From Collinsella tanakaei (GTDB taxonomy: Bacteria; Actinomycetota; Coriobacteriia; Coriobacteriales; Coriobacteriaceae): a stretch of 64,000 nucleotides of DNA. Positions 1-64,000 of the stretch are shown in pieces. A program made the position numbers and the translations under genes. The DNA lies in contig NZ_JADYTL010000008.1 in the NCBI RefSeq assembly GCF_021531055.1, forward strand, positions 1 through 64,000, in the 5' to 3' direction. The notes beneath the pieces were generated by a model. That model saw only the letters and a list, made by a program, of their open reading frames with translations, did not search any database and was not told the DNA's origin. Each line of letters opens with the position of its first letter. Position 1 is the first letter of the stretch.

Positions 1-101
1 CCGCCGAGCCCCGTCCACATGACGTCCCGTCGCACGAAAACCCCTGCCCCACCTCCGCGCCACGCGATGGGTATACTGCGGACAACGGACGGGAGGTCAC
101 G

Positions 102-1385
102 ATGTTCAGCCCCTTCAAAGACGACCGCGGCGCACCCAAGGCGCTTACCGACATCACCTATGCCGACCTCGAGCAGCTGCGCGATCTCGAAGAGGGCTAC
201 GTCCTCGAGTTCAAGCGGAGCTACTCCCCCACTGTTGCCAAGAAGATCCCCAAGATCATCGCCTCGTTCGCCAACTCGTCGGGCGGCTGGCTCGTCATCG
301 GCATCGCCGACGACGATCGCAGCCTGTGTCCGGTGCCGCGCCTCGGCGCCGACTACAGCCAGATGATCGGCGAGCTATGCCGGCGCCACGTGAGCCCGAC
401 GCCGCGCTTCGACGTGCGATTCGTGACGGACCCGGCCGCCCCGGATCAGGGCGTCATCGTCGTGCAGGTCTTCGAGGGCGATTTCCCTCCGTACGTTGCC
501 GACGGCGTGGTCGACGTGCGCGAGGGGTCCACATCGGGCCCTGCGGTGGGATCGGCCCTCGTCGAACTGTACGGCAAGGCGACGAGGCGGCGCGCCGAGA
601 TCGCCGCGTTCTGCCACCGCTCGGTGTTCTACGCCGCCGCGGATACACCGCTGTTCAACCTCTACATGTTCCGTATGGGAAAGCGCGTCTCGGATACGCC
701 GACGCGCGATACCATCAACGAGCATGCGCAGACCATGCGGGCGGCGTTTCGCCGCATGGGGCTCGCCTGTCGCGTCCACCATGCACACGATTCACTCATC
801 TTCAGCGTTCCCACCCGCGACGACCCGCGCATCCCCCACTCGGCCATCGAGCTGTTCGCCGACGAATCGATGAAGCTCTCCGTCCCCGCCATCCTGCTTA
901 CGAACGCCGAGCGAGAGCGCATCGTTGCCCGCTTCGCGTTCGAGGACGTTAAGGCCGACGACACCGAGCGCAACCCACCCCAGCGCGCCACGGAGCTGCG
1001 CATCATGAGCTCTGCCGACACACTCGCCCGTGTGACCCGCATGGCGTCGATCCTCGACCGCTACGTACGCGGGCGCACGCTCGCCTGGCAGCAGTACGCC
1101 GTCGCCTATGAGCTCGAGAACCTCGCCGGCGTGGTGCTGTGGAGCGAGGAGCCGAGCTACCTGGACTACGTCCGCACGCGCGGGCCGCTGTTCTGCGCGA
1201 CCACCGACTGCCTGTCGCGCGTGCGCTACCTCGACGACGGCGCTCACGATTCGTTCCGCGCGCGGCAGTTCGCCGGCAGCCACTTCTTCGAGGCGTGCGG
1301 CCTTCCGCTGGGCTCACCCGACCCGACCGACAGCGCCCTCGTGGAGGCCCTGCTGCGCAGCGCCCACGGAGCCGCCAAGCCGTAA
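102..1385 (+). CDS. AlbA_2 (Schlafen-type) domain protein
   Basis: This 427-residue protein opens with an AlbA_2/Schlafen-AlbA domain at about residues 25-110. The visible signature is LEFKRSYS (35-42), followed by ASFANSSGGWLVIGI (54-68), the usual E-F-K strand and the A-x-x-N-x-x-GG-x-L-x-x-GI nucleotide- or nucleic-acid-binding segment. The remainder, about 120-427, has no motif I recognise. The start is supported by GGGAGG seven bases upstream, and a TATACT box lies at 72-77. AlbA_2 proteins are usually regulators, putative helicase relatives or accessory defence proteins, and nothing here separates those options. The gene stands alone and converges on galU. Domain call fairly sure, role unknown. 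Confidence 0.75.
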   Translation: MFSPFKDDRGAPKALTDITYADLEQLRDLEEGYVLEFKRSYSPTVAKKIPKIIASFANSSGGWLVIGIADDDRSLCPVPRLGADYSQMIGELCRRHVSPTPRFDVRFVTDPAAPDQGVIVVQVFEGDFPPYVADGVVDVREGSTSGPAVGSALVELYGKATRRRAEIAAFCHRSVFYAAADTPLFNLYMFRMGKRVSDTPTRDTINEHAQTMRAAFRRMGLACRVHHAHDSLIFSVPTRDDPRIPHSAIELFADESMKLSVPAILLTNAERERIVARFAFEDVKADDTERNPPQRATELRIMSSADTLARVTRMASILDRYVRGRTLAWQQYAVAYELENLAGVVLWSEEPSYLDYVRTRGPLFCATTDCLSRVRYLDDGAHDSFRARQFAGSHFFEACGLPLGSPDPTDSALVEALLRSAHGAAKP

Positions 1386-1456
1386 CGGCGCGGAAAACGT
1401 CTGACCCGATTTCGCGCCGCAACCTGATTTCGCGCCGACGAACGGGCACGCACATG

Positions 1457-1483
1457 AAAAAGGGGTCGCGGATGCGACCCCTT
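1457..1483 (-). terminator. Intrinsic terminator of galU
   Basis: The arms GGGGTCGC (1462-1469) and GCGACCCC (1474-1481) form a perfect stem with a four-base loop. It is followed on the minus strand by five T residues (1461-1457). It lies 50-80 bases past the galU stop. No T run follows on the plus strand. Confidence 0.8.
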
Positions 1484-1535
1484 CGCGGTTCACCATGTGA
1501 AAGTCGTCTGGCGTGCTTTCACGCCGGCCGGTGGG

Positions 1536-2441
1536 TTAGCGCTTGAGACCGCCGCGCTCGTCGATGGCCTCCCAGAAGGCGTCGCGGAAACGCGGGTCCT
1601 CGGCAGCCATCAGGGCGTTCGTGGCCACCCAGCCGGAGGGGGTGCCGGTATCGAAGCCCGAGAGCGGATCGATGACGACGGCGTACATGGCCTCGCGCTC
1701 GAGGCTGCGCGCCATGGCGTCGGTCAGCTGGACCTCGCCGCCCTTGCCGGGCTGCTGGTCGCCCAGAAGGTCCATGACGAGCGGGCTCAGCAGGTAGCGG
1801 CCCACGATGTAGAGGTTCGAGGGCGCCTCGTCGGCGGCGGGCTTCTCCACCAGGCCGGAGATACGCCACACCGCACCGGGCTCGTCGTCGGCGACGTTGT
1901 CGGCACCGGGCAGCGAGCCCACACGCTCGCCCCCGATGATGCCGTAGCGCGACACCTCGTCGGGCGCGCACGGGGCGACCGCGATCACGGAAGCGCCGGC
2001 ATGGGCGGCCGAGACCTCCATCATCTTGGTGCAGATGTCGCGGCTGGGAACGACGTAGTCGCCGAGCAGCACGAGGAAGCTCTCACCGGCGACGGCGTCG
2101 GCGGCCGAACGGATCGCGTGACCTAGGCCGCGTGGCTCGTACTGGTAGCGGAAGTCGACGGGCATGTTGCCGGCGTTGGCGACGGCGTCGGCGTAGGCCG
2201 CCTTGCCGCGCTCGCGCAGCAGGCCCTCGAGCGAACGATCGGGCTGGAAGTAGCTGAGGAGCTCGGGCTTGCCCGGAGAGGTGACGATGATGACGTCGTC
2301 GATGTCCTCCGGCTCGAGCGCCTCCTCGACCACGTACTGGATGACCGGCTTGTCGAGCACCGGCAGCATCTCCTTGGGCGTGCACTTGGTCGAGGGCAAA
2401 AAGCGGGTCCCGAGGCCCGCTGCGGGTATGATGGCCTTCAT
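1536..2441 (-). CDS. galU: UTP-glucose-1-phosphate uridylyltransferase
   Basis: GalU makes UDP-glucose from UTP and glucose-1-phosphate in the cytoplasm, for glycan and cell-wall precursor synthesis. At 301 residues it has the normal bacterial length. The nucleotidyltransferase signature GLGTRFLPSTK is at residues 9-19. The family segments VEEALEPEDIDDVIIV, FLVLLGDYVV (usually LGDD; here the second D is Y) and GKGGEVQLTDA follow, the last typical of GalU. AAAGGA precedes the ATG. The gene is monocistronic, with its own terminator downstream and about 340 bases of noncoding DNA upstream. Identification is secure, and the LGDY variation is the only oddity seen. Confidence 0.95.
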   Translation of the reverse strand: MKAIIPAAGLGTRFLPSTKCTPKEMLPVLDKPVIQYVVEEALEPEDIDDVIIVTSPGKPELLSYFQPDRSLEGLLRERGKAAYADAVANAGNMPVDFRYQYEPRGLGHAIRSAADAVAGESFLVLLGDYVVPSRDICTKMMEVSAAHAGASVIAVAPCAPDEVSRYGIIGGERVGSLPGADNVADDEPGAVWRISGLVEKPAADEAPSNLYIVGRYLLSPLVMDLLGDQQPGKGGEVQLTDAMARSLEREAMYAVVIDPLSGFDTGTPSGWVATNALMAAEDPRFRDAFWEAIDERGGLKR

Positions 2442-2782
2442 GGTCGGTAACGATTCCTTTCGAAGCGCGGCACCTCGCGAGAAGCGTGCCGGCCGTCATG
2501 ACGCCGTGCCTTTTATCTGGCGTCCACGGATTCTTGTGCGAGGGTACCCCAAAACCCCAGCCCCGTGCAGACGACATGGAAAACTGCGCCGGAAATGCGC
2601 AGACATCGAGCATTTGCCGAGAATCGGTACACGTTTTGTGCACTGCATACCGAAAACGGGCCAGTCCGCACGCGATGATGGGACGAAACGGACAGGCCGC
2701 CTCGCCCCATCTCCCATGCGAACGGATGAAAAGCCGGCGGGTAGCCGCGCGCCATCCCCACGCGCACGCTGCAGCCCACGCG
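2442..2782. other. Intergenic region between the fucose-type operon and galU
   Basis: No gene is visible in these 341 bases. The region should carry the galU promoter and the end of the upstream esterase operon, but I found no convincing -35/-10 pair and no stem followed by a T run. A small hairpin, CTGCGC (2584-2589) with GCGCAG (2597-2602), and the separated pair TCGGTA/TACCGA near 2634-2653 are the only symmetries noticed. Confidence 0.5.
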
Positions 2783-3643
2783 CTAGAGCCCGACGTTGCC
2801 GCTATTCACGCCCGCCTGCGCGTCGCCGAGTGGCAGCCACTCGACCACGTGCTCGATATACCGGTTCCAAAACGCCCAGTTGTGACCGCCGGGGCCTTCC
2901 TCATACGTCACGTCGTACCCCAACGCGCGCAGGCGGCGCAGGGTCTCGAGATTCGCCTCGTACAGGCCGTCGTCCACGCCGCATGCCAGGTAGATCTTGG
3001 GGAGCGGTGCGCTGCTCTCGACGAGCTGCTCGGCAAGCCACGTGGGGTCCTTGTCGCTACCCCGCACGGCGTCGGCATCCCCGTACACCGCCTCCGTGAA
3101 CGCCCGGGACTCGAAGAAGCGCGACACGTCGTCGGTGCGCTCGGCGAACCCGTCGACCAGAAACGCGCCGGAAAGCGACGCGATGCGCCCGAACGTGCCC
3201 GCATAGCGAAAGCCGTTGCGAAACGCCCCGTACCCGCCCATCGACAGGCCGCCGATGAAGGTGTCCTCGCGCCGCGTGGACAGCGGGAACATCGCGCGCG
3301 TGAGCGCCACGAGCTCCTCGCCGATGAACCGGCCGTAGTAGTCGTGACTCGCGGGCTGGTCGACATAGGCGCGATTGTCGCCCGACGGCATGACCACGGC
3401 CAGGTCGCGCTCCTCCGCCCAGCGCTGGATGCACGAGCCGCTCACCCAGTCGGTGTAGTTGCCGAAGATGCCGTGCAGCAGGTAGAGAGTCTTGAAGCCG
3501 CCATCAGGCACGTGCGGCGAAAACGCCCCGGTCGCACCGTCGCGCATCAGGGCGTCGGTCTGCTTGTCGACCGGCAGGATCACGTTGACCGGCACGGTGC
3601 GCATCAGCGCGCCGGAAAACAGGTTCACGGTGATGAGCGCCAT
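2783..3643 (-). CDS. Alpha/beta-hydrolase esterase (EstA/FrmB-like)
   Basis: A 286-residue esterase of the D-like family that includes tributyrin esterases and S-formylglutathione hydrolases. The nucleophile elbow GLSMGG places Ser134. The acid is probably Asp224 or Asp225 in CGVDDG, and the base His254 in GGHNWAFW. The oxyanion region LLHGIFGNYTDW is at residues 55-66. There is no signal peptide, so it should be cytoplasmic. GGGGAGGGG precedes the ATG. It is the last gene of the minus-strand operon starting at uxaA, 66 bases after the aldolase gene. A plausible job is removing acyl (acetyl) groups from an imported sugar, or opening a lactone, but the substrate is not visible in the sequence. 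Confidence 0.8.
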   Translation of the reverse strand: MALITVNLFSGALMRTVPVNVILPVDKQTDALMRDGATGAFSPHVPDGGFKTLYLLHGIFGNYTDWVSGSCIQRWAEERDLAVVMPSGDNRAYVDQPASHDYYGRFIGEELVALTRAMFPLSTRREDTFIGGLSMGGYGAFRNGFRYAGTFGRIASLSGAFLVDGFAERTDDVSRFFESRAFTEAVYGDADAVRGSDKDPTWLAEQLVESSAPLPKIYLACGVDDGLYEANLETLRRLRALGYDVTYEEGPGGHNWAFWNRYIEHVVEWLPLGDAQAGVNSGNVGL

Positions 3644-3709
3644 GGCCCCTCCCCTTCAAACGGACGGCGGGCGGACGCCGATCCTCGACATCCGCCCGCC
3701 GGACGACGG

Positions 3710-4588
3710 CTATCCCAGCAGCTCGCGCACCCGCTCGATCTGCTCCGGCGTCGCCTGGAGCGCCGGATCGGAGATCTTGGTCGAGATGGGCAGGCCCTTG
3801 ACCATCACCGCCGCCTTGATGGACGAGATGAACAGGTCGCACACATCGTAGACCGCCATGAGCCGCGAGATGCGCTCGGCGCAGGCGATAGCACCGGCAA
3901 AGTCGCCCGCTTGGTAGGCGGCGTGCATGCGCGCGAACAGCTCCGGCTCCACGTTGGTGAGACCGCACAGCACGCCGTTGCCACCCGACACGCGGTTGAC
4001 CAGATAGTACTCGTCGAAGCCCGACAGCACGGAGAAGTCGGGGTTCACCGCGCGCACCGCCGCGATGACCTTACGCGTATGGCTGATGGTGTCCACGGTG
4101 TCCTTGATGCCGCAGATGTTGGGATACGCGCGGGCGAGATCGGCCACGAGCTCGGGCGACAGGTCGGTACCCGTGCGCGCCGGGAAGTTGTAGAGGACGA
4201 TCGGCAGGGAGGTCGCCTGCGCGATGGCGCCGAAGTACTCCTTGGCGGTCGCGTCGGTCGGTCCGAAGTAATAGGGGGACACCGCCACGATGCCGTCGGC
4301 GCCCGTCTGCTCGGCGAAGCGCGTGAAGTCGAGCACGCGCGCCATCACCGTGTCGCCCACACCGGCGAGCACCTTCATGCGCCCGGCGACGCGCTCGACG
4401 GCGAAGGCGAGCGCGGCCTTCTTGTCCTCGAGCGAATACGCGTAGAACTCGCCGATGCTGCCGAACAGCAGCACGCCGTCGATACCCGCGTCGGCCAGAT
4501 GGTCGAGATGGGCGCCCCACAGCTCGTAGTCGATCTTCCCCTCGTCGTCGGCGATGGTGATCGACGGGCAGTAGATTCCCTCGAACAT
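3710..4588 (-). CDS. DHDPS/NAL-family aldolase, probable 2-keto-3-deoxy-L-fuconate aldolase
   Basis: A 292-residue class I aldolase of the DapA/NanA superfamily. Catalytic Tyr133 lies in YNFPARTGTDL and the Schiff-base Lys162 in GIKDTV. The substrate-carboxylate loop is GSIGEF rather than the DapA GTTGE, which argues against a housekeeping dihydrodipicolinate synthase. These enzymes cleave 2-keto-3-deoxy sugar acids to pyruvate and an aldehyde. Its neighbours are a UxaA-type dehydratase, an SDR and an amidohydrolase, the same set as C. jejuni Cj0481-Cj0487, where the corresponding aldolase acts in L-fucose catabolism. I therefore infer cleavage of 2-keto-3-deoxy-L-fuconate to pyruvate and L-lactaldehyde. 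AGGGAGG precedes the ATG. Family certain, substrate inferred. Confidence 0.8.
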   Translation of the reverse strand: MFEGIYCPSITIADDEGKIDYELWGAHLDHLADAGIDGVLLFGSIGEFYAYSLEDKKAALAFAVERVAGRMKVLAGVGDTVMARVLDFTRFAEQTGADGIVAVSPYYFGPTDATAKEYFGAIAQATSLPIVLYNFPARTGTDLSPELVADLARAYPNICGIKDTVDTISHTRKVIAAVRAVNPDFSVLSGFDEYYLVNRVSGGNGVLCGLTNVEPELFARMHAAYQAGDFAGAIACAERISRLMAVYDVCDLFISSIKAAVMVKGLPISTKISDPALQATPEQIERVRELLG

Positions 4589-4640
4589 GTCGTTTCCTCC
4601 CTTGGCTATCCGGGACCGCGCGGCCCCGGCGACGATGGAC

Positions 4641-5438
4641 CTACAGCGAAAGGCCGTAGGCGCGCACCGCGTTGTTCATGAAAAAGTCCTCGTCGTCGCC
4701 GAACGTATCGCGCAGCAGGCCGAAATGCTCGGCGAACGTGGAGTACAGCTCGACCACCGGCCAGTTGGACGCGTACAGCAGGCGATCGGCGGCAAACGTC
4801 TCGCGCACGAAGGCGAGCAGCTCGGCGACGAAACCCGCATCGGCGGTGGGATAGCCCGACACCTTGACGTAAAGGTTGGGCAGCGACGCCATGCGCTCCA
4901 TCACCGAACACCACGCATCGCTCAGGCACTCGACGTTGCCCAGGTGGTTGAGGATCACCGTCGCCTCCGGCACCTGGGAGAACGACTCGTAGGCGTCCTC
5001 GAGCTCGTCGACGCGGTTGCATGACTCGAACGGCTTGCCGGCGGCGGCGAGCGCGCGCAGACCCTCGATGAAGCTCGGCTCCAGGCAACGCCCGCGCGGC
5101 TCGGCATCGATATGCAGCGGCTCGCGGATGCCCGTCGCATGCAGCGGCACGCGCATCCACGGGCTCACCTCGCTGCGCAGCATCGCGGCGAGCACGCGCG
5201 GCTCATGCGCCATGAGGTCGAAGACGATGCCGTCCTCGGCGACCGGGTCGGCGCAGTCGACCTCCACGTACACGCCGCCGGTGAACTCCACGCCCGGAAG
5301 CTCGGCATAGGCGGCGGCCAAATCGTCGAACCGATACGTGTGCGAGATGGTCCCGTCGGTGCCCGTAAGCCACGGCAGACTTTGGGTGACGAGGTCCCAG
5401 ACATGGAAATGCGAATCGATGACCTTCAGATCGGACAT
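4641..5438 (-). CDS. Amidohydrolase family lactonase, probable L-fuconolactonase
   Basis: A 265-residue TIM-barrel amidohydrolase of the PF04909 type. The N-terminal metal-site remnant HFHVWD gives His10 and His12. Later family blocks include NHLGN (about 180) and LLYASNWPV near the C-terminus, typical of the group with L-fucono-1,5-lactonase, rhamnono-lactonase and 2-pyrone-4,6-dicarboxylate hydrolase. In the proposed pathway it would open L-fucono-1,5-lactone to L-fuconate. It lies 106 bases after the SDR gene and 52 bases before the aldolase gene, with GGGGAG ahead of its ATG. The lactonase assignment rests on both family and context. The exact sugar cannot be read from the sequence. Confidence 0.78.
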   Translation of the reverse strand: MSDLKVIDSHFHVWDLVTQSLPWLTGTDGTISHTYRFDDLAAAYAELPGVEFTGGVYVEVDCADPVAEDGIVFDLMAHEPRVLAAMLRSEVSPWMRVPLHATGIREPLHIDAEPRGRCLEPSFIEGLRALAAAGKPFESCNRVDELEDAYESFSQVPEATVILNHLGNVECLSDAWCSVMERMASLPNLYVKVSGYPTADAGFVAELLAFVRETFAADRLLYASNWPVVELYSTFAEHFGLLRDTFGDDEDFFMNNAVRAYGLSL

Positions 5439-5544
5439 GGGCTCCCCTTCTTCCCTGCGTTCCGCGCCCGGCGTGCCCGCCGCGCGTGGAATCGCCCATC
5501 GTGCCGTGGCGCATGCGCGGGCGCAAGCACCCGCACGGCCACCC

Positions 5545-6336
5545 TTACGTCAGGGCGCGATCCAGGTCGACGTAGCCGCCGTCGACGTTCAGCCACTGCC
5601 CCGTGGTGTGCGACGCGCGGTCGGACAACAGGAAGCACACGGTGTCGGCGATCTCCTCGACCGTGGTCATGCGATGGCCCAGCGGGATCTTGTCGGTGAT
5701 GAGCCGCAGACGCGCCTCCTGCGCCGCCTCGTCGCCGAACGTCTGGATCCACTTGGCGTACAGCGGCGTCCACGCCTCGGCGACGACGATGGCGTTCACG
5801 CGCACCTCGTCTTCGGCGAGGGCGGCCGCCCACTCGCGCGTGAGACCCAGGATGGCGCCTTTCGCCGCGGCGTAGGCGCTCGTCTTGCCCTGGCCGGTGA
5901 GCGCCACCTTGGACGAGATGTTCACGATGGAGCCCTTCGACTCCTTGAGATACGGCAACGCCTGGTGGACGAGCTCGTAGTAGTGCGTGAGGTTGCCGTG
6001 CAGCGAGGCCTCGAAGTCCCGCCAGCTCGTCGTCTCCACATCGAGGTTGTCGTTGCGCCCGGCGTTGTTCACGATGCCGTCGATGCGACCGTACTTGCGG
6101 TAGGTCTCCTCGACGATCGGCGCGATCGCGTCGGTGTCCGATAGGTCGATGAAGTGGATGTCGAACGTATCGGTGATCTGGGAGAGCTCGGCGGTGAACT
6201 CGTCCTCCACGCCGTCCTTGCGGTTCAGGACGACCGGGATGGCGCCCTCGCGGGCCAGCTGGAAGACGATGCCCTTGCCGATTCCCTTGAATCCTCCCGT
6301 GACGATGACGACGTTGCCCTCAAGATGCAGATTCAT
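5545..6336 (-). CDS. Short-chain dehydrogenase, probable L-fucose dehydrogenase
   Basis: A classical SDR of 263 residues. The cofactor loop TGGFKGIG is at 13-20, NNAG at 90-93, catalytic Ser in NISSK (141-142) and Tyr155/Lys159 in YAAAK. The C-terminal HTTGQWLNVDGGY block is complete. Its wording (NAG-x-NDN, SSK-x-ALTGQG, LTREWA, ending VDGGYVDLDRAL) is very close to my recollection of FucX (Cj0485), the L-fucose dehydrogenase of C. jejuni. That likeness is from memory and was not aligned. It would oxidise L-fucose to L-fucono-1,5-lactone with NAD(P)+. I chose the start at 6336 because AAGGGA sits ahead of it, and a longer in-frame version has no ribosome site. Confidence 0.82.
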   Translation of the reverse strand: MNLHLEGNVVIVTGGFKGIGKGIVFQLAREGAIPVVLNRKDGVEDEFTAELSQITDTFDIHFIDLSDTDAIAPIVEETYRKYGRIDGIVNNAGRNDNLDVETTSWRDFEASLHGNLTHYYELVHQALPYLKESKGSIVNISSKVALTGQGKTSAYAAAKGAILGLTREWAAALAEDEVRVNAIVVAEAWTPLYAKWIQTFGDEAAQEARLRLITDKIPLGHRMTTVEEIADTVCFLLSDRASHTTGQWLNVDGGYVDLDRALT

Positions 6337-6368
6337 GTCCATCCCTTCCATCGGATGCGGTGAGCATG

Positions 6369-6382
6369 GTTGATATGTCAAC
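6369..6382. promoter_or_regulatory. Short palindrome inside the fucose-type operon
   Basis: GTTGA and TCAAC flank a TATG spacer between the dehydratase and dehydrogenase genes. It could be an operator or part of an internal promoter. No regulator gene is adjacent and no T run follows, so its role is open. Confidence 0.3.
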
Positions 6383-6415
6383 TATGACACATCGGCGGCC
6401 GCTTCGGGCGCACGG

Positions 6416-7924
6416 TTACATATAGTTGCAGATGTGCGGCAGCGCGGTCTCGGTGTAGCCGAGCGCCTCGGCGCAGGTGGGCTCGCCGCAGCAGACGTCG
6501 ATGATCCGGTCGATGAAGCGATCGCGCAGCTCGAGCATGCTGTCGGGACCGTAGATCGTGGCACTCGCGTCGAAGTCGGTGTTGTCGGCCATGGTGGCAG
6601 CCGTGCGCGGGTTTGCCGTCAGGCGGTAGACCGGCGCGATGGAATTGCCCGTGGGCGTGCCTAAACCGGTGGAGAAGACGACGAGCTGGCAGCCGCCGGC
6701 GACGAGCCCCATGACGGAGGAGGGGTCGTTGCCCGGGGTGTCCATGATGACGAGGCCCTCGTGCGCGGCGAGCTGCGCGGCATATGGGTACACCGCCGTG
6801 ATGGGGCTGTGGCCGCCCTTGTGGATGCAGCCGAGGGACTTCTCCTCGAGCGTGGTGAGGCCGCCGGCCATGTTGCCGGGGCTGGGGTTGCCCTCGCGCA
6901 TCTCGGCGCCGAACATCTGCACGTAGGCCTCGTAATCGGCGACGATCTTCAGGATCTGCGCCCCGACCTCGGGCGTCGCGGCCCGGCGCGCGAGGATGTG
7001 CTCGCCGCCGAACAGCTCGGGCGTCTCGCACAGAACCGAGGTACCGCCCTGGGCGACCAGCCAATCGGAAACCTCGCCGATGAGCGGGTTGGAGCCAAGG
7101 CCGCTCGAGGTGTCGGAGCCGCCGCAGTTGGTCCCGAGGACGAGCTCGGAGATCGGGCACTCGACACGGCGCTCGAGGGCGGCCGCGGCGGCGAGCTCGC
7201 GTGCGATGCGCGTGCCCTCCTCGACGGCCTTGATGGAACCGCCGACCTGCTGGATGACGAGCGTGCGGACCGGCTTGTCGGTACGGGCGCGGATCGCGTC
7301 GACGACCAGGTCGTTTTGACAGCCCTCGCAGCCGAGCGAGACGGCGAGCACCGAGTGGATGTTGGGGTTCGCGGCCATGCCGGCCATCGTGTCGATGGTC
7401 ACCTGCTGATCGACGTTCACCTGCGAGCAGCCGTTCTGATTGTGGAAGGACACGCAACCCGCAACCGCGTCGGCGATGCGCTCGGTGGTGTCCGAGGCGC
7501 AGATGCTCGTGGGCAGGATGAGCACGTGATTGCGGATGCCCACGCGGCCGTCCGAGCGGCGATAGCCCCAAAAGGTGCGGGTGGCATGCGTCTCCATATC
7601 GGCGTGCCCGGCGGAGGCGGTATCCTGCAGCGCGGCGTCGGCGTCCTTGAGCTCGTCGGAGCTCGCGCAGTTGTGCGTATGGACGTGGGCGCCCGCGGCG
7701 ATGTCGCCCGTGGCCACACCGATGTACTCGCCGTACTTCACGACCTTGTCGCCGCGAGCGATATCGGCGCGCGCGATCTTGTGGAACAGCGGGATGTCCT
7801 CGACCACGGCGAGCCTGTGCGTGGCACCGTCGGCGGTCACGTACACCGCCTGCGCGCCCGCCTCGAGCGCCTCGATGGCGATGACGACGTTGTCCTTGGG
7901 ATCGATGAGCACCGCATTCCTCAT
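6416..7924 (-). CDS. UxaA/GarD-family dehydratase, probable L-fuconate dehydratase
   Basis: A full-length (502 residues) altronate/galactarate dehydratase family protein. An N-terminal SAF domain (about 1-95) contains GDKVVKYGEYIG and the HVHTHN segment. The large catalytic part begins with GYRRSDGRVGIRNHV (about 120-134) and carries the family's conserved Cys/Asn-rich blocks, such as LGTNCGGSD and DTPGND. In C. jejuni the homologous dehydratase of the fucose locus is split into two genes (Cj0482 and Cj0483), whereas here it is one. It would dehydrate L-fuconate to 2-keto-3-deoxy-L-fuconate. It is the first gene of the operon, with AAAGGGGC before the ATG. An uxuronate/altronate role is the alternative, but the partner enzymes expected for that (UxaB, UxaC) are absent. 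Confidence 0.82.
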   Translation of the reverse strand: MRNAVLIDPKDNVVIAIEALEAGAQAVYVTADGATHRLAVVEDIPLFHKIARADIARGDKVVKYGEYIGVATGDIAAGAHVHTHNCASSDELKDADAALQDTASAGHADMETHATRTFWGYRRSDGRVGIRNHVLILPTSICASDTTERIADAVAGCVSFHNQNGCSQVNVDQQVTIDTMAGMAANPNIHSVLAVSLGCEGCQNDLVVDAIRARTDKPVRTLVIQQVGGSIKAVEEGTRIARELAAAAALERRVECPISELVLGTNCGGSDTSSGLGSNPLIGEVSDWLVAQGGTSVLCETPELFGGEHILARRAATPEVGAQILKIVADYEAYVQMFGAEMREGNPSPGNMAGGLTTLEEKSLGCIHKGGHSPITAVYPYAAQLAAHEGLVIMDTPGNDPSSVMGLVAGGCQLVVFSTGLGTPTGNSIAPVYRLTANPRTAATMADNTDFDASATIYGPDSMLELRDRFIDRIIDVCCGEPTCAEALGYTETALPHICNYM

Positions 7925-8050
7925 GGCGTGCCCCTTTCCGGTCGCGGCTCGTTCGTGCCACCCAGTATACGTGGGACCGCCGCAAAATGGGCCGGCGCAC
8001 CAAATCCCGGCGTGAAATCCGGCCGCGGGTGCGACCCCACGCCCGCGAAG

Positions 8051-8086
8051 TAAATAAAAACAGGGGCCCGGTTACCCGGACCCCTG
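8051..8086 (-). terminator. Terminator of the rplJ-rplL operon
   Basis: CAGGGG (8061-8066) pairs with CCCCTG (8081-8086), with an inner CCGG/CCGG pairing. On the minus strand the stem is followed by TTTTTATTTA (8060-8051). It ends the L10-L12 transcript, so rpoB is not co-transcribed. Confidence 0.88.
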
Positions 8087-8137
8087 TAAAACAGCGGTTA
8101 TGCTGCGAACTCGAGCAGACGGATCGCCTGCAGGAAG

Positions 8138-8518
8138 TTACTTGAGGGAGACGGCAGCGCCAGCAGCCTCGAGCTTCTCCTTGGCGGCCTCGGCGTCCTC
8201 CTTCTTGACACCCTCGAGAACGGCCTTGGGAGCGCCCTCGACGACCTCCTTGGCCTCCTTGAGGCCAAGGGAGGTGAGCTCACGGACGACCTTGATGACC
8301 TGGATCTTGTTGTCGCCGAAGCCCTCGAGCACGACGTCGAACTCGGTCTTCTCCTCCTCGGCAGCGCCAGCGCCACCAGCGGGGGCGGCCACGACGGCAG
8401 CCGGAGCGGCGGCGGACACGCCGAAGGTGTCCTCGATAGCCTTGACGAGCTCGGAAGCCTCGAGCAGGGTCATTTCCTTCAGAGCCTCGATGATCTCATC
8501 GGTGGTAAGCTTAGCCAT
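8138..8518 (-). CDS. rplL: 50S ribosomal protein L7/L12
   Basis: The L12 stalk protein, 126 residues. The dimerising N-domain ([20 protein letters not shown], 1-20) is followed by an Ala/Gly-rich hinge (about 38-54). The C-terminal factor-binding domain contains the invariant [17 protein letters not shown] segment and ends AGAAVSLK. I placed the start at 8518, where ATG is preceded by AAAGGA. The longer in-frame version begins inside the rplJ-rplL spacer. It follows rplJ by 102 bases and is transcribed from the same L10-leader promoter. Confidence 0.97.
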
Positions 8519-8620
8519 TTTAAGCAATCCTTTCGGTTTCCCTGCTATGCAGGGAGATCTTTCTTGCATGGCGCGGGATGCGCCGGACTGGTGCGGGCGT
8601 GTGCCCGCGGGCAGGCGACC

Positions 8621-9142
8621 TTAGGCCGCCTTCTGCTCGGAAACCTGCTGGATCGAGCGAGCGAGACCGCTGGAGACGCCGTTGACGCAAACAGCGATGT
8701 CGCGGGCGAAGCCGGAGATAAGGCCGGCGATCTGGCCCAGGAGCTGGTCCTTGGTCGGCAGCTCGGCGATGGCGTTGACCTCCTCGGCGGAGACGGCCTT
8801 GCCCTCGGAGATACCGCCCTTGATCTCGAGCACGCCCTTGGACTTCGTCGCGAAGTCCTTGAGGGCCTTGGCAGCCTCGACGGGCTCGTTCTCATAGAAC
8901 ACGTAGGCGACGGGGCCGACGAGGATGTCGTCGATCTCGGGCTGGCCCTGGTTCTTGAGCGCGATGCGAACGAGGTTGTTCTTGTAGACCTTCATCTCGG
9001 CACCGGTCTCGCGCAGCGTGTGACGCAGCGTCTCGGCCTGCTTCACGGTGAGGCCGTTGTAGTTGACGACGAACACACCGTTGTTGCTCTCGATGCGGGA
9101 CTCGATCTCGGCGACCTTGTCGATCTTGTACTGCTGTGGCAT
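8621..9142 (-). CDS. rplJ: 50S ribosomal protein L10
   Basis: L10 anchors L12 dimers to the 23S rRNA stalk base and represses its own operon by binding the leader RNA. The 173-residue protein has the expected opening (KIDKVAEIESRIE), the rRNA-binding NYNGLTVKQAETLRHTLRE and KVYKNNLVRIAL blocks, and the C-terminal L12-binding helix. The start at 9142 follows the strong site GGAGGAGG, and upstream in-frame codons fall in the leader. rplK and rplA, usually upstream, are not present, so rplJL is a separate operon. Confidence 0.97.
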   Translation of the reverse strand: MPQQYKIDKVAEIESRIESNNGVFVVNYNGLTVKQAETLRHTLRETGAEMKVYKNNLVRIALKNQGQPEIDDILVGPVAYVFYENEPVEAAKALKDFATKSKGVLEIKGGISEGKAVSAEEVNAIAELPTKDQLLGQIAGLISGFARDIAVCVNGVSSGLARSIQQVSEQKAA

Positions 9143-9371
9143 GTGGATTACACCTCCTCCTCTTTTTCTCTCGGCACAAACCCGTGCGAAGACGTGACGG
9201 GGGCATGTCTTGAGAAAAAGAAGCCCCCGCGCTGCATAGAGCGACGGGGGCGAGAAGACATATCTGCTCGACCACCTCGGCTGGCGGGTTACCCCTTTGA
9301 GCCTCGGGGCGCATGTGCGACCCTGCGGCACCGGCTGTCTCTGGCAGCGGATTCGTGCGTGAACCGTATGT
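9143..9371 (-). ncRNA. Ribosomal protein L10 leader
   Basis: About 230 bases between the promoter and rplJ form a structured leader. It contains a long stem region and ends with the attenuator hairpin described separately. L10 leaders of this layout are known upstream of rplJL in Gram-positive bacteria, where the L10-(L12)n complex favours termination. Identification is by position and terminator architecture. I could not fold it or compare it with the Rfam model. Confidence 0.75.
9212..9251 (-). terminator. Attenuator of the L10 leader
   Basis: GCCCCCG (9251-9245, minus) pairs with CGGGGGC (9229-9223), with further GCT/AGC pairing inside. The stem is followed on the minus strand by TTCTTTTTCTCA (9222-9211). 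It lies about 70 bases ahead of the rplJ start, so it can cut off transcription before the gene. Confidence 0.85.
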
Positions 9372-9400
9372 AGTATGCACAACGCCGCAGCGCGCGTCAA
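9372..9400 (-). promoter_or_regulatory. Promoter of the rplJ-rplL operon
   Basis: On the minus strand TTGACG (9400-9395) and CATACT (9377-9372) are separated by exactly 17 bases. This is the best sigma-A-type promoter in the window, and it gives a leader of about 225 bases before rplJ. Confidence 0.8.
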
Positions 9401-9439
9401 GCGTCGCGCCCCGCGCACAAACCCTCCACGCCCCAAGAA

Positions 9440-9470
9440 TGTAATAAAACCCCAGGGGTTATATTACATC
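9440..9470. repeat. CCCC/GGGG palindrome, copy 1
   Basis: A near-perfect palindrome, with arms reading ATGTAAT inward to CCCC and GGGG around a single central base. It belongs to a family of six copies in this window and lies in the spacer between the rplJ promoter and the aminotransferase gene. Confidence 0.85.
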
Positions 9471-9513
9471 CAGGAAAACGTCCGCAGTCCCCTCCCAATG
9501 CCGCCAGGTGACT

Positions 9514-9546
9514 CATGTAATAAAACCCCGGGGGTTTTATTACATG
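9514..9546. repeat. CCCC/GGGG palindrome, copy 2
   Basis: A perfect palindrome from CATGTAATAAAACCCC to its complement. It sits just past the aminotransferase stop and 43 bases from copy 1. It could act as that gene's terminator, but the AT-rich base and GC apex are the reverse of a normal terminator stem. Confidence 0.85.
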
Positions 9547-9555
9547 CAGGGGACG

Positions 9556-10695
9556 TCAGGAGACGAATGCCGCCAGGCGACGGAGCGCCTCGTCGAGGTC
9601 CCCGTCCGACACGCAAAACGACAGGCGCACATGGCCGGGGGCGCCGAAGCACGATCCGGGCACGAGCCCCACGCCCGCCTCGACGATCGCGCGCTCGCAG
9701 AACTCCTCATCGTCCATACCCGTCGCCGTGATATCGGGAAACGCGTAGAACGCGCCGCGCGGGCGACGCGTCGGCAGCCCCATGGCGCGCAGCCCGTCGA
9801 CCACACGATCGCGACGTCGCCGGTAGATCTCGACCATCGGCGCGGGGTCGCAACCGAGCGCGACCTCGGCGGGCGCCATGCAGAACATCACGGACGACGA
9901 GGCGGCGCTCTGGTGCGCCTTGGCGATCTGGGACACCAGCGGTTCGGCCGCCGCGATCCAGCCCATGCGCCACCCCGTCATGGCCCACGGCTTGGAGAAG
10001 CTGTCGATCACGACGGTCCGGTCGCGCAGCTCCGGATGACGCGTCGCGAAGCACTCGCACGCGCCGTCGTACACGAGCCGGTTGTACACGTCGTCGCTGA
10101 TCACGTAGACGCCGAACTCCCCCGCCACGCGCGCGACCGCGTCGAGCGATGCCGCATCGAGCATGCAGCCGGTCGGGTTGTTGGGCGAGTTGATGACGAT
10201 GGCCTTCGTGGCGGGCGTGACCAGCGCGCGCAAAGCGTCCTCGTCGATCTGGAAATCCCACGGGGAGGTGTCGAGCCGCACGGGGCGGGCGTGGTTCATG
10301 CGCGTGACCGCCTCGTAGGACACGAAGGCGGGCACCGGGATGATGACCTCGTCGCCGGGATTCAGCAACGCGAGCAACGTCGACGAGATCGCCTCGGTCG
10401 CGCCGAGCGTCACCACGACCTCCTCCGGCGCGAACGCGAGGCCCTGTTCCGCCATGTACCCGGAGATGGCCTCACGCAGCGCGGGCGTGCCCGCATTGGG
10501 CGCGTAGTGGGTCTCACCGCGGTCGAGCGCCGCCTTGGCCTCGGCGCGGATCGCCTTGGGCGTATCGAACTCCGGCTCGCCGAGCGCGAGCGAGATGCAG
10601 TCGGGCGTCTGCGCCGCCAACGTGCTGATGCGTCGGATGGCGGAGGGTTGCATGGCGACGATGGCCGAGTTGACGGGGCGAGGTGAAGCTGCCAT
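9556..10695 (-). CDS. Class I/II PLP aminotransferase
   Basis: A 379-residue fold-type I aminotransferase. Visible are the YAPNAGTPALREAI substrate segment (64-77), PNNPTG at 171-176, the DDVYNRLVYD segment (201-210), the PLP Lys235 in SFSKPWAMTGWRMG, and the C-terminal HVRLSF Arg that binds the substrate carboxylate. This is the pattern of aspartate/aromatic/branched-chain aminotransferases of the I-gamma type. The amino donor cannot be decided from the sequence. GGAGGT stands five bases before the ATG. The gene is monocistronic and divergent from the next one. Confidence 0.85.
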   Translation of the reverse strand: MAASPRPVNSAIVAMQPSAIRRISTLAAQTPDCISLALGEPEFDTPKAIRAEAKAALDRGETHYAPNAGTPALREAISGYMAEQGLAFAPEEVVVTLGATEAISSTLLALLNPGDEVIIPVPAFVSYEAVTRMNHARPVRLDTSPWDFQIDEDALRALVTPATKAIVINSPNNPTGCMLDAASLDAVARVAGEFGVYVISDDVYNRLVYDGACECFATRHPELRDRTVVIDSFSKPWAMTGWRMGWIAAAEPLVSQIAKAHQSAASSSVMFCMAPAEVALGCDPAPMVEIYRRRRDRVVDGLRAMGLPTRRPRGAFYAFPDITATGMDDEEFCERAIVEAGVGLVPGSCFGAPGHVRLSFCVSDGDLDEALRRLAAFVS

Positions 10696-10868
10696 GGCGG
10701 ACCTCCGGATGCTGCGTGGATCGAAGTGGTGGCGTCTATTGTCTCATGACAGGCGGCGTTGGGCGCGCGAACGGGTCCCTGGCGCCCCATCGTTTCGGAT
10801 CGGTTACGCACGCGGACGCGCCTGCGGGCATCCGAGCGGCTACAATGACCAGGATGGCCGAGGTTCAC

Positions 10869-11498
10869 ATGATGATGAGGGGGAAGATGGACGACACGCT
10901 GCGACACGTCGTGCTCGTCGACGCCGACGGCGACGCCGGGGCGGCGCGCCTGCTGCTCGACGACTTCGCCGACGCCCTGTGCGCATATGCGCGCATGGGC
11001 GGGGCCGAACCCCCGACCGTCACATGGGCCGATGACGGAACATGCGAGGACGACGCCCTCGATTGCGGGGTCGTCGCGTTCCGCATCCGGGAGGGAACAC
11101 CCGCATCGCGGCCGACCGACGCGCTGGATATGGTCGGTGCCCCGAACGGCATGCCTTGTTACCTGCTGTGCTGCACCGACGACTTCGATCCGGCAGATGC
11201 CCTTCCCTCCGTCACGGCATATGCTCGGGAATGCGAGGCGGCGGGCCTTATCTGTCGTGGCGGCGTCATCGTGGGCGGCGGCGCCCTCGTGCCACGTACC
11301 GCCAAAAGCCCCCGCATGGGAACACTGCGCCGGTGGCGCTCGGAGGCGACGGACGCCCTGATCGCCGCCGTTCGCCTGCAATGCGGTGTCGACGAGGCGG
11401 CGGCGATCACGCGCGACACGACGCGCCGGCGCGAGCAGGGCTTCATCCTCGCCCGCTGCCCGATCCCCCGCTGGGCCTATCGCCTCTTCCTCCGCTGA
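10869..11498 (+). CDS. Flavodoxin/FMN-reductase-like protein of unknown function
   Basis: The 209-residue product has no motif I can name with certainty. Its middle section (LLCCTDDFDP, then YARECEAAGLICRGGVIVGGG) resembles the region of NAD(P)H-dependent FMN reductases in Clostridia that reads as a strand, an acidic loop, then CxxAGLxWxGGxxxGGG. A flavodoxin-like fold is therefore possible. The N-terminal phosphate loop typical of flavodoxins (T/SGT) is not evident, so cofactor binding is doubtful. I chose the ATG at 10869 because CGAGG precedes it by five bases. 10887 is also possible, and a TACAAT box lies at 10841-10846. The gene shares a divergent spacer with the aminotransferase. Confidence 0.5.
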   Translation: MMMRGKMDDTLRHVVLVDADGDAGAARLLLDDFADALCAYARMGGAEPPTVTWADDGTCEDDALDCGVVAFRIREGTPASRPTDALDMVGAPNGMPCYLLCCTDDFDPADALPSVTAYARECEAAGLICRGGVIVGGGALVPRTAKSPRMGTLRRWRSEATDALIAAVRLQCGVDEAAAITRDTTRRREQGFILARCPIPRWAYRLFLR

Positions 11499-11515
11499 CG
11501 CGTCCCCCACGTCTC

Positions 11516-11537
11516 GCATGTCCCAAAAGGGGCATGC
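11516..11537 (+). terminator. Terminator-like hairpin before the SOS-type promoter
   Basis: GCATGTCCC and GGGGCATGC form a stem with one mismatch around an AAAA loop. It lies 18 bases after the preceding stop, but has no T run. The inner CCCAAAAGGGG also occurs in the hairpin repeat at 37246, so it may be a repeat remnant. Confidence 0.45.
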
Positions 11538-11543
11538 GGCAAT

Positions 11544-11572
11544 CGAACATCTGTTTGCGTCTGTGGTATGAT
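11544..11572 (+). promoter_or_regulatory. LexA-like box and extended -10 promoter of terB-brxD
   Basis: CGAACATCTGTTTG (11544-11557) fits the Gram-positive SOS consensus CGAAC-N4-GTTYG. Six bases later comes the extended -10 TGGTATGAT (11564-11572). The same box-gap-TGn-TAT arrangement recurs at 20167-20195. A LexA repressor bound here would cover the promoter. LexA itself is not in the window, so regulation is inferred. Confidence 0.65.
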
Positions 11573-11615
11573 GATAGGTCACCTAGAGGTGAGTCGAGAC
11601 GGGAGAGGAGGACCT

Positions 11616-13355
11616 ATGGCGGACGTGCAGCGCATCATCGAGCAGATCCTGAACGCAGAGCGCCTCAAGCGCAGTTCCCATTTCTCCGAACGCGTCTACA
11701 CGGACGAGCCGATTCTGACGACCGGTCGCCAGATGGCCTCCTACCTGCCCGACCGCTACCGCGAGATGCGCGCGATCTCACGCTGGCAGCCGGACCCCCA
11801 GGGCAACAGGGGACGCTGGCTCACGGAAGCGGAGCTGTTCTACCGCCAAGGCGTCTTCATGGAGGACTTCGAGGACGACTGCCCCTATCACGGCACGTTC
11901 AAGTCGTTCTTCCCCACCTACAACGCCATGAGCGACCGACAGCTGCGCGGATACTTCACCTGGCGCGCAGCGGTGCGTAAAGGACACATCGAGGAGACGT
12001 CCCTCTCCTTCGCCTACGTCTATATCTACGAGCTGCTGTGCGGTATCGGGGTGACGAGCGCCGAGGAGGGTTTCTCCAAGCTGACGACGTTTTGGGAGGC
12101 ATACCGCGGCTTTGCCCCCGAGATCGACCGGTACCTGCGCGTATGGACCCAAGACTACGTCGTCTACCACGGTCTCGACCCGCAGCTTTTGGCTGATTGG
12201 AAAAGCGTCGCCTTCGACCGCAAACTCATCGAACTCCAGCGCCTCACCGACGAGGCCCTCGCGCGTCTCGGGCGCGCGCAAGGCGGCGGCGCCAAACGAA
12301 ACCACGCCGGCTCACTGCTGCCCCCCGACACCGCATTCGAGGAGCGGCTGCTCGACGCGATCGACGCGCTGTCGACCTACCGCATCGCCGGCTCCAAGCT
12401 CTATCGCCACGACCCTGACGGCGTCCGCCACGTCGCCTGCGCCGTCTACGTGCAACTCGCCGCGTACTACCTGCGACAGCGCAAGCACGGCATCATCGAG
12501 AGCCTGTTCGGCACGATGTCGGCACTGCCCTACACCATGTTCGCCTCCGCCGTGTTCTTCGAGCGCGCGCGGCACCCCGACACCGTCTTCGAACTCGACG
12601 AGATCCATCGTTTCACCTGCGCAAACGGCCTGTGGACGTGCGAGCGCGTACACGGCAACCGCGGACGCAGCGCCAAGATCGGCGACGCGATGCATGCCGT
12701 CGACCGCATGTTTCGCGAAGCGGTCGCCTTCGACGCCCCGCTCAAGGACGAGGGCTCTCCCAAGTACCTCAGGCGCATCGTCGAGCGCGAAATCGAAGGC
12801 TGGCTTAGCTGGCACAGCGCGCATGCGCCGCGCGTGATCGACATCGACCTGGCGAAACTCTCCGGCATCCGCAGCGCCGCCGCCCAGACGCGCGAGGCGC
12901 TGCTGATCGACGAGGAACGCGAAGAGGCGGATGCCGGTACGGACGCGCATGATGAGGTGATTGTCGACGCGGACGAGACCCCGCACGTAGACGGCACCGC
13001 GTCCGCACCCGATGCTACGATGGATGCGGCCGACGTCGGTAAGGTCGAGCAGATGGCCACGGCGGCGCCCGACGAGCCGCGCGCGCCCGTCGAGAAGCCG
13101 CCCGTCGCCGAGGCACCCGAGGCGCACGGGCCGCTGTCGCCCACCCAAGCCGCCTACGCGCGCGCCCTGCTCGCAGGAGATGCAGCAGCGGCCCGCACGG
13201 CAGCGGAGGCGAGCCGCGCGTCGGAGGACATGCTCGTCGATGCGATCAACGAGGCTCTGTTCGACACCCTCGGCGACACCGCGATCGAATTCGGGGCGGA
13301 CGGCCCGCAGATCGTCGAGGACTACCGGGAAGATGTGGAGGAGCTGCTCGCATGA
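11616..13355 (+). CDS. TerB-N / TerB-C domain protein
   Basis: A 579-residue protein. The first two-thirds match the TerB-N architecture (RQMASYLPDRYREMRAIS early, then SFFPTYNAMSDRQLRGYF and a helical YVYIYELLCGIG segment). An acidic, Ala/Pro/Glu-rich linker (about 430-500) leads to a TerB-C-type end (DMLVDAINEALFDTLGDTAI, then a DYREDVEELL tail). TerB-N/TerB-C proteins occur with a BrxC/BrxD-type ATPase and an SF2 helicase and are thought to belong to a DNA-processing or defence complex. GGAGAGGAGG precedes the start. Its stop overlaps the next gene by four bases (ATGA), so the two are translationally coupled. The promoter carries a LexA-like box. Confidence 0.8.
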   Translation: MADVQRIIEQILNAERLKRSSHFSERVYTDEPILTTGRQMASYLPDRYREMRAISRWQPDPQGNRGRWLTEAELFYRQGVFMEDFEDDCPYHGTFKSFFPTYNAMSDRQLRGYFTWRAAVRKGHIEETSLSFAYVYIYELLCGIGVTSAEEGFSKLTTFWEAYRGFAPEIDRYLRVWTQDYVVYHGLDPQLLADWKSVAFDRKLIELQRLTDEALARLGRAQGGGAKRNHAGSLLPPDTAFEERLLDAIDALSTYRIAGSKLYRHDPDGVRHVACAVYVQLAAYYLRQRKHGIIESLFGTMSALPYTMFASAVFFERARHPDTVFELDEIHRFTCANGLWTCERVHGNRGRSAKIGDAMHAVDRMFREAVAFDAPLKDEGSPKYLRRIVEREIEGWLSWHSAHAPRVIDIDLAKLSGIRSAAAQTREALLIDEEREEADAGTDAHDEVIVDADETPHVDGTASAPDATMDAADVGKVEQMATAAPDEPRAPVEKPPVAEAPEAHGPLSPTQAAYARALLAGDAAAARTAAEASRASEDMLVDAINEALFDTLGDTAIEFGADGPQIVEDYREDVEELLA

Positions 13356-14656
13356 GTGATATGAACGCAACCGCGCCGCGTGTACCCAAGCGCGTCGCCG
13401 CCGTCATCCTGAACTCCCTGAAGGGCGGCGTGGTGCCCCGCATCGGCCTGCCCTACATCACCGTCGGGCGCGAGGTGGAGATCCGGGCGCTGCTCACCGA
13501 CCTCGATCTCATCGCCGACGGCGGCGCCTCGTTCCGCTTCCTGGTGGGCCGCTACGGCGCGGGCAAGAGCTTTTTGCTGCAAACCATCCGCACACACGCC
13601 ATGGGCGAGAATTTCGTCGTCGCCGACGCGGACCTGTCGCCCGAACGCCGCCTGCAAGGCGGCCAGGGACAGGGTCTTGCCACCTACCGCGAGCTCATCC
13701 GCAACCTCTCCACCAAAACGCGCCCCGAGGGCGGCGCGCTGGGCCTCGTACTCGACCGTTGGGTCACCCGCCTACAGGACGAGGGAGGCGACGGCATCCT
13801 CGAGCGCGCCCGCGCGAGCGTCGCCAACCTCGAGGAGCTCGTCCACGGGTTCGATTTCTCGCGGATGCTCATGCGTTATCTGCAGGCGAGCCTCGAGGGG
13901 GACGACGAGGTCAAATCGTGCGTCATGCGGTGGCTGCGCGGCGAGTACCGCACCAAGACCGAGGCCCGCACCGACCTGGGGTGTTCCACGGTCATCACCG
14001 ACGACGACTGGTACGACTACATCAAGCTCATCGCCGCGTTCCTCACAAACGCCGGCTACCGCGGCCTGCTCGTGCTCATCGACGAGCTCGTCAACCTGTA
14101 CAAGATCCCCAACGCCATCACCCGCCAGTACAACTACGAGAAGATCCTCACCATGTACAACGACACCCTGCAGGGCAAGGCGCATCACCTGGGGATCATC
14201 ATGGGCGGCACGCCGACCTCCATCGAGGACCGTCGACGCGGCGTGTTTTCCTACGAGGCGCTGCGCAGCCGCCTCACGCAGGGGCGCTTTGCCCGCGAGG
14301 ACATGCGCGACATGCTGGCGCCCATCATCCGACTGCATCCGCTCACCTACGAGGAGCTGCTCGTCCTCATCGAGAAGCTCGGGCAGATCCATGCCGGTTA
14401 CTTCGGGTATGAGAACACGATCGGCGACGAGGACCTCGTGGCGTTTCTGAAGATCGAGTTCGGTCGCGTGGGCGCCGACACGCACCTCACCCCGCGCGAG
14501 GTGATCCGCGACTTCATCGAGCTGCTCGACATCGCCTACCAAAACCCCGATACCGACATCTCGGCGCTGCTGCGCGACGAGGGTGCCGTGACGGGTGCAG
14601 TCGGGGCCCCCGCGACCGACGACGGCGACGCCCCCTTCGCCGAGTTCACGATCTAA
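13352..14656 (+). CDS. BrxC/BrxD-type (DUF2791) P-loop ATPase
   Basis: A 434-residue STAND/ORC-like ATPase of the DUF2791 family. Walker A is GRYGAGKS (66-73), Walker B LLVLIDEL (239-246), and a sensor-like GIIMGGTP strand follows (about 280). The opening SLKGGVVPRIGLPYITVGRE is typical of BrxD-like proteins. BrxD occurs in some BREX types beside the Lhr-like helicase BrxHI, but the other BREX genes (pglZ, brxC, pglX) are absent. The partner here is the TerB protein, with a four-base overlap and shared LexA-like promoter. An Lhr-like helicase that could be the third component lies 6 kb downstream. Family call strong; biological role (defence or SOS-linked DNA repair) inferred. Confidence 0.82.
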   Translation: MSDMNATAPRVPKRVAAVILNSLKGGVVPRIGLPYITVGREVEIRALLTDLDLIADGGASFRFLVGRYGAGKSFLLQTIRTHAMGENFVVADADLSPERRLQGGQGQGLATYRELIRNLSTKTRPEGGALGLVLDRWVTRLQDEGGDGILERARASVANLEELVHGFDFSRMLMRYLQASLEGDDEVKSCVMRWLRGEYRTKTEARTDLGCSTVITDDDWYDYIKLIAAFLTNAGYRGLLVLIDELVNLYKIPNAITRQYNYEKILTMYNDTLQGKAHHLGIIMGGTPTSIEDRRRGVFSYEALRSRLTQGRFAREDMRDMLAPIIRLHPLTYEELLVLIEKLGQIHAGYFGYENTIGDEDLVAFLKIEFGRVGADTHLTPREVIRDFIELLDIAYQNPDTDISALLRDEGAVTGAVGAPATDDGDAPFAEFTI

Positions 14657-14912
14657 GCGGGGACGAAACAGTCGATTTGGTCTACCCAGATCTCTCGATG
14701 TTACGAAGTGCGTGTTTGAATCCGGAACCGCTTTGTATACCGCCCCCGCAGCAATTTCTGTACCTGCACTTATAATGCCGGGGCGAGTGCGTCTACTCGG
14801 GATTTCCCAAACGAAGCACTCACTTTGCAAATGCGTGACGGAATATGCCGAATCCCGGCACCGCCACGCCGTCTTGCCCCGTCATTCGGATCAAATCAGT
14901 CAGACAGCAGTG

Positions 14913-14955
14913 CCCAAAAGAAACGCGGCCGCCTCCCGATAGGAAGACGGCCGCG
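14913..14955 (-). terminator. Terminator of the hydrogenase gene
   Basis: CGCGGCCG (14924-14931) pairs with CGGCCGCG (14948-14955), with a further G-U-tolerant inner stem. On the minus strand the stem is followed by TTTCTTTT (14923-14916). The 260 bases between brxD and this hairpin hold no gene that I can see. Confidence 0.85.
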
Positions 14956-14982
14956 TTCGCATCATATCGAAGCGGATGACCC

Positions 14983-16611
14983 TTACGCCTCGGTATCAGG
15001 CGTCAGAGCCTCGTGGGCCTCGGCGACGGCGTCGGACTTGCCGTCCTCGGGGCGCTCGAGCTCGGGGATCCAGTCGATGTAGGCATCGTCCGGCGCGTTC
15101 TTGTGCGGCGAGCGCTTGGCGTAGGCCTTCACCATGGCAGCGGTCTTGGTGATGGACTGCAGCGTGCCGGCACCGGCTACGCAACCGCCCGGGCACGCCA
15201 TGCCCTCGAGCAGGTAGCCGTCGTACTTGCCCTTGATGGCGTCCTTGAGCATCTTGCGGCAGTTGTCCAGACCCTCGGCGTTGGCGATCTTGACGATGCG
15301 CGAGGGATCGTCGCGATGGATGGCGTTGACCACGGCGTTGGCCACGCCACCGGCGACGGCGAAGTTACGGCCGTCGGTGGAAGCGACCTCGAAGTCGCTC
15401 GAGCCCTCGCCCGCGAGCTTGGTGTAGTCGATGTTCTTGGCCTCCATCATGCCCGCCATCTCCTCGAAGGTGAGCACGAAATCGACCTCGGACTTGACGG
15501 ACTTGCGCTGGGCCTCGAGCTTCTTGGCCGAGCACGGTCCGACGAACACGATCTTGGCATCGGGATGCTGCTTGCGGATGAGGCGCGCGGTGAGCGTCAT
15601 GGGCGTGAGGGCCATCGAGATGCAATCGGCATGCTCGGGGAACTCCATCTTGGCCATGACCGACCACGCGGGGCAGCACGAGGTACCCATGAACGGGATC
15701 TTCTCGGGGACCTCCTCGAGGAAGTCGCCGGCCTCCTGCACGGCGCACAGGTCGGCGCCGAGCGCGACCTCCTCCATGCCGGAGAAGCCGAGCTCCTTGA
15801 AGGCCTGGCGCAGCTTGTCGACGTTGCCCTTGCCGCCGAACTGGCCGACGAAGGCGGGCGCGACCTCGGCGATGACCTCCTTGCCCTCGCGGATGGCGTG
15901 GATGACCTGGAAGATCTGGCTCTTGTCGGCGATGGCGCCGAACGGGCAGTTGACCAGGCACTGGCCGCAGGAGACGCACTTGTCGTAGTCGATCTTGGCA
16001 CGGCCCTGCTCATCGGAGCCGATGGCGTTCATGCCGCAGGCGGCGGCGCAGGGGCGCTCGTAGTGGTGGATGGCCGAATACGGGCACACGGTCGCGCAGC
16101 GGCCGCACTTGATGCACTTGGACTGGTCGATGTGAGCCTTGCCGTCAACGAACGAGATGGCGCCCTTGGGGCAGATCTCGCGGCAGGGGTGCGCCATGCA
16201 ACCCTGGCAGGCGTCGCTCACGCGGTAGACGTTGTCCTCGCACGCGTTGCAGGCGAAATTGATGACGTTGATCAGCGGCGGCTCATAGTAGGTCTCGGGC
16301 TTGGCCGCCTCGGCCACGCCCTCGGAGAGCATGGCGGGCTTGTCCACGCCCTGCAGCGGCAGACCCATCGCCAGACGGATGCGCTCGCCCACGACGGCGC
16401 GCTCGATGAAGACGCTCTCGCGGTAGGTGGCCACGTCGCCCGGGATGATCTCGTAGGGCAGGTTGTCGACCCAGCCGTAGTCGTCGGTGTCGACGATACC
16501 GTCGCCGTCGACGTCGACGCCGCCCTGGTAGGCGATGCGCGCGACCTCTTTGAAGACGGTGCGCCGGATCTTGGTGAGGTTGGTGTCAACCCCGCGCATG
16601 GCGTTGCTCAT
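14983..16611 (-). CDS. [FeFe] hydrogenase, group B type
   Basis: A 542-residue iron hydrogenase that should make or consume H2 with ferredoxin-type electron carriers in the cytoplasm. The N-terminal half has several CxxCxxC[x]nCP clusters (CIKCGRCATVCP, CVSCGQCLVNCP and CQGC-x-CREICP). The H-cluster motifs are TSCCPAW, GPCSAKK and MACPGGCVAGAG, complete in all ligand cysteines. The C-terminal form GMACPGGCVAGAG is that of monomeric group B enzymes of gut anaerobes. Residues 33-44 form an EF-hand-like loop (DVDGDGIVDTDD). The HydEFG maturases are not in this window. It is monocistronic, with its own terminator and a promoter carrying a palindrome. Confidence 0.92.
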   Translation of the reverse strand: MSNAMRGVDTNLTKIRRTVFKEVARIAYQGGVDVDGDGIVDTDDYGWVDNLPYEIIPGDVATYRESVFIERAVVGERIRLAMGLPLQGVDKPAMLSEGVAEAAKPETYYEPPLINVINFACNACEDNVYRVSDACQGCMAHPCREICPKGAISFVDGKAHIDQSKCIKCGRCATVCPYSAIHHYERPCAAACGMNAIGSDEQGRAKIDYDKCVSCGQCLVNCPFGAIADKSQIFQVIHAIREGKEVIAEVAPAFVGQFGGKGNVDKLRQAFKELGFSGMEEVALGADLCAVQEAGDFLEEVPEKIPFMGTSCCPAWSVMAKMEFPEHADCISMALTPMTLTARLIRKQHPDAKIVFVGPCSAKKLEAQRKSVKSEVDFVLTFEEMAGMMEAKNIDYTKLAGEGSSDFEVASTDGRNFAVAGGVANAVVNAIHRDDPSRIVKIANAEGLDNCRKMLKDAIKGKYDGYLLEGMACPGGCVAGAGTLQSITKTAAMVKAYAKRSPHKNAPDDAYIDWIPELERPEDGKSDAVAEAHEALTPDTEA

Positions 16612-16651
16612 ATCGGATTCCCCTCTCGGAGGTTTTTACAGGCTTCACCAT

Positions 16652-16679
16652 TTTATAATCGCCGGCGGCGATTTGTCCG
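16652..16679 (-). promoter_or_regulatory. Putative hydrogenase promoter with embedded palindrome
   Basis: On the minus strand CGGACA (16679-16674) and TATAAA (16657-16652) are 16 bases apart. The spacer contains the palindrome ATCGCC-GGC-GGCGAT (16658-16672), a good place for a repressor. No regulator gene is adjacent, and the site does not resemble Rex or FNR operators. Confidence 0.5.
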
Positions 16680-16874
16680 CACTTTGCCGTCTTAAAAATC
16701 GAATTGGTGCACAAGACAAACACGCGCCCTCCGAAAGCCCGCGCGCCATGCGTATAATCGGGGGCAGCGACCCGTCTGCCACCCGCCCGATACCCGATTC
16801 GACACGCGCGACAGATGTCCGCCATCGTATGTGCGCGCTGTGCGCTCCGTTTTCTTCCGAAAGAAGGCACGCTC

Positions 16875-17951
16875 ATGAAGCACCTGTCCCACCTCTCCGT
16901 CCCTCTGAACCGCCGTGCGCTCATCGCGTCCGCCGGCCTCGGTGCGGCGTCGCTCGGCGCCCTGCTCGCCGGCTGCGGCTCCGCACCCGCCGAGAACGGC
17001 TCTGCTACCGGCAGCGCACCTGCCGAGGCCGGCAGCGCCGAGACCTCCGAGGGTGTCGAGGTCCATGTCGCCTCGCTCAAGGGCCCGACCTCCATCGGAC
17101 TCGTCACGTTCATGGACCAGGCCAAGAACCCCGATATGTTCACCAACAGCTACGACTTCCAGATCATGACCGCCGCCGACGAGATCTTGCCCCTGGTCAT
17201 CAAGGGCGACATCGACATCGCGCTCATCCCGGCAAACGCCGCCTCCGTGCTGTACAACAAGACCGAGCAGGGCATCACCTGCCTGGACATCAACACGCTC
17301 GGCGTGCTGTCCGTGGTGACCGGCGACACGTCGGTGACGAGCTTCGAGGACCTCGAGGGCCGTACCGTCTACCTCACCGGCAAGGGGACGACGCCCGAGT
17401 ACACCATGAACTACCTGCTCGACGCCGCCGGCATCGCCGATTCCGTGACGCTCGAGTTCAAGAGCGAGGCCGCCGAGGTCGTGAGCGTGCTCGCCGCCGA
17501 CGCCACCGCCGTGGGCGTGCTGCCGCAGCCCTTCGTGACCGCCGCGCTCACCAAGAACGACGCGCTCGGCGCCCCCGTCGACCTCACCGACGTCTGGGCA
17601 CGGTATGCCGAGGAGGGCAGCCAGCTCGTGACCGGCGTCACCGTGGTGCGCAACGAGTTTTTGGACGAGCATCCGCAGGCCGTGACGGAGTTCGTGGTCT
17701 CGCAGGCCGCCTCCGTCGACACCGTGAACGACGACCCCGCGACCGCCGCCCCGCTCGTGGTGGAAGCCGGCATCATCGATGCCGAGCCCGTGGCCGAGAA
17801 GGCCATCCCGGCATGCCATCTGGTGTGCATCACGGGCTCCGAGATGCAGGAGGCGCTGTCCGGCTACCTCAAGGTCCTCTACGATGCCGACCCCGCATCC
17901 GTGGGCGGCGCCCTGCCCGAGGACCTGTTCTACACCGCCTACGAGGGATAA
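16875..17951 (+). CDS. ABC transporter substrate-binding lipoprotein (NMT1/SsuA-like)
   Basis: A 358-residue extracytoplasmic binding protein. The signal peptide has a twin-arginine-like NRRALIASAG and a lipobox ending LLAGC (Cys34), so it should be lipid-anchored outside the membrane. The mature part has the periplasmic-binding type II pattern of the NMT1/nitrate-taurine-thiamine precursor group (ADEILPLVIKGDIDIALIP, then VYLTGKGTTPEYTMNYLL). The permease-ATPase gene follows 76 bases later, so together they form an importer. The ligand is unknown; sulfonates or pyrimidine precursors are typical for the family. GAAGG precedes the chosen ATG, and a longer in-frame start would lack a signal peptide. 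Confidence 0.85.
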   Translation: MKHLSHLSVPLNRRALIASAGLGAASLGALLAGCGSAPAENGSATGSAPAEAGSAETSEGVEVHVASLKGPTSIGLVTFMDQAKNPDMFTNSYDFQIMTAADEILPLVIKGDIDIALIPANAASVLYNKTEQGITCLDINTLGVLSVVTGDTSVTSFEDLEGRTVYLTGKGTTPEYTMNYLLDAAGIADSVTLEFKSEAAEVVSVLAADATAVGVLPQPFVTAALTKNDALGAPVDLTDVWARYAEEGSQLVTGVTVVRNEFLDEHPQAVTEFVVSQAASVDTVNDDPATAAPLVVEAGIIDAEPVAEKAIPACHLVCITGSEMQEALSGYLKVLYDADPASVGGALPEDLFYTAYEG

Positions 17952-18027
17952 CGATCGCGGCGGCGGGGCGCCACGCGGACGCTCCGCCGCCGCATGCAAA
18001 TGCGCAAGCACCGACCGCGGAAGGGCC

Positions 18028-19410
18028 ATGGGGGAAACCGAACCGACAACCAAGACGCGCCATCGCCTGACCGGAGCGCTCGCCGTCCTGTTCTGGATCG
18101 GCGTCTGGCAGGTGGCGAGCATGGCGATCGCCAGCGAGTTCATCCTCGCCGGCCCGATCGATGCCGCCTGCGCGCTCATACGGCTCATCCCTTCATCCGC
18201 CTTCTGGGAGCACGTCGGCTTTTCCACCCTGCGCATCGTGGGCGGCACGGTCGCTAGCTACATCCTCGCGATCGCACTCGCGTCTCTCGCATGGAGGAGC
18301 CGGGTGGCGCGCACCCTCGTCTCGCCGGCGCTCTCGGCCATCAAAAGCACACCGGTCGCCTGCGTGGTCGTCGTGCTGCTCATCTGGTTCGGCTCGGTGA
18401 ACGTCAGCGCGATCGCCGTGTTCCTCATGGCGCTGCCCGGCGTCTACTTCTCGGTGCTCAAGGGATTGGACGAACTCGACCGGCACCTCGTCGAGCTGTT
18501 CGACCTCTTTCGTGCGCGGACGGTCGTGCGTCTGTGCGCGCTGATATGGCCGGGCGTGATGCCCTACCTCATCGCCGCGAGCGAGACCGTGCTCTCCATG
18601 AGTTGGAAGGCCGGTATCGCCGCGGAGCTCATCGGCGTGCCCGACGGCTCCATCGGCGAGCGAATCTATCAGGCAAAGCTTCTGCTCGAAACGGCCGATC
18701 TGTTCGCATGGACGATCGTCGTGGTGGCGCTCGCCTGGGTCTTCGAACGCGCGGTGCTCGCGCTCATGCGCGGCAGCTGGCCCGCGCTGGGCAGGTGGGC
18801 GGCGCGGCGCGGCGACGCGGCAGATGCGTCCGCCCCTCGGGACACCCACCTTGCAGCCGAGCACCTCGTCGTCGGCCATCAGGGGCGTGCGGCGTGCCCT
18901 GCGCTCGACATGGATATGCACGCCGGAGAGGTTCTTTGCCTCATGGGTCCGTCCGGCGCGGGAAAGACGACGTTGCTCGATACGATCTGCGGCTTGCTGG
19001 CCCCGCTCGACGGCAACCTTCGCATTCCCACCGACACGCGCTATGCCGCGGTCTTCCAAGACATCCGGCTGGTGGACGAGCTTTCCGCCATCGAGAACGT
19101 CCGCCTGTTCGCCACGACGGACACCGACGCGCGCGCGATGCTCGCCGAGCTTTTGCCCGACGATGTACTCGACAAGCCCGTGCGCGAGCTGTCGGGCGGT
19201 CAGCGCCGCCGCGTGGAGCTTGCGCGCGCGTTCGCGGCGCCTGCCGACATCGTGGCGCTCGATGAGCCGTTCGGCGGCCTCGACCGCGCGACGCACGAGA
19301 CGGTCCTCGCGTTCATCGCCCGGCATCGCGACGAGCGCATCCTCATCGTGAGCACGCATGACGAAGGCGATGCTCTGGCGCTCGGGGCTCCGATCCTGCG
19401 CATCGGATAG
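18028..19410 (+). CDS. Fused ABC permease-ATPase
   Basis: One 460-residue reading frame joins two subunits that are normally separate. Residues 1-250 are a SsuC/ThiX-type permease with about six membrane segments and the EAA-like loop (MPYLIAASETVLSMSWKAGIAAEL). Residues 275-460 are an ATPase with Walker A GPSGAGKTT, signature LSGGQRRRVELA, Walker B IVALDEP with D-loop, and the H-loop VSTHD. The ATPase is short (about 185 residues) but complete. I see no frameshift or internal start with a ribosome site. The ATG at 18028 follows GGAAGG. It works with the lipoprotein encoded just upstream. A permease-first fusion of this importer class is unusual. Confidence 0.85.
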   Translation: MGETEPTTKTRHRLTGALAVLFWIGVWQVASMAIASEFILAGPIDAACALIRLIPSSAFWEHVGFSTLRIVGGTVASYILAIALASLAWRSRVARTLVSPALSAIKSTPVACVVVVLLIWFGSVNVSAIAVFLMALPGVYFSVLKGLDELDRHLVELFDLFRARTVVRLCALIWPGVMPYLIAASETVLSMSWKAGIAAELIGVPDGSIGERIYQAKLLLETADLFAWTIVVVALAWVFERAVLALMRGSWPALGRWAARRGDAADASAPRDTHLAAEHLVVGHQGRAACPALDMDMHAGEVLCLMGPSGAGKTTLLDTICGLLAPLDGNLRIPTDTRYAAVFQDIRLVDELSAIENVRLFATTDTDARAMLAELLPDDVLDKPVRELSGGQRRRVELARAFAAPADIVALDEPFGGLDRATHETVLAFIARHRDERILIVSTHDEGDALALGAPILRIG

Positions 19411-19427
19411 CGCCGCCACACGACCGA

Positions 19428-20114
19428 CTAGCCGCGTCGCGCTGCTTGCTCATGCCGACGCGGGTCGTACCGCCAAATCGTGTAGCTTTGCGGATGCGCG
19501 TAGACGCGCACGGTGCGCCCGGACGGCAAGCGGTGATCTTGGATGCTCCCCTGCTTGAGCACCTGCCAGCCGCTCCGTCCCAGATAGGCGTAACGCTCGC
19601 CGTTATCCGACATGTGCACGACCGTGACCGCTTGGCGCGCTTGGCGCTCGAGCCGGTCCAAGAAGCGCACGAGCACCGCGGTATCGAAGGGATTGAACAG
19701 GTAGAAGTGCGTGTACGGCGCAAGCGACTCGTCCAGCACGCTGCCGCATCTGACCTCGAACCGCGGATACGCCGATGCCCATGAGGCGGCCTCGCGGGCA
19801 AGCTCCGGATCGAGCTCGAGGCCCGTCACGCGCGCCGGGCAGCCGACGTCCACGCAGTAGGCGAGCACGCGCCCGAGCGCGCACCCGACGTCGAGCAGGT
19901 GCGACTGGACATCGAGGCCCATTGCGGGCAACAGCTCCTCGAGCACGAAGTAGGGCGTCGCGGTGGGGTCGTGGGCGCCTGCCGAGGCGAGCGTCGTCGC
20001 CGCGTCGCATGCAAGCGACCTGCCGCAGATCGCCCGGTCGCGTTCCACGTCGGCGGCGAACAAGTCCATCTTGGCGCGGTCCCCCTCCATGGGCGCACGC
20101 AGATTTCCAGCCAT
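19428..20114 (-). CDS. Class I SAM-dependent methyltransferase
   Basis: A 228-residue Rossmann-fold methyltransferase. SAM motif I is HLLDVGCALGRVLAYC (about 73-88), followed by motif II VTGLELDPELAREA. The FYLFNPFD segment takes the place of the catalytic NPPY/DPPF motif. The substrate cannot be read off. The start at 20114 is preceded by GGAGGGAGGG, and a longer frame runs into the LexA-like palindrome. It lies 48 bases downstream of that palindrome on the opposite strand, so it could also be LexA-controlled. Its stop is 18 bases from the convergent ABC gene. Confidence 0.75.
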   Translation of the reverse strand: MAGNLRAPMEGDRAKMDLFAADVERDRAICGRSLACDAATTLASAGAHDPTATPYFVLEELLPAMGLDVQSHLLDVGCALGRVLAYCVDVGCPARVTGLELDPELAREAASWASAYPRFEVRCGSVLDESLAPYTHFYLFNPFDTAVLVRFLDRLERQARQAVTVVHMSDNGERYAYLGRSGWQVLKQGSIQDHRLPSGRTVRVYAHPQSYTIWRYDPRRHEQAARRG

Positions 20115-20162
20115 GACCCTCCCTCCACGTTCCGTCACCCATCGACGGAAAAGGCGCCCTAC

Positions 20163-20195
20163 ATATAGAACATATGTTCTATATTGTGCTATCAT
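20163..20195 (+). promoter_or_regulatory. LexA-like 22-bp palindrome and extended -10 promoter
   Basis: A perfect 22-bp palindrome (20163-20184) is centred on GAACATATGTTC, the classic Gram-positive SOS core. Six bases past the 14-base box (20167-20180) comes the extended -10 TGCTATCAT (20187-20195). This spacing is identical to that in front of terB at 11544. Transcription would start near 20202 and read the small peptide gene. The palindrome also stands 48 bases ahead of the divergent methyltransferase gene. Confidence 0.75.
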
Positions 20196-20251
20196 ACCTC
20201 CATCGAGCGGGCGGTGCCCTCCAAATCTCGCAGGGAGATGGGAGGGATCCC

Positions 20252-20335
20252 ATGCTCAGGAACCTCACCTGGCTGCTGCTTGCGGCAGCCGTGCTGCTGG
20301 CGCACATGACGATTCTGATGCTCATCGTCAGATAG
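20252..20335 (+). CDS. 27-residue hydrophobic peptide, SOS-type (TisB-like)
   Basis: A tiny gene encodes a 27-residue peptide: MLRNLTW, then an unbroken Leu/Ala/Val/Ile/Met stretch, then a final Arg. That is one membrane helix with basic ends. GGGAGGG lies five bases before the ATG. The leader contains CCCTCC (20217-20222), able to pair with and hide this ribosome site. A LexA-like palindrome and extended -10 lie upstream, and a 12-bp hairpin follows the stop. The complete unit resembles SOS-induced membrane toxins such as E. coli TisB (29 residues, LexA-controlled, structured leader). There is no sequence homology claim. Alternatives are a small SOS membrane regulator or cell-division inhibitor. 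No antisense antitoxin RNA could be identified. Confidence 0.7.
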   Translation: MLRNLTWLLLAAAVLLAHMTILMLIVR

Positions 20336-20362
20336 CCGTTTGTGGGTGAGCCCTGAAAACGG

Positions 20363-20392
20363 GAACAGCCGCCTGGTGCAAGGCGGCTGTTC
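20363..20392 (+). terminator. Terminator-like hairpin after the small peptide gene
   Basis: GAACAGCCGCCT pairs perfectly with AGGCGGCTGTTC around a six-base loop. The stem is 12 bp, but the following bases (TGTGCGGG) contain no T run. It may be a factor-dependent end or a stabilising 3' hairpin. Confidence 0.6.
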
Positions 20393-20495
20393 TGTGCGGG
20401 CTTAACCCACAAAACCCAACTTGCAGGGGCTTGAAACCTTCTGCTCGTACTGAGTATACCCTTTTCGCATCCCTGCGTGCGTGGGTATCACGAGG

Positions 20496-20559
20496 TGGGA
20501 AAATGGTGCCTGTCCCTATTTTCCCACCCGGGAAAATAGGGACAGGCACCATTTTCCCA
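20496..20559. repeat. Paired inverted 31-bp hairpins, TTTTCCC-arm family
   Basis: Copy one (20496-20526) has arms TGGGAAAAT and ATTTTCCCA around GGTGCCTGTCCCT. Copy two (20530-20559) is the same in inverse orientation, three bases away. Each copy is itself a hairpin, and together they form a large cruciform. They lie between the SOS-type peptide unit and the helicase gene. Confidence 0.85.
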
Positions 20560-20591
20560 TGTGAGAGGTGTAGGACGAAGGGAGGAACGAC

Positions 20592-23021
20592 GTGGGGGTT
20601 TTCGACCGATACGCACCGTTCGTGCAGGACTTCATCTACAGCCATGATTGGGAGAGCCTGCGGTCCATCCAGGTGGCCGCGGCCGACGCAATCTTCAACA
20701 CCGATGAGAACGTCCTGCTCACCGCGCAAACCGCGTCGGGCAAGACCGAAGCGGCGTTCTTCCCTATCCTCACCCTGTTCGACAAGGATCCGCCCGCAAG
20801 CGTCGGCGCGCTGTACATCGGTCCGCTGAAGGCGCTCATCAACGACCAGTTCTACCGCCTCAACGACCTGTGTGAGGAAGCCCACATCCCCGTGTGGCAC
20901 TGGCATGGGGACGTGGCGGCGTCGCACAAGCGCAAACTGCTCAAAGAACCCTCGGGTATCCTGCAGATCACGCCGGAATCGCTCGAGGCGTTGCTGCTCC
21001 ACAAGCACGCCGCCGTCGGACGGCTGTTCGGCGATCTGCGCTTCGTGGTCATCGACGAGGTGCATTCGCTGCTGCGCGGCGACCGCGGCGGGCAGACGCT
21101 CTGCCTGATCGAACGCCTGTCGCGCATGGCGGGCGTCAACCCGCGCCGCGTCGGCCTTTCCGCCACCATCGGCGACCCCGAGCGGACCGGCGCGTTCCTG
21201 TCGGCAGGCACCGGGCGCGGTTGCATCATCCCCCGCTTCGAGGAGCCGCGCCGCACCTGGCGGCTGTCGATGGAGCATTTCTACATCACCGGGCCGCAGG
21301 CGACCGAACGCGCCCGCCAGGATGCGTCACCGCTCGAAGCCGAGGTGGTGAGCTGTGAGCGACTCGGCGCCGGTGCGCCCTCGCTCGACGATCTGCTCGC
21401 CAACGCCCAGAACCCGAGCTCCGACGCCATGCTGGCAAAACGCGACGCAACCGCGCAAGGGGCGTCGGATGCGCAGGGAACCGCTGCCGGATCTCCCGAC
21501 GAGATCGGCATACCTCCCGTCACGGAGACGGAACTCATGGTGGCCACCGACACCGCCCCCGCCGATGCGGATCCCGGCCTCGGCTACATCTTCGAGCACA
21601 CGCGCGGCCGCAAGTGCCTCGTGTTCGTCAACTCGCGCGAGGAGGCCGAGGGCGTCTGCACCATCCTGCGCCAGTATTGCGAGGCGAACCACGAGCCCGA
21701 CCGCTTCCTCATCCACCACGGCAACCTCTCCGCCTCGTACCGCGAGACCGCCGAGGAGATCATGCGCGACGAGGAGCTCGCGCTCACGACCGTCACGACC
21801 GCCACCCTCGAGCTGGGCATCGACATCGGCCGCCTCGAGCGGGCGTTCCAGATCGACGCGCCGTTCACCGTCTCGTCGTTCTTGCAGCGCATGGGGCGCA
21901 CGGGCAGGCGCGACCTACCACCCGAGATGCACTTCGTCATGCGCGAGGAGCAGCCAGAACCGCGCTCGATGCTCCCCGAGACCATCCCGTGGAAACTGCT
22001 GCAGGGCATCGCGCTCGTGCAGCTCTACCGCGAGGACAAATGGGTCGAGCCCCCGCAGCTCGACCGCCTCCCCTACAGCCTGCTCTACCACCAGGTCATG
22101 GCGACGCTTGCGAGCTGCGGCGAGCTCACGCCGGCGGAACTTGCCGGCCGCGTGCTCACCCTGTCGTACTTCCACCGTGTGAGCCCCGACGACCTGCGCG
22201 TCCTGCTGCGCCACCTCATCGAGACCGACCATATCGAGCAGACCGAGGGCGGCGGTCTCATCGTCGGCATCGCCGGCGAACGCATCACCAACTCGTTCAA
22301 GTTCTATGCGGTGTTCCAGGAAAACGAGGAGTTCACGGTGCGTTCCGAATCCGCCGAACTCGGTACCATCGTGAACCCGCCGCCCGCCGGTGAGCGCATC
22401 GCCATCGCCGGCCACTGCTGGATCGTGGAGGAGGTGGACTGGAAGCGCCATCTGGTCTACTGCACGCAGGTCAAGGGGCGCGTGCCGGCCTACTTCGGCG
22501 ACTGCCCGGGAGACATCGACACCCATGTGCTCGAGCGCATGCGGCAAGCCCTCACCGAGAGCTGCGGCTACCCCTATCTCATGGCCAACGCGCGGGCCCG
22601 CCTGCGCCAAGCGCGTCACGTGGCGGCCAACGCCCACCTTACCGATCGCCCGCTCATCAACCTGGGCGGCGACACGTGGGCACTGCTGCCCTGGCTGGGA
22701 AGCTACGCGTTCTTGGCGCTCGAGCGCCTGCTCAAGATCAAGTGCGCAGGAGAGCTCGGACTGAAGGGCCTCGATCCCTCGCGCCCCTACTTCATGCAAT
22801 TCCGCATGAAGGCCGATGAATCGACGTTCTACCAAGTGGTCTGCGCCGAAGCGCAGGTCGACTTCGATCCGCTCGATTTGGTGTATCCCGGCGAGGTGCC
22901 CTACTTCGACAAATACGACGAGATGCTTCCCGCCGAGCTCGTGCGCAAGGGATTCGCCGAGGGCGTGCTGGATATCGAAGGCATGCGGGAGCGCGTGCGC
23001 GAATGGGAGGCGTTCATCTGA
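20592..23021 (+). CDS. Lhr-like DEAD/DEAH-box helicase
   Basis: An SF2 helicase of 809 residues. The Q-like SIQVAAADAIF precedes Walker A QTASGKTE (46-53), then LYIGPLKALINDQ (Ia), ITPESLEALL, DEVH (155-158), LSATIGD (III), and the C-terminal ELGIDIG and QRMGRTGRR motifs. A poorly conserved insertion lies at about 235-320. The C-terminal 350 residues are a domain of Lhr/BrxHI-like helicases. From family knowledge, this helicase type is commonly beside a TerB-N protein and a DUF2791 ATPase. Here those two are 6 kb upstream. Translation starts at GTG (20592) after GGGAGGAACG. It follows the SOS-type peptide unit in the same direction. Confidence 0.85.
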   Translation: MGVFDRYAPFVQDFIYSHDWESLRSIQVAAADAIFNTDENVLLTAQTASGKTEAAFFPILTLFDKDPPASVGALYIGPLKALINDQFYRLNDLCEEAHIPVWHWHGDVAASHKRKLLKEPSGILQITPESLEALLLHKHAAVGRLFGDLRFVVIDEVHSLLRGDRGGQTLCLIERLSRMAGVNPRRVGLSATIGDPERTGAFLSAGTGRGCIIPRFEEPRRTWRLSMEHFYITGPQATERARQDASPLEAEVVSCERLGAGAPSLDDLLANAQNPSSDAMLAKRDATAQGASDAQGTAAGSPDEIGIPPVTETELMVATDTAPADADPGLGYIFEHTRGRKCLVFVNSREEAEGVCTILRQYCEANHEPDRFLIHHGNLSASYRETAEEIMRDEELALTTVTTATLELGIDIGRLERAFQIDAPFTVSSFLQRMGRTGRRDLPPEMHFVMREEQPEPRSMLPETIPWKLLQGIALVQLYREDKWVEPPQLDRLPYSLLYHQVMATLASCGELTPAELAGRVLTLSYFHRVSPDDLRVLLRHLIETDHIEQTEGGGLIVGIAGERITNSFKFYAVFQENEEFTVRSESAELGTIVNPPPAGERIAIAGHCWIVEEVDWKRHLVYCTQVKGRVPAYFGDCPGDIDTHVLERMRQALTESCGYPYLMANARARLRQARHVAANAHLTDRPLINLGGDTWALLPWLGSYAFLALERLLKIKCAGELGLKGLDPSRPYFMQFRMKADESTFYQVVCAEAQVDFDPLDLVYPGEVPYFDKYDEMLPAELVRKGFAEGVLDIEGMRERVREWEAFI

Positions 23022-23072
23022 CGGCATCGGACAGGACGGTCGCCTCCGCTCTGTCCGCAAGCCGGCGCGTAC

Positions 23073-24338
23073 CTAAAGCGTTCCGCGCAGGATATACGCA
23101 TCCGGATCGTACGCCTCGCCGAGCACCTCCGCCACCAGGTCCTCGCAGTACGCCACGCTGAAATCCCCGCAGCCGTCGGAATAGCGCACGACGTTTTGCT
23201 CGGCGAGCTCGTCGGTGTACTCGGACAGCAGGTAAACCCCCATCGAATCGTCCCAGGCACGATGGGTCACCAAAGGCGTCATCGAATACTCGACGACGCG
23301 CGAGCCCGCCGAGGTCTTCTCGAACGTCAGCTTGGCCATACCGCCGACCATGCGCGGCTTGTCGACTTGGCTGGAGATGTAGTTCCCGAGCGACCAGAAC
23401 ACGGGGACCTGTTTGCCATCTGCCCCTTCCAGCACCTCGACGGGTTGGATGACATGCGGATGCGTCCCGATGATCGCATCGACGCCCGCATCGAGCAGCA
23501 CGCCCGCCCATTTGAGCTCGGTCGGATGAGGTTCATGAACGTACTCCTCGCCCCAATGGGGGCATGCCACCACGATGTCGGCTCCCGCCTCGCGTGCTCG
23601 CTCGACATCGCCGTCGATGTCGCTCGTCTCGAACACGTTCAGGCACCACGTTTTATCGGATGGCGGATACAGCTCGTTGGTGTAGGCGGTGTAGGAAAGG
23701 ATCGCGACCTTGATGCCGTTGCGCTCGATGATCTTCGGCGTCCGAGCGACCTTCTCGGTGTCGGCGATACCCGGTACGAGCACCTCGGGATGGTGCTCGC
23801 GCCAATACTCCACCGTCCAGCAGATCCCCTCGTAGCCGTGGTCGAGCGCATGGTTGGTCGCGGACACGGCGACATCGACGCCCGCTTTGACCTCGGCATC
23901 GCCCAGCTCCTGTGGGCTGTTGAAATACGGGAAGTCCTCAAGTCCGTGCTCGGTGCCGCCCAAGATGGTCTCCTGGTTGACCATGGCGATATCGGCATCG
24001 GCGAACTCATCGGCCATATGGGTGAAGAGATGGTCGTAGTTATAGGTTCCGTCTTCACGCTCGCCGCTTTGCCATACGCTCCGATGTATGAGCATGTCGC
24101 CAACCATCATGAGCGTCGCCGTCTTGACCGGAGCGGCACTGTCGTAGATGGTCGGCACGTCCGATTTGACAGAGGCGCGGTCGGCATCACTGCCAGATGG
24201 AGCAAGGCCCTCGAGTGCGCATCCCGGCAGTGCGGCGACCCCGGCAATCAGCGAACAGGCGAAGGCACGACGCGAGACGGACGGCAGCCATCGACGTCCA
24301 TCATCGCGGTGCGTCTTATCGGCTTGTCCTCGCCCCAT
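23073..24338 (-). CDS. CapA-family metallophosphatase-like lipoprotein
   Basis: A 421-residue CapA/PgsA-type protein. The start has a twin-arginine-like SRRAF and a lipobox LPGC (Cys40), predicting an exported lipoprotein. The calcineurin-like core shows MVGDMLIH, NQETILGG, SATNHALDHG and HWGEEY, then GTHPHVIQPVE and SLGNYI. This is the family's metal and active-site set. CapA proteins take part in poly-gamma-glutamate capsule formation in some species, but capB/capC homologues are not nearby, so the substrate is unknown. GGAG lies upstream of the chosen ATG. It converges on the helicase gene. Confidence 0.82.
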   Translation of the reverse strand: MGRGQADKTHRDDGRRWLPSVSRRAFACSLIAGVAALPGCALEGLAPSGSDADRASVKSDVPTIYDSAAPVKTATLMMVGDMLIHRSVWQSGEREDGTYNYDHLFTHMADEFADADIAMVNQETILGGTEHGLEDFPYFNSPQELGDAEVKAGVDVAVSATNHALDHGYEGICWTVEYWREHHPEVLVPGIADTEKVARTPKIIERNGIKVAILSYTAYTNELYPPSDKTWCLNVFETSDIDGDVERAREAGADIVVACPHWGEEYVHEPHPTELKWAGVLLDAGVDAIIGTHPHVIQPVEVLEGADGKQVPVFWSLGNYISSQVDKPRMVGGMAKLTFEKTSAGSRVVEYSMTPLVTHRAWDDSMGVYLLSEYTDELAEQNVVRYSDGCGDFSVAYCEDLVAEVLGEAYDPDAYILRGTL

Positions 24339-24462
24339 CGCGCGGCTCCTTACCCCGGATACAGCTGTCACCATGATAGCAGCCACCGACTTGCGACCGA
24401 ACGCAAAGCGGGCGCACGCCGGTTGCCGGCGCGCGCCCGCTCACGGGGGCGCCTTGTGTGTC

Positions 24463-26526
24463 CTACAGGGCGATCGCCGTCTCGTAGGCGGTCCAGATCG
24501 CCTCCATGACGTTGGCGGGACGGATCGCATCGCCGATCAGATGCAGGTGCGCGGCGTCGACCGTCTTGGCAAGCTGATCGTACAGCTCCTGGTTGGCCGT
24601 GTACCCGACGCAGGCGACGATGTGGTCGGCCGGAATCTTGTGCATGAGCTTTTCGCCCTGCGGGCCGAGCGCGAACATGCGCTTGGCGCGATTCGCGCAG
24701 TTGGGATAGTTCTTCTCGGTCTCCTCGACGTAGGCCACGCCGTCCTCGTACTTCTGCACGACGGCGTTCTTGATGACGCGGACGTGATAGTAGTCGAGCA
24801 AGTCCATGAGCATGTTGTAGTTGGCCGCCGCCAGACCGAAGGTATTCAGGATCGTCTCGGTCATCTCGACGATGGTGACGTGCTTGCCCTTGCGGCCCAG
24901 GTCGTAGGCGATCTCGCAGCCAGTCAAGCCGCCGCCCACGATGACGACGTCGTCGCCCTCGAACTCGTCGTGCGCCGACAGCGTATCGATCGCATAGGTG
25001 ACGTTCGGACTGTCGAACCCGGGCGTGTCGAGGTGGCGCTCGGTGGCACCGGTCGCCACGTAGACCTCATCGTAGCCCGCGACCGTATCGGCCGTGGCCT
25101 CGGTGTTCAGGTGCACGTTCACGCCCAGATCGACCATCTGCTTCTTGTACCACGCGAGCAGTCTGCGGTCGTCCTCCTTGAAGTCGAGCAATGCCGCCCA
25201 GACGAAGACGCCGCCCAGCTCGCCGGTCTTCTCGAACAGGTCGACCGTGTGCCCGCGCAGGGCGCTCACGCGCGCGGCCTCCATGCCGCCCAGGCCGCCG
25301 CCCACCACGGCGACGCGCCTGACGGTCTCGGCGGGCGTGATGGCCATGCTCTTCTCGCGGCCGCACGCGGGGTTGACCGCGCAGCTGATGTCCTTGTGCT
25401 GGAAGATGCGCGACAGGCATCCCTGATGGCAGGAGATGCACGGACGGATGTCGTCGAGCCTACCCTCGCGGAACTTGTTGGCGATCTCGGGGTCGGCGAG
25501 CTGCGGGCGACCCATGCCCATCATGTCGATCTTGCCCTCGGCGATGACCTTCTCGGCAAGATCGGGGTCGTCGAAGCGGCCGGCGCACACCACGGGGATG
25601 TCCACGACCTCCTTGACCTTCATGACGTCGTCCAGGTTGCACGCCTTGGGCATGTAGACCGGCGGATGCGGCCAGTACCAGGAGTCGTAGGAACCGTTGT
25701 CGCAGTTGAGCATGGCGTAGCCGTAGCTCTCGAGCAGGCGCGCCATCTCGAGGCTCTCCTCCAGATCGCGGCCGACCTCGACGAACTTTTCGCCGGGCAG
25801 CGCGCCGCGGTTGAAGTCCTTGACGTAGCTGCGCACGCTGTAGCGCAGCGACACGGGGAAGTCGTCGCCGCACTGCTCGTGGATGGCCTCGACAATCTCG
25901 CGGGCAAAGCGCAGGCGGTTCTCCAAGCTGCCGCCGTACTCGTCGGTGCGGCGGTTGTAGAACGAGATGGCGAACTGGTCGAGCAGATAGCCCTCGTGCA
26001 CGGCGTGGATCTCGACGCCGTCACCGCCGGCGCGCTTGACGAGCGACGCCGCCGTGGCGAAGTTGCGCACGTAGGCGTGGATCTCGTCCTTGGTGATGCC
26101 GCGGTTGGTGATGGTGGGATCCCATACGTTCTGGATGGGTGCGGGCGCGGGCAACGTATCGGTGGGTGCATCGCCCTCGAACCACGCCGCGCGGCCGGTC
26201 ATAGCCGTGAGTTGGATGAAGATGCGCGAACCCTGCTCGTGGATGCCGTTGGTGAGGTAGCTGAGCTTCTCGACGTACTCCTCCGGGAAGTTCACCGGGT
26301 TCATGCCGGGCAGCGGGATGATGGGCACAAGACCCGTGATGATAAGGCCCGTGCCGCCCTTGGCGCGCTCGATGTAGTAGTCGGCGCCGTCCTTGGTGTA
26401 GGCGCCCGTCTTGAGGTCCATGAGACGCGGTGAGAACACGCCCATGGGCATCATGGCGATGCGGTTGGGCACCTCGACGTTGCCGATCTTGATGGGGCTG
26501 AACAGGTTCGGATAGTGAGCTGACAT
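24463..26526 (-). CDS. Old Yellow Enzyme-type NADH:flavin oxidoreductase (2,4-dienoyl-CoA reductase/BaiCD-like)
   Basis: A 687-residue three-domain reductase. Residues 1-350 are an FMN TIM barrel (NRIAMMPMG early, HAVHEGYLLDQF, then NRLRFAREIVEAI). An [4Fe-4S] segment CISCHQGCLSRIFQ with a later CAVNP follows. The rest is FAD/NAD-binding, with GGGLGGMEAA and VVIVGGGLTGCEIA. Enzymes of this design reduce enoate or dienoyl bonds, and relatives in gut anaerobes act on bile acids (BaiCD, BaiH), cinnamates or drugs. The organism also has a bile salt hydrolase, so a steroid substrate is possible but unproven. AGGGAG precedes the ATG. A divergent TetR gene and a strong palindrome suggest inducer-controlled expression. 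Confidence 0.85.
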   Translation of the reverse strand: MSAHYPNLFSPIKIGNVEVPNRIAMMPMGVFSPRLMDLKTGAYTKDGADYYIERAKGGTGLIITGLVPIIPLPGMNPVNFPEEYVEKLSYLTNGIHEQGSRIFIQLTAMTGRAAWFEGDAPTDTLPAPAPIQNVWDPTITNRGITKDEIHAYVRNFATAASLVKRAGGDGVEIHAVHEGYLLDQFAISFYNRRTDEYGGSLENRLRFAREIVEAIHEQCGDDFPVSLRYSVRSYVKDFNRGALPGEKFVEVGRDLEESLEMARLLESYGYAMLNCDNGSYDSWYWPHPPVYMPKACNLDDVMKVKEVVDIPVVCAGRFDDPDLAEKVIAEGKIDMMGMGRPQLADPEIANKFREGRLDDIRPCISCHQGCLSRIFQHKDISCAVNPACGREKSMAITPAETVRRVAVVGGGLGGMEAARVSALRGHTVDLFEKTGELGGVFVWAALLDFKEDDRRLLAWYKKQMVDLGVNVHLNTEATADTVAGYDEVYVATGATERHLDTPGFDSPNVTYAIDTLSAHDEFEGDDVVIVGGGLTGCEIAYDLGRKGKHVTIVEMTETILNTFGLAAANYNMLMDLLDYYHVRVIKNAVVQKYEDGVAYVEETEKNYPNCANRAKRMFALGPQGEKLMHKIPADHIVACVGYTANQELYDQLAKTVDAAHLHLIGDAIRPANVMEAIWTAYETAIAL

Positions 26527-26590
26527 AGGGTCTCCCTTTCCATGCGATGGAATCCGATACCTCGCATGGTACCCGCGCGGTGTGCGTGCC

Positions 26591-26627
26591 TCTCACGTTT
26601 ACCGAATTCGGTTTGGTAAACGTGAGA
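26591..26627. promoter_or_regulatory. Palindromic operator between the reductase and TetR genes
   Basis: TCTCACGTTTACC (26591-26603) is repeated inverted as GGTAAACGTGAGA (26615-26627), and a second palindrome, ACCGAATTCGGT, lies within. This overlapping arrangement fits binding of TetR dimers, probably the product of the adjacent gene. It sits 64 bases ahead of the reductase start. Confidence 0.7.
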
Positions 26628-26773
26628 AGCATGGCGGGGAGCGGCTGTGCTCGGGCAGGCATCATGCCTTGCGACGCGTTCCCGCCGTCGTTGCGCTAGG
26701 ATTGAAGCGATCGGTCTGGTGGTGACCATGATCGGTACGTAACGGACCCGGCGCGGTACAGTCAGGAGATGCG

Positions 26774-27361
26774 ATGGCAGAGACCGGCAAGCGGGCGCTT
26801 CAGGCGCGCGAGACCAAGCGCGCGATCTTCAAATGCGCGCTCAACCTGTTTGCGGAGCACCCCTACGAGCAGGTATCGGTCAAGGACATCTGCGATGCGG
26901 CGGGAGTTTCCGTCGGAGCGTTCTACCACCACTTCGAGGGCAAGGATAACCTGCTCGACGAGGGTTATCGCGTGTTTGACCAACAGCTCGAGCAAGATTG
27001 GGACGCGCGCCAAACGGCGGGAGCCCTCGAGGACATCCATTTTCTCATCGATCATCAGATGCGCTCCATGGAGGCCATGGGCGGATTCGCCGCGGCGCAG
27101 TACTTTAAGAACCAGCTCTCGGTCGACCACAGCTACATGCTCGACGCGCACCGCGTGCTGAACATCAAGCTGATCGAGTCGCTGCGGCGCGCCATCGGGG
27201 ACGGCGTGCTTGCCGGCGACCCCGACACGATCGCCGAGGAGATCCTCTGCGTGACCCGCGGCATCATCTACGACTGGAACCTGCACGGCCACGACTACGA
27301 CCTCGTTACCCGCGGACGGCACCTGGTGGATATCCTGCTGGAGCATTATCGGGTGGGGTGA
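26774..27361 (+). CDS. TetR/AcrR-family transcriptional regulator
   Basis: A 195-residue repressor with the N-terminal TetR HTH: AIFKCALNLFAEHPYEQVSV (18-37), then DICDAAGVSVGAFYHHFEGK as recognition region. The C-terminal ligand domain is divergent. AGGAGATG lies just ahead of the ATG. It is divergent from the OYE-type reductase and the shared spacer holds the palindromic operator, so autoregulation and control of the reductase are likely. The inducer is unknown. Confidence 0.88.
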   Translation: MAETGKRALQARETKRAIFKCALNLFAEHPYEQVSVKDICDAAGVSVGAFYHHFEGKDNLLDEGYRVFDQQLEQDWDARQTAGALEDIHFLIDHQMRSMEAMGGFAAAQYFKNQLSVDHSYMLDAHRVLNIKLIESLRRAIGDGVLAGDPDTIAEEILCVTRGIIYDWNLHGHDYDLVTRGRHLVDILLEHYRVG

Positions 27362-27446
27362 CGAAGGCGACACGGAACCAGCGCGTCCGAAAGATGGATG
27401 TCGACTGGGCCCGCGGTGGGCAATGAACGCTCGGATCAGGATGCGG

Positions 27447-27746
27447 CTACAAGCTATAGCGCGCCTTCACATCCGCGATAAAGGAGTCCCCGTCGACGTA
27501 CTCGCCCGCGTCGTACGCTTTCTCCGCATCGTCGAGTTTGGCGAGAAGGCGCTCCTTCAACAGAGCGCGAACTTCTTCGATGCCAAGCGTTCGCTCGCCG
27601 GCACGTCTGCGCGCCTCGGCCTCGAGAACTGCTCTGCGCTGTTCCAAATCGCAGCAACAAGTTTCGAGCGCTTCGACTTCCATGTTTGCCGAATCCCCAA
27701 CACCATGGTGAGGACGCTTGTCGGGCTGTCCTACGAATCCGTTCAT
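27447..27746 (-). CDS. Small antitoxin-like acidic protein
   Basis: A 99-residue hydrophilic protein. The C-terminal half (LGIEEVRALLKERLLAKLDDAEKAYDAGEYVDGD, quoted only in part by key residues E-x-Y-D-A-G-E-Y) looks like the toxin-neutralising tails of type II antitoxins, which commonly read G-E-x-x-x-x-E-x-F/Y. No toxin gene is adjacent. GGAGG stands before the ATG at 27746, which overlaps the upstream gene's TGA as TGATG, so translation is coupled. A cysteine triplet (CCC) lies at about residues 30-32. The function is not established. Confidence 0.5.
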   Translation of the reverse strand: MNGFVGQPDKRPHHGVGDSANMEVEALETCCCDLEQRRAVLEAEARRRAGERTLGIEEVRALLKERLLAKLDDAEKAYDAGEYVDGDSFIADVKARYSL

Positions 27747-28729
27747 CAATCCTCCAGCACCTCGCCCAAGAACTCCCGGTCAAACGGAACGGCATCGGGC
27801 CAGGCGTACGCGGCGTCCGAGGCGACCACCAGGTAGTTGTCCTCGCCGGCGAAAAGCTCCTCGGTCACCGGCAGAACCCACGCGTACGCGAACACCGCGG
27901 AGAGCGTGGCCACGACGTCGCGCAGAAACGTCACGTCGGTCCCCTCCCCGCGCGAGACGACGTTGGTGATGTAGATGCCGCCCGGCGTCAGGCACGCGCG
28001 CGCGGCACGCATCGCCTCGATCGTGGCGAGGCCGCGTACGGGTTCCGCGCCCGAGAAGGTGTCGTTGACGATGAGGTCGTACGTCGTCCCCTCGGCAGCA
28101 CCGCGCTCGAGCGTCACCCGCCCGTCATCGCACACGAGCTGCAGGCGTGCGCCCACGATGTGCTCGAGCTCGTCGAGGAAGAACAGGCGCCGCGCTAGGC
28201 TCGTCACCTCCGGGTCGATCTCCACGACGGTCATCGCAAGATCCGGATGCTCGGTCAGAGCGTACTTCGGCCATGCGTACCCACCGCCACCGAGTGCGAG
28301 CACGCGCGAGATACCGTGACCCGAGGCCGCGCGCATCGCATCCTCGACATCGAAGACGACGCTGAAACCCCGCTGATAGGCAAAGACCGGCTCGAAGCGG
28401 CGCTCGTCGAGGTAGGTCGCCGACTGGTACACGCCACGCGTGCGCAGGATGCGAGCCAGGGAGCCGTCAGCCAACCGCCGCGTACGGACGAACGCGAACC
28501 CGCCCGCCGTGTGCGCGACATGAGGATCGAAGCGCAGGTACACGATCGCGATAACCGACGAGAGCGCGAACAGCAGCGCCATGGCCCATGCCGCCGCCCC
28601 GCTCATGCCGCCCACCGTGAACGCGATCGCGATGAAGAGGATCACCACGACGTCGACGACCTCGGTCGGAAGGCCGCCGCCCGCGCGGCGCCGCTCGGAT
28701 ACCTCGCGCTGCGAGATCTGTCTGCCCAT
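27746..28729 (-). CDS. Membrane-anchored spermidine synthase-like protein
   Basis: A 327-residue protein. Residues 20-65 hold two membrane helices (VVDVVVILFIAIAFTVGG and AWAMALLFALSSVIAIVYL). The rest is a spermidine synthase-type Rossmann domain with RVLALGGGGYAWPKYA (motif I), VEIDPEVTSLAR and LIVNDTFSGAEP. The D-x-x-S/G-x-P motif of true synthases is replaced by NDTFSG, so aminopropyl transfer is doubtful. Many such proteins are of unknown function. It starts by a one-base overlap (TAATG) with the end of elp3 and is followed by the small antitoxin-like gene, forming a three-gene operon. Confidence 0.75.
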   Translation of the reverse strand: MGRQISQREVSERRRAGGGLPTEVVDVVVILFIAIAFTVGGMSGAAAWAMALLFALSSVIAIVYLRFDPHVAHTAGGFAFVRTRRLADGSLARILRTRGVYQSATYLDERRFEPVFAYQRGFSVVFDVEDAMRAASGHGISRVLALGGGGYAWPKYALTEHPDLAMTVVEIDPEVTSLARRLFFLDELEHIVGARLQLVCDDGRVTLERGAAEGTTYDLIVNDTFSGAEPVRGLATIEAMRAARACLTPGGIYITNVVSRGEGTDVTFLRDVVATLSAVFAYAWVLPVTEELFAGEDNYLVVASDAAYAWPDAVPFDREFLGEVLED

Positions 28730-30642
28730 TACAGCTCCCTTTGCTGGTAAAGCCCGTGGTCTGCAAACCCAAGATGCCTGTAGTATTCCCGCGTGCCCAC
28801 CGCGCTGATCACGTTGATGCGCCGATAGCCCGCATCCTGTGCCAGAGAACATGCGCGCTCGATCAGGCGCTTGCCGAGTCCCAGGTGCTGGGCGGCGCGA
28901 CCGTCGGCGCCAACGCGCGTCGCCATGCCGTAGACGTGCACCTCGCGGATCATCGCCTCGCCCGCAGCCACGGGAAGCTCGGCGGCATGAGCTTCGACGT
29001 AGGCTTGCTCGGGCAGCGAGAGACGCAGGAACCCAGCGATGCGACCGTCCGCGCACACCCACTGCAGGAAATGCTCCGTCGTGTTTTCCGTCTTGTACGA
29101 GACGGTGTCCAAACGCAGGTCGTTCACGTCGACCGTCCGCATGCCGATCTCGCGGAAGCGGATTTCCTGCACGTCGGGATGGACCGGGGCGCCATCGTCG
29201 GTGCGCGACGAGAGCCGCGCTTCGACGAGCTGGCGCAGGTTAGGCTTCTTGTTGCCCGCCACGATGTCGTCGGAGGAGAAGTCGCGGATCATGCGGGAGA
29301 TACGGCAGAACGCCGGCGTCGCGAGCACATCCTCGACGAGCACATCGAGCAATTCCTCCTCGGAATAGGGTACCCACAAGCCGTCGCGATACCGCTCGGC
29401 CAGGCGCGCGCTACCGATCAGCGCGCAGGGGTAGAGCTTCACCTCGTCAGGCTGGTACGCCGGGTCGCGCATCAGACGCGCGTAGTCGCGCTTGTCGTCG
29501 GCCGGCGTCGCGCCGAGCAGGTTGGCCATCGCGTGCGCGTGGATCTTGAACCCGAAGGCGCGCAGCAGCGCGAACGCCTCGGCGATACGTTCGATGGAGA
29601 TCCCGCGCTCGTTGATATCCAAGATGCGCTGGTCGGTACTTTGCACGCCCATCTGGATCTTGGTCGCGCCCAGCCGGCGGATGAGCGTGAGCGTCTCGGG
29701 CGTGATGGCGTCCGGGCGCGTCTCCACAACCAGGCCGACGACGCGATGGCGAGCGGTCTCGTTGATGCGTTGCTGGCGCTCCAGCTCCTCGAGGGTCGCC
29801 GTCTGGGCGGATGCCGCCCGCTGCCACGCCCCGCTGTGCCCGTACAGTTGCGCAACCGCCCGGTTGTAGCTGCACGAACCGGCATCGACCGCAGCCTGGG
29901 CCTCGGCAGATGCCGCCGCGAGCCCGTGCTCGTCGGCCGTGATACCACAGGAGCGATACCACGCGCGACGCTCGACGACCCCCGCCGGCACGTCGGAGGA
30001 GCTCGCGAGCACAGCCCCCTTGTCCTCGCCGGGCGCGGCAAGCATGGGATTTGCCGCCACGCCGGAGATGGCGTCGTCGTTCAAGGCGCGGAACAGCTCG
30101 GTCACGAACCATATCTGGTAGTCGCGCGGATAGTCGCTCCACGTGCCGCCCAGGATGATGAGCTCGATCTTGTCGGTGGCGTGCCCCATCTGCGAAAGCG
30201 CGGTCAGACGGGTCGACACCTGCAGGTAGGGGTCGAAGCAGTTCTGCTCCGCGCGGGCGCAGGCCGGCTCATCGTGCAGGTAGCTTTTGGGCATGCGCAC
30301 GTCGTTGGGGCAGTACAGGCAATCGCTGCCGCACGGCCAGGGCTTGGTGATGACCGTGATGGTCGCCACGCCCGAGGCGGAACGGCGCGGCTTCATACGG
30401 ATGGCGCGCAGCAGGGCGCGCTCCAGCTCCGGCGTCACGTTCCAGCTGCGCCAACGCTCGGGCTCCTCGCGCTTGACGCGCTGGTAGAACGGCAGCAACC
30501 GGCGCTTGGCGAAGGCGCGCTTGTCGCCGCCGGTGCGCTTGGCCTGCGCATGCACGAGCTTGACGAGCACGGCGTCGTCGACCGTCTCGCCGCGGCGTAG
30601 CATCTCGAGTATGTTCACGATGATGTCTTCCATGTAGCGCAT
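28729..30642 (-). CDS. elp3: Elp3-like tRNA uridine-34 acetyltransferase/radical SAM protein
   Basis: A 637-residue Elp3 homologue. A radical SAM domain has Cys104, Cys108 and Cys111 in PCGSDCLYCPND, with the family's YLHDEPACARAEQN and GGTWSDYPRDYQ blocks. A C-terminal GNAT domain contains REVHVYG and the acetyl-CoA loop QHLGLGKRL. Elp3 enzymes use SAM and acetyl-CoA to start cm5U34 formation in tRNA. Two in-frame ATGs (30642 and 30633) lie directly on a TAGTACAAT promoter-like stretch, and neither has a ribosome site, so a leaderless transcript is likely. A Trm9-like methyltransferase gene lies divergently 315 bases away. Confidence 0.9.
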   Translation of the reverse strand: MRYMEDIIVNILEMLRRGETVDDAVLVKLVHAQAKRTGGDKRAFAKRRLLPFYQRVKREEPERWRSWNVTPELERALLRAIRMKPRRSASGVATITVITKPWPCGSDCLYCPNDVRMPKSYLHDEPACARAEQNCFDPYLQVSTRLTALSQMGHATDKIELIILGGTWSDYPRDYQIWFVTELFRALNDDAISGVAANPMLAAPGEDKGAVLASSSDVPAGVVERRAWYRSCGITADEHGLAAASAEAQAAVDAGSCSYNRAVAQLYGHSGAWQRAASAQTATLEELERQQRINETARHRVVGLVVETRPDAITPETLTLIRRLGATKIQMGVQSTDQRILDINERGISIERIAEAFALLRAFGFKIHAHAMANLLGATPADDKRDYARLMRDPAYQPDEVKLYPCALIGSARLAERYRDGLWVPYSEEELLDVLVEDVLATPAFCRISRMIRDFSSDDIVAGNKKPNLRQLVEARLSSRTDDGAPVHPDVQEIRFREIGMRTVDVNDLRLDTVSYKTENTTEHFLQWVCADGRIAGFLRLSLPEQAYVEAHAAELPVAAGEAMIREVHVYGMATRVGADGRAAQHLGLGKRLIERACSLAQDAGYRRINVISAVGTREYYRHLGFADHGLYQQREL

Positions 30643-30752
30643 TGTACTATGGCGCAGGCGGCAGGACGGCAGCGGGCGGCACGACAGGACCCGTAAAACG
30701 GCCAAACAGGCCAGCGCGGGCCCCTGTTGCGCTTGGCAGAAGCCGACATCGC

Positions 30753-30877
30753 GTTTACGGTTCGGTTTTAGGCGGCACCTCCGAGTATCCGGAAATGCGG
30801 CAATGCGCTTACCAGCATGTTTTCCGGACGAAAGGAAGGGTCTACTCGACCAACCCCTTTCAAACCGAACCCTAAAC
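30753..30877. mobile_element. 125-bp element with terminal inverted repeats, copy 1
   Basis: The left end GTTTACGGTTCGGTTTT is repeated inverted at the right end with two differences. A 126-bp relative lies at 44411-44536. Both carry GAGTA/TACTC-like sub-repeats inside. No coding capacity is present, so this is a MITE-like or structured repeat. It occupies the spacer between the divergent elp3 and Trm9-like genes. Confidence 0.65.
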
Positions 30878-30956
30878 GGGGGTATGGTCCAAGACGCTAC
30901 AATGAAGCGAAAACCGACTGGCCGAACGGCCCGCATCGTGCCCGAAAGGAGGCGCC

Positions 30957-31736
30957 GTGGACGCACAGCTCGCCCGCGAGCTCATCGCATGCAACAACGA
31001 GTTCTACCGGCACCACGCCGCATCGTTCTCGGCCACCCGCCAGGCACCCTGGCAGGGCTGGGCGCGCGTTGTCGAAGCGGCGCGGGCGCTCACCGAGCCG
31101 TCCGACACCCTTCGTGTGCTCGATGTCGCCTGTGGCAACCTGCGTTTCGAGCGATTCCTCGCCGAGCAGATGCCCGCAACCGAGCTCTCGTGTCTTGCCG
31201 TGGACGACACACCCGAGCTCGCCGACGACGCATCCGCGATCCGCGGCGTCCGCACGCGCACCGTCGATGTGCTCGAGGCGCTGCTCGACGGGCGCGATCC
31301 GCTCGACGGTGCCGGGACGTTCGACCTAACGGCCTGCTTTGGCTTTTTGCATCATGTGCCGGGCGGGAATCTCCGCCGCGCATTGCTCGACACCCTTGTG
31401 CGCCACACCTGCGCCGACGGCATCATCGCGCTTTCCCTCTGGCAGTTCATGGACGACCCGCGCCTGGCGCGCAAAGCGCGTGCTGCCGAAGAAGCGATGC
31501 GCGAGCAGGGCTTTCCCGTCGACGCACTCGACGCGGACGACCATTTCCTCGGCTGGCAGGACAGCATCCAGCCCGTCCGCTACTGCCATCATTTCAGCGA
31601 GACGGAAATCGATGCGCTTTCGGCCCACCTCTCCCAGCGCGGCGCCCGCGAAATCGACCGCTTCTCGGCGGACGGCCGCTCCGGCACGCTCAACCGCTAC
31701 CTTATCTGCCGGATAGAAGATCCAAGTCGCCTATGA
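30957..31736 (+). CDS. Trm9-like SAM methyltransferase
   Basis: A 259-residue class I methyltransferase. Motif I is VLDVACGNLRF (54-64). The segment FSATRQAPW (24-32) and the block CFGFLHHVPGG, then RRALLDTL, then LSLWQF match the pattern of eukaryotic Trm9/ALKBH8 tRNA methyltransferases (FS-x-TR-x-x-PW; IHH-x-x-T-x-x-RR; WA-x-EQ). Trm9 methylates cm5U34 made by the Elongator path, and here an elp3 gene is the divergent neighbour. The tRNA role is inferred from these two facts, and a small-molecule methyltransferase is the alternative. It starts at GTG after AAGGAGG and overlaps the following GNAT gene by four bases. Confidence 0.65.
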   Translation: MDAQLARELIACNNEFYRHHAASFSATRQAPWQGWARVVEAARALTEPSDTLRVLDVACGNLRFERFLAEQMPATELSCLAVDDTPELADDASAIRGVRTRTVDVLEALLDGRDPLDGAGTFDLTACFGFLHHVPGGNLRRALLDTLVRHTCADGIIALSLWQFMDDPRLARKARAAEEAMREQGFPVDALDADDHFLGWQDSIQPVRYCHHFSETEIDALSAHLSQRGAREIDRFSADGRSGTLNRYLICRIEDPSRL

Positions 31737-32503
31737 TTGCACGTCTCACCGACCCTGCAACCGCCAGTTCCCTGTTCGATGGCTGGAACGAAACCGTAAT
31801 ATGGTCCTGCCTCCAAGGAATCATGGGATGCGTGCTCGCCGACGATCCGACACGGCCACAATCCGCCGCGGCCGTTCTTGGCGACTTCGCCTTTCTCGCT
31901 GGAGCCGCGAATCCTGAGCTCATCCGCACCGTCCGCTCACACGGCGAACCCCGCCCCTTGATCCTCGTTCCCCGCGATGCGGCATGGTCCGCGTGCATCG
32001 AAGCGGAAATTAAAGGCAACGCCACGCGCATCACCCGGTTTGCCACACGCAAGGATCCGGCGGACCTCGATCGCACCCGCCTGCTCGACCTTGCGCGCGA
32101 CATCCCTCACGGCATCGTGCTCTCCCCCATCGACGCGCATCTGCATCGGGCATGCGCCGGTGCCGACTGGAGCTGTGACCTCGTGTCGCAGTTTCCCAAG
32201 TACGAGGACTTTCAGCACCTCGCCCTGGGTATCGTCGCGGTCGAGAGCGGCGTGCCGGTGGCAGGCGCCTCAACCTACGCACGCTTTCGCGACGGCATCG
32301 AAATCGAGGCCGACACGCACCCCGACAGACGACGCCAGGGTCTCGCGCGGGCATGTGCCGCCGCGCTCATCGTCGCCGCGCTGGATCAGGGTCTCTACCC
32401 GAGCTGGGACGCCCACACGCGCGCGTCCCTCGCATTGGCCGAGCAGCTCGGATATCGCTTCGACTATGCATACGACGCGTATCTTGTCAGCTCAAGCCGT
32501 TAA
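31733..32503 (+). CDS. GNAT-family N-acetyltransferase
   Basis: A 256-residue protein of the GNAT type found in low-homology two-domain acetyltransferases (PF12746-like). The N-terminal 120 residues are a divergent helper domain. The catalytic part has GVPVAGASTYARF, then EIEADTHPDRRRQGLARACAAALI, where RRRQGLA is the acetyl-CoA P-loop. It ends with ASLALAEQLGYRF, the usual N-x-A-S-x-x-x-A-x-x-x-G block. The ATG overlaps the stop of the Trm9-like gene (ATGA), so they are coupled. The substrate is unknown. Confidence 0.75.
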   Translation: MIARLTDPATASSLFDGWNETVIWSCLQGIMGCVLADDPTRPQSAAAVLGDFAFLAGAANPELIRTVRSHGEPRPLILVPRDAAWSACIEAEIKGNATRITRFATRKDPADLDRTRLLDLARDIPHGIVLSPIDAHLHRACAGADWSCDLVSQFPKYEDFQHLALGIVAVESGVPVAGASTYARFRDGIEIEADTHPDRRRQGLARACAAALIVAALDQGLYPSWDAHTRASLALAEQLGYRFDYAYDAYLVSSSR

Positions 32504-32548
32504 TCGTATACAATCCACGAGCACGAACATCCGATAGCAGGGAACGCC

Positions 32549-33406
32549 ATGGGCCTCACGCATATCCGCACGCCGAAGAACTTCGACCTCGACGAGCGCA
32601 TCGAGCGCTACGCCGACGCCATCGAACGCAACGCACCCGCCTATGCCGGACGCTGGGCCGAGGCGTGCTGGCAGCTCGATACGGACGCCGCCTGCGGCAC
32701 CGGCTTTACGCGCGTCCACCTCGACTTGGGCTGCGGCAAGGGTACGTTCATCGCGCAGTGTGCGCGTCGCGATCCCGACACGCTGTTCATCGGCATGGAC
32801 GTCGAACCCATCTGCATCGCCTACGCCGCACAGCGCATCGTCGAAGAGGGCCTGCGAAACGCCGTCGTCGTGCCGCTCGGGGCACAGGCGCTGCCGCGCA
32901 TCTTCGGCACGGGCGAGCTCGCGGCCATCACGCTCAACTTCCCCACGCCCCACCCCAAGCGCCACCACGCCGCCAAGCGCTTGGTGAACGTCGACCACCT
33001 GCTGCTCTACCGTCCCCTGCTCGCGGCGTCAGGCACCGTGACGCTGCGCACCGACAGCCTGCCGCTCTGGGAGTATGCCAAGGGCCAGTTCGACGCCGCC
33101 GGCTACGATACACAGTGGGTGTCGGCGGACGTCCGCCACGAGCACCCCGGCTTTCCCGAAACCGAGTACGAGCAGCGCCTGACCGAGCGCGGCGCCGCCG
33201 TGTACGGCATCTGCGCCACGCCGGGGCAAGAGCCCGACGAGACGCGCATCGAGGCGGGACGTGCCGCCGAGCAGAGCCTGATGTGCTACCTGCCCGACGA
33301 CCTGTCGTCCCTCGACTACGTGCCCCTCGGCATGGAGGCGGCCGTCGAGAACTTCCGCAACCGCGAGCGCAAGGGCAAGGCGCGTATCCCCGGATCGCGC
33401 AGCTAG
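32549..33406 (+). CDS. trmB: tRNA (guanine-N7-)-methyltransferase
   Basis: TrmB makes m7G46 in the tRNA variable loop. The 285-residue protein has the SAM motif VHLDLGCGKGTFIAQ (56-70), FIGMDVEPICI, and the family fingerprint LNFPTPHPKRHHAAKRL. A C-terminal extension of about 60 residues follows the usual TEYEQR end. It lies 45 bases after the GNAT gene, with its own TATACAAT box just upstream (about 32508-32515). Confidence 0.92.
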   Translation: MGLTHIRTPKNFDLDERIERYADAIERNAPAYAGRWAEACWQLDTDAACGTGFTRVHLDLGCGKGTFIAQCARRDPDTLFIGMDVEPICIAYAAQRIVEEGLRNAVVVPLGAQALPRIFGTGELAAITLNFPTPHPKRHHAAKRLVNVDHLLLYRPLLAASGTVTLRTDSLPLWEYAKGQFDAAGYDTQWVSADVRHEHPGFPETEYEQRLTERGAAVYGICATPGQEPDETRIEAGRAAEQSLMCYLPDDLSSLDYVPLGMEAAVENFRNRERKGKARIPGSRS

Positions 33407-33433
33407 GACATAAAGCCCACGATAGGCCATAAT
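33405..33433 (+). promoter_or_regulatory. Promoter of the Ski2-like helicase gene
   Basis: AGGACA (33405-33410) and CATAAT (33428-33433) are 17 bases apart. Transcription would begin near 33440, which rules out the in-frame ATG at 33432 and supports the GTG start at 33471. Confidence 0.6.
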
Positions 33434-33470
33434 GGGGAGCGGAAACGACAAGACGAGGAGCGTACCCAAC

Positions 33471-36104
33471 GTGACGCAGACACACACCGCACCCATCACC
33501 GCATCCGCCAGCTCGTTTGCCGGCGGCACCGGCGAGCTCCAGACGGGCTCGCTCGGAGCCCTCGTCCCCTGCTGGTGGGAGCCCGAGGACGGCAGCGAGC
33601 CTGAGCCGTGGCTCACGCCCGACCAGGCCTTCGAGCGCTTCTTCGTATGGGCGGCCGATCAGGGCATCGAGCTGTGGGCGCATCAGGAGGAGGCCCTCAT
33701 GGACCTCGCCGCCGGCGACCACGTGATCTTGGGCACGCCGACCGGCTCGGGCAAGTCGCTCGTCGCGCTCGGCATGCTGTACATGGCCATCGCGCAGGGC
33801 AAACGCGCCTACTACACCGCGCCGATCAAGGCGCTCGTCTCCGAGAAGTTCTTCGACCTGGTCGAGGTGCTCGGCCGCGACAACGTGGGCATGATCACCG
33901 GCGACACGCACATCAACACCGCCGCGCCCGTCATCTGCTGCACGGCCGAGATCCTCGCCAACCAGGCCCTGCGCGAAGGCGAGGACTCCGACGTGGGCAG
34001 CGTCGCGATGGACGAGTTCCACTACTTCGCCGACCCCGACCGCGGTTGGGCGTGGCAGGTCCCCCTGCTCACCCTGCCGCACGCGCAGTTCATGCTCATG
34101 AGCGCCACGCTCGGAGACGTCACCCAGATCGCGGAGGCCCTGCGCGAGCGCACGGGCGCCGAGGTCGACGTCGTCGCCGACGCGCCGCGCCCGGTGCCGC
34201 TGTCCTACGAATACGTCAAGACCTCCCTCGAGGGCACCGTGGAGCTCGCATTGCGCCGCGGCGAGGCCCCGCTCTACATCGTCCACTTCTCGCAGGATGC
34301 GGCGCTTTCCACGGCAAGCTCGCTGGCGAACTTCGGCGTGGCGAGCAAGGAGCAGCGCGAGGCCATCAAGGAGGCGGCGAAGGGCACCCGCTTCACCACC
34401 GCCTTCGGCAAGATCTTGAAGCGCCTGCTCTCGTGCGGTGTGGGCGTGCACCACGCCGGCATGCTGCCGCGCTACCGCCTGCTCGTCGAGAAGCTCGCCC
34501 AGCAGGGCCTGCTGCCCGTCATCTGCGGCACCGACACGCTCGGCGTCGGCATCAACGTGCCCATCCACACCGTCGTGCTCACCGCGCTCACCAAGTTCGA
34601 CGGCCATCGCATGCGCCGCCTGCGCGCCCGCGAGTTCCACCAGATCGCGGGACGTGCCGGCCGCGCGGGCTTCGACACCGAGGGCTGCGTCATCGCCGAG
34701 GCACCGGAGCACGAGATCGAGAACGCCAAGCTCGTCGCCAAGGCCGGCGACGACCCCAAGAAGCTGCGCAAGCTCAAGAAGAAAAAGCCGCCCGAGGGCT
34801 TCGTCACCTGGAACGAGGGCACCTTCACCAAGCTCATCGAGACGGCGCCCGAGACCCTCAAGCCGCGGTTGCGCATCACACACTCCATGGTGCTCGCCCA
34901 GGTGGAACAAGGCGGGGATGCACGTGCCCACGTGGGCGAACTGATCGAGCGCTCCCTGCAGACGCCCGAGGAAAAGCTCGCGCTCGCCACCCGAGCCGAC
35001 GAGATCTTCGCCACCCTCATCGACAGCGGGGTCGTCGTGCGCGATGAGCTCGAGGACGGCACGCCCGACTACGCGCTCACCGTCGACCTGCCCGACGACT
35101 TCGCCTTGGACCAGCCGCTCTCGCCGTTCCTGCTCGCCGCGCTCGAGCTGCTCGATCCGGACAGCGAGACCTACACCTACGACCTGATCTCCATGGTGGA
35201 GGCCACGCTCGAGGACCCCAAGCAGGTGCTCCGAGCCCAGGAGCGCGCCGCGCGCGACCGCGCCATGGCCGAGATGAAGGCCGATGGCATCGATTACGAG
35301 GAGCGCCTGGAGAAGATCGCCGACGTCACCTACCCCAAGCCGCTCGAGGATCTGCTCGATACCGCCTTTGCCGAGTACTGCACGAAGGTCCCCTGGGCCG
35401 CCGACTACGCGCTGTCGCCCAAGTCGGTCCTGCGCGACATGCTCGAGAGCGCCGCGGACTTCAAGGGCTATATCCAAAAGCTGGGCATCGCCCGCTCGGA
35501 GGGCATCCTGCTGCGCTACCTTGCCGAGGCGTTCCGCTCGCTCGATCGCACCGTGCCGCTCGAGAAGCGCAACGAGCAGCTCTCGGACATCATCTCATGG
35601 CTCGGCTTCATGGTCCGCTCCGTGGACTCGAGCCTCGTGGACGAATGGGAGGCCGCCGGCGACCCCGCCGCGCTGGACGTCGCGCCGCCCACCGCGGCCG
35701 ACGCCGTGGTGGCCGATCGCCGCGGCTGCACCCTGCTCGTGCGCAACGCCCTGTTCCGTCGCGTGCGTCTGGCTGCCGAGGGCAAGACCGACGAGCTCGG
35801 CGCGCTCGACGGCGACTGGGGCATGACCGAGATGCGCTGGGCGCGGGCACTCGAGGCCTACCATGCCGAGCATGAGGAGATCCTGCTCGACGCCGACGCG
35901 CGCTCGGCGGCCTTCCTCTCGATCGACGAAGCCGATGAGCAGGCGGAGCATGTCTGGCACGTCCACCAGATCTTCTCGGACGAACAGGGCGACCACGACT
36001 TCGGCATCATGGCCGACGTCGACCTCGATGCCACCGCCGAGGAGGGCGAGGCGGTGTTTTGCAACTACCGCGTGGGATTTATCGAGGACCTGCTGGACTC
36101 GTAG
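33471..36104 (+). CDS. Ski2-like DEAD/DEAH-box RNA helicase (DUF3516 type)
   Basis: An 877-residue helicase. Walker A GTPTGSGKS, YYTAPIKALVSEKF (Ia), DEFHYFAD (II), LMSATLGD (III) and the C-terminal GTDTLGVGINVP and HQIAGRAGRAGFD motifs are intact. The order and spacing match actinobacterial Ski2/Mtr4-like helicases with a C-terminal DUF3516 region. A basic KKLRKLKKKKPP patch follows the helicase core. A role in RNA turnover or remodelling is likely from family knowledge. The GTG at 33471 is preceded by GAGGAG at ten bases and lies after the mapped promoter. The neighbours are RNA-modification genes. Confidence 0.88.
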   Translation: MTQTHTAPITASASSFAGGTGELQTGSLGALVPCWWEPEDGSEPEPWLTPDQAFERFFVWAADQGIELWAHQEEALMDLAAGDHVILGTPTGSGKSLVALGMLYMAIAQGKRAYYTAPIKALVSEKFFDLVEVLGRDNVGMITGDTHINTAAPVICCTAEILANQALREGEDSDVGSVAMDEFHYFADPDRGWAWQVPLLTLPHAQFMLMSATLGDVTQIAEALRERTGAEVDVVADAPRPVPLSYEYVKTSLEGTVELALRRGEAPLYIVHFSQDAALSTASSLANFGVASKEQREAIKEAAKGTRFTTAFGKILKRLLSCGVGVHHAGMLPRYRLLVEKLAQQGLLPVICGTDTLGVGINVPIHTVVLTALTKFDGHRMRRLRAREFHQIAGRAGRAGFDTEGCVIAEAPEHEIENAKLVAKAGDDPKKLRKLKKKKPPEGFVTWNEGTFTKLIETAPETLKPRLRITHSMVLAQVEQGGDARAHVGELIERSLQTPEEKLALATRADEIFATLIDSGVVVRDELEDGTPDYALTVDLPDDFALDQPLSPFLLAALELLDPDSETYTYDLISMVEATLEDPKQVLRAQERAARDRAMAEMKADGIDYEERLEKIADVTYPKPLEDLLDTAFAEYCTKVPWAADYALSPKSVLRDMLESAADFKGYIQKLGIARSEGILLRYLAEAFRSLDRTVPLEKRNEQLSDIISWLGFMVRSVDSSLVDEWEAAGDPAALDVAPPTAADAVVADRRGCTLLVRNALFRRVRLAAEGKTDELGALDGDWGMTEMRWARALEAYHAEHEEILLDADARSAAFLSIDEADEQAEHVWHVHQIFSDEQGDHDFGIMADVDLDATAEEGEAVFCNYRVGFIEDLLDS

Positions 36105-36143
36105 GTACTCGTCGCCCCGCGCGGGTGGGGATCTGCCGAACGC

Positions 36144-36180
36144 GTCCGCCCTGCTGGTAGCACGTGCCAGCAGGGCGGAC
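36144..36180. terminator. Bidirectional terminator
   Basis: GTCCGCCCTGCTGG (36144-36157) pairs perfectly with CCAGCAGGGCGGAC (36167-36180). It stands between the convergent helicase and thpR genes. No strong T run is present on either side, but the 14-bp GC stem makes a terminator likely. Confidence 0.75.
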
Positions 36181-36202
36181 GTTCATGTAGCAGGTGTGAG
36201 GA

Positions 36203-36733
36203 CTATCGCCCGAGCTCGACGGTGTAGAGCGGCTTATACGTCGCGCCCGACTGGTCGAGCGTGCTTTTGAACAGCGTAGCGCGCGTAAGCTCGCATGGCT
36301 CGGGAAACACCAGCCCGTCGAGTCCGGAGCGCGGGATGCGCGCACGACGCGCGAGCGTGACATGGGGCATAAACGGCTTGTCGTCGAACGAAAGTCCCTG
36401 GTCGCGCAGGCGATCGCGCACGCAGGCGGCCGCCTCCATGAGCGCGGGGGCCTGCGCGATACCGAGCCACAGCGTCGCATCGCTCGCGCGACCGAACTTG
36501 CCCAGCCCGGTCGCCGCACACGGTATCGGGCAAAGGCCCGAGCACGCCTCATCGAGCGCGTCGATGGCGCGGCGTGCGTCATCCTCGCCGATATCGCCTA
36601 AAAACGCGATGGTGATGTGGTAGTTTTCCGCCGGCATAAAGCGCCCGGGCACCGCGGCGGACAGCTGTCGAGCCAACCGAACGGTATCATCGATGAACCG
36701 ATCCGGCAGCTCGAACGCGACGAACGCCCTCAC
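36203..36733 (-). CDS. thpR: RNA 2',3'-cyclic phosphodiesterase
   Basis: A 2H-phosphoesterase of 176 residues with both HxT motifs: YHITIAFLGDI (near 38-48) and FMPHVTLARR (near 121-130). ThpR/LigT enzymes open 2',3'-cyclic phosphates on RNA ends and can show 2'-5' ligase activity. The GTG start at 36733 is preceded by AAGGAG. The same window has two RtcB ligases, which use the same kind of RNA end, but 14 kb away. Confidence 0.9.
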   Translation of the reverse strand: MRAFVAFELPDRFIDDTVRLARQLSAAVPGRFMPAENYHITIAFLGDIGEDDARRAIDALDEACSGLCPIPCAATGLGKFGRASDATLWLGIAQAPALMEAAACVRDRLRDQGLSFDDKPFMPHVTLARRARIPRSGLDGLVFPEPCELTRATLFKSTLDQSGATYKPLYTVELGR

Positions 36734-36775
36734 CGTATCTCCTTGTCCTTTGCGCCCTGTCGTGCGGCACAAAAT

Positions 36776-36806
36776 GGGTTGAAACGAACACGTCCCGATT
36801 CAACCC
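36776..36806. repeat. 31-bp hairpin, TTCAACCC-arm family
   Basis: Arms GGGTTGAA and TTCAACCC enclose ACGAACACGTCCCGA. This is the complete form of a family whose other copies lie at 44229-44295 and 44601-44679. It abuts the stop of the excisionase-like gene. Confidence 0.8.
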
Positions 36807-36807
36807 G

Positions 36808-37137
36808 TTACTCCGCCGCGGCCTCCGCCTTCATCGACTTCGCCTGTCGAAACGCCAGAACATCGGCGAGTTTCACGCTGCGATGATGATTGAGGCCCAA
36901 ACGGATGCCGGGAAGCTCCCCGCGATCGAGCATGCGCGTCACCGTGCGACGCGAGACGCCGAGGATCTCGGCGGCCTGACCGGTGGTGATCACCGTCTCG
37001 CCCGAGGCGTCAGCCGCCGGGGCGACATCATATCCAAGGCCTGCGGCCAGGGTCACGATGAAATCGTATTCTTTGCGACTGAGCTCATGACGTCCACCCT
37101 CGGGATCGATTAGGGCGGGTCCCAGATTCTCGGGCAT
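36808..37137 (-). CDS. Excisionase/MerR-type HTH DNA-binding protein
   Basis: A 109-residue protein. Residues 50-97 form an excisionase-type winged HTH: TTGQAAEILGVSRRTVTRML, then GELPGIRLGLNHHRSVKLADVLAF. Proteins like this often serve as antitoxins of PIN toxins or as prophage directionality factors. Neither a PIN toxin nor an integrase is adjacent, so the partner is unknown. GAGGAGGAG precedes the ATG at 37137. Confidence 0.75.
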   Translation of the reverse strand: MPENLGPALIDPEGGRHELSRKEYDFIVTLAAGLGYDVAPAADASGETVITTGQAAEILGVSRRTVTRMLDRGELPGIRLGLNHHRSVKLADVLAFRQAKSMKAEAAAE

Positions 37138-37245
37138 AGCTCCTCCTCGCTCACAAAGCCGACGTCTCGATTGTATGACGCACGACCCTACCGAACAGGT
37201 AGACTTCTGCCAACGGGGCAAAGCGGCCACGTGAGCGCGACGAAT

Positions 37246-37276
37246 GTCCCAAAAGGGGCCAGGAGAAAATTGGGAC
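37246..37276. repeat. 31-bp hairpin, GTCCCAA-arm family
   Basis: Arms GTCCCAA and TTGGGAC enclose AAGGGGCCAGGAGAAAA. The core read on the other strand (CTCCTGGCCCC) matches the cores of the other hairpin families. Its right arm overlaps the AKR terminator. A 15-base fragment recurs at about 11520. Confidence 0.7.
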
Positions 37277-37300
37277 ACGGCAGCCAGGCCGCCGTGTCCC
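37265..37300 (-). terminator. Terminator of the aldo/keto reductase gene
   Basis: GGGACACGGC (37272-37281) pairs with GCCGTGTCCC (37291-37300). On the minus strand AATTTTCTC follows. It lies about 20 bases past the stop. Confidence 0.82.
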
Positions 37301-37319
37301 CAATCCCATGCGGGAGGCC

Positions 37320-38249
37320 TTACTCCATGTCGAGGGGCATCTTGTAAGACGGAGCCGGGAAGGCGCGGCTGATGAGCGCGAGATCCTCGTCGGTCAGCTC
37401 AATCCGGTCGGCGGCGGCGTTCTCGAGCGTGTGCTCGGGACGCGAACTGCGCGGAATGGCGATCGTGTCACCACCGCGGATGTCCCACGCGAGCACGACC
37501 TGCGGAATCGTCGCGTTGTGACGGCGCGCCACCTCGGCGAGCTCCGGCGAGTCGAACAGGCGACCGCGCAGCGTGCCGGCCTGCGCGAGCGGGCAATACG
37601 CCATGAGTGCGACGTCGTGGTCGCGCATCCACGGCAGCAGATCGTACTCGATGCCGCGGGACGCGGGATGGTAGAGCACCTGGTTGACCTGGCAGTTGCT
37701 ACCGCCCGGCACGCGCCAGAGCTCCTCCATCTCGTCGGTGTCCAGGTTCGAGACGCCCCAGGCGCGGATCTTGCCCTCCGCGACGAGCTCCTCCATGCAG
37801 GCGACCGTCTCGGCGAGCGGCACGGGGCCCATCCAGTGCAGCAGGTACAGGTCGAGGTAGTCGACCCCCAGGTTATCGAGGGTGTTGTCGCAGCTCTCGA
37901 AGATGTCGGGGCGCCCGGCGTTGCTCGGAAGCACCTTGGAGACGATGAACAGCTCCTCGCGGTCGAGCGTCTTGGCAAGCGAGCCGTCCTCGTCGCGCAG
38001 CGGGCCGCCCGCAACCGAGGTGCCGTCGAGCGCGTCGCAGATCAGGCGCTCGCTCCGGCCGTTGCCGTACATCTCGGCCGTATCGATGAGCGTCATGCCC
38101 GCGCGCACGCCGGCGCGCAGCGCGAGCGCCTCGCGATCGTGCGTGGCACGGCTGTCGCCCAGATACCACGTCCCCTGCCCCAGCGCCGGCACTCGATCGC
38201 CGTTCGCCAAGGTGACGGTATGACGCTGCGTGGTAACGAAATCGGACAT
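37320..38249 (-). CDS. Aldo/keto reductase
   Basis: A 309-residue NADPH-dependent (beta/alpha)8 reductase. The catalytic tetrad is visible as Asp in LIDTAEMYGNG (with Tyr four residues later), Lys in FIVSKVLP and His in LYLLHWMGP. The family's GVSN and QVLYH blocks and the cofactor-binding IPRSSRPEH complete the set. The substrate is not predictable. AGGAG lies ahead of the ATG at 38249. The gene is monocistronic. Confidence 0.9.
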   Translation of the reverse strand: MSDFVTTQRHTVTLANGDRVPALGQGTWYLGDSRATHDREALALRAGVRAGMTLIDTAEMYGNGRSERLICDALDGTSVAGGPLRDEDGSLAKTLDREELFIVSKVLPSNAGRPDIFESCDNTLDNLGVDYLDLYLLHWMGPVPLAETVACMEELVAEGKIRAWGVSNLDTDEMEELWRVPGGSNCQVNQVLYHPASRGIEYDLLPWMRDHDVALMAYCPLAQAGTLRGRLFDSPELAEVARRHNATIPQVVLAWDIRGGDTIAIPRSSRPEHTLENAAADRIELTDEDLALISRAFPAPSYKMPLDME

Positions 38250-38366
38250 GGTGGCACTCCTCATCTACCCGGTCGTCCCGTGTGGTTTCCATGCCACAAC
38301 GTAGCACGGAACGCAACCGCGCACCATGGTTCGCGGAACAGGAGTGCCCGCACCCGCACGCGGGGC

Positions 38367-39239
38367 TTACGCGAGATAGTCCATGAGCGCCGCAAGCTCC
38401 CGCTCGGCATCCGTGCGGCCGATCCGATACGCATGCTCGAGTATCTCGGGGTCGCGCACCACCATGGGCATCTGGACCGACTCGCTCGGACGGATCACGA
38501 AGACCTTGCCCGCGCGCTCGAGCCCGGCGAGCTCCTCCTCGCACTTGTTATAGCGAACATGCCGATCGGCAAGGAGCTCCACGAGCTTGGGATAACGGCG
38601 AAGCCACACGCGCAGCAGCGGCATCAGGCTGTTGGGCTGCTTGACGAAGCCCGCCGGTTGGGTGAGCACCACGACCGTGCGGTCGTAGCCCTGCTCGAGC
38701 ATCCAACGGAACGGCACGGAATCGGCCACGCCGCCGTCGAGCAGGCGCCTGCCCTCGAGCTCGACGGGATGCGACACCATGGGGATGGAGGCTGAGGCGC
38801 GGATCCACTCGATATCGCCCACATCGCCCGGACCGAGGTCGTGGTAGACCGCCTCGCCGGTGTCGATGTCGGTGGCGACCACCGTGAAGCGCATGGGGTT
38901 GGCGGCAAACGTCTCGCTGTCGAACACGTCGAGTTTCCAGGGCAGCTCCCCGTAGGCGAAGTCGCGGCTGAACAGGTCGCCTTTGAAGATCCAGTTGCGC
39001 AAGCTGCAGTAACGCGGATCGGCGCAGTACTTCTTGTTGTAGCGCAGCGTGCGCCCGATCTGCAGGGACTTGAAGTTGCAGCCGAACGTGGCGCCCGCCG
39101 ACACGCCCACGGTCGCATCGGCCGTGATGCCGTGCTCCATCCACACGTCGAGCACGCCCGCCGTGTAGATGCCGCGAAACCCGCCGCCCTCGAGCACCAC
39201 GCCGACGGTCGGCGTCTCGCCTGCCTTCCGATACCCCAT
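38367..39239 (-). CDS. Patatin-like phospholipase
   Basis: A 290-residue cytoplasmic patatin-family hydrolase. The oxyanion loop LEGGGFRGIYTAGVL is at about 16-30, the nucleophile elbow GVSAGATFG (Ser in G-x-S-x-G) follows, and the catalytic Asp lies in LLDGGVADSVPF. This is the complete Ser-Asp dyad. The C-terminal 80 residues match the extension (DUF6363 type) of the RssA/YjjU group. The start at 39239 is preceded by GGACGG. Confidence 0.87.
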   Translation of the reverse strand: MGYRKAGETPTVGVVLEGGGFRGIYTAGVLDVWMEHGITADATVGVSAGATFGCNFKSLQIGRTLRYNKKYCADPRYCSLRNWIFKGDLFSRDFAYGELPWKLDVFDSETFAANPMRFTVVATDIDTGEAVYHDLGPGDVGDIEWIRASASIPMVSHPVELEGRRLLDGGVADSVPFRWMLEQGYDRTVVVLTQPAGFVKQPNSLMPLLRVWLRRYPKLVELLADRHVRYNKCEEELAGLERAGKVFVIRPSESVQMPMVVRDPEILEHAYRIGRTDAERELAALMDYLA

Positions 39240-39355
39240 CTGTCCGTCCTTTCCGATATCACGAAGGACAGTATAGCCCCGTGGCGGGCCGGGAGCGCAA
39301 AGGGGTGGCCACCGCATCGGCGACCACCCCATGGAAAGCATCTTCGACAAGTCTG

Positions 39356-39417
39356 CGACAGGTTTGCACCCGGCCCCATCTTGTCGCGACAAGTTTGTAC
39401 CTGGCACCATCTTGTCG
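39356..39417. repeat. Tandem 31-bp hairpins, CGACAAG-arm family (two copies)
   Basis: Copies at 39356-39386 and 39387-39417 each have arms CGACAAG (or CGACAGG) and CTTGTCG around a core of the type GTACCTGGCACCA or GCACCCGGCCCCA. They are head-to-tail without a spacer. Confidence 0.85.
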
Positions 39418-39512
39418 CATTTGGCTATATATTCGCGCGAAGGCGGGCGCGTATGATGGGCTGTATCGTCGGGGCCGCCCGGCGACACCCGCTCGCTTTG
39501 CCGGAGGTCCCC

Positions 39513-39773
39513 ATGCCCTTGGAATACGCATCGATCGCGCTCGGCGTCGTCGCCATCCTGCTCGGATTCAGCCCGATCATCCCCACGCAGGTGCTGGGCG
39601 TCGTGCTCGGCATCGCGGGCATCGTCGCCTCGCGGCGCGCCCGCAAGGCGGACTACCGCAAGGACCTGCCCGCAACCGTCGGGTTCGTCTGTTCGATCGC
39701 CGGCATCGTGGTCAGCGCCGTCACGCCGCTGTTCGCCCTTATCATCGCCGCGGCGCAGGGTGCCATCGGCTAA
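39513..39773 (+). CDS. Small two-to-three-helix membrane protein (DUF4190-like)
   Basis: An 86-residue protein with hydrophobic segments at about 5-40 (two close helices, IALGVVAILLGFSPIIP and VLGVVLGIAGIVAS) and 56-84 (VGFVCSIAGIVVSAVTPLFA), separated by the basic loop RRARKADYRKD. This is the pattern of DUF4190-type small membrane proteins. GGAGG lies five bases before the ATG. The gene is bracketed on both sides by the CGACAAG-arm hairpin repeats. The role is unknown. Confidence 0.7.
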   Translation: MPLEYASIALGVVAILLGFSPIIPTQVLGVVLGIAGIVASRRARKADYRKDLPATVGFVCSIAGIVVSAVTPLFALIIAAAQGAIG

Positions 39774-39779
39774 CCCGGG

Positions 39780-39893
39780 CGACAAGTTTGTACCTGGCAC
39801 CATCTTGTCGGGGCGAGTTTGCGACAAGTTTGAACCCGGCCCCATCTTGTCCCATCTTGTCGCGACAAGTTTGCACCTGGCACCATCTTGTCG
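39780..39893. repeat. 31-bp hairpin array, CGACAAG-arm family (three copies)
   Basis: Copies at 39780-39810, 39822-39862 and 39863-39893. The middle one carries an internal duplication of the right end (CCATCTTGTC), lengthening it to 41 bases. All keep the CGACAAG and CTTGTCG arms, while the core varies between TACCTGGCACC and AACCCGGCCCC. Confidence 0.85.
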
Positions 39894-39894
39894 C

Positions 39895-40680
39895 TTAGCG
39901 CGGCAAGACGATGCAGTCGTAGCGGACCGCCTTGCCGGCGACCGTGTGGCTCGGCTTGACGCCGGCGAGCTGTGGGCCCTTCACCGGCCGCTTGATGACG
40001 ACCTTGCGCGGGCGGGCGGCACGGGCGGCCTCGAGCAAAAGCTCCGGGTCCGCGCACGGTCGCTCCAGGTGATGCAGAAGCTGGAACTTCTTCTTGACGG
40101 CGGCGCTTTTGGTCCGCTCGGGAAACATCGGATCGAGATAGACGACGTCGGGGTTCTCCCCCGCTTGCGCCATGCGACGTAGGCCCTCGATGCTGTCGCC
40201 CTCCACCAGCCACATGCGGCAGACGATGCCGGCAAGATCCGAGTCGTCCTCGGCACGGCGCAGCGCATCGGCGAGCAGCGCCGCGATCACGCGGTCGCGC
40301 TCGAACAGCGTCACGGTAAAACCCGCCGCCGCCAGCAAAAGCGCATCGGCACCCAGACCCGCCGTGGCATCCACCGCCGTCGGCGCGTCGACACCCTTGA
40401 CCTTGGCCGCACGCACCAGCAGCTCACGGGAGAGGTTCGCGGGCTTCAGGCGCGGCAGCATGTCGCGCAGATCGGCGCACAGCGCCATGGACCCGTCGGT
40501 GAGGGTCAGCCCGTCGCCGCCCAGCTCCAAGCGCAGCGGATACGCGGATAGATCGTCGCCCTCGTCCAGCAGCGACACCCCGAGATGCTCGGCAAGCCGC
40601 ACCGCCGCCCCTCCGTCGGCATCGGCACGCACGACGACCGCGAGCTTGTCGCGAAGCGCGTCTTCCGTCCTGTCGTCCAT
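39895..40680 (-). CDS. rsmJ: 16S rRNA (guanine-1516-N2)-methyltransferase-like protein
   Basis: A 261-residue RsmJ-family methyltransferase. The SAM motif VDATAGLGADALLLAAAG, the acidic FERDRVIAALLADALRRA and the catalytic LDPMFPERTKSAAVKKKFQ are all present and characteristic. The N-terminal 90 residues are the usual divergent extension. RsmJ modifies G1516 of 16S rRNA in E. coli, and the same site is assumed here. GGGAGG precedes the start at 40680. The 274 bases between this gene and the next on the other strand hold no gene. Confidence 0.87.
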   Translation of the reverse strand: MDDRTEDALRDKLAVVVRADADGGAAVRLAEHLGVSLLDEGDDLSAYPLRLELGGDGLTLTDGSMALCADLRDMLPRLKPANLSRELLVRAAKVKGVDAPTAVDATAGLGADALLLAAAGFTVTLFERDRVIAALLADALRRAEDDSDLAGIVCRMWLVEGDSIEGLRRMAQAGENPDVVYLDPMFPERTKSAAVKKKFQLLHHLERPCADPELLLEAARAARPRKVVIKRPVKGPQLAGVKPSHTVAGKAVRYDCIVLPR

Positions 40681-40954
40681 CGATGCCTCCCGTTCGGTCC
40701 TCCACTCCGCAACCATGCGGCCTCCCAGCAAGCATACGACGTGTTTCGCCGCCAACGACGCACCGCATCCATTTTCCACCCCGTTTCCGAGTGGACACTC
40801 GTTGGAGTTCGACCGGCCGCACGCTCCTCGCCTATCGCACTGCGGCACAATGGAAGCATCGGGCCGGCGCCCGAGCGCACGCGATCGCGTCAATGCGAGC
40901 CGCCCGCGACGAAGCCACCCGGCCCGTCGCACATCATGGACACGAGGAGCAGCT

Positions 40955-41248
40955 ATGTCGAGCAGGAAGCCATCGGCCAAGACCAAGCAGATCGCCGCCT
41001 TCAAGGCGCAGTCCGGCGGGCTCGACGACCTGTTCGCGCGCGAGGAACAGCACCGCGAGGACCTCGCCGCCAAACGCGACGAGGCCCTCTATCGCAAAGC
41101 GTGTGCGTCCAAGAACCGCTACGCGACCCGCGCCGAGGCCGAGGAGACGATCCGCCTGTGCGAGGCGCACGGCACGCGCGGTCTGCACTGCTACAAATGC
41201 GACTACTGCGGCGGTTGGCACCTGACGTCCAAGCCGCAGCGGCGATAA
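40955..41248 (+). CDS. Small zinc-ribbon-like protein
   Basis: A 97-residue basic protein. The first 60 residues are helical and charged. The end reads CYKCDYCGGWHLTS, giving Cys, Cys, Cys and His as a likely zinc site. Small proteins with this tail are common in actinobacterial genomes and mobile elements. Their function is not known to me. GAGGAG precedes the ATG. Confidence 0.65.
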   Translation: MSSRKPSAKTKQIAAFKAQSGGLDDLFAREEQHREDLAAKRDEALYRKACASKNRYATRAEAEETIRLCEAHGTRGLHCYKCDYCGGWHLTSKPQRR

Positions 41249-41253
41249 CGCGA

Positions 41254-41290
41254 ACGCCGGGGCGGACCGCAAAGCGTCCCGTCCCGGCGT
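41254..41290. terminator. Terminator-like hairpin
   Basis: ACGCCGGG (41254-41261) and CCCGGCGT (41283-41290) enclose a further GGAC/GTCC pairing. It lies just past the zinc-ribbon gene and about 100 bases from the convergent MFS gene. There is no T run. Confidence 0.5.
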
Positions 41291-41387
41291 CCTACCGACA
41301 TCGGCAACCCTGCTCGCCGACGACCGGTCTTCTCGGCACCGACGCCGGCCCCCTGCCGGACGGCATCGGTTCACCTGCTATCGGGTA

Positions 41388-43016
41388 TCAGCCCTCCTGC
41401 TTGCCAAACGTCCTGATCGCCGGCGTGGTCGCCAAACCGAGCAGCACGATCACCGCACCCACGGCGTAGGCGATGCGTGTGGACTCGAAGCGGGCCTGAG
41501 CTTGGGCCTTGACGAGCGCCTGGCGCTCGACGGGCGACATGGGTATGTCCTTGATCTGCGACTCGAACTCGGCATCGCTGCCCAGATCGATCGTCATGCC
41601 TGCGAGCTCCCGCTTGACCGCGGACGACACCGACGGATCCGCATCGACCTTGGCGCGGACCGAGCTCGTGATACCGAACAGCAGGATCGCGCCGAGCAGC
41701 GCCACGCCGATCGCCTGGCCGACGTTGCGCATGGTGGTCTGGATGCCGCCGGACTGCGACGCCTCGCGCTCGGGCAGGGCGAGCGCCACGATGTTGCTCG
41801 CGTGCGACGACACAGTACCCGCGCCGACGCCCGCCATGAACGCACCGAGGTAGACGCCGAGCGTGCTGCACCCGTCGATGGTGACCGCTAACGCCATGAT
41901 GCCGAGCGCGAGCGCCATGGCCACATAGCCCGTCTGGATCACGCGGCGCGGGTTGGCGCGCGGCAGCAGCTTGGGGATGCCGAGCGCGAGCGCGAAGGTC
42001 GGCACGCCGGTCACGATCGAAATGGTGCCCACGTCGATGGGCGACCAGCCCGCCACGAGCTGCAGGTACGGTGCCATGAGGATGGACTGCGCGCCCATGA
42101 AGAAAAACGTGAGGGCATTTGCCACCAGGCCCGCAAGGACTTGAGGCGTCTTGAGGAACGCGCTCGGCAACAGCGCGATGCCGTTTTTACGCTCGACCTC
42201 GCCCTCGACGTGCACGAGCAGCGCGAGCACCACCAGGCCGCACGCGATGAGCGGCAGGGCCGGCGAAATGCCGAAGATCGTGAACGGGCAGCCGGACAGC
42301 GGGGTGACGAGGCCCCACGACGAGATGCCGGACATGCCGATGAGGAACATGAACAGGCCGGAGGCGGCAAGCGCCACACCCATGCCGTCGAATTTGAGCT
42401 TCTCGTCGACCTGATGCGTATCGGGCAGGGTGAGCGAGATGACGAACACCGTCACGAAGTAGACGCCGAGCGTGAGGAAGGTCGCCCGCATGCCCGCGGT
42501 CTCCATGACGACGCCCAGGATGAGCGGCAGCACCGCCGACAGGCCGGACGCCGCGCCGATGCAGCCGAACGCCACCATGCGGTTGCGCCCGCGGTAGAGC
42601 AGCGGGATCAAACCGAGCACGGACGGGATCATGAAGCTCGCGCCGAATCCGACGAGCACGCGCCCGACCCAGATGAACATCGTCATGTTGGGCGCGAAGG
42701 CCAAGGAGACCTCGCCCGCCGCGCACAATAGCGTGCCGATACGGAAGCTCTTCTTCCATCCGATGATGGTGCCGGCAAGGCCGCCGGCGATCATGAACGC
42801 GCCGCCGACAAGCGGATAGACCATGTTGGCGAGCTGGATCTCGGAGGTCGTGGCGCCCAGCTCATGCGTGAGCGCCGACGTGGCGAGCGACAGCGCGCCG
42901 TTGTCGCCCGTGGCGCCCATCTGGGCGAGGATGAGGATGACGATGGGAAGCACGAGGAACTTCTCGGCTCCCGCCGGCTTGGTATGGCCGGGATGCGCGA
43001 TGGTTGCTGAATGCAT
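41388..43016 (-). CDS. MFS transporter, 14-helix (DHA2-like)
   Basis: A 542-residue major facilitator with about 14 hydrophobic segments. Motif-A-like GGLAGTIIGWKKSFRIG, a motif-B-like VGRVLVGFGAS and a motif-C-like repeat LIPLLYRGRNRMVAFG can be seen. A periplasmic loop and tail of about 80 residues (SSVRAKVDADPSVSS onward) precede the last helix. DHA2 members export drugs and amphipathic compounds by proton antiport. It lies 112 bases downstream of the bile salt hydrolase gene on the same strand, so a bile acid or conjugate is a reasonable substrate guess. GGAG precedes the ATG at 43016. Confidence 0.85.
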   Translation of the reverse strand: MHSATIAHPGHTKPAGAEKFLVLPIVILILAQMGATGDNGALSLATSALTHELGATTSEIQLANMVYPLVGGAFMIAGGLAGTIIGWKKSFRIGTLLCAAGEVSLAFAPNMTMFIWVGRVLVGFGASFMIPSVLGLIPLLYRGRNRMVAFGCIGAASGLSAVLPLILGVVMETAGMRATFLTLGVYFVTVFVISLTLPDTHQVDEKLKFDGMGVALAASGLFMFLIGMSGISSWGLVTPLSGCPFTIFGISPALPLIACGLVVLALLVHVEGEVERKNGIALLPSAFLKTPQVLAGLVANALTFFFMGAQSILMAPYLQLVAGWSPIDVGTISIVTGVPTFALALGIPKLLPRANPRRVIQTGYVAMALALGIMALAVTIDGCSTLGVYLGAFMAGVGAGTVSSHASNIVALALPEREASQSGGIQTTMRNVGQAIGVALLGAILLFGITSSVRAKVDADPSVSSAVKRELAGMTIDLGSDAEFESQIKDIPMSPVERQALVKAQAQARFESTRIAYAVGAVIVLLGLATTPAIRTFGKQEG

Positions 43017-43128
43017 GATCGCTCCTTTGTTCGGTATGCGGCCACCTCCCCCAGCAGGGGCGACATAGCATCTGGCCGGGGGTTCGGCGGCATCGGGATC
43101 GAGGGGATGGGGGTATGGTGGGAGGTGG

Positions 43129-44094
43129 CTAGGCCGCAGGCTCCGCGATGATGGGCGCGGAACCGGAAAGGTCGCAGGCAGCCAACGGGTAGGCGCGGAT
43201 CTGCGGGTCGTCATAGGTGGCGTGGTAGTACGTGAGGGTCTTCGCGGCAAAGCAGCTCGTGTAGAGTGTCTTTTCGTACGAACCGTCGGCCATGCGGGCA
43301 CATCCTTCGGGCACGGCCACCGAGCCGAGCGTGCGGAACAGGCGCGTGACGTTGTCCGCCTCGTCCTCCTGCTTGGGATAGTGGCTGTTCACGAAGGCAA
43401 CCTTGACGAAGCGCGACGGACCGCTGTAGTCGCCCGGCGTCCCTTGCATCCCCAAGCCCGAACCGAAGGGCGTGAGGTCGGCGGCGTCCCACGCGGTATG
43501 CGCCGGCGCATCGTCGGACAGCACGAGGTAGTTGCGCAGGTTCTGGCGTTGCCAGCCGAAATCCGGCTCGTTGGTGAGCACGTCGACGTCGTCTTCCCAC
43601 ACGCGCAGACCATCTTCCATGCACTCCACGACGACGCTGCCGGTGGCATCGCCGACGATCCAATGGAGGTTGGCGACCGGCAGCTGCTCGTTGACCGGCT
43701 TGGCGACGACCGTCACATCCGCGAGCGCGCGACGGACCTCATCGAGGGTCGAGAAGTTACGGGCGACCCAATACGGGAACTCGTAGGCGGCGACGTTGAC
43801 GGAACCCTCCACGGGCTCTGCCGCATAGCGCGCCGACTGGGGGAAGTTCAGGCCCGCCACGGCAAGCCCCGCGTCGTTGCCGCAGTCGAAGTACAGCGGG
43901 ATACCGGCGACGACGATACCCATGCCGATCACGGCATGACCGCGCGCAGGGTCGCCCGGGCGATCGAACGCCGACGGCACGGTCGCGGCAGGGGGCGTCA
44001 CCACCACCCGCTCGCCATAGCCCTGCGTCCAATCGAGGTTACGGCCAAAGAACATGTTGCCTGCCGTGTCGGTGAAGCGGATGCCCGTGCACAT
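43129..44094 (-). CDS. bsh: Bile salt hydrolase (choloylglycine hydrolase family)
   Basis: A 321-residue Ntn hydrolase that should remove glycine or taurine from conjugated bile acids. After loss of Met the nucleophile is Cys2 (MCTGIRF). The known BSH residues are all in place: Arg18 and Asp21 in FGRNLDW, Asn83 in GLNFP, Asn175 in TNEPDFGWQ, and Arg228 in GPSRFVK, with the BSH-style GTPGDYSGPSRF loop. Penicillin V acylase is the alternative, but the NLRNY and SRFVK blocks favour BSH. The ATG at 44094 is chosen because Cys must be residue 2. It fits a gut habitat and precedes an MFS gene. Confidence 0.9.
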   Translation of the reverse strand: MCTGIRFTDTAGNMFFGRNLDWTQGYGERVVVTPPAATVPSAFDRPGDPARGHAVIGMGIVVAGIPLYFDCGNDAGLAVAGLNFPQSARYAAEPVEGSVNVAAYEFPYWVARNFSTLDEVRRALADVTVVAKPVNEQLPVANLHWIVGDATGSVVVECMEDGLRVWEDDVDVLTNEPDFGWQRQNLRNYLVLSDDAPAHTAWDAADLTPFGSGLGMQGTPGDYSGPSRFVKVAFVNSHYPKQEDEADNVTRLFRTLGSVAVPEGCARMADGSYEKTLYTSCFAAKTLTYYHATYDDPQIRAYPLAACDLSGSAPIIAEPAA

Positions 44095-44228
44095 GGGGCG
44101 ACCCCTTTCCTGCCCGCGCGGCACGTTGCCGCCGACCGGGCACCTGGGTGATAGATACCGCTCTATTACCCATCGGTGTTATAGGGATTTATGAAGGCAG
44201 GCTTAAGACCTCTTACGCTTTACAAAAG

Positions 44229-44295
44229 CGGTCAGTTGGGGACGTGTTCGTTTCAACCCCTCATGGGTCAGTTGGGGACGTGTTCGTTTCAACCC
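44229..44295. repeat. Two 31-bp copies, TTCAACCC-arm family
   Basis: Copies at 44229-44259 and 44265-44295 share GGGGACGTGTTCGTTTCAACCC. Their left arms have decayed (GGTCAGTTG), so they no longer form the full hairpin seen at 36776. Confidence 0.75.
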
Positions 44296-44410
44296 TTTTG
44301 ACTGTATCCGTTTCGTCCGTCTTACGCACCTTGGCGGCGACAAATGGGCTCTCACTGCACATGCGGGCTTGCAGGCGCGCGCTACGGAGGGGCTCCGAGG
44401 CGCCCGTCGC

Positions 44411-44536
44411 GTTTATGGTTCGGTTTTAGACGGGTCTGTTAAGTATACAAACCTATTCGTACAAGTTTTACCTGCGGTTTTCTCGGTTCAAGACGACTAG
44501 CTACTCTGAGATGCCCACCAAAACCGAACCATAAAC
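44411..44536. mobile_element. 126-bp element with terminal inverted repeats, copy 2
   Basis: GTTTATGGTTCGGTTTT at the left end is repeated perfectly inverted at the right end. It is the relative of 30753-30877. The AT-richer interior contains AAGTATAC and CTACTC. No reading frame is present. It is flanked on both sides by pairs of hairpin repeats, which suggests a hotspot. Confidence 0.7.
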
Positions 44537-44600
44537 AGGACTATCGTTTTTCTCACCCTTGAATTGGTGAGAATTGTCCGCTTTGTCCGTCTATCAAACG

Positions 44601-44679
44601 GGTCCGTTGGGGACGTACGTTGGGGACGTGTTCGTTTCAACCCCTCATGGGTCCGTTGGGGACGTGTTCGTTTCAACCC
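44601..44679. repeat. Two copies, TTCAACCC-arm family
   Basis: Copies at 44601-44643 (with a duplicated GTTGGGGACGT) and 44649-44679 are close relatives of the pair at 44229. They lie just past the tex stop. Confidence 0.75.
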
Positions 44680-44752
44680 ATTCTTTCGGCTTGCGTATGC
44701 GCCGCCGAAAAAGACGGCGGCGATGCCCGCTTTGGACATCGCCGCCGCACCG

Positions 44753-46909
44753 TTACTTGCCCTTCACCATGGTGAGCGAGATCTTTCCGCGCTCGCGGTC
44801 CACGCGCTCGACCCACACCTTCACCGTATCGCCCACGGCCACCACATCGCTCGGATGCTTGACGAAGCGCGTCGAGAGCTTGGAGATGTGCACGAGGCCG
44901 TCCTGGTGCACGCCCACGTCCACGAACGCACCGAAGTCGACCACGTTGCGCACGGTACCGGTGAGCTCCATGCCGGGCTGCAGATCGTCGATGGAAAGCG
45001 CCGCGCGGCTGAACACGACCTCCGGCGCATCGTCACGCGGGTCGCGGCCGGGCTTTTTAAGCTCGTCGAGGATATCGAACAATGTGAGCAGGCCGCACCC
45101 CAGCTCGCCGGCGAGTGCGGAGACGCTGCCCACGCGCTGCTCGATGTCGGGAACACCGCCTGCGGCAAGATCCGTCGGCGCCACGTCGGCGCGGCGCAGC
45201 ACCTCGCGCGCCACGGCGTAGCTCTCCGGATGCACCGCGGTCGCATCGAGCGGATTGGCGCCACCGGCGATGCGCAAAAAGCCCGCCGCGTTCTGGAACG
45301 CCTTGGGACCGAGCTTGGGCACCTCCTTGAGCTGACGGCGGTCGGTAAACGCGCCGTGCTCCTCGCGATAGGCCACGATGTTGTGGGCGACCGTCGGCGT
45401 GATGCCCGAGACGTACGCGAGCAGGCTCGCGCTCGCGGTGTTCACGTCCACGCCCACGCGGTTCACGACGTCCTCCACCACGTGCCCGAGCGTGCGCGAA
45501 AGCTCCGTCTGGTCAAGGTCGTGCTGATACTGTCCCACACCGATGGACTGCGGCGGGATCTTGACGAGCTCGGCGAGCGGATCCTGCAGACGCCGGCCCA
45601 GGCTCATGGCACCGCGCGTGGTCACGTCCAGGTCCGGATACTCGCGGCTTGCGAGCTCGCTCGCGGAATACACGGAGGCACCGGCTTCGTTCACGATGGT
45701 GTAGCGCAGCTCAGGCGCCGTTTCCGCGATGAAGCCCGAGACGACCTCTTCCGTCTCGCGGCTCGCCGTGCCGTTGCCGATCACGATGGTGTTGATGCCG
45801 TAGCGCTTCACCAGACGCGCCAGCTCGCGCTTCGTACCGGCAACATCGCGGCGCGGCGGCGTGGGGTACACGACACCGTGGTCGAGCAACTTGCCCGTCT
45901 CGTCGAGCACGGCCACCTTGCAGCCGGTGCGGTAGCCGGGATCGAGCGAGATGATGCGCGCCCCGCGCACCGGACGGGCGGACAGCAGGCTCTCGAGGTT
46001 CTTGGCAAAGACGCGGATCGCCTCGGTCTGCGCACGCACGGTCAGACGGGCACGCAGCTCGCGCTCGAGCGAGGGGGCCATGAGGCGCCTGTAGCCGTCG
46101 GCGACCGCGGCGTCGAGCACCGGCGCGAACCCTCCCTGGCGGCGCGGCCACCGGCTTCCCAGACGAGCGACCGCCTCCTGCGCGTCCACGCCCACGCGCA
46201 CGCGAAGCTTGCCCTCACGCTCGCCGCGGTCGATCGCGAGGATGCGGTGGTTGGGGATCTTTCGCGCCGGCTCGGAGAAGTCGTAGTAGGGCTCGTAGGG
46301 CGTCTTCTCGTCGGCATCAACCGCGACGGCGACGATCTCACCCGTATTCTCGGTGAACGAGCGCAGGTCGGCGACGTTCTCCGGGTCCTCGGCCACGGTC
46401 TCGGCGACGATGTCCTGCGCGCCGGCGAGCGCCTTCTCCGGCGTGTCGTAGCCGGCTTCCGCCGCCTCGGGCGTCACGAAGGGAGCCGCCGCCTCGAGCG
46501 GCGAGCCCTTGGAGGTAACCTGCATGATGATCATGTTCGCGAGCGGCTCGAGCCCCGCCTCGCGCGCCTTCTGCGCGCGCGTCTGGCGCTTCTTGCGGTA
46601 GGGTTTGTAGAGGTCCTCCACGCGCTGCAGCTGCGCGGCGGCGCGGATCTCGGCTTCGAGCTCCGGCGTGAGCTTGCCCTGCGCGCCGATGAGCAGGATG
46701 ACATCCTCTTTGCGCTGCTCGAGATTCCGCAGGTAGGTAAGACGATCGTCGAGCGTGCGCAGCGCGACGTCGTCCATGCCGCCCGTGGCCTCCTTGCGGT
46801 AGCGCGCGATGAACGGGATGGTGTTCCCCTCGTCGATGAGCGCGACGGCGGCCTCGACGGCAGCGGGCTTGAGGTTCAGCTCTTGCGCGAGCGCGGCGAT
46901 GATATCCAT
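44753..46909 (-). CDS. tex: Tex family RNA-binding transcription/translation accessory protein
   Basis: A 718-residue Tex protein. Recognisable are the N-terminal TIPFIARYRKEATGGMD, the YqgF-like domain with SLDPGYRTGCKVAVLD, the helix-hairpin-helix region (SGITPTVAHNIVAYREEHG, then FTDRRQLKEVPKLGPKAFQNA quoted in two parts) and the C-terminal S1 domain (GTVRNVVDFGAFVDVGVHQDG, with VKVWVERVDRERGKISLTM). The length and order are normal. GGAG precedes the chosen start at 46909. Confidence 0.93.
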   Translation of the reverse strand: MDIIAALAQELNLKPAAVEAAVALIDEGNTIPFIARYRKEATGGMDDVALRTLDDRLTYLRNLEQRKEDVILLIGAQGKLTPELEAEIRAAAQLQRVEDLYKPYRKKRQTRAQKAREAGLEPLANMIIMQVTSKGSPLEAAAPFVTPEAAEAGYDTPEKALAGAQDIVAETVAEDPENVADLRSFTENTGEIVAVAVDADEKTPYEPYYDFSEPARKIPNHRILAIDRGEREGKLRVRVGVDAQEAVARLGSRWPRRQGGFAPVLDAAVADGYRRLMAPSLERELRARLTVRAQTEAIRVFAKNLESLLSARPVRGARIISLDPGYRTGCKVAVLDETGKLLDHGVVYPTPPRRDVAGTKRELARLVKRYGINTIVIGNGTASRETEEVVSGFIAETAPELRYTIVNEAGASVYSASELASREYPDLDVTTRGAMSLGRRLQDPLAELVKIPPQSIGVGQYQHDLDQTELSRTLGHVVEDVVNRVGVDVNTASASLLAYVSGITPTVAHNIVAYREEHGAFTDRRQLKEVPKLGPKAFQNAAGFLRIAGGANPLDATAVHPESYAVAREVLRRADVAPTDLAAGGVPDIEQRVGSVSALAGELGCGLLTLFDILDELKKPGRDPRDDAPEVVFSRAALSIDDLQPGMELTGTVRNVVDFGAFVDVGVHQDGLVHISKLSTRFVKHPSDVVAVGDTVKVWVERVDRERGKISLTMVKGK

Positions 46910-46993
46910 GGACGGACTCCGGTTCGGTCGGGTGCAGAAGCCGAATAAGGATACCCGCCCGCCCGGACAAGAGCAAACCCGCATGACGGAACA

Positions 46994-47026
46994 AATGTAA
47001 AATAACCCCAGGGGTTATTTTACATT
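46994..47026. repeat. CCCC/GGGG palindrome, copy 3
   Basis: A perfect 33-base palindrome with arms reading AATGTAAAATAACCCC around a single A. It lies in the divergent spacer between tex and the methyltransferase gene, so it is not acting as a terminator for either. Confidence 0.85.
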
Positions 47027-47054
47027 CCAACCACGCAGAAGGCAGAGGTCCACC

Positions 47055-47816
47055 GTGAACATCACCTGGAACGCCGCGGACTACGCGAAGAATTTCTCGT
47101 TCGTGCCCTCCTATGGCGCGTCGGTCATCGACCTCATCGACATAAAGCCCGGCGCGCGCTGCCTTGATCTGGGCTGCGGCAACGGAACGCTTACCCACGA
47201 GCTCGCACAGCGCGGCCTCGATGCGTTCGGCATGGACGCGTCGCCCGACATGGTCGAGCTGGCGCGCCGCAACCATCCCGACCTGAGGTTCATACTCGGC
47301 GATGCCACATCCTTCGTGCTCGAGAGTCCGGTCGACGTGGTATTCTCGAACGCAGTGCTCCACTGGATCGACCGTGAACGGCAAGGTGAGGCGCTGGAGC
47401 ACATCGCATCCGCGTTGGTGCCGGAGGGTCAGTTCGTGTTCGAATGCGGCGGCCGCGGCTGCGGTGGGCGCGTCCATGCCGCACTGGCACAGGCCTTCGA
47501 GCGGCACGGCCTTGCCTACGAGCTGCCGTTTTTCTTCCCCACCATCGGCGAATACGCATCGCTCGTCGAGGCAGCGGGCATGCGCATCACCGATGCGGTC
47601 CTCTTTGACCGGCCGACCGCACTCGAGGGGACCGACGGCATGGCCGACTGGATCCGCATGTTCGTCAAGCGACCGTTCGAGGGCGTGCCGGCGCCACTCG
47701 GCGACGAGATCATCGCCGAGGCGGTCGAGACACTGCGTCCGAACATGCTCCACGGCGACACGTGGTATGTCGACTACGTCCGCCTTCGCATGCGCGCCGT
47801 CAAGCACGCCGGCTAA
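47055..47816 (+). CDS. Class I SAM-dependent methyltransferase (trans-aconitate methyltransferase-like)
   Basis: A 253-residue methyltransferase. Motif I is CLDLGCGNGTLTHEL (36-50), motif II FGMDASPDMVELAR, and the FSNAVLHWIDR block is typical of the Tam/UbiE-like group. The C-terminal region lacks further motifs, so the substrate is unknown. It starts at GTG after GAGGTCC. The family call is firm, the role open. Confidence 0.8.
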   Translation: MNITWNAADYAKNFSFVPSYGASVIDLIDIKPGARCLDLGCGNGTLTHELAQRGLDAFGMDASPDMVELARRNHPDLRFILGDATSFVLESPVDVVFSNAVLHWIDRERQGEALEHIASALVPEGQFVFECGGRGCGGRVHAALAQAFERHGLAYELPFFFPTIGEYASLVEAAGMRITDAVLFDRPTALEGTDGMADWIRMFVKRPFEGVPAPLGDEIIAEAVETLRPNMLHGDTWYVDYVRLRMRAVKHAG

Positions 47817-47969
47817 AACAGGCGAACGCACAGAGCAGACCCAGCTGTCGCAGCTCCGCGTCCGAACGCAACTACGGCCCCGCACGCTGCAACACCACAG
47901 CAAACCGTCGTCCCGCACGTCGGCGCTATAATGAACGCGTCATCTCGGCATACGACGGGAGGCCGCCAC

Positions 47970-49361
47970 ATGTTCCGTATGACCAACCCGCTGCCCTCTT
48001 CCGCGATTCCCGCAACGCGCGCAACGGATCATTCGAGCCGGCCCTTCCCCTTTCTTACTACCGCATGCGTGCTGTTCATCTGCGCGGCAGTGGTCGCCCT
48101 CACCGGTTGCTCGAACCTCGGCGAGTTCAACGAGCGCGCCATCGTCCGACAAGCGGAGAGCTATTACGCCGAAAAGTATGGCGAGCACGTTGGAGTGGCA
48201 GATCTTTGGGAAGACCGCTCCTACCAGCTGTTCGGCTATCGGTCGAGCGGCCAAGCATTCTGCACCATGGAGGACGGTGCCTGCGTGCTCGTGGATTTCG
48301 AGGAGGGCGTGGTCGGCGACAACCGGCAGCAGGACGAAATCGTGGCGGCCTATGAAGATCGCTTCCGCAACGCCCTCATGCGCGGAAAACAAGGGCTCGA
48401 AGACGCCGGTTGCGATGTCGCGCTCGTACTCGTAAACGGCATCTCGCCCGAAAACGAGGGCTTTTTCGAAGAGAGCATCTCGGTGGAAACCTGGCGGCAG
48501 CATGAGGACGCCCCCGAGCAAACAGGCTCGTTCTTCTATGCGCGCTATACGGGCGACGAGCGCTTCTTTGAACAGGAGTCGTCCCGTGTCCATCTGGGAA
48601 TACCCTCGGTCGAATTCGAGATATCGGGCACGGACGCCGACTACGAGCACGCCTTCCCCACGAACGTCCCCGCCCGTCCGGCCTGGGTCGACCCCATCGA
48701 CGAGGCGTGCCGATCCCTGCTTCCGCTCACGAACGGCACCCCCGAGACGAAGGTGACCGTCTACCAGAAAGGGTATCGCGATTATGCCCGCATGGAACGT
48801 GGGCAGAGCGGGATCCTCGGCGAGCTGAGTCCCTTCGATAACGTCGATGCAGCGGGCAATTGGCTCATCGTCGACTGGGTCTCCTTGGGCAAGGGTATCT
48901 ACGTCACCTCCGACGAGGCCGGCGTGCGCCTGCGCGCAGACGATGCGACGCTGCATGTAGCCGACAGCTCCTACACCCTCGATGAACTGGTTGAATGCGG
49001 CCGCCTTGATGAGCGGGAAAGCCGCACGTACCTGCCCGAGGCCTTTGAAACGTATCGGGTCGAGACCCGTTCCGGCTATTTCGCCTCGCTGCCGGCGCAC
49101 ATCCGTGACAAGGGCTGGTTCAGCGTGAATATCGCTTACGACAACACCGATCCCGAAACGGAACTTGCGCAGCTCGGTATCGATGCCGACGCGCTTACGC
49201 CCTCGCTTTATACCGTCAAGATCAACCCCGACGCAGAGGATTCCGAGGACGAGCCTCCCCTCGAGGTGGGCATCATGCGTACCGAGACGTTCCCGAACGG
49301 CTTCCAGTACACGAGCACGGCGTTGTTTGAGGATGAACAGCTGATGCTAGCGAGGGCGTAG
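47970..49361 (+). CDS. Large lipoprotein of unknown function
   Basis: A 463-residue exported lipoprotein. A signal peptide (LTTACVLFICAAVVALTGC, about 30-48) ends in the lipobox LTGC. The mature part is acidic, with a YYAEKYGE-type start that resembles small DUFs of Collinsella surface lipoproteins, but I recognise no domain. TATAAT lies at 47927-47932 and GGGAGG six bases before the chosen ATG. An upstream in-frame ATG overlaps the -10 box and is rejected. The gene faces prfH convergently, with a 70-bp palindrome between. Confidence 0.65.
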   Translation: MFRMTNPLPSSAIPATRATDHSSRPFPFLTTACVLFICAAVVALTGCSNLGEFNERAIVRQAESYYAEKYGEHVGVADLWEDRSYQLFGYRSSGQAFCTMEDGACVLVDFEEGVVGDNRQQDEIVAAYEDRFRNALMRGKQGLEDAGCDVALVLVNGISPENEGFFEESISVETWRQHEDAPEQTGSFFYARYTGDERFFEQESSRVHLGIPSVEFEISGTDADYEHAFPTNVPARPAWVDPIDEACRSLLPLTNGTPETKVTVYQKGYRDYARMERGQSGILGELSPFDNVDAAGNWLIVDWVSLGKGIYVTSDEAGVRLRADDATLHVADSSYTLDELVECGRLDERESRTYLPEAFETYRVETRSGYFASLPAHIRDKGWFSVNIAYDNTDPETELAQLGIDADALTPSLYTVKINPDAEDSEDEPPLEVGIMRTETFPNGFQYTSTALFEDEQLMLARA

Positions 49362-49394
49362 GCATCGCTGCGCCAACGCCGCAACACCCATGCA

Positions 49395-49464
49395 CATGTA
49401 ATAAAACCCCTGGGGTTATTTTACACATGGCATGTGTAAAATAACCCCAGGGGTTTTATTACAT
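49395..49464. repeat. CCCC/GGGG palindromes, copies 4 and 5, inverted pair
   Basis: Copies at 49395-49429 and 49431-49464 are inverted with respect to each other with a one-base spacer, so the whole 70 bases form a near-perfect palindrome. The right copy touches the prfH stop codon. Placement between convergent genes would suit a bidirectional terminator. Confidence 0.87.
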
Positions 49465-50069
49465 CATCTGCTATCCAGTGCGAAATCCATTCCGCGGTAC
49501 ACGCGTACGGGATTGCCGCGCTCGAGGTCGGCGTGCGCACGCCATGCAGCATCGCGCTGTCGAGCAGACGCCTCATCCATACGAGCTTGCAAAAGCGGTG
49601 CAAGGCGGTGCATGGCCTCCCGCCGGTTCGCGCCCTGCGTGCGCTCGCTCGTGCACGTTACCGTGATCCCACTCGGCTCGTGAATAAGACGCACCCCTGT
49701 CTCAACCTTATTGACGTTCTGCCCGCCCGGCCCTCCAGAGTGAAAGCGCTCGAAACGTACATCCTTGGAATCGACTATGATCTCGGGCTTTTCGACCTCG
49801 GGAAGGGCACTGCAACCAATGAACCAATTCTTGCGCCTATGGTTTGGCCGAAACGGGCTCTCGCACACCCAAAGGATCGTGCCGCAAAACGCAGAAAGAT
49901 CCTGCTTGGAAGAAAACGTTATCGACGTAAAACAGTCTTCGTGGCGGGCAGGGTGCGCGTCGACAACCTCTATATCTGGAAACTTCGCTTGCAGAGCCTG
50001 GAACACGCCACCAACCGCATAAGCACACTCAAGCGGCCCGCCAATTCCTGACGTTAATTGAAGAATCAT
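49464..50069 (-). CDS. prfH: Peptide chain release factor homologue PrfH
   Basis: A 201-residue class I release-factor relative with the catalytic GGPGGQNVNKVETG loop (GGQ at 115-117) and no codon-recognition domain. The N-terminal part differs from PrfA and PrfB, as in other PrfH proteins. PrfH is known to work with RtcB: in strains such as E. coli ATCC 25922 the rtcB2-prfH operon protects against ribosome-cleaving colicin E3. The gene is 11 bases downstream of an rtcB on the same strand, the expected arrangement. It probably rescues stalled ribosomes so that cut 16S rRNA can be re-ligated. Confidence 0.92.
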   Translation of the reverse strand: MILQLTSGIGGPLECAYAVGGVFQALQAKFPDIEVVDAHPARHEDCFTSITFSSKQDLSAFCGTILWVCESPFRPNHRRKNWFIGCSALPEVEKPEIIVDSKDVRFERFHSGGPGGQNVNKVETGVRLIHEPSGITVTCTSERTQGANRREAMHRLAPLLQARMDEASARQRDAAWRAHADLERGNPVRVYRGMDFALDSR

Positions 50070-50080
50070 GCTTCATCCCG

Positions 50081-51226
50081 TCACATCCTGTAGTTGTACA
50101 TCGGCTTTAAGGTATCGATAACATCTACCGTTTCCCCAATAGCGCTACGGATCTGTCCAAGCTCTCGATATGCAAAGGGAGCTTCGTCGAGTGTTTCGGC
50201 GGACATCGTGCTACTCCAAATACCACGCATCTCGCGCTTGAATTCAGAAAGCGTATGGCAATCTGCCGCATCGCTCCGCTTGAGAATGCGCCCCGCACCA
50301 TGAGGGGCGGAGTAGTTCCATGCCTCGTTACCGCGCCCCACGCCCAGAATGATGCCATCGCGCATGTTCGCAGGTATAAGTACGGTTTCTCCCGAGCGCG
50401 CAGAAATGGCGCCCTTGCGCAAGATACCGTCGCTTCCAATGAAATTATGGGCGCACGTTATCGTCGTCGAGCCATTCGCCTGAGGCGCCGCCTTCCACTT
50501 CATACCCCTCATAATCCGTCGTAACATGGCACGACGGCTCGGCTCGGCGAAGCGACACACAAGGCGCATGTCGGCCAGATACTCGTCGAGCAGATCGCCT
50601 TCAAGCCAGACCATCTCTCGCGGCACTTGTACGCCCGCGGCGAAGAGCTTCACCCGTCCCGCCAGCATGTACCAATCGTAGACCTGCGTACCCAAAATGC
50701 GACTTCCACTGTGGACCACAAGAAAGACCCTGCCGTCCTGCCCGCGATTCAGTTCGACAAAGTGATTGCCGCCGCCAAGCGTCCCCACAGCGCGAAGTAC
50801 GCGCTTAACTTGCACATGTTCGCGGCAACATAGACCCTCAAGCAGCTCTTTCGTTTCCAAAATCTCTGTATCGGCGCCCTCTCTCCGCGAATTGCCGGGC
50901 AACAGACGCACGTTTTCGCGCACGACCTTATCGAGCCTTGCGAAATCGATACCTCGCTTAACCTTAACCTCGACGGCGGAAATCCCGCAGCCGATGTCGT
51001 TGCCCACAAGCGCGGGCAGCACCCTATCTCCTACGGTCATCGTGAGCCCGATCGGCCCCACCTTGCCCGCATGCACATCGGGCATGATGCGAATCCTCGA
51101 GCCGGAGCACGCTTCTGTATCGCATATCATCTGGATTTGCGCACGTGCATGGTCGTCGATGACATGCGCGTCACCGCTTACGGTATACACAGTCGCCGCC
51201 GCATGGGCGCCCTCTATCTGAATCAT
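50081..51226 (-). CDS. rtcB2: RtcB family RNA ligase, PrfH-associated
   Basis: A 381-residue RNA ligase joining 2',3'-cyclic phosphate and 5'-OH ends with GTP and Mn2+. Metal ligands are in MPDVHAG (Asp50, His52), GNDIGCG (Cys80), TLGGGNHFVE and VHSGSR. The guanylated His lies in SAPHGAGR. AAAGGA precedes the start at 51226, while a longer frame lacks such a site. It forms an operon with prfH. The codon usage is a little less GC-rich than in the chromosome core. A second, only distantly similar RtcB is transcribed divergently. Confidence 0.92.
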   Translation of the reverse strand: MIQIEGAHAAATVYTVSGDAHVIDDHARAQIQMICDTEACSGSRIRIMPDVHAGKVGPIGLTMTVGDRVLPALVGNDIGCGISAVEVKVKRGIDFARLDKVVRENVRLLPGNSRREGADTEILETKELLEGLCCREHVQVKRVLRAVGTLGGGNHFVELNRGQDGRVFLVVHSGSRILGTQVYDWYMLAGRVKLFAAGVQVPREMVWLEGDLLDEYLADMRLVCRFAEPSRRAMLRRIMRGMKWKAAPQANGSTTITCAHNFIGSDGILRKGAISARSGETVLIPANMRDGIILGVGRGNEAWNYSAPHGAGRILKRSDAADCHTLSEFKREMRGIWSSTMSAETLDEAPFAYRELGQIRSAIGETVDVIDTLKPMYNYRM

Positions 51227-51463
51227 CGGCATCCTTTCCAAACTCCGACTTCGCCGCACACGCCCAGCATGCGCCCAAGCAACTCGATATCCACATCCCC
51301 GAGGTAAGGCCTCATGCTTATAAAGCCCCTTTCGGAGCGTCTTTCGCAACATGCGTGCATCTGATAGGCGTAGCTTATGGAAGAACATGGGTAAAATTCG
51401 TCCCATCAGCTGAGTAAGATGAGGCGTAACGACCTAAACGACATGCCAAGAAATGGAGGCGAG

Positions 51464-52666
51464 ATGTTCGGAATCAAGGGAGCGAACGCCACCGCCACCT
51501 GCTACGCCACGCAGATAGAAGATGCCGCCATCGAGCAGATCCGCACCATGTGCGATCAAGAATTCGTGCGCGGCTCGCGTATCGCCATCATGCCCGACGC
51601 GCATCCAGGCGCAGGCTGCACCATCGGCACCACCATGACCATCGTCGACAAGGTGGTTCCCAACTTGGTGGGCGTGGACATTGGCTGCGGCATGTACACG
51701 GTGAGCCTGGGACGCGAACAACTTGACCTCGCGCGCATCGATGAAGCGTGTCATTTCGTGCCATCGGGCAGGAACATCTGGGACGGGCGCCAGGAGCGCT
51801 TCCCTCTTACCGACTTTCGCTGCTACCGGTCACTCAAGGACGCAAAGCGCTTGGGTCGAGCCTTGGGTACACTCGGCGGCGGCAACCACTTCATCGAAAT
51901 CGACCGAGCACCAGATGGCGAGCAGTTCCTCGTCGTGCATTCCGGCAGCCGAAACCTCGGAACGCAAGTCGCCACGCTGTACCAAAACATCGCCATCGAC
52001 CTCAACCGCGGCAAAGGCGAGCTCTTCAAGCAGCGCGAAGCGTTGATCGTGCGCTACAAGGCAGAAGGTCGCCGCAGCGAAATCCAACCAGCGCTCAAAG
52101 AGCTGAACCGCTCGTTCGAGGCGAAGGAGCTCACCGCACCGGCGGAACTCTGCTGGCTCTACGGCGAATGGCTCGACGACTACCTGCACGACATGGAACT
52201 CTGCCAGCAGTTCGCGCGACGCAACCGTGAGCTCATCGCGCGCGTGGTGCTCGAGTGCGCAGGAATCACGCCGGGCGAGTCGTTCCACACCACACACAAC
52301 TACATCGATACGTCCGAGCGCATCCTGCGCAAGGGCGCTATTGCCGCACACAAGGGCGAGCGCGTGCTCATCCCCATCAACATGCGCGATGGCAGCATCA
52401 TCGCCACGGGGCGCGGCAATGCGGACTGGAACTGGTCCGCGCCGCACGGTGCGGGACGTCTGTTCTCGCGCACCGAGGCAAAACGGCGGCTGAACATGGA
52501 GGACTTCAAAGCCGCCATGGAGGGCATCTACACCACCTCAGTGCGTGAGGGCACACTCGACGAGGCGCCCATGGCGTACAAATCCATCGACGACATCATC
52601 GGCCCCATCGCGGATTCCGTGGACATCGAGGCGATCATCAAGCCGATCTACAACTTCAAGGCGTAG
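51464..52666 (+). CDS. rtcB: RtcB family RNA ligase
   Basis: A 400-residue RtcB. The metal set is MPDAHPG (Asp45, His47), VDIGCGM (Cys75), TLGGGNHFIE and VHSGSRNLG, and the GMP-accepting His is in SAPHGAGR. An extra helical segment (about 165-225, with KGELFKQREALIVRYKAEG) distinguishes it from the PrfH-linked copy. GGAGG precedes the start at 51464. A WYL regulator gene follows in the same direction. It may repair tRNA or other RNAs cut by stress-induced nucleases. Confidence 0.92.
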   Translation: MFGIKGANATATCYATQIEDAAIEQIRTMCDQEFVRGSRIAIMPDAHPGAGCTIGTTMTIVDKVVPNLVGVDIGCGMYTVSLGREQLDLARIDEACHFVPSGRNIWDGRQERFPLTDFRCYRSLKDAKRLGRALGTLGGGNHFIEIDRAPDGEQFLVVHSGSRNLGTQVATLYQNIAIDLNRGKGELFKQREALIVRYKAEGRRSEIQPALKELNRSFEAKELTAPAELCWLYGEWLDDYLHDMELCQQFARRNRELIARVVLECAGITPGESFHTTHNYIDTSERILRKGAIAAHKGERVLIPINMRDGSIIATGRGNADWNWSAPHGAGRLFSRTEAKRRLNMEDFKAAMEGIYTTSVREGTLDEAPMAYKSIDDIIGPIADSVDIEAIIKPIYNFKA

Positions 52667-52749
52667 GCACCGGAGCTCCCGTGATTCGGCGGCGTACGAG
52701 GAAAGCTATAATGCGGCGTAACGGTATCGCTCTAGAGAGGTTGCGTCGC

Positions 52750-53823
52750 ATGAACCCTAAGCAGCCCAAGAAGATGCTCATCCTCGATATCCTCGAGGTG
52801 CTGCGCAAGCACTCGGATGCCGATCATCGGCTGAGCCAGCGAGATGTTATCGATCTGCTCGAGCGCGACTTCGGCATGAAAGCAGACCGCAAGGCCATCG
52901 CGCGCAACATAGCCGATCTCATCGACGATGGGTACCCGATTGGCTACCGCGAGGTGCCACGTACAACGCGCAATTCCAAGACGGGCGAGGAGCGCACCGC
53001 GAATATCGTGACCGATTACTATCTTGAGCACGACTTTACCGATGCGGAACTTCGCCTGCTCATCGACGGCCTTATCTTCTCGCGGCATATCTCCCCCGCC
53101 CAACGGCGCGGCCTCATCGATAAGCTTGAGAATCTTTCCAGCAAGTACTTCAAGTCGCACATGACGCACGTGAACGCCATGCCCAAGGACCGCACGGACA
53201 ACAAGCAGCTCTTCTATACCATCGAGCTGCTCGACGAGGCCATCAGTCGCAAGCGGAAGGTCTCCTTCAAGTACCTCTCCATCGGCACGGACAAGAAGGC
53301 GCACCCGCGCTGCCGCCCCGACGGAACCGAGCGCGTCTACGTGTGCACGCCCTACCAGATGGCCGTCAACGAGGGAAAGTACTACCTCATCTGCAACTAC
53401 GACAAGTACGACGACATCACCAACTACCGGATCGACCGCATCATGGACCTGGAGATCCTTGACGAGCGCGGCAAGCCGTTCAGCTCCCTTGGCAAGGCTG
53501 GCGGCAAGAACCTCGACCTCGGCAAGTACATGCGCGAGCACATCCACATGTACGCCGGCGGCACCGCGCGCGTGACGTTTAGGATCGTGCGTCGCATGGC
53601 AGGCGACATCGTCGACATCTTTGGCGACGGCGTGCGCTTCTTCAACGAGACGGACGACCACGTGGACGTCGAGGCCTACGTGAACGAGAGCGCCATGGTC
53701 CGCTTTGGCCGCAGCAACGCCCCGGACGTGGTGGTGCTGTCGCCGCAGCACCTGGCGGACGAGATTGGCCGGCAACTACATGCGGCTGCGGAGGCGTATG
53801 AATTAGAAAAGGAACTGGAGTAG
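52750..53823 (+). CDS. WYL-domain transcriptional regulator
   Basis: A 357-residue regulator with an N-terminal winged HTH (ILDILEVLRKHSDADHRLSQ, then DVIDLLERDFGM with KADRKAIARNI) and a WYL domain (about 165-250, core YTIELLDEAISRKRKVSFKY and later TPYQMAVNEGKYYLICNY). The usual W-Y-L reads K-Y-YL here. The C-terminal WCX part follows. WYL regulators sense nucleic-acid or nucleotide ligands and often control DNA-damage or phage-defence genes. TATAAT lies at 52707-52712 and the ATG at 52750 follows GAGAGG. It probably governs the adjacent rtcB/prfH genes. Confidence 0.88.
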   Translation: MNPKQPKKMLILDILEVLRKHSDADHRLSQRDVIDLLERDFGMKADRKAIARNIADLIDDGYPIGYREVPRTTRNSKTGEERTANIVTDYYLEHDFTDAELRLLIDGLIFSRHISPAQRRGLIDKLENLSSKYFKSHMTHVNAMPKDRTDNKQLFYTIELLDEAISRKRKVSFKYLSIGTDKKAHPRCRPDGTERVYVCTPYQMAVNEGKYYLICNYDKYDDITNYRIDRIMDLEILDERGKPFSSLGKAGGKNLDLGKYMREHIHMYAGGTARVTFRIVRRMAGDIVDIFGDGVRFFNETDDHVDVEAYVNESAMVRFGRSNAPDVVVLSPQHLADEIGRQLHAAAEAYELEKELE

Positions 53824-53860
53824 GAGCCATCGTGCTGTGAATCAATTCTCCGCCGCAGCA

Positions 53861-55045
53861 CTATTCTCTTTCTTTATGCAGTCGTGCTATTCTCCGCTTC
53901 ATCACATACCAATTCAGGGCGGAGAGCGACTTACACGCGTGCCTCTCGAGACCAATGAGGAATTCATCAACGAACTCATCATCACAGAGATCGCGGTGCT
54001 CTTTAAAGAAAGTAAGTAACTTGCTGTATGGGATCAAGGTATACTTCGTCCCGCTCACGTGCTCTGAAATAGTAGTTTTTTCATAGTCGGGAACAAACAG
54101 GAAAAAGCCAGCATTCTTCGGATGTTCTTTAGACTCATTCTCTACTATTTTTATATAGTTATCGAGCTGTGACTTTGAACCATCAGCACTCAATCCGTTT
54201 ATTCCGGATCGTATTTTATTTTCAATAACAATGATATTTGTACTGTTTTCGAGCCATAAATCGATATGCTTGTACTCTCTCCTTACTACCCACTCTCCTC
54301 CATCTTGCGAGATGCTAGGTCCAAGTACTTCTTTGGCAAACTGGTCAACTACTCCCGTGAAACGAAAGTAATGTGCAAGCAGATTAGAGAACACCAACTC
54401 GTCGTACTCCTTGTGAATCACTTCAAGAAACGATTTTCGCGTTAACAGCTCGTCGCCTCCCTTAGCATTGCCTACAGGAAGCATCGATTCATATTGCGGC
54501 TTCTCCCAGTTATCCTCGTTTTCGATTATGGAGCGAAGCGTTTCATACCAGTTATTCTGACAAGACGCTAAACCAGTTTCGAGATTGGATTTCGAATAAT
54601 ATCGACGCACTCTTTGAACAAGCTCATGGTTATCAACTTTCCTAGGAAGAGTAAATTCTTCCTTTTTTGGAACGAAATAGTTATCTTCGTCAACAACCCA
54701 GATGCGGCCTAGTGATTTGTCAGCTTCGCTTCGATAGGTGTTCCTGCTGAACAAATCTCCGAATGTAATATCTCCAGCTTCAATATTATCGGCAAGAGGA
54801 ATGGGAAGGATAGGGCCTTTTGCACAGGCAAGCACCTCATACCCCCACTTCCCGAGATAGCGGACAAATAGCACTGCATCTATCTCCTTGTAGCGGGAAA
54901 TGTCACTCCCATTTGGTATAAACAGATATTTTTTGCCATTAAATGCAGGAAGATAGTTAATCGCTTCATGACCGACGTTTTCGCCTTCATTTAAATATCC
55001 GCCTGCAAATAGTTTGCTGACCAAAATTGTTCCATTCGCACTCAT
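53861..55045 (-). CDS. PD-(D/E)XK nuclease superfamily protein (PDDEXK_4-like)
   Basis: A 394-residue protein, much richer in A/T than its surroundings. The nuclease core lies at about 215-330: Glu216 in YDELVFSNLLAHYF, Asp262 in HIDLWLEN and the E275-N-K277 pair in IIVIENKI, followed by SQLDNYIK. This is the PDDEXK_4 pattern. Residues 1-165 are an unrecognised domain. GAGGG stands before the ATG. It is the only gene in the window with such low GC, which suggests recent transfer. It lies at the edge of a defence-like island and could be a restriction or abortive-infection effector. Confidence 0.72.
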   Translation of the reverse strand: MSANGTILVSKLFAGGYLNEGENVGHEAINYLPAFNGKKYLFIPNGSDISRYKEIDAVLFVRYLGKWGYEVLACAKGPILPIPLADNIEAGDITFGDLFSRNTYRSEADKSLGRIWVVDEDNYFVPKKEEFTLPRKVDNHELVQRVRRYYSKSNLETGLASCQNNWYETLRSIIENEDNWEKPQYESMLPVGNAKGGDELLTRKSFLEVIHKEYDELVFSNLLAHYFRFTGVVDQFAKEVLGPSISQDGGEWVVRREYKHIDLWLENSTNIIVIENKIRSGINGLSADGSKSQLDNYIKIVENESKEHPKNAGFFLFVPDYEKTTISEHVSGTKYTLIPYSKLLTFFKEHRDLCDDEFVDEFLIGLERHACKSLSALNWYVMKRRIARLHKERE

Positions 55046-55097
55046 AGACCCTCTATTTCTCCTGAGCTGATTCTGGATTCTATTTCCTTAGCGACTC

Positions 55098-55382
55098 TCA
55101 CCTGAGCAGCTCGTCATGCGAGCCCGTTCGAGTGAGTACGAGCTGAAGCTCATCCTCGTTGATGCGGTAAATCAAAAGCCAATCGCCCGAGATGTGTAAC
55201 TCTCGATACCCGTTCCACTCACCCTTGAGTGCGTGATCGCGGTATCGGGTTCTCAGCGCATCCGCATCTTGGGCGACAAGCGTCTGTACCGCTGCCTCGA
55301 AGAGGCTCATGTTGTAATGCTTCTTGACCAGCGCCTTGTAGTCGCGCTTGAAGCGCGGGGTACGGAGGATGGACTTAATCAT
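55098..55382 (-). CDS. yafQ: YafQ-family mRNA interferase toxin
   Basis: A 94-residue RelE-superfamily ribonuclease that would cut mRNA on the ribosome. The catalytic residues known for E. coli YafQ are found at nearly identical positions: His50, His63, Asp67, Trp68 and a C-terminal His at 89 (TGSHDELLR). The ATG at 55382 overlaps the antitoxin's stop by eight bases, and a longer frame starting within the antitoxin gene is rejected. It is encoded with a Phd/YefM-type antitoxin rather than the usual DinJ. Confidence 0.9.
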   Translation of the reverse strand: MIKSILRTPRFKRDYKALVKKHYNMSLFEAAVQTLVAQDADALRTRYRDHALKGEWNGYRELHISGDWLLIYRINEDELQLVLTRTGSHDELLR

Positions 55383-55653
55383 TGAGATCCGCCATGAGGT
55401 CTTCGACACTCTCGAACTTCTCGCCTATCCCATGTTCCGCCTCATAGCGCGCCTCGAGGTTCGCCAGACGCTTCTCCGCCTCGCAGAACTCGCGGTAATC
55501 GTGAACGCTGATGATGAAGTACGTCGGCTCGCTGTTCTTCAGCACGGTGACGGGGACACCGTCGGCGACCTTCGCAAACTCGGCGCTGGCTCCTCCCCTG
55601 CTGAACTTGCTGATGGGAACCATGGTGTCGAGAGGGACGGTAATCTGGCTCAT
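55375..55653 (-). CDS. Phd/YefM-family antitoxin
   Basis: A 92-residue antitoxin. The N-terminal half is the Phd/YefM fold (VPISKFSRGGASAEFAKV, then PVTVLKNSEPTYFIISVHDY). The C-terminal acidic tail (FESVEDLMADLND) should wrap the toxin. AGGAGG precedes the ATG. It overlaps the toxin gene, and a palindromic operator lies directly at its promoter, so the pair should repress itself. Confidence 0.9.
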   Translation of the reverse strand: MSQITVPLDTMVPISKFSRGGASAEFAKVADGVPVTVLKNSEPTYFIISVHDYREFCEAEKRLANLEARYEAEHGIGEKFESVEDLMADLND

Positions 55654-55664
55654 CTGATGCCTCC

Positions 55665-55697
55665 TATTCACATGTATCTTTTCATGTGAATAGTATA
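55665..55697 (-). promoter_or_regulatory. Operator and -10 box of the YefM/YafQ pair
   Basis: TATTCACATG (55665-55674) and CATGTGAATA (55683-55692) form a perfect inverted repeat with eight bases between. On the minus strand TATACT (55697-55692) touches it. Antitoxin binding here would block transcription start. Confidence 0.82.
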
Positions 55698-55775
55698 CCC
55701 AGAGCAGCGCGACATGAGCCATAGATGCTCTCATCAAAATGCGACTCCTCTAGCGTCATACGTCACTCGCCTTGA

Positions 55776-56480
55776 TTACTCAGTAAACAAAGGATTTGAG
55801 TCCTTCATCGCAGCCTCGATTCCAAACCTTTCCATGCATGCATCGGAAACAAGAGAGAGGTCATCTCGGAGAATCCGCTGTGTCTCCGCCGGATACCTCA
55901 CCACTTCATCGCAAAACCTCTTGAAACCCAGCGAACACATTGCCGCAGGCGAAATACTCAGCCCAAAATCCATCTTCCCGCTATCGAAGAACGAATGCTT
56001 GAGCTTACACATTTCTCGCTCCATATGCACCCTGGCATCAGAGAACTTCAGTTCAGAGAAAAGGAAGTCGATGTTTGCCTCGGACAGCTGAATCCAATAC
56101 GGAATCCTAACCGTATCGATGTGCAGGTGCCTGAATAGCGCATCCTGCTCTTCATCCTTAACAATCTTAAACGGCTTTGTGTAGTGGCTGATGTCATCAA
56201 CCTCAACAATGATTCGCAAGCTCTCTGAGAATGCTGCCGGCTTGACATGCTTTCTTATTTTAAGCACGCCTCCAGCCGACAGCTCTTCTTGGATGGTCTC
56301 GGGAATTGGAATGCAGTATCTCCAATCTTTGACGTCTGGAAAGATCGCATATAGGTATTGCGACAGAGGCGAGTGCCGGCGAGAGTCAAAGAATTCGCCA
56401 CAGAACTTGCGCAGATACTTCCAACGAGCGCTTTCTGCATCTTCGCGAGCGCTCTTCCTTATGTCCTCAAACTTACCCAT
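55776..56480 (-). CDS. Vsr/DUF559-like putative endonuclease
   Basis: A 234-residue protein with moderately low GC. Residues 88-130 (RIIVEVDDISHYTKP, then DEEQDALFRHLHIDTVRIPYW) resemble the Vsr/DUF559/EDxHD endonuclease core: V-E-V-D-G-x-x-H, later D, then an L-x-x-x-G-x-x-V-x-R-x-P/x-W strand. The G is replaced by D95 and the R-D pair by EEQD, so activity is not assured. It is the last gene of the peptide-Doc-PRT operon, 24 bases after the PRT gene. A restriction, repair or effector nuclease is possible. Confidence 0.55.
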   Translation of the reverse strand: MGKFEDIRKSAREDAESARWKYLRKFCGEFFDSRRHSPLSQYLYAIFPDVKDWRYCIPIPETIQEELSAGGVLKIRKHVKPAAFSESLRIIVEVDDISHYTKPFKIVKDEEQDALFRHLHIDTVRIPYWIQLSEANIDFLFSELKFSDARVHMEREMCKLKHSFFDSGKMDFGLSISPAAMCSLGFKRFCDEVVRYPAETQRILRDDLSLVSDACMERFGIEAAMKDSNPLFTE

Positions 56481-56504
56481 ATCACTTCAGTCCGTCACGT
56501 TCGA

Positions 56505-57326
56505 TCAGCCAATCTCTGGCCTGCCAACCAGCGTGAACACGTACACCTCGAGGCTCGGGTTAAGCTTGCCGAGCATGCGGAGAATCTCGTTCAGCGTCGA
56601 GCCGGACGTGTTGACGTCATCGACCACCAACACGCTGGCGCCATGCATGTCGCGCAGCTTCTCGTACTGTATAACCTGCTCTTTGTTGAACCCGAGGAAG
56701 TTCATGATGTAGGGGCGATACTTCGTCTTGACCGCCTTTGATAGCGAGAAGTACTCCCCTGCGCGGATCGACGGAAGAAGCACTCTCCTTATGTAGCACC
56801 TCATCTGGTGATACCTGCTGTCAAAGCCGTGATCGCTCTTGAACGCGTACCGCCGGTCGAACTTCTCCCAATCAAAACCAACCTCCGAAGGCGGTTGCTT
56901 CACAAGCTCCAGAGAGACGCCCTCGATCTCATGCGATGTCCATTCGTCAATCTGCTCGACCATCTTATTTACGAGTGGGCTTCGCCCCGAAACGGGATAC
57001 ACGAAGAAGTCGATCGTCGCTAGGTTTACTTGCTCGTTCAGGAGAGCAAGCGGCGCGTTGATGAACTTCCTGAGATAACCCTCTGGGATGACGTTCTGCC
57101 CCAATCCCTTGATGTCCTCAAGAAACGCCCGACGGTCCGATGGGCGCGCGTCTGGCTTGAACTCATAGCCAAACCAGTAGGCTCTTCCCTTGAACGTGCC
57201 GCGAACGAGCGTCGGCGCTCGAAGGTCAACGACGCTCATGAGGCTCTCGGTGTCCCAATGGTACTGTTTGACACCGTTTTCCACCGTCATGTGCGCAGCG
57301 CCGTGATGGCTTCCCGCATCAGCCAT
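56505..57326 (-). CDS. Phosphoribosyltransferase-like protein
   Basis: A 273-residue protein. The C-terminal part has the PRPP-binding loop SVLVVDDVNTSGSTL (231-245), close to the classic V-x-x-V-D-D-V-x-x-T/S-G-x-T. The first 190 residues contain conserved-looking tracts (GRAYWFGYEFKP, IDFFVYPVSGRSPLVNKM) that I cannot assign. The start at 57326 lies four bases from the Doc stop and follows AGGTG. Stand-alone PRTases of this kind are found in predicted conflict systems next to nucleases and ATPases. Here the partners are Doc and a Vsr-like protein. The substrate is unknown. Confidence 0.65.
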   Translation of the reverse strand: MADAGSHHGAAHMTVENGVKQYHWDTESLMSVVDLRAPTLVRGTFKGRAYWFGYEFKPDARPSDRRAFLEDIKGLGQNVIPEGYLRKFINAPLALLNEQVNLATIDFFVYPVSGRSPLVNKMVEQIDEWTSHEIEGVSLELVKQPPSEVGFDWEKFDRRYAFKSDHGFDSRYHQMRCYIRRVLLPSIRAGEYFSLSKAVKTKYRPYIMNFLGFNKEQVIQYEKLRDMHGASVLVVDDVNTSGSTLNEILRMLGKLNPSLEVYVFTLVGRPEIG

Positions 57327-57330
57327 AAGT

Positions 57331-57717
57331 TCACCTTTCACCTGTCTCTTGCCGTACAAAACCGAGCAACTCCCGATAGCCCTTTGACCCGGAGGCGACA
57401 CCCAAGATGGTGTCGAGAAGATCTCTCGCGGCGGGCCTGAATGCATGCCCTTCCCTACGAAGAAGCACGCCAAGAAGAAGCGCACCGGCACGCTTGTTGC
57501 CATCAGTGAACGGATGCTGGGTCACGATCTCAAAACAAAGGCGTGCGATCTTCTCCTCTGGGGTCGGGTAGAGCCCGACGCCGCCGAAGGTCTGCCAGGG
57601 TTGTGCGAGCGCTGCGTCAAGCAAGCCTGCATCCCTCAGGCCCATCGAGCCACCAAACCGTTCGATAGCACGCCTATGCAGGGCAAAGGCAATCTCTCTG
57701 GAGAACGGCCCCGTCAT
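57331..57717 (-). CDS. doc: Doc (Fic-superfamily) toxin
   Basis: A 128-residue Doc-type protein. The Fic loop HPFTDGNKR (68-76) matches the Doc form H-x-F-x-D-x-NKR. Doc of phage P1 phosphorylates EF-Tu with ATP and halts translation. The flanking IERFGGSMGLRDAGLLDAALAQP start is typical of death-on-curing proteins. Its ATG overlaps the stop of a 32-residue acidic peptide gene (ATGA), which takes the place of the Phd antitoxin. The PRT and Vsr-like genes follow in the same operon. Confidence 0.9.
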   Translation of the reverse strand: MTGPFSREIAFALHRRAIERFGGSMGLRDAGLLDAALAQPWQTFGGVGLYPTPEEKIARLCFEIVTQHPFTDGNKRAGALLLGVLLRREGHAFRPAARDLLDTILGVASGSKGYRELLGFVRQETGER

Positions 57718-57812
57718 CTAGCAAGCTCCTCGAAAACGTCCGCATACTCGTCCATGAACTCGTCTGCGTCCTCGATGTAGCCGAAGCCCTTCCCGGCGTC
57801 TACGTCGCTCAT
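57714..57812 (-). CDS. 32-residue acidic micro-antitoxin candidate
   Basis: A 99-base gene encodes a 32-residue peptide that is about 40 percent Asp/Glu (MSDVDAGKGFGYIEDADE at the start, FEELAR at the end). GGAAGGA precedes the ATG by six bases, and its TGA overlaps the Doc start as ATGA. Position and charge suggest it is a minimal antitoxin consisting only of the toxin-wrapping part of Phd, without a DNA-binding domain. A (S/T)xxxE(G/N) Fic-inhibition motif is not seen. A TTG start 18 bases upstream is the alternative. No other antitoxin candidate is nearby. Confidence 0.65.
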   Translation of the reverse strand: MSDVDAGKGFGYIEDADEFMDEYADVFEELAR

Positions 57813-57939
57813 CGCCCGTCCTTCCCGCAAGTTAAATGAACTCCAAATAGAAAGCTACTGAGGGCTATGGGACAGAAACGACTCATGCTAATCCATACCC
57901 TGAGATGTAGTCAGGAAGCCCCCGTACAAAGGAGCAGAC

Positions 57940-59079
57940 ATGGATCCGTTCAACCCGGCAACTTTTGCAGAGGGCGTACAGCCCCTCGACGTCCTCGACT
58001 TTGTCGACTCCCCCGCTATTCGCACCCACTGGGAGAAAATCGGTTGGAACCCATCTCCCATCGAAGCGTCTTTTATCATCTGGTACAGCCGCAATCGCAC
58101 GATTGCCGAGAAGCACGCCGCATGGCGCAACCTCATCGAGACCACACCGGACGTCATCTTCCCTAGGCACATGTCGCATCTCAAAGGTGAGAACCTCCAT
58201 GCGTTCCTTGAGACATACATGCGAGCCCAAGAGCAGCTCCTAAACGACCTTCGCTCGTCGGAGCCTGGAGAGGCGTGTTGTTGGTTCTTCCAAAAGCGCA
58301 GGATCAGCAATAGGTACGACGCATACTTGCACCCGTCATTCGAGAGGGCGATCCGCGAGTTGCGCGACTGTATCAACGATAAGGACTGGGGGCTCGACTA
58401 CGACCGGTTCTTCATCACTAAGCGGCGCTTTGCCGACGACTTCAACGATTGGAGCTGCGACCGCGACGTGAGCGTACTGGTCTCGCCGAATCTGGAGCCC
58501 ATTGCCTTTGTCTACGAGAACACGTGCCCTCTGACCCAAGAGGAGCATCACATATTTTGGCTTGGTTTTCAGGAGATGTGGTTCAACTTTCCGCTTCCGT
58601 TCAAACGGGGCGACATTCTTGTGCGCCGCTCCGGCATCTACTGTGACGAGCGCCGCTTTACCCTGAATCAGGATGCGACGCTCGACCCGACACGGGATGA
58701 CGATGCGAAGATTCTCAGGCTCCGGAAGGGACACAGCGACCACAGGGACATGCTGGTCCGCGGGCACACGGTTGACGAGAAGAGCGGCGTCGTGCGGTTC
58801 CACAACTTCTTTCAAGACCTTCTCTCGCTGGAGCCGTGCGACGGAGAGCTCGAAGGCTTTGAACGGAAGCTTGAGCCGCTGAGTCGCTTTTTCCGTGGGG
58901 AGATCGACCTCAAGCGCTGCCTACAGGAGTGCGAGGCGTTGCACGCCCAGGTGCGTGAGGAGCTCGAAGCTAAGCGCAGGAAGGCCCAGCTCAAGGAGGT
59001 CCGCCGCATGTACGAGACGCAGTCAGACGAGCTGTGTTATGCCATGTTACCGCTCGAGCTTCTCAACCTTCTCAGATGA
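57940..59079 (+). CDS. Hypothetical protein of the defence-like island
   Basis: A 379-residue cytoplasmic protein that I do not recognise. It has no membrane segment or signal. The first 130 residues are rich in Trp/His/Arg, a region near 165-215 is negatively charged with strands (DVSVLVSPNLEPIAFVYEN), and the last 60 residues form a basic coiled-coil-like helix (LEAKRRKAQLKEVRRMYETQ). GGAG precedes the ATG. It is transcribed against both neighbours and ends 18 bases from the convergent helicase gene. Function unknown. Confidence 0.6.
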   Translation: MDPFNPATFAEGVQPLDVLDFVDSPAIRTHWEKIGWNPSPIEASFIIWYSRNRTIAEKHAAWRNLIETTPDVIFPRHMSHLKGENLHAFLETYMRAQEQLLNDLRSSEPGEACCWFFQKRRISNRYDAYLHPSFERAIRELRDCINDKDWGLDYDRFFITKRRFADDFNDWSCDRDVSVLVSPNLEPIAFVYENTCPLTQEEHHIFWLGFQEMWFNFPLPFKRGDILVRRSGIYCDERRFTLNQDATLDPTRDDDAKILRLRKGHSDHRDMLVRGHTVDEKSGVVRFHNFFQDLLSLEPCDGELEGFERKLEPLSRFFRGEIDLKRCLQECEALHAQVREELEAKRRKAQLKEVRRMYETQSDELCYAMLPLELLNLLR

Positions 59080-59097
59080 TTGCCAAGGCGTGGTTGG

Positions 59098-62000
59098 TCA
59101 GGAGACAGACTGAACCAGCCACGCCTCGTACGCCCGCTGCATGACGCGAGCCTTGTCCGTCTTGGAACGCTCATCCTCCTGTTGGGCCAGCGCAAGCTCG
59201 TAGAGCTCGCTTTGCTCGAAGGCGCTCGTGTCCCACTGCCCCGCCTGGATGCGCGCCCACACGACGTCAGCGAGCCTTTCAAGGGTGCGCACCTCCTCGT
59301 CCGACGCCGTAACGGAGAGCGGAGGATGAAGTTCGCCGGTGTCCTTCTCGGGCTCCACGTAGAAGTCGCCCATGGAGACGACCTCGTAGCCCTCGAACTG
59401 GGGCGAGGACTCCACGAGCAGCTTGTAGAACCTCAACTGGCGCTCATAATCATCGGAGACCTTGTAGCTAAAACCGGTCTTGTAGTCGACGATGCGCACC
59501 GTCCTTGCGGCATCATCAATGAGCAGCAGGTCAAGGTAGCCAAAGAGCAGGGTTCCTGCAGCGGTTGGAGCAGACAGCTTGGCTTCCGTGACCCTCCTAT
59601 AGCCCCTTGCGTTCTCAAGGAGCCAGGGTACAAAGCTCGTACAGATTCGCTCGAAGCGCTGCTCGTAGCGAGAGACGTCCGCGGCGGGGAAGTCCATCCA
59701 GCGGACCCTCTGGCGATGAGTTGCCATGACCTCGTCCAGTGAGGCTCCCTTTGGTACCATGACCCGATTTACTATGTCCTCCATCATCGCGTGCACGATG
59801 TTGCCGAACTCAAGCTGGATCTGAGGAGCCTCAGGCAACCGCAAGACCTGGCGCTCGGGGAACGAAAGACTGTTCGCGCAACCTTCCTTGTAGCAGACAA
59901 AGCCATTGAGGGCAGAGGCCGAGAGATGCTTCACATCCTTGTTGGCGTCAAGCAGGGCAACGAGCTCGGGCGTGTCCAGCCGGTAGCTGTCGTGCCACTC
60001 GGTTGCGATTGCCACGTCAAGGGCGTGAGGATCCGGGTCGACCTCGCGAGCCTCGACCACGCCTGAGAGCTCACGCACGGTTGACCCGGCGGCGCGATAG
60101 AGCTCCAGATGGCGCTTCGCGCGCGTCAGGGCTACGAAGAGAAGGCGCCGTGCATCATCCTCGTCCTTCTCGTCACCAATAAGCAGGTTGGAGGGGTAGA
60201 GGCTCCCTCTGTTGGCCCCCTTGTGCCAGGTAGCGTCATCGGCGTCGACAAGATAGACGCAATCGAACTCAAGGCCCTTGGAGCTGTGAGCAGACGTCAG
60301 CCGCACAGCTCCGGGGGCATCGAGGCTGACGCTCGCTTCGATGGTCACGCCGTACTTCTGGGCCGATTCGAGCAGAGCCTCAACGTCGGGCAAGCGGAGC
60401 GTCCGGCCAAGCCCGCCTGCCTGCGCGAGCTCTCCCTCCACAAAGTCGAGCAGGGCCCGCATGCCGGCGTTGAACTCCGCTGCCGCAAGCGGGTCCTTCT
60501 CGCCCAGGCGTCGGTAGTACGCCATCGGGCGCGCTGCCATCCTGAAAAGCAGCTCACGCACCGGTGAGCTCGGTGCTTCCGCTGCCCAAGTCATGAGGCT
60601 TTCGTATAGGCCACGGATGCGCTCGTTTTGCGTGTGCTCCATGGCGAGCAGCCAGTCGCCGTGGTGCTCCCTGCGCGCGTTGAGGGCAAAGCGCACCGAG
60701 CTCGGGTGGTCGCCACCCAGCTCGGGCGCGCACACGATCTGGGGCAGACAGCTCGCGGCAACCTGCGTCCGCCCCTGCGAGAGCGCGCAGACACAGCGGA
60801 CCAGTGCGAGCATGGTCTGCATGCGCTCGGATGCAAAGAGGTCCTGCGTCTGACGGTACGAGAAGGGCACATCCTCCGCAACAAGATACGGGATGAGCGC
60901 CTTCAGAACGGCATGCTTGGGCGAGATCACCGCGATCGCCTTATCGGGATCATCGCAGGTATTGAGGTAGCCGCCATCGAAGCGCTCGCGGATGTCACGC
61001 GCCAGGGCGGCATACTCCTCCGCCTTACTCTGAAAGACGGTCTCGGAGAACTCGGTCTGGTCTCCCCGGGGGCAGTTGGCCCGAATCGCTTTGTCCTCGC
61101 TTGCGGCGAGACGGCGCTCAACCTGCACCGCCACCCGCTGGCCAAGTTCGACGATGTCCGGAGTGGAGCGGTAGTTGGTCATGAGCACGACACTCTGCGG
61201 GTAGTAGCGATCGACGAACTGGTTGATGCACTCGATGGTCGCGCCCTGGAAGCGCATGATAGCCTGGTCGTCATCGCCCACCGCCATGACGTTGGGGCAC
61301 GCGAGGCCCTCGCAGAGGAGCTCGACGATTCTCATCTGAGCGCCGTTGGTGTCCTGAAACTCGTCCACCTGGATATAGGTATAGGTGTCCTGAAGCTCCT
61401 GACGCAGGTTGTCGTCTTCCTCGACTGCCTTTACAAAGTCGGCGATCATGTCGTCAAAGTCGTAGAGGTGCTGGCTGTCGAGGATTTCCTGGTAGCGCTG
61501 GGCAACCGAGCAGGCAGCAAGAAGCCGCTCGCTCTCCTTCCGAATGCGGAGGCGCCTCCCCTCTCTGTTGCTTCCCTCGAAGAACGTCTTCCGGACGCTT
61601 GTGTAGCCCGTGGTCTTCCCGTTCTCGTCCACGAGCTCGGTACGTCGCACGGTGTTGCGCAGACTTGTGGTAAAGGGCACGTAGATTCCAGGAGTGATGA
61701 CTACGGGACGCTTGAGCTCGTCAGGAGCATCCCCGCAGGCACGCTCGATCTCTGCCTCAAAGCGCTCCGCGACGCGCACGCTCGCCGTCATAGCGGCGAT
61801 GTCGCAAAGCGAGGAGTTTTGCTCAAGCCAATCCACGGCATGGATGTTCTGCTCGGCAATCTTGGAAAGCGTCTCGTAGGAAATACCGCTGCGCTTGACC
61901 TTTGAGACAAAGGCGAGCATCTCCCGCGAGAAGTGCGCAACGCCGCCCCTACCGATGCTTGAGAGCGGAGACCCAAACGGCAGCGTCTTGAGCAGTTCGT

Positions 62001-62382
62001 CCATGACCTCCGCTTGTCGAAGGTTCGTGACGAGCTGGTCGGAGGCGGGACGGGGAAAGCTTTCCGGATGAGCCACACGGATGCTGCTGGCAAACCCGTG
62101 GAAGGTGCTCACCTGAATGCCGTACGCGTCTCTGCCGATAAGCTCGATCAGGCGGGAGCGCATGGCATCGGCGCCAGCCTCGGTATACGTGAGGCAGAGG
62201 ATGTTCTTGGGAGCGGCGTCGCGCTTGATGAGGATGTTGGCCGCCCTCAGGCTCAGAAGCTGCGTCTTGCCCGTACCGGGGCCGGCTATCACCAACAGCG
62301 GACCATCCAAGTACTCGACCGCCCGCCGTTGCTCGTCATTCAATCTATCGAGCGCCGTTCGGAGCTCCCGCGTCATCTTCAT
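59098..62382 (-). CDS. UvrD/PcrA-type helicase with C-terminal RecB-like nuclease
   Basis: A 1094-residue SF1A helicase-nuclease fusion. Helicase motifs are Walker A AGPGTGKT (33-40), LCLTYTEAGADAM (Ia), YIQVDEFQDTN (II), VGDDDQAIMRFQGA (III), LMTNYRSTPDIV (IV), LTSAHSSKGLEFDCVYLVDADD split as motif V, and FVALTRAKRHLEL (VI). The C-terminus has a RecB-type PD-(D/E)XK core: GYLDLLLID, then VDYKTG and QLRFYKLLVE, with catalytic D-x-K intact. It resembles AddA-like or defence-linked helicase-nucleases, but no addB partner is adjacent. I chose the ATG at 62382, with AAGGA ten bases ahead. GTG at 62400 has no such site. Confidence 0.85.
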   Translation of the reverse strand: MKMTRELRTALDRLNDEQRRAVEYLDGPLLVIAGPGTGKTQLLSLRAANILIKRDAAPKNILCLTYTEAGADAMRSRLIELIGRDAYGIQVSTFHGFASSIRVAHPESFPRPASDQLVTNLRQAEVMDELLKTLPFGSPLSSIGRGGVAHFSREMLAFVSKVKRSGISYETLSKIAEQNIHAVDWLEQNSSLCDIAAMTASVRVAERFEAEIERACGDAPDELKRPVVITPGIYVPFTTSLRNTVRRTELVDENGKTTGYTSVRKTFFEGSNREGRRLRIRKESERLLAACSVAQRYQEILDSQHLYDFDDMIADFVKAVEEDDNLRQELQDTYTYIQVDEFQDTNGAQMRIVELLCEGLACPNVMAVGDDDQAIMRFQGATIECINQFVDRYYPQSVVLMTNYRSTPDIVELGQRVAVQVERRLAASEDKAIRANCPRGDQTEFSETVFQSKAEEYAALARDIRERFDGGYLNTCDDPDKAIAVISPKHAVLKALIPYLVAEDVPFSYRQTQDLFASERMQTMLALVRCVCALSQGRTQVAASCLPQIVCAPELGGDHPSSVRFALNARREHHGDWLLAMEHTQNERIRGLYESLMTWAAEAPSSPVRELLFRMAARPMAYYRRLGEKDPLAAAEFNAGMRALLDFVEGELAQAGGLGRTLRLPDVEALLESAQKYGVTIEASVSLDAPGAVRLTSAHSSKGLEFDCVYLVDADDATWHKGANRGSLYPSNLLIGDEKDEDDARRLLFVALTRAKRHLELYRAAGSTVRELSGVVEAREVDPDPHALDVAIATEWHDSYRLDTPELVALLDANKDVKHLSASALNGFVCYKEGCANSLSFPERQVLRLPEAPQIQLEFGNIVHAMMEDIVNRVMVPKGASLDEVMATHRQRVRWMDFPAADVSRYEQRFERICTSFVPWLLENARGYRRVTEAKLSAPTAAGTLLFGYLDLLLIDDAARTVRIVDYKTGFSYKVSDDYERQLRFYKLLVESSPQFEGYEVVSMGDFYVEPEKDTGELHPPLSVTASDEEVRTLERLADVVWARIQAGQWDTSAFEQSELYELALAQQEDERSKTDKARVMQRAYEAWLVQSVS

Positions 62383-62599
62383 ATGCGCCCCATCCTTCAC
62401 ATGAGCGAACTAGACCACCCGCGCGTCAAGCGACGAAAACGAACAAGCTTGCATCAGCTATCTGGACCATCGAATTATCTCATGAACAACCCGCTTACGA
62501 ATATGCAAGCTCAGGCCCTGCGCACGGACAGTCTAAGGTTAAGCATGCACCTTATTTGACCCACACCCATGGCTACAGCAGATTAGGTATTACGTCGTG

Positions 62600-62631
62600 T
62601 TGTAATAAAACCCCTGGGGTTATTTTACATG
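62600..62631. repeat. CCCC/GGGG palindrome, copy 6
   Basis: Arms reading TGTAATAAAACCCC and GGGGTTATTTTACA around one T, the same as copy 4. It directly precedes the surface-protein terminator. Confidence 0.85.
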
Positions 62632-62632
62632 C

Positions 62633-62663
62633 AAAAGCGGGCGTCCCCGTGCAGGACGCCCGC
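62633..62663 (-). terminator. Terminator of the LPxTG surface protein gene
   Basis: GCGGGCGTCC (62637-62646) pairs with GGACGCCCGC (62654-62663). On the minus strand TTTT (62636-62633) follows, about 40 bases past the stop. Confidence 0.85.
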
Positions 62664-62701
62664 CCATGGGATGCGATGCTACGTCTAGCGTTTTTCACCT
62701 G

Positions 62702-64000
62702 TTACTTGCGACGCTTTAGGAGCACGCCGGCGCCCAGGGCCAGCACACCGACGAGGGCGACACCGATCACGCCCACCATGACCATGTCGCCGGTGGCGGG
62801 AAGGATCTCCTTGTCCTTCGCCCACTTGACGTAGTCGGGATCCTTCTTTCCGCAGACGGTGCAGACGCCGTCCTCGAAATCGTGGCCGGTCGCGGCGATC
62901 GTTCCCGTCGCCTTCGCGGAATACTCGACGCCGTCGAGCTTCACCGTTCCCTTATAGAGGCGCTCGCCCGTCTTGGTGCAGGTCGGCTTCGTCTTCACGG
63001 TCACCTTCGGCGTCGCCGTCAGCACCTTGGTATGGTCGGCATCGCGCTCGCATGTGAAGGTCGCCACGAACTTCTCGCCGTCCTCGGACCAGCACCACGT
63101 CGGCTCGCCCCACTCGTGACCGGAAGCGTCGACCGCCTTGCCCTTCTCGAGCACCTTGTCGCAAAGCTCGCAGACCTTGTCGCCCGTATAGCCCTTCTCG
63201 GTGCACGTCGGATCCACCGCGCCCACGGTCGTCACCTTGTGGTCGAGTTTGGAGCCCTTATCGGTACGCGTATCGGTCGCACCGCAACCGTTGTCGCAGG
63301 TCGCCGTCTCCGTGCCGTCCTTCGTACACGTCGCATCGTCGTTGGACACGTAAGTCGTGAAGCTGTGCTCCAGCGCGCGGACGACCTTGCCCGTGGCGAT
63401 CTCGTATCCGCAGATGGAGCACGTCGTATCGCCCGTGTAGCCATCCTTGGTGCACGTGGCGTCCTTCTTGCCTTCGACCACAGTTGTATGCTCGGCATAG
63501 TTCAGCTTGGCACCGCACCCGTTTTCACACGCATGCCAATGGCCGTGCTCGTCGCTCGACCATGTGGCCGCGGGAACGTGATCGGTCGCGGGATCGACGG
63601 TCTGTTCCTCCGCGATCTCGTCCGTGCCGGCGGCGTCGCGGTAATAGCACCCACAGCCGTCGCAGTACCAGTACGCGATGTTGCCGTCATCGGTGCACGT
63701 GGGCGCCTTGGCCTCGACTTCGATCAGCTGGTGGTCGTGTGTCACGGTCAAGGTGGCGACCTCGCTCGTCACGGAACCGCCCTCGCCCGTCACCACGCAA
63801 CGGAACACGTATCCGTCCATGTCGACGGTCACGCCGGAATACGTGCAGCTCTCGGCGGTGGCACCGTCCAGATTTACCCACGTCGTACCGCCATCGGCAC
63901 TGTACTGCCACTGATAGCTCAAGCCGGTACCACTGGCCACGATCGAGGCGGTGGCATCCCCGCCAGCCGCGACGGTAACGTCATCCGGCTGCTCCTCGAT
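62702..64000 (-). CDS. LPxTG-anchored surface protein, N-terminus outside the window
   Basis: The last 433 codons of a secreted cell-wall protein; the frame is open to the window end. First comes an Ig-like/bacterial surface domain (LSYQWQYSADGGTTW, then DGYVFRCVVTGEGG). Then come at least four Cys-rich repeats of the type CT-x-x-GYTGD-x-x-C-x-x-C, each with paired Cys and a His-rich H-D-F/H-E-W element, as in many clostridial and coriobacterial surface proteins. The C-terminus has the sortase signal LPATGD, a hydrophobic helix (MVGVIGVALVGVLALGAG) and RRK. It should be covalently attached to peptidoglycan. The binding partner is unknown. Confidence 0.88.
   Translation of the reverse strand: MEEQPDDVTVAAGGDATASIVASGTGLSYQWQYSADGGTTWVNLDGATAESCTYSGVTVDMDGYVFRCVVTGEGGSVTSEVATLTVTHDHQLIEVEAKAPTCTDDGNIAYWYCDGCGCYYRDAAGTDEIAEEQTVDPATDHVPAATWSSDEHGHWHACENGCGAKLNYAEHTTVVEGKKDATCTKDGYTGDTTCSICGYEIATGKVVRALEHSFTTYVSNDDATCTKDGTETATCDNGCGATDTRTDKGSKLDHKVTTVGAVDPTCTEKGYTGDKVCELCDKVLEKGKAVDASGHEWGEPTWCWSEDGEKFVATFTCERDADHTKVLTATPKVTVKTKPTCTKTGERLYKGTVKLDGVEYSAKATGTIAATGHDFEDGVCTVCGKKDPDYVKWAKDKEILPATGDMVMVGVIGVALVGVLALGAGVLLKRRK

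What the first reader, a model, noticed from the sequence alone, without database searches (positions are those of the whole stretch)
20163..20392. SOS-type transcription unit for a 27-residue membrane peptide (TisB-like)
The sequence shows a perfect 22-bp palindrome around GAACATATGTTC, an extended -10 TGCTATCAT, a leader in which CCCTCC (20217-20222) can mask the GGGAGGG ribosome site (20240-20246), a 27-codon gene for one hydrophobic helix with basic ends, and a 12-bp hairpin after the stop. Known LexA sites have this core, and E. coli TisB is a LexA-controlled 29-residue membrane peptide with a structured leader. That this is a TisB analogue is inference. Such a gene would not be called by standard annotation.
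Basis: partly seen in the sequence, partly recalled or inferred. Interest (0 to 1): 0.82.

Follow-up and report, generated by a model that had tools for sequence, protein, structure and literature searches.

The report
SOS-controlled peptide toxin with antisense RNA
A gut bacterium (Collinsella) and a number of its relatives carry a tiny gene, apparently switched by DNA damage, for a one-helix membrane peptide, paired with what looks like an antisense RNA that would keep it silent: a toxin-antidote layout for which the searches made here listed no report in this phylum.

Summary
The window lies in a Collinsella genome. The 22-bp palindrome (20163-20184) is a LexA-type box: three similar boxes precede lexA in the same genome. 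The 27-codon ORF (20252-20335) shows coding constraint and belongs to a multi-copy family of 25-29-residue, one-helix peptides in Collinsella, other genera of its family and a second family of the order; the leader that masks the ribosome site is conserved in 32 aligned copies. I read it as a convergent antisense RNA, so the locus is most likely a type I toxin-antitoxin pair with TisB-like LexA control and a layout like Fst/RNA II or TxpA/RatA. Antisense units often occur without the leader half; the reverse is rare. No convincing match to a known toxin or RNA family was found. Toxicity and both transcripts are untested, and pairing of the antisense 5' end with the leader did not beat shuffled controls.

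The parts
20163..20184 (.). LexA-type box: perfect 22-bp palindrome ATATAGAACATATGTTCTATAT
   Evidence: three similar boxes upstream of lexA in the same genome; box with at most one mismatch in 32 of 35 family copies with an ORF
20187..20195 (+). extended -10 of the peptide gene (TGC TATCAT)
   Evidence: in 28 of 32 boxed copies the best -10-like hexamer lies 10-11 or 20-21 nt after the box
20200..20251 (+). structured leader; CCCTCC 20217-20222 pairs with GGGAGGG 20240-20246
   Evidence: (32 leaders), model R2
20252..20335 (+). 27-codon ORF, one hydrophobic helix, MLRNLTWLLLAAAVLLAHMTILMLIVR (candidate toxin)
   Evidence: (35 family ORFs, pN/pS about 0.41)
20349..20461 (-). antisense RNA unit (model R1), candidate antitoxin gene including its -10
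20363..20392 (-). 12-bp hairpin near the 3' end of the antisense RNA, followed on this strand by CCCGTTTT; kept in the family mostly through G.U pairs on this strand
20396..20410 (-). second hairpin of the antisense RNA (GTGGG / CCCGC)
20453..20461 (-). GGGTATACT, -10 element of the antisense RNA; start of the RNA inferred near 20447
   Evidence: TATACT in 36 of 51 copies

Best explanation
A chromosomal type I toxin-antitoxin locus under SOS control. LexA, bound to the palindrome, blocks the promoter of a short mRNA that encodes a one-helix membrane peptide. The mRNA's own leader hides its ribosome site. A roughly 90-nt RNA from the opposite strand (about 20447 to 20355), starting beyond the stop codon and converging on the peptide gene, is complementary to the 3' part of that mRNA and would remove or silence leaked mRNA, most simply through duplex formation and RNase III decay as for TxpA/RatA. 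DNA damage cleaves LexA, the mRNA outnumbers the antisense RNA, and the peptide enters the membrane and slows growth or division. Shown here by sequence: box, leader fold, coding constraint, strand-specific stems, -10 on the minus strand, which halves survive. Inferred: both transcripts and their ends, the outcome of pairing, toxicity, SOS induction.
For: LexA box: three boxes before lexA (TIGR00498) of the same genome. Of 58 places found with the antisense model alone, 35 have the ORF, and 32 of these 35 have a box with at most one mismatch at -165 to -210, against 1 of 23 without ORF. Cleaner subset, outside the genus and outside the model's seed: 12 of 13 with ORF and 1 of 13 without. Background about 3.3e-4 per position in the window. 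Box-to-leader distance is 29-32 nt in 20 and 38-42 nt in 10 of 32 copies (2 not measured), about one helical turn apart. Coding: 94/50/138 substitutions at codon positions 1/2/3, pN/pS 0.41 over 27 overlapping pairs. Antisense RNA: the conserved block starts at GGGTATACT on the minus strand, with no upstream position above 0.68 bits, and TATACT stands in 36 of 51. In 23 seed copies the terminal stem has 21 G.U cells on the minus strand and 1 that would be G.U on the plus strand; the consensus energy is -26.4 against -11.9 kcal/mol for the reverse strand. The window's copy folds with z -3.97, 0 of 200 shuffles as good. Halves: 16 of 17 leader halves in the genus have a full antisense unit and 1 a partial one; in the order sample 27 of 29, 1 partial, 1 none, and the one without has lost its hydrophobic frame. 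Conversely 10 of 26 antisense units of 50 bits or more in the genus lack the leader half.
Against: No transcript data. No -35 hexamer is recognisable for the antisense RNA, and 15 of 51 copies deviate from TATACT, some towards poor hexamers such as TACAGC. Pairing of the antisense 5' end with the leader is no better than shuffles (mean z -0.40; 2 of 31 below -2) and type-B antisense pairs with type-A leaders better than type-A antisense does, so an Fst-like block of the ribosome site is not supported. Copies are related, so counts are not independent; the enlarged G.U count (43 against 10, with 7 other mismatches) was made on a model-fitted alignment. The window's own copy has lost two bases in the near-invariant GCCCTCCTG of the antisense RNA. 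25 of 43 genomes of the genus have no match to the antisense unit. Three ORF copies have no box (L076, L110, L115); two leaderless antisense units of the genus still keep the ORF (L076, L115). The G029 ORF copy lacks the promoter half of the antisense unit.
Confidence: 0.75

Rival explanations
1. An SOS-induced division or membrane checkpoint peptide of the SidA/YneA/SosA sort, not an addiction-type toxin; the 3' block is merely a terminator region.
For: SOS-induced small membrane division inhibitors are known (start of abstracts in the search listing: PMC13396833 YneA, PMC6851548 SosA; SidA itself recalled); the peptide is a single hydrophobic helix, in the window with basic ends; function cannot be told from sequence.
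Against: A checkpoint peptide needs no antisense unit; the minus-strand G.U pattern and the -10 and antisense units without the leader half (10 of 26) point to a regulatory RNA. Both readings can hold together: a checkpoint peptide kept silent by an antisense RNA.
Confidence: 0.15
2. A tisB/istR-1-like locus with a trans-acting or divergent antitoxin upstream, the 3' unit being unrelated.
For: LexA box and peptide length as in tisB (passages); a structured leader as in tisB (PMC7708055, start of abstract).
Against: Among 32 stretches of up to 300 nt upstream of the box only 7 pairs of close copies match each other, so no unit is shared by the family on that side, whereas the downstream unit is shared and also occurs without the leader half. 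A trans-acting RNA encoded elsewhere was not searched for.
Confidence: 0.04
3. A non-coding mobile or repeated element (REP/MITE-like) with a chance ORF and chance LexA box.
For: Several copies per genome, some close together (G052 contig C10, G016 contig C2), and broken copies.
Against: Coding constraint (pN/pS 0.41) and ORF kept across two families, box kept with the ORF; no match in plasmids, phages or viral contigs. Flanking genes were not searched for transposases.
Confidence: 0.04

Closest known systems
tisB/istR-1 (E. coli)
   Same: LexA-controlled promoter; membrane peptide of 29 residues (here 25-29); structured leader (PMC8309996 and PMC4147584 passages; PMC7708055 abstract)
   Different: no match to the TisB model in this genome; the antisense unit lies downstream and converges, istR-1 is divergent; different phylum
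dinQ/agrB (E. coli)
   Same: LexA-controlled 27-residue single-helix peptide with antisense control (PMC8309996 passages)
   Different: agrB is described there as trans-acting; no Pfam match for the peptides here
RNA I (fst)/RNA II of pAD1 and chromosomal relatives
   Same: convergent RNAs overlapping at a shared terminator, overlap not reaching the coding region (PMC4147584 passages)
   Different: no LexA control in the passages read; no useful match to PF13955; pairing of repeats with the leader not supported
txpA/ratA, bsrG/SR4 (Bacillus)
   Same: convergent antisense RNA overlapping the 3' end, hydrophobic peptide (passages)
   Different: longer peptides (59 and 38 aa), Firmicutes, no SOS control in the passages read

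Membership tests
type I toxin-antitoxin (functional class) | small hydrophobic peptide gene | tested here: met
   25-29 aa, maximal 19-residue hydropathy 2.45-3.54, coding constraint; translation itself not observed
type I toxin-antitoxin (functional class) | antisense RNA made from the same or another locus | tested here: inconclusive
   conserved -10, strand-specific stems, occurrence without the leader half; RNA not observed
type I toxin-antitoxin (functional class) | peptide toxic, antisense RNA relieves it | not testable with these tools
   needs expression experiments
TisB (PF13939) | sequence family match | tested here: not met
   0 matches at E<=1 in this genome; the control rings in E. 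coli and two archaea, none over the cut-off, so power is limited; 0 Pfam families for four peptides at E<=10
TisB/IstR-1 | LexA box at the toxin promoter | tested here: met
   at sequence level
TisB/IstR-1 | divergent upstream antitoxin complementary to the leader | tested here: not met
   the conserved partner unit is downstream and convergent; no unit shared by the family within 300 nt upstream of the box
Fst/RNA II (par) | peptide matches Fst_toxin PF13955 | tested here: not met
   only a 15.5-bit match inside a 785-aa frame elsewhere in the genome; controls also all below the cut-off; none for the peptides
Fst/RNA II (par) | convergent RNAs sharing a hairpin beyond the coding region | tested here: inconclusive
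   layout met at sequence level; RNA ends not observed
Fst/RNA II (par) | direct repeats that pair the antisense RNA with the ribosome-binding region | tested here: not met
   31 pairs tested, mean z -0.40 against shuffles
any Rfam antitoxin RNA | Rfam match at gathering score | tested here: not met
   window 19900-20800: of 16 matches up to E 5 none reaches its gathering score; over the cassette only RcsR1 (20.7 bits, 60 needed) and a lncRNA (14.8, 40 needed); the other 14 are miRNA models on a nearby inverted repeat
SidA/YneA-type SOS division inhibitors | blocks division by binding divisome proteins | not testable with these tools
   needs microscopy and interaction tests

The most novel reading that the evidence does not exclude
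The locus is a one-way SOS switch: the induced peptide mRNA meets no T-rich terminator at the hairpin and would run on through the antisense RNA's own promoter, shutting the antitoxin off by transcription interference as the toxin comes on. It would be the first type I toxin-antitoxin family in Actinomycetota, and its copy next to a LexA-associated helicase would couple repair and growth arrest in one transcript.
Probability: 0.2. Interest if true: 0.88.

Novelty: new variant of a known kind. Interest (0 to 1): 0.74.

Why it matters
A 2025 paper states that type I systems had been found only in Proteobacteria, Firmicutes and Tenericutes and adds a first cyanobacterial case (PMC12390103, abstract and passages). 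Among the titles listed by my searches (most lists show only part of the hits, and the library lacks most subscription journals) none reports one in Actinobacteria. If confirmed, the family extends the class to a phylum with important gut members, joins TisB-like SOS control to a Gram-positive antisense layout, and comes with two covariance models by which it can be found even where gene callers skip so short a frame. It makes testable whether DNA damage drives dormancy or division arrest in Collinsella.

Tried and rejected
Tried without result: pairing of the antisense 5' end with the peptide leader (direct-repeat idea) was not above shuffles and not better for cognate groups, so I dropped it. 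Known families: Pfam, PHROGs, NCBIfam and Rfam gave nothing convincing for peptides or RNA (best PHROGs E 0.031, for one relative's peptide). Mobile carriage: no match in plasmids or phages and 0 stretches in viral contigs for the leader pattern. A leader-pattern match in Nocardioides (1 of 16) did not pass the box-and-ribosome-site filter and is taken as chance. Weak model matches in family f2 (three genomes, E 6.7e-4 to 0.008) are taken as chance or remnants.

Rows dropped: of 103 model matches I used 58 places; left out were second copies of the same place, matches to the hairpin alone or nearly so on the other strand, and short matches (L099, L100). In one search, 51 distinct units of at least 43 bits and 105 bases were counted, 14 of these 51 did not fit the simple pattern for the second stem (the other 37: 22 T-A, 13 T.G, 1 C-G, 1 G-A). 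In one search the totals (17 and 2) include both readings of the same hairpins; in the cassette's orientation it is 17 against 0. In one search one of 32 pairs (L070) was left out because its antisense unit is partial. In one search the leaders of L115, L110 and L076 were left out. The script picked a wrong neighbouring box for L060, still shown in the table; the right one (GAACAGATGTTC) was used. The ORF filter was tuned to the expected distance from the antisense unit. The seed of model R1 came from loci similar to the whole cassette, so counts that include it favour having box and ORF; one search gives the 26 places outside genus and seed.

Full report
What is there. The ORF lies between a methyltransferase-like gene on the minus strand (longest listed frame 19428-20195, which overlaps the box) and a DEXH helicase gene (20592-23021, plus).

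LexA box. The core GAACATATGTTC occurs three times in the genome; its backward control occurs 0 times. The lexA gene of the same genome (TIGR00498, 238 bits against a cut-off of 110.95) has three boxes upstream: GAACGGATGTTC, GAACAGTTGTTC and GAACATATGTTT. In two relatives (L029, L033) a GAACATATGTTC box stands directly before a gene whose start is plainly homologous, by eye, to the window's helicase, without the cassette between.

A family, not a single locus. The window's cassette DNA, whole or in part, matches 13 of 43 genomes of the genus. Five copies kept mainly the 3' half: four have lost the ORF or its start (L015, L016, L019, L022), and one keeps the ORF but has lost box and leader (L021).

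The minus-strand unit. Read on the minus strand, the 3' block begins GGGTATACT. The hexamer is TATACT in 36 of 51 distinct copies; the other 15 include TATATT (2), TATAAT, TATTAT and TACAAT (1 each), but also poorer ones such as TATACC (2) and TACAGC (2). Upstream of it no position exceeds 0.68 bits, and no -35 hexamer stands out. Two stems follow. In 23 copies (alignment A2) the 12-pair terminal stem has 21 G.U cells on the minus strand and one cell that would be G.U on the plus strand, with both-side changes at two pairs; the reverse strand folds far less well as a consensus (-11.9 against -26.4 kcal/mol). A count without a structural model gave 17 against 0 over distinct hairpins. Over 34 distinct arm pairs from the wider search it is 43 against 10, with 7 other mismatches (sign test 2.8e-6), but that alignment was fitted to the minus-strand model and the copies are related. 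The second stem shows 22 T-A, 13 T.G, 1 C-G and 1 G-A at one pair among the 37 of 51 copies that fit the pattern (columns). The minus strand of the window copy folds with z -3.97. In the window the terminal stem is followed by CCCGTTTT on the minus strand and by no T-run on the plus strand. I conclude that the hairpin is part of an RNA read from the minus strand.

Search with the antisense unit alone. Covariance model R1, built from that unit only, finds matches in 18 of 43 genus genomes, in 29 of 197 genomes of the order, in 10 of 89 genera (this includes weak matches, among them three in family f2), and in 9 of 296 genomes drawn from the phylum, all 9 inside the order. Fifty-eight places were examined for a peptide gene on the opposite strand. 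Thirty-five of 58 have an ORF of the expected kind, and 32 of these 35 have a LexA-type box with at most one mismatch. Of the 23 without an ORF one has a box, and there (L089) the frame appears broken by eye. Outside the genus and outside the model's seed there are 26 places: 13 with ORF, of which 12 have the box, and 13 without ORF, of which 1 has it. At the window's background rate (21 such boxes in 64 kb; 299 in 454 kb of loci, which include the copies themselves) about 1.5% of 45-base intervals would hold one by chance. The distance from box to leader is 29-32 nt in 20 and 38-42 nt in 10 of 32 copies; two were not measured. Upstream of the box only 7 pairs of close copies among 32 resemble each other, so the shared cassette begins about there.

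The peptide. Thirty-five ORFs align around M-x-K-L-T-x-L-L-L-x-A-A followed by a hydrophobic stretch. In 27 closely related pairs, substitutions by codon position are 94, 50 and 138, and pN/pS is 0.41 (pairs overlap, so this is a description, not a test). Maximal 19-residue hydropathy is 2.45-3.54. No Pfam or NCBIfam model matches the peptides tried (four and five), and PHROGs gives at best E 0.031 for one of five. PF13939 (TisB) has no match in the genome; its control rings in E. coli below the cut-off, so the test has limited power. PF13955 (Fst) gives only a 15.5-bit match inside a long frame elsewhere.

Which half survives alone. With leader model R2 the genus has 17 leader halves in 12 of 43 genomes. 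Sixteen of 17 have a full antisense unit beside them and one (G029) a partial one. Of 26 antisense units of 50 bits or more in the genus, 10 have no leader half; two of these ten (L076, L115) still keep the ORF. In the order sample 27 of 29 leader halves have the full unit, one (G029) a partial one and one (G092) none; in G092 the hydrophobic frame is destroyed as well (by eye). This is what a toxin with an antitoxin would leave behind.

How it most likely works. LexA represses; the leader hides the ribosome site (z -2.36 alone; a 294-nt stretch of the mRNA z -5.68); the antisense RNA, complementary to the mRNA beyond the stop codon, removes leaked mRNA. DNA damage lifts LexA and tips the balance. 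Since the antisense unit does not overlap the coding region and its 5' end does not pair with the leader better than shuffles (mean z -0.40, 2 of 31 below -2), I favour decay of the duplex as described for TxpA/RatA (PMC4147584, passages) over an Fst-like block. The peptide's action (depolarisation as for TisB, or a division block as for SidA-type peptides, the latter partly recalled) is open.

Comparison and novelty. It works like tisB/istR-1 and dinQ/agrB in its trigger and peptide size, and like RNA I/RNA II or TxpA/RatA in its layout (passages of PMC8309996 and PMC4147584). By the tests made it is not a member of the TisB or Fst families. PMC12390103 (abstract and passages) says type I systems were known only from Proteobacteria, Firmicutes and Tenericutes before its cyanobacterial case. 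Among the titles my searches listed none reports an Actinobacterial type I system; most of these lists are partial. I therefore call it a new variant of a known kind, pending proof of transcripts and toxicity.

Noticed in passing
L001 (G000:C9:109299) and L052 (G000:C13:74647): LexA-type boxes (GAACATATGTTC, GAACATGTGTTC) stand upstream of two HigB-like toxin genes (PF05015, 59.4 and 81.3 bits, cut-off 27), each followed by a helix-turn-helix antitoxin gene (TIGR02607 HigA for L052), so the SOS response may control several toxin modules here.
   Followed up: partly
window 20592-23021; L029 and L033: The helicase downstream (best NCBIfam match TIGR04121, a DNA-damage-response helicase model, 184 bits against a cut-off of 850) has a LexA-type box directly before it in two relatives without the cassette at that site; in the window only the cassette's box was seen before it.
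   Followed up: partly
window 20496-20559: Inverted repeat (GGGAAAATGGTGCCTGTCCCTATTTTCCCA and its complement) between cassette and helicase, not seen in L006 and only one half seen in L005 (by eye); miRNA models of Rfam match it below their gathering scores.
   Followed up: no
L110 (G120:C3:141200-142000): A divergent copy with ORF MDKLIVLLLTAALLVVSIVVFIVIR and antisense unit but no LexA box; a TTGACG...TAGAAT promoter-like stretch stands there instead (by eye): perhaps a LexA-independent variant.
   Followed up: partly
window 20423-20430: The window's own antisense unit lacks two bases in the AGCCCTCCTG stretch that nearly all other seed copies keep; effect unknown.
   Followed up: no
L051 (G000:C11:74502): A GAACACATGTTC box stands before a small gene of unknown function (137-aa frame; no Pfam match at E 0.01).
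   Followed up: no
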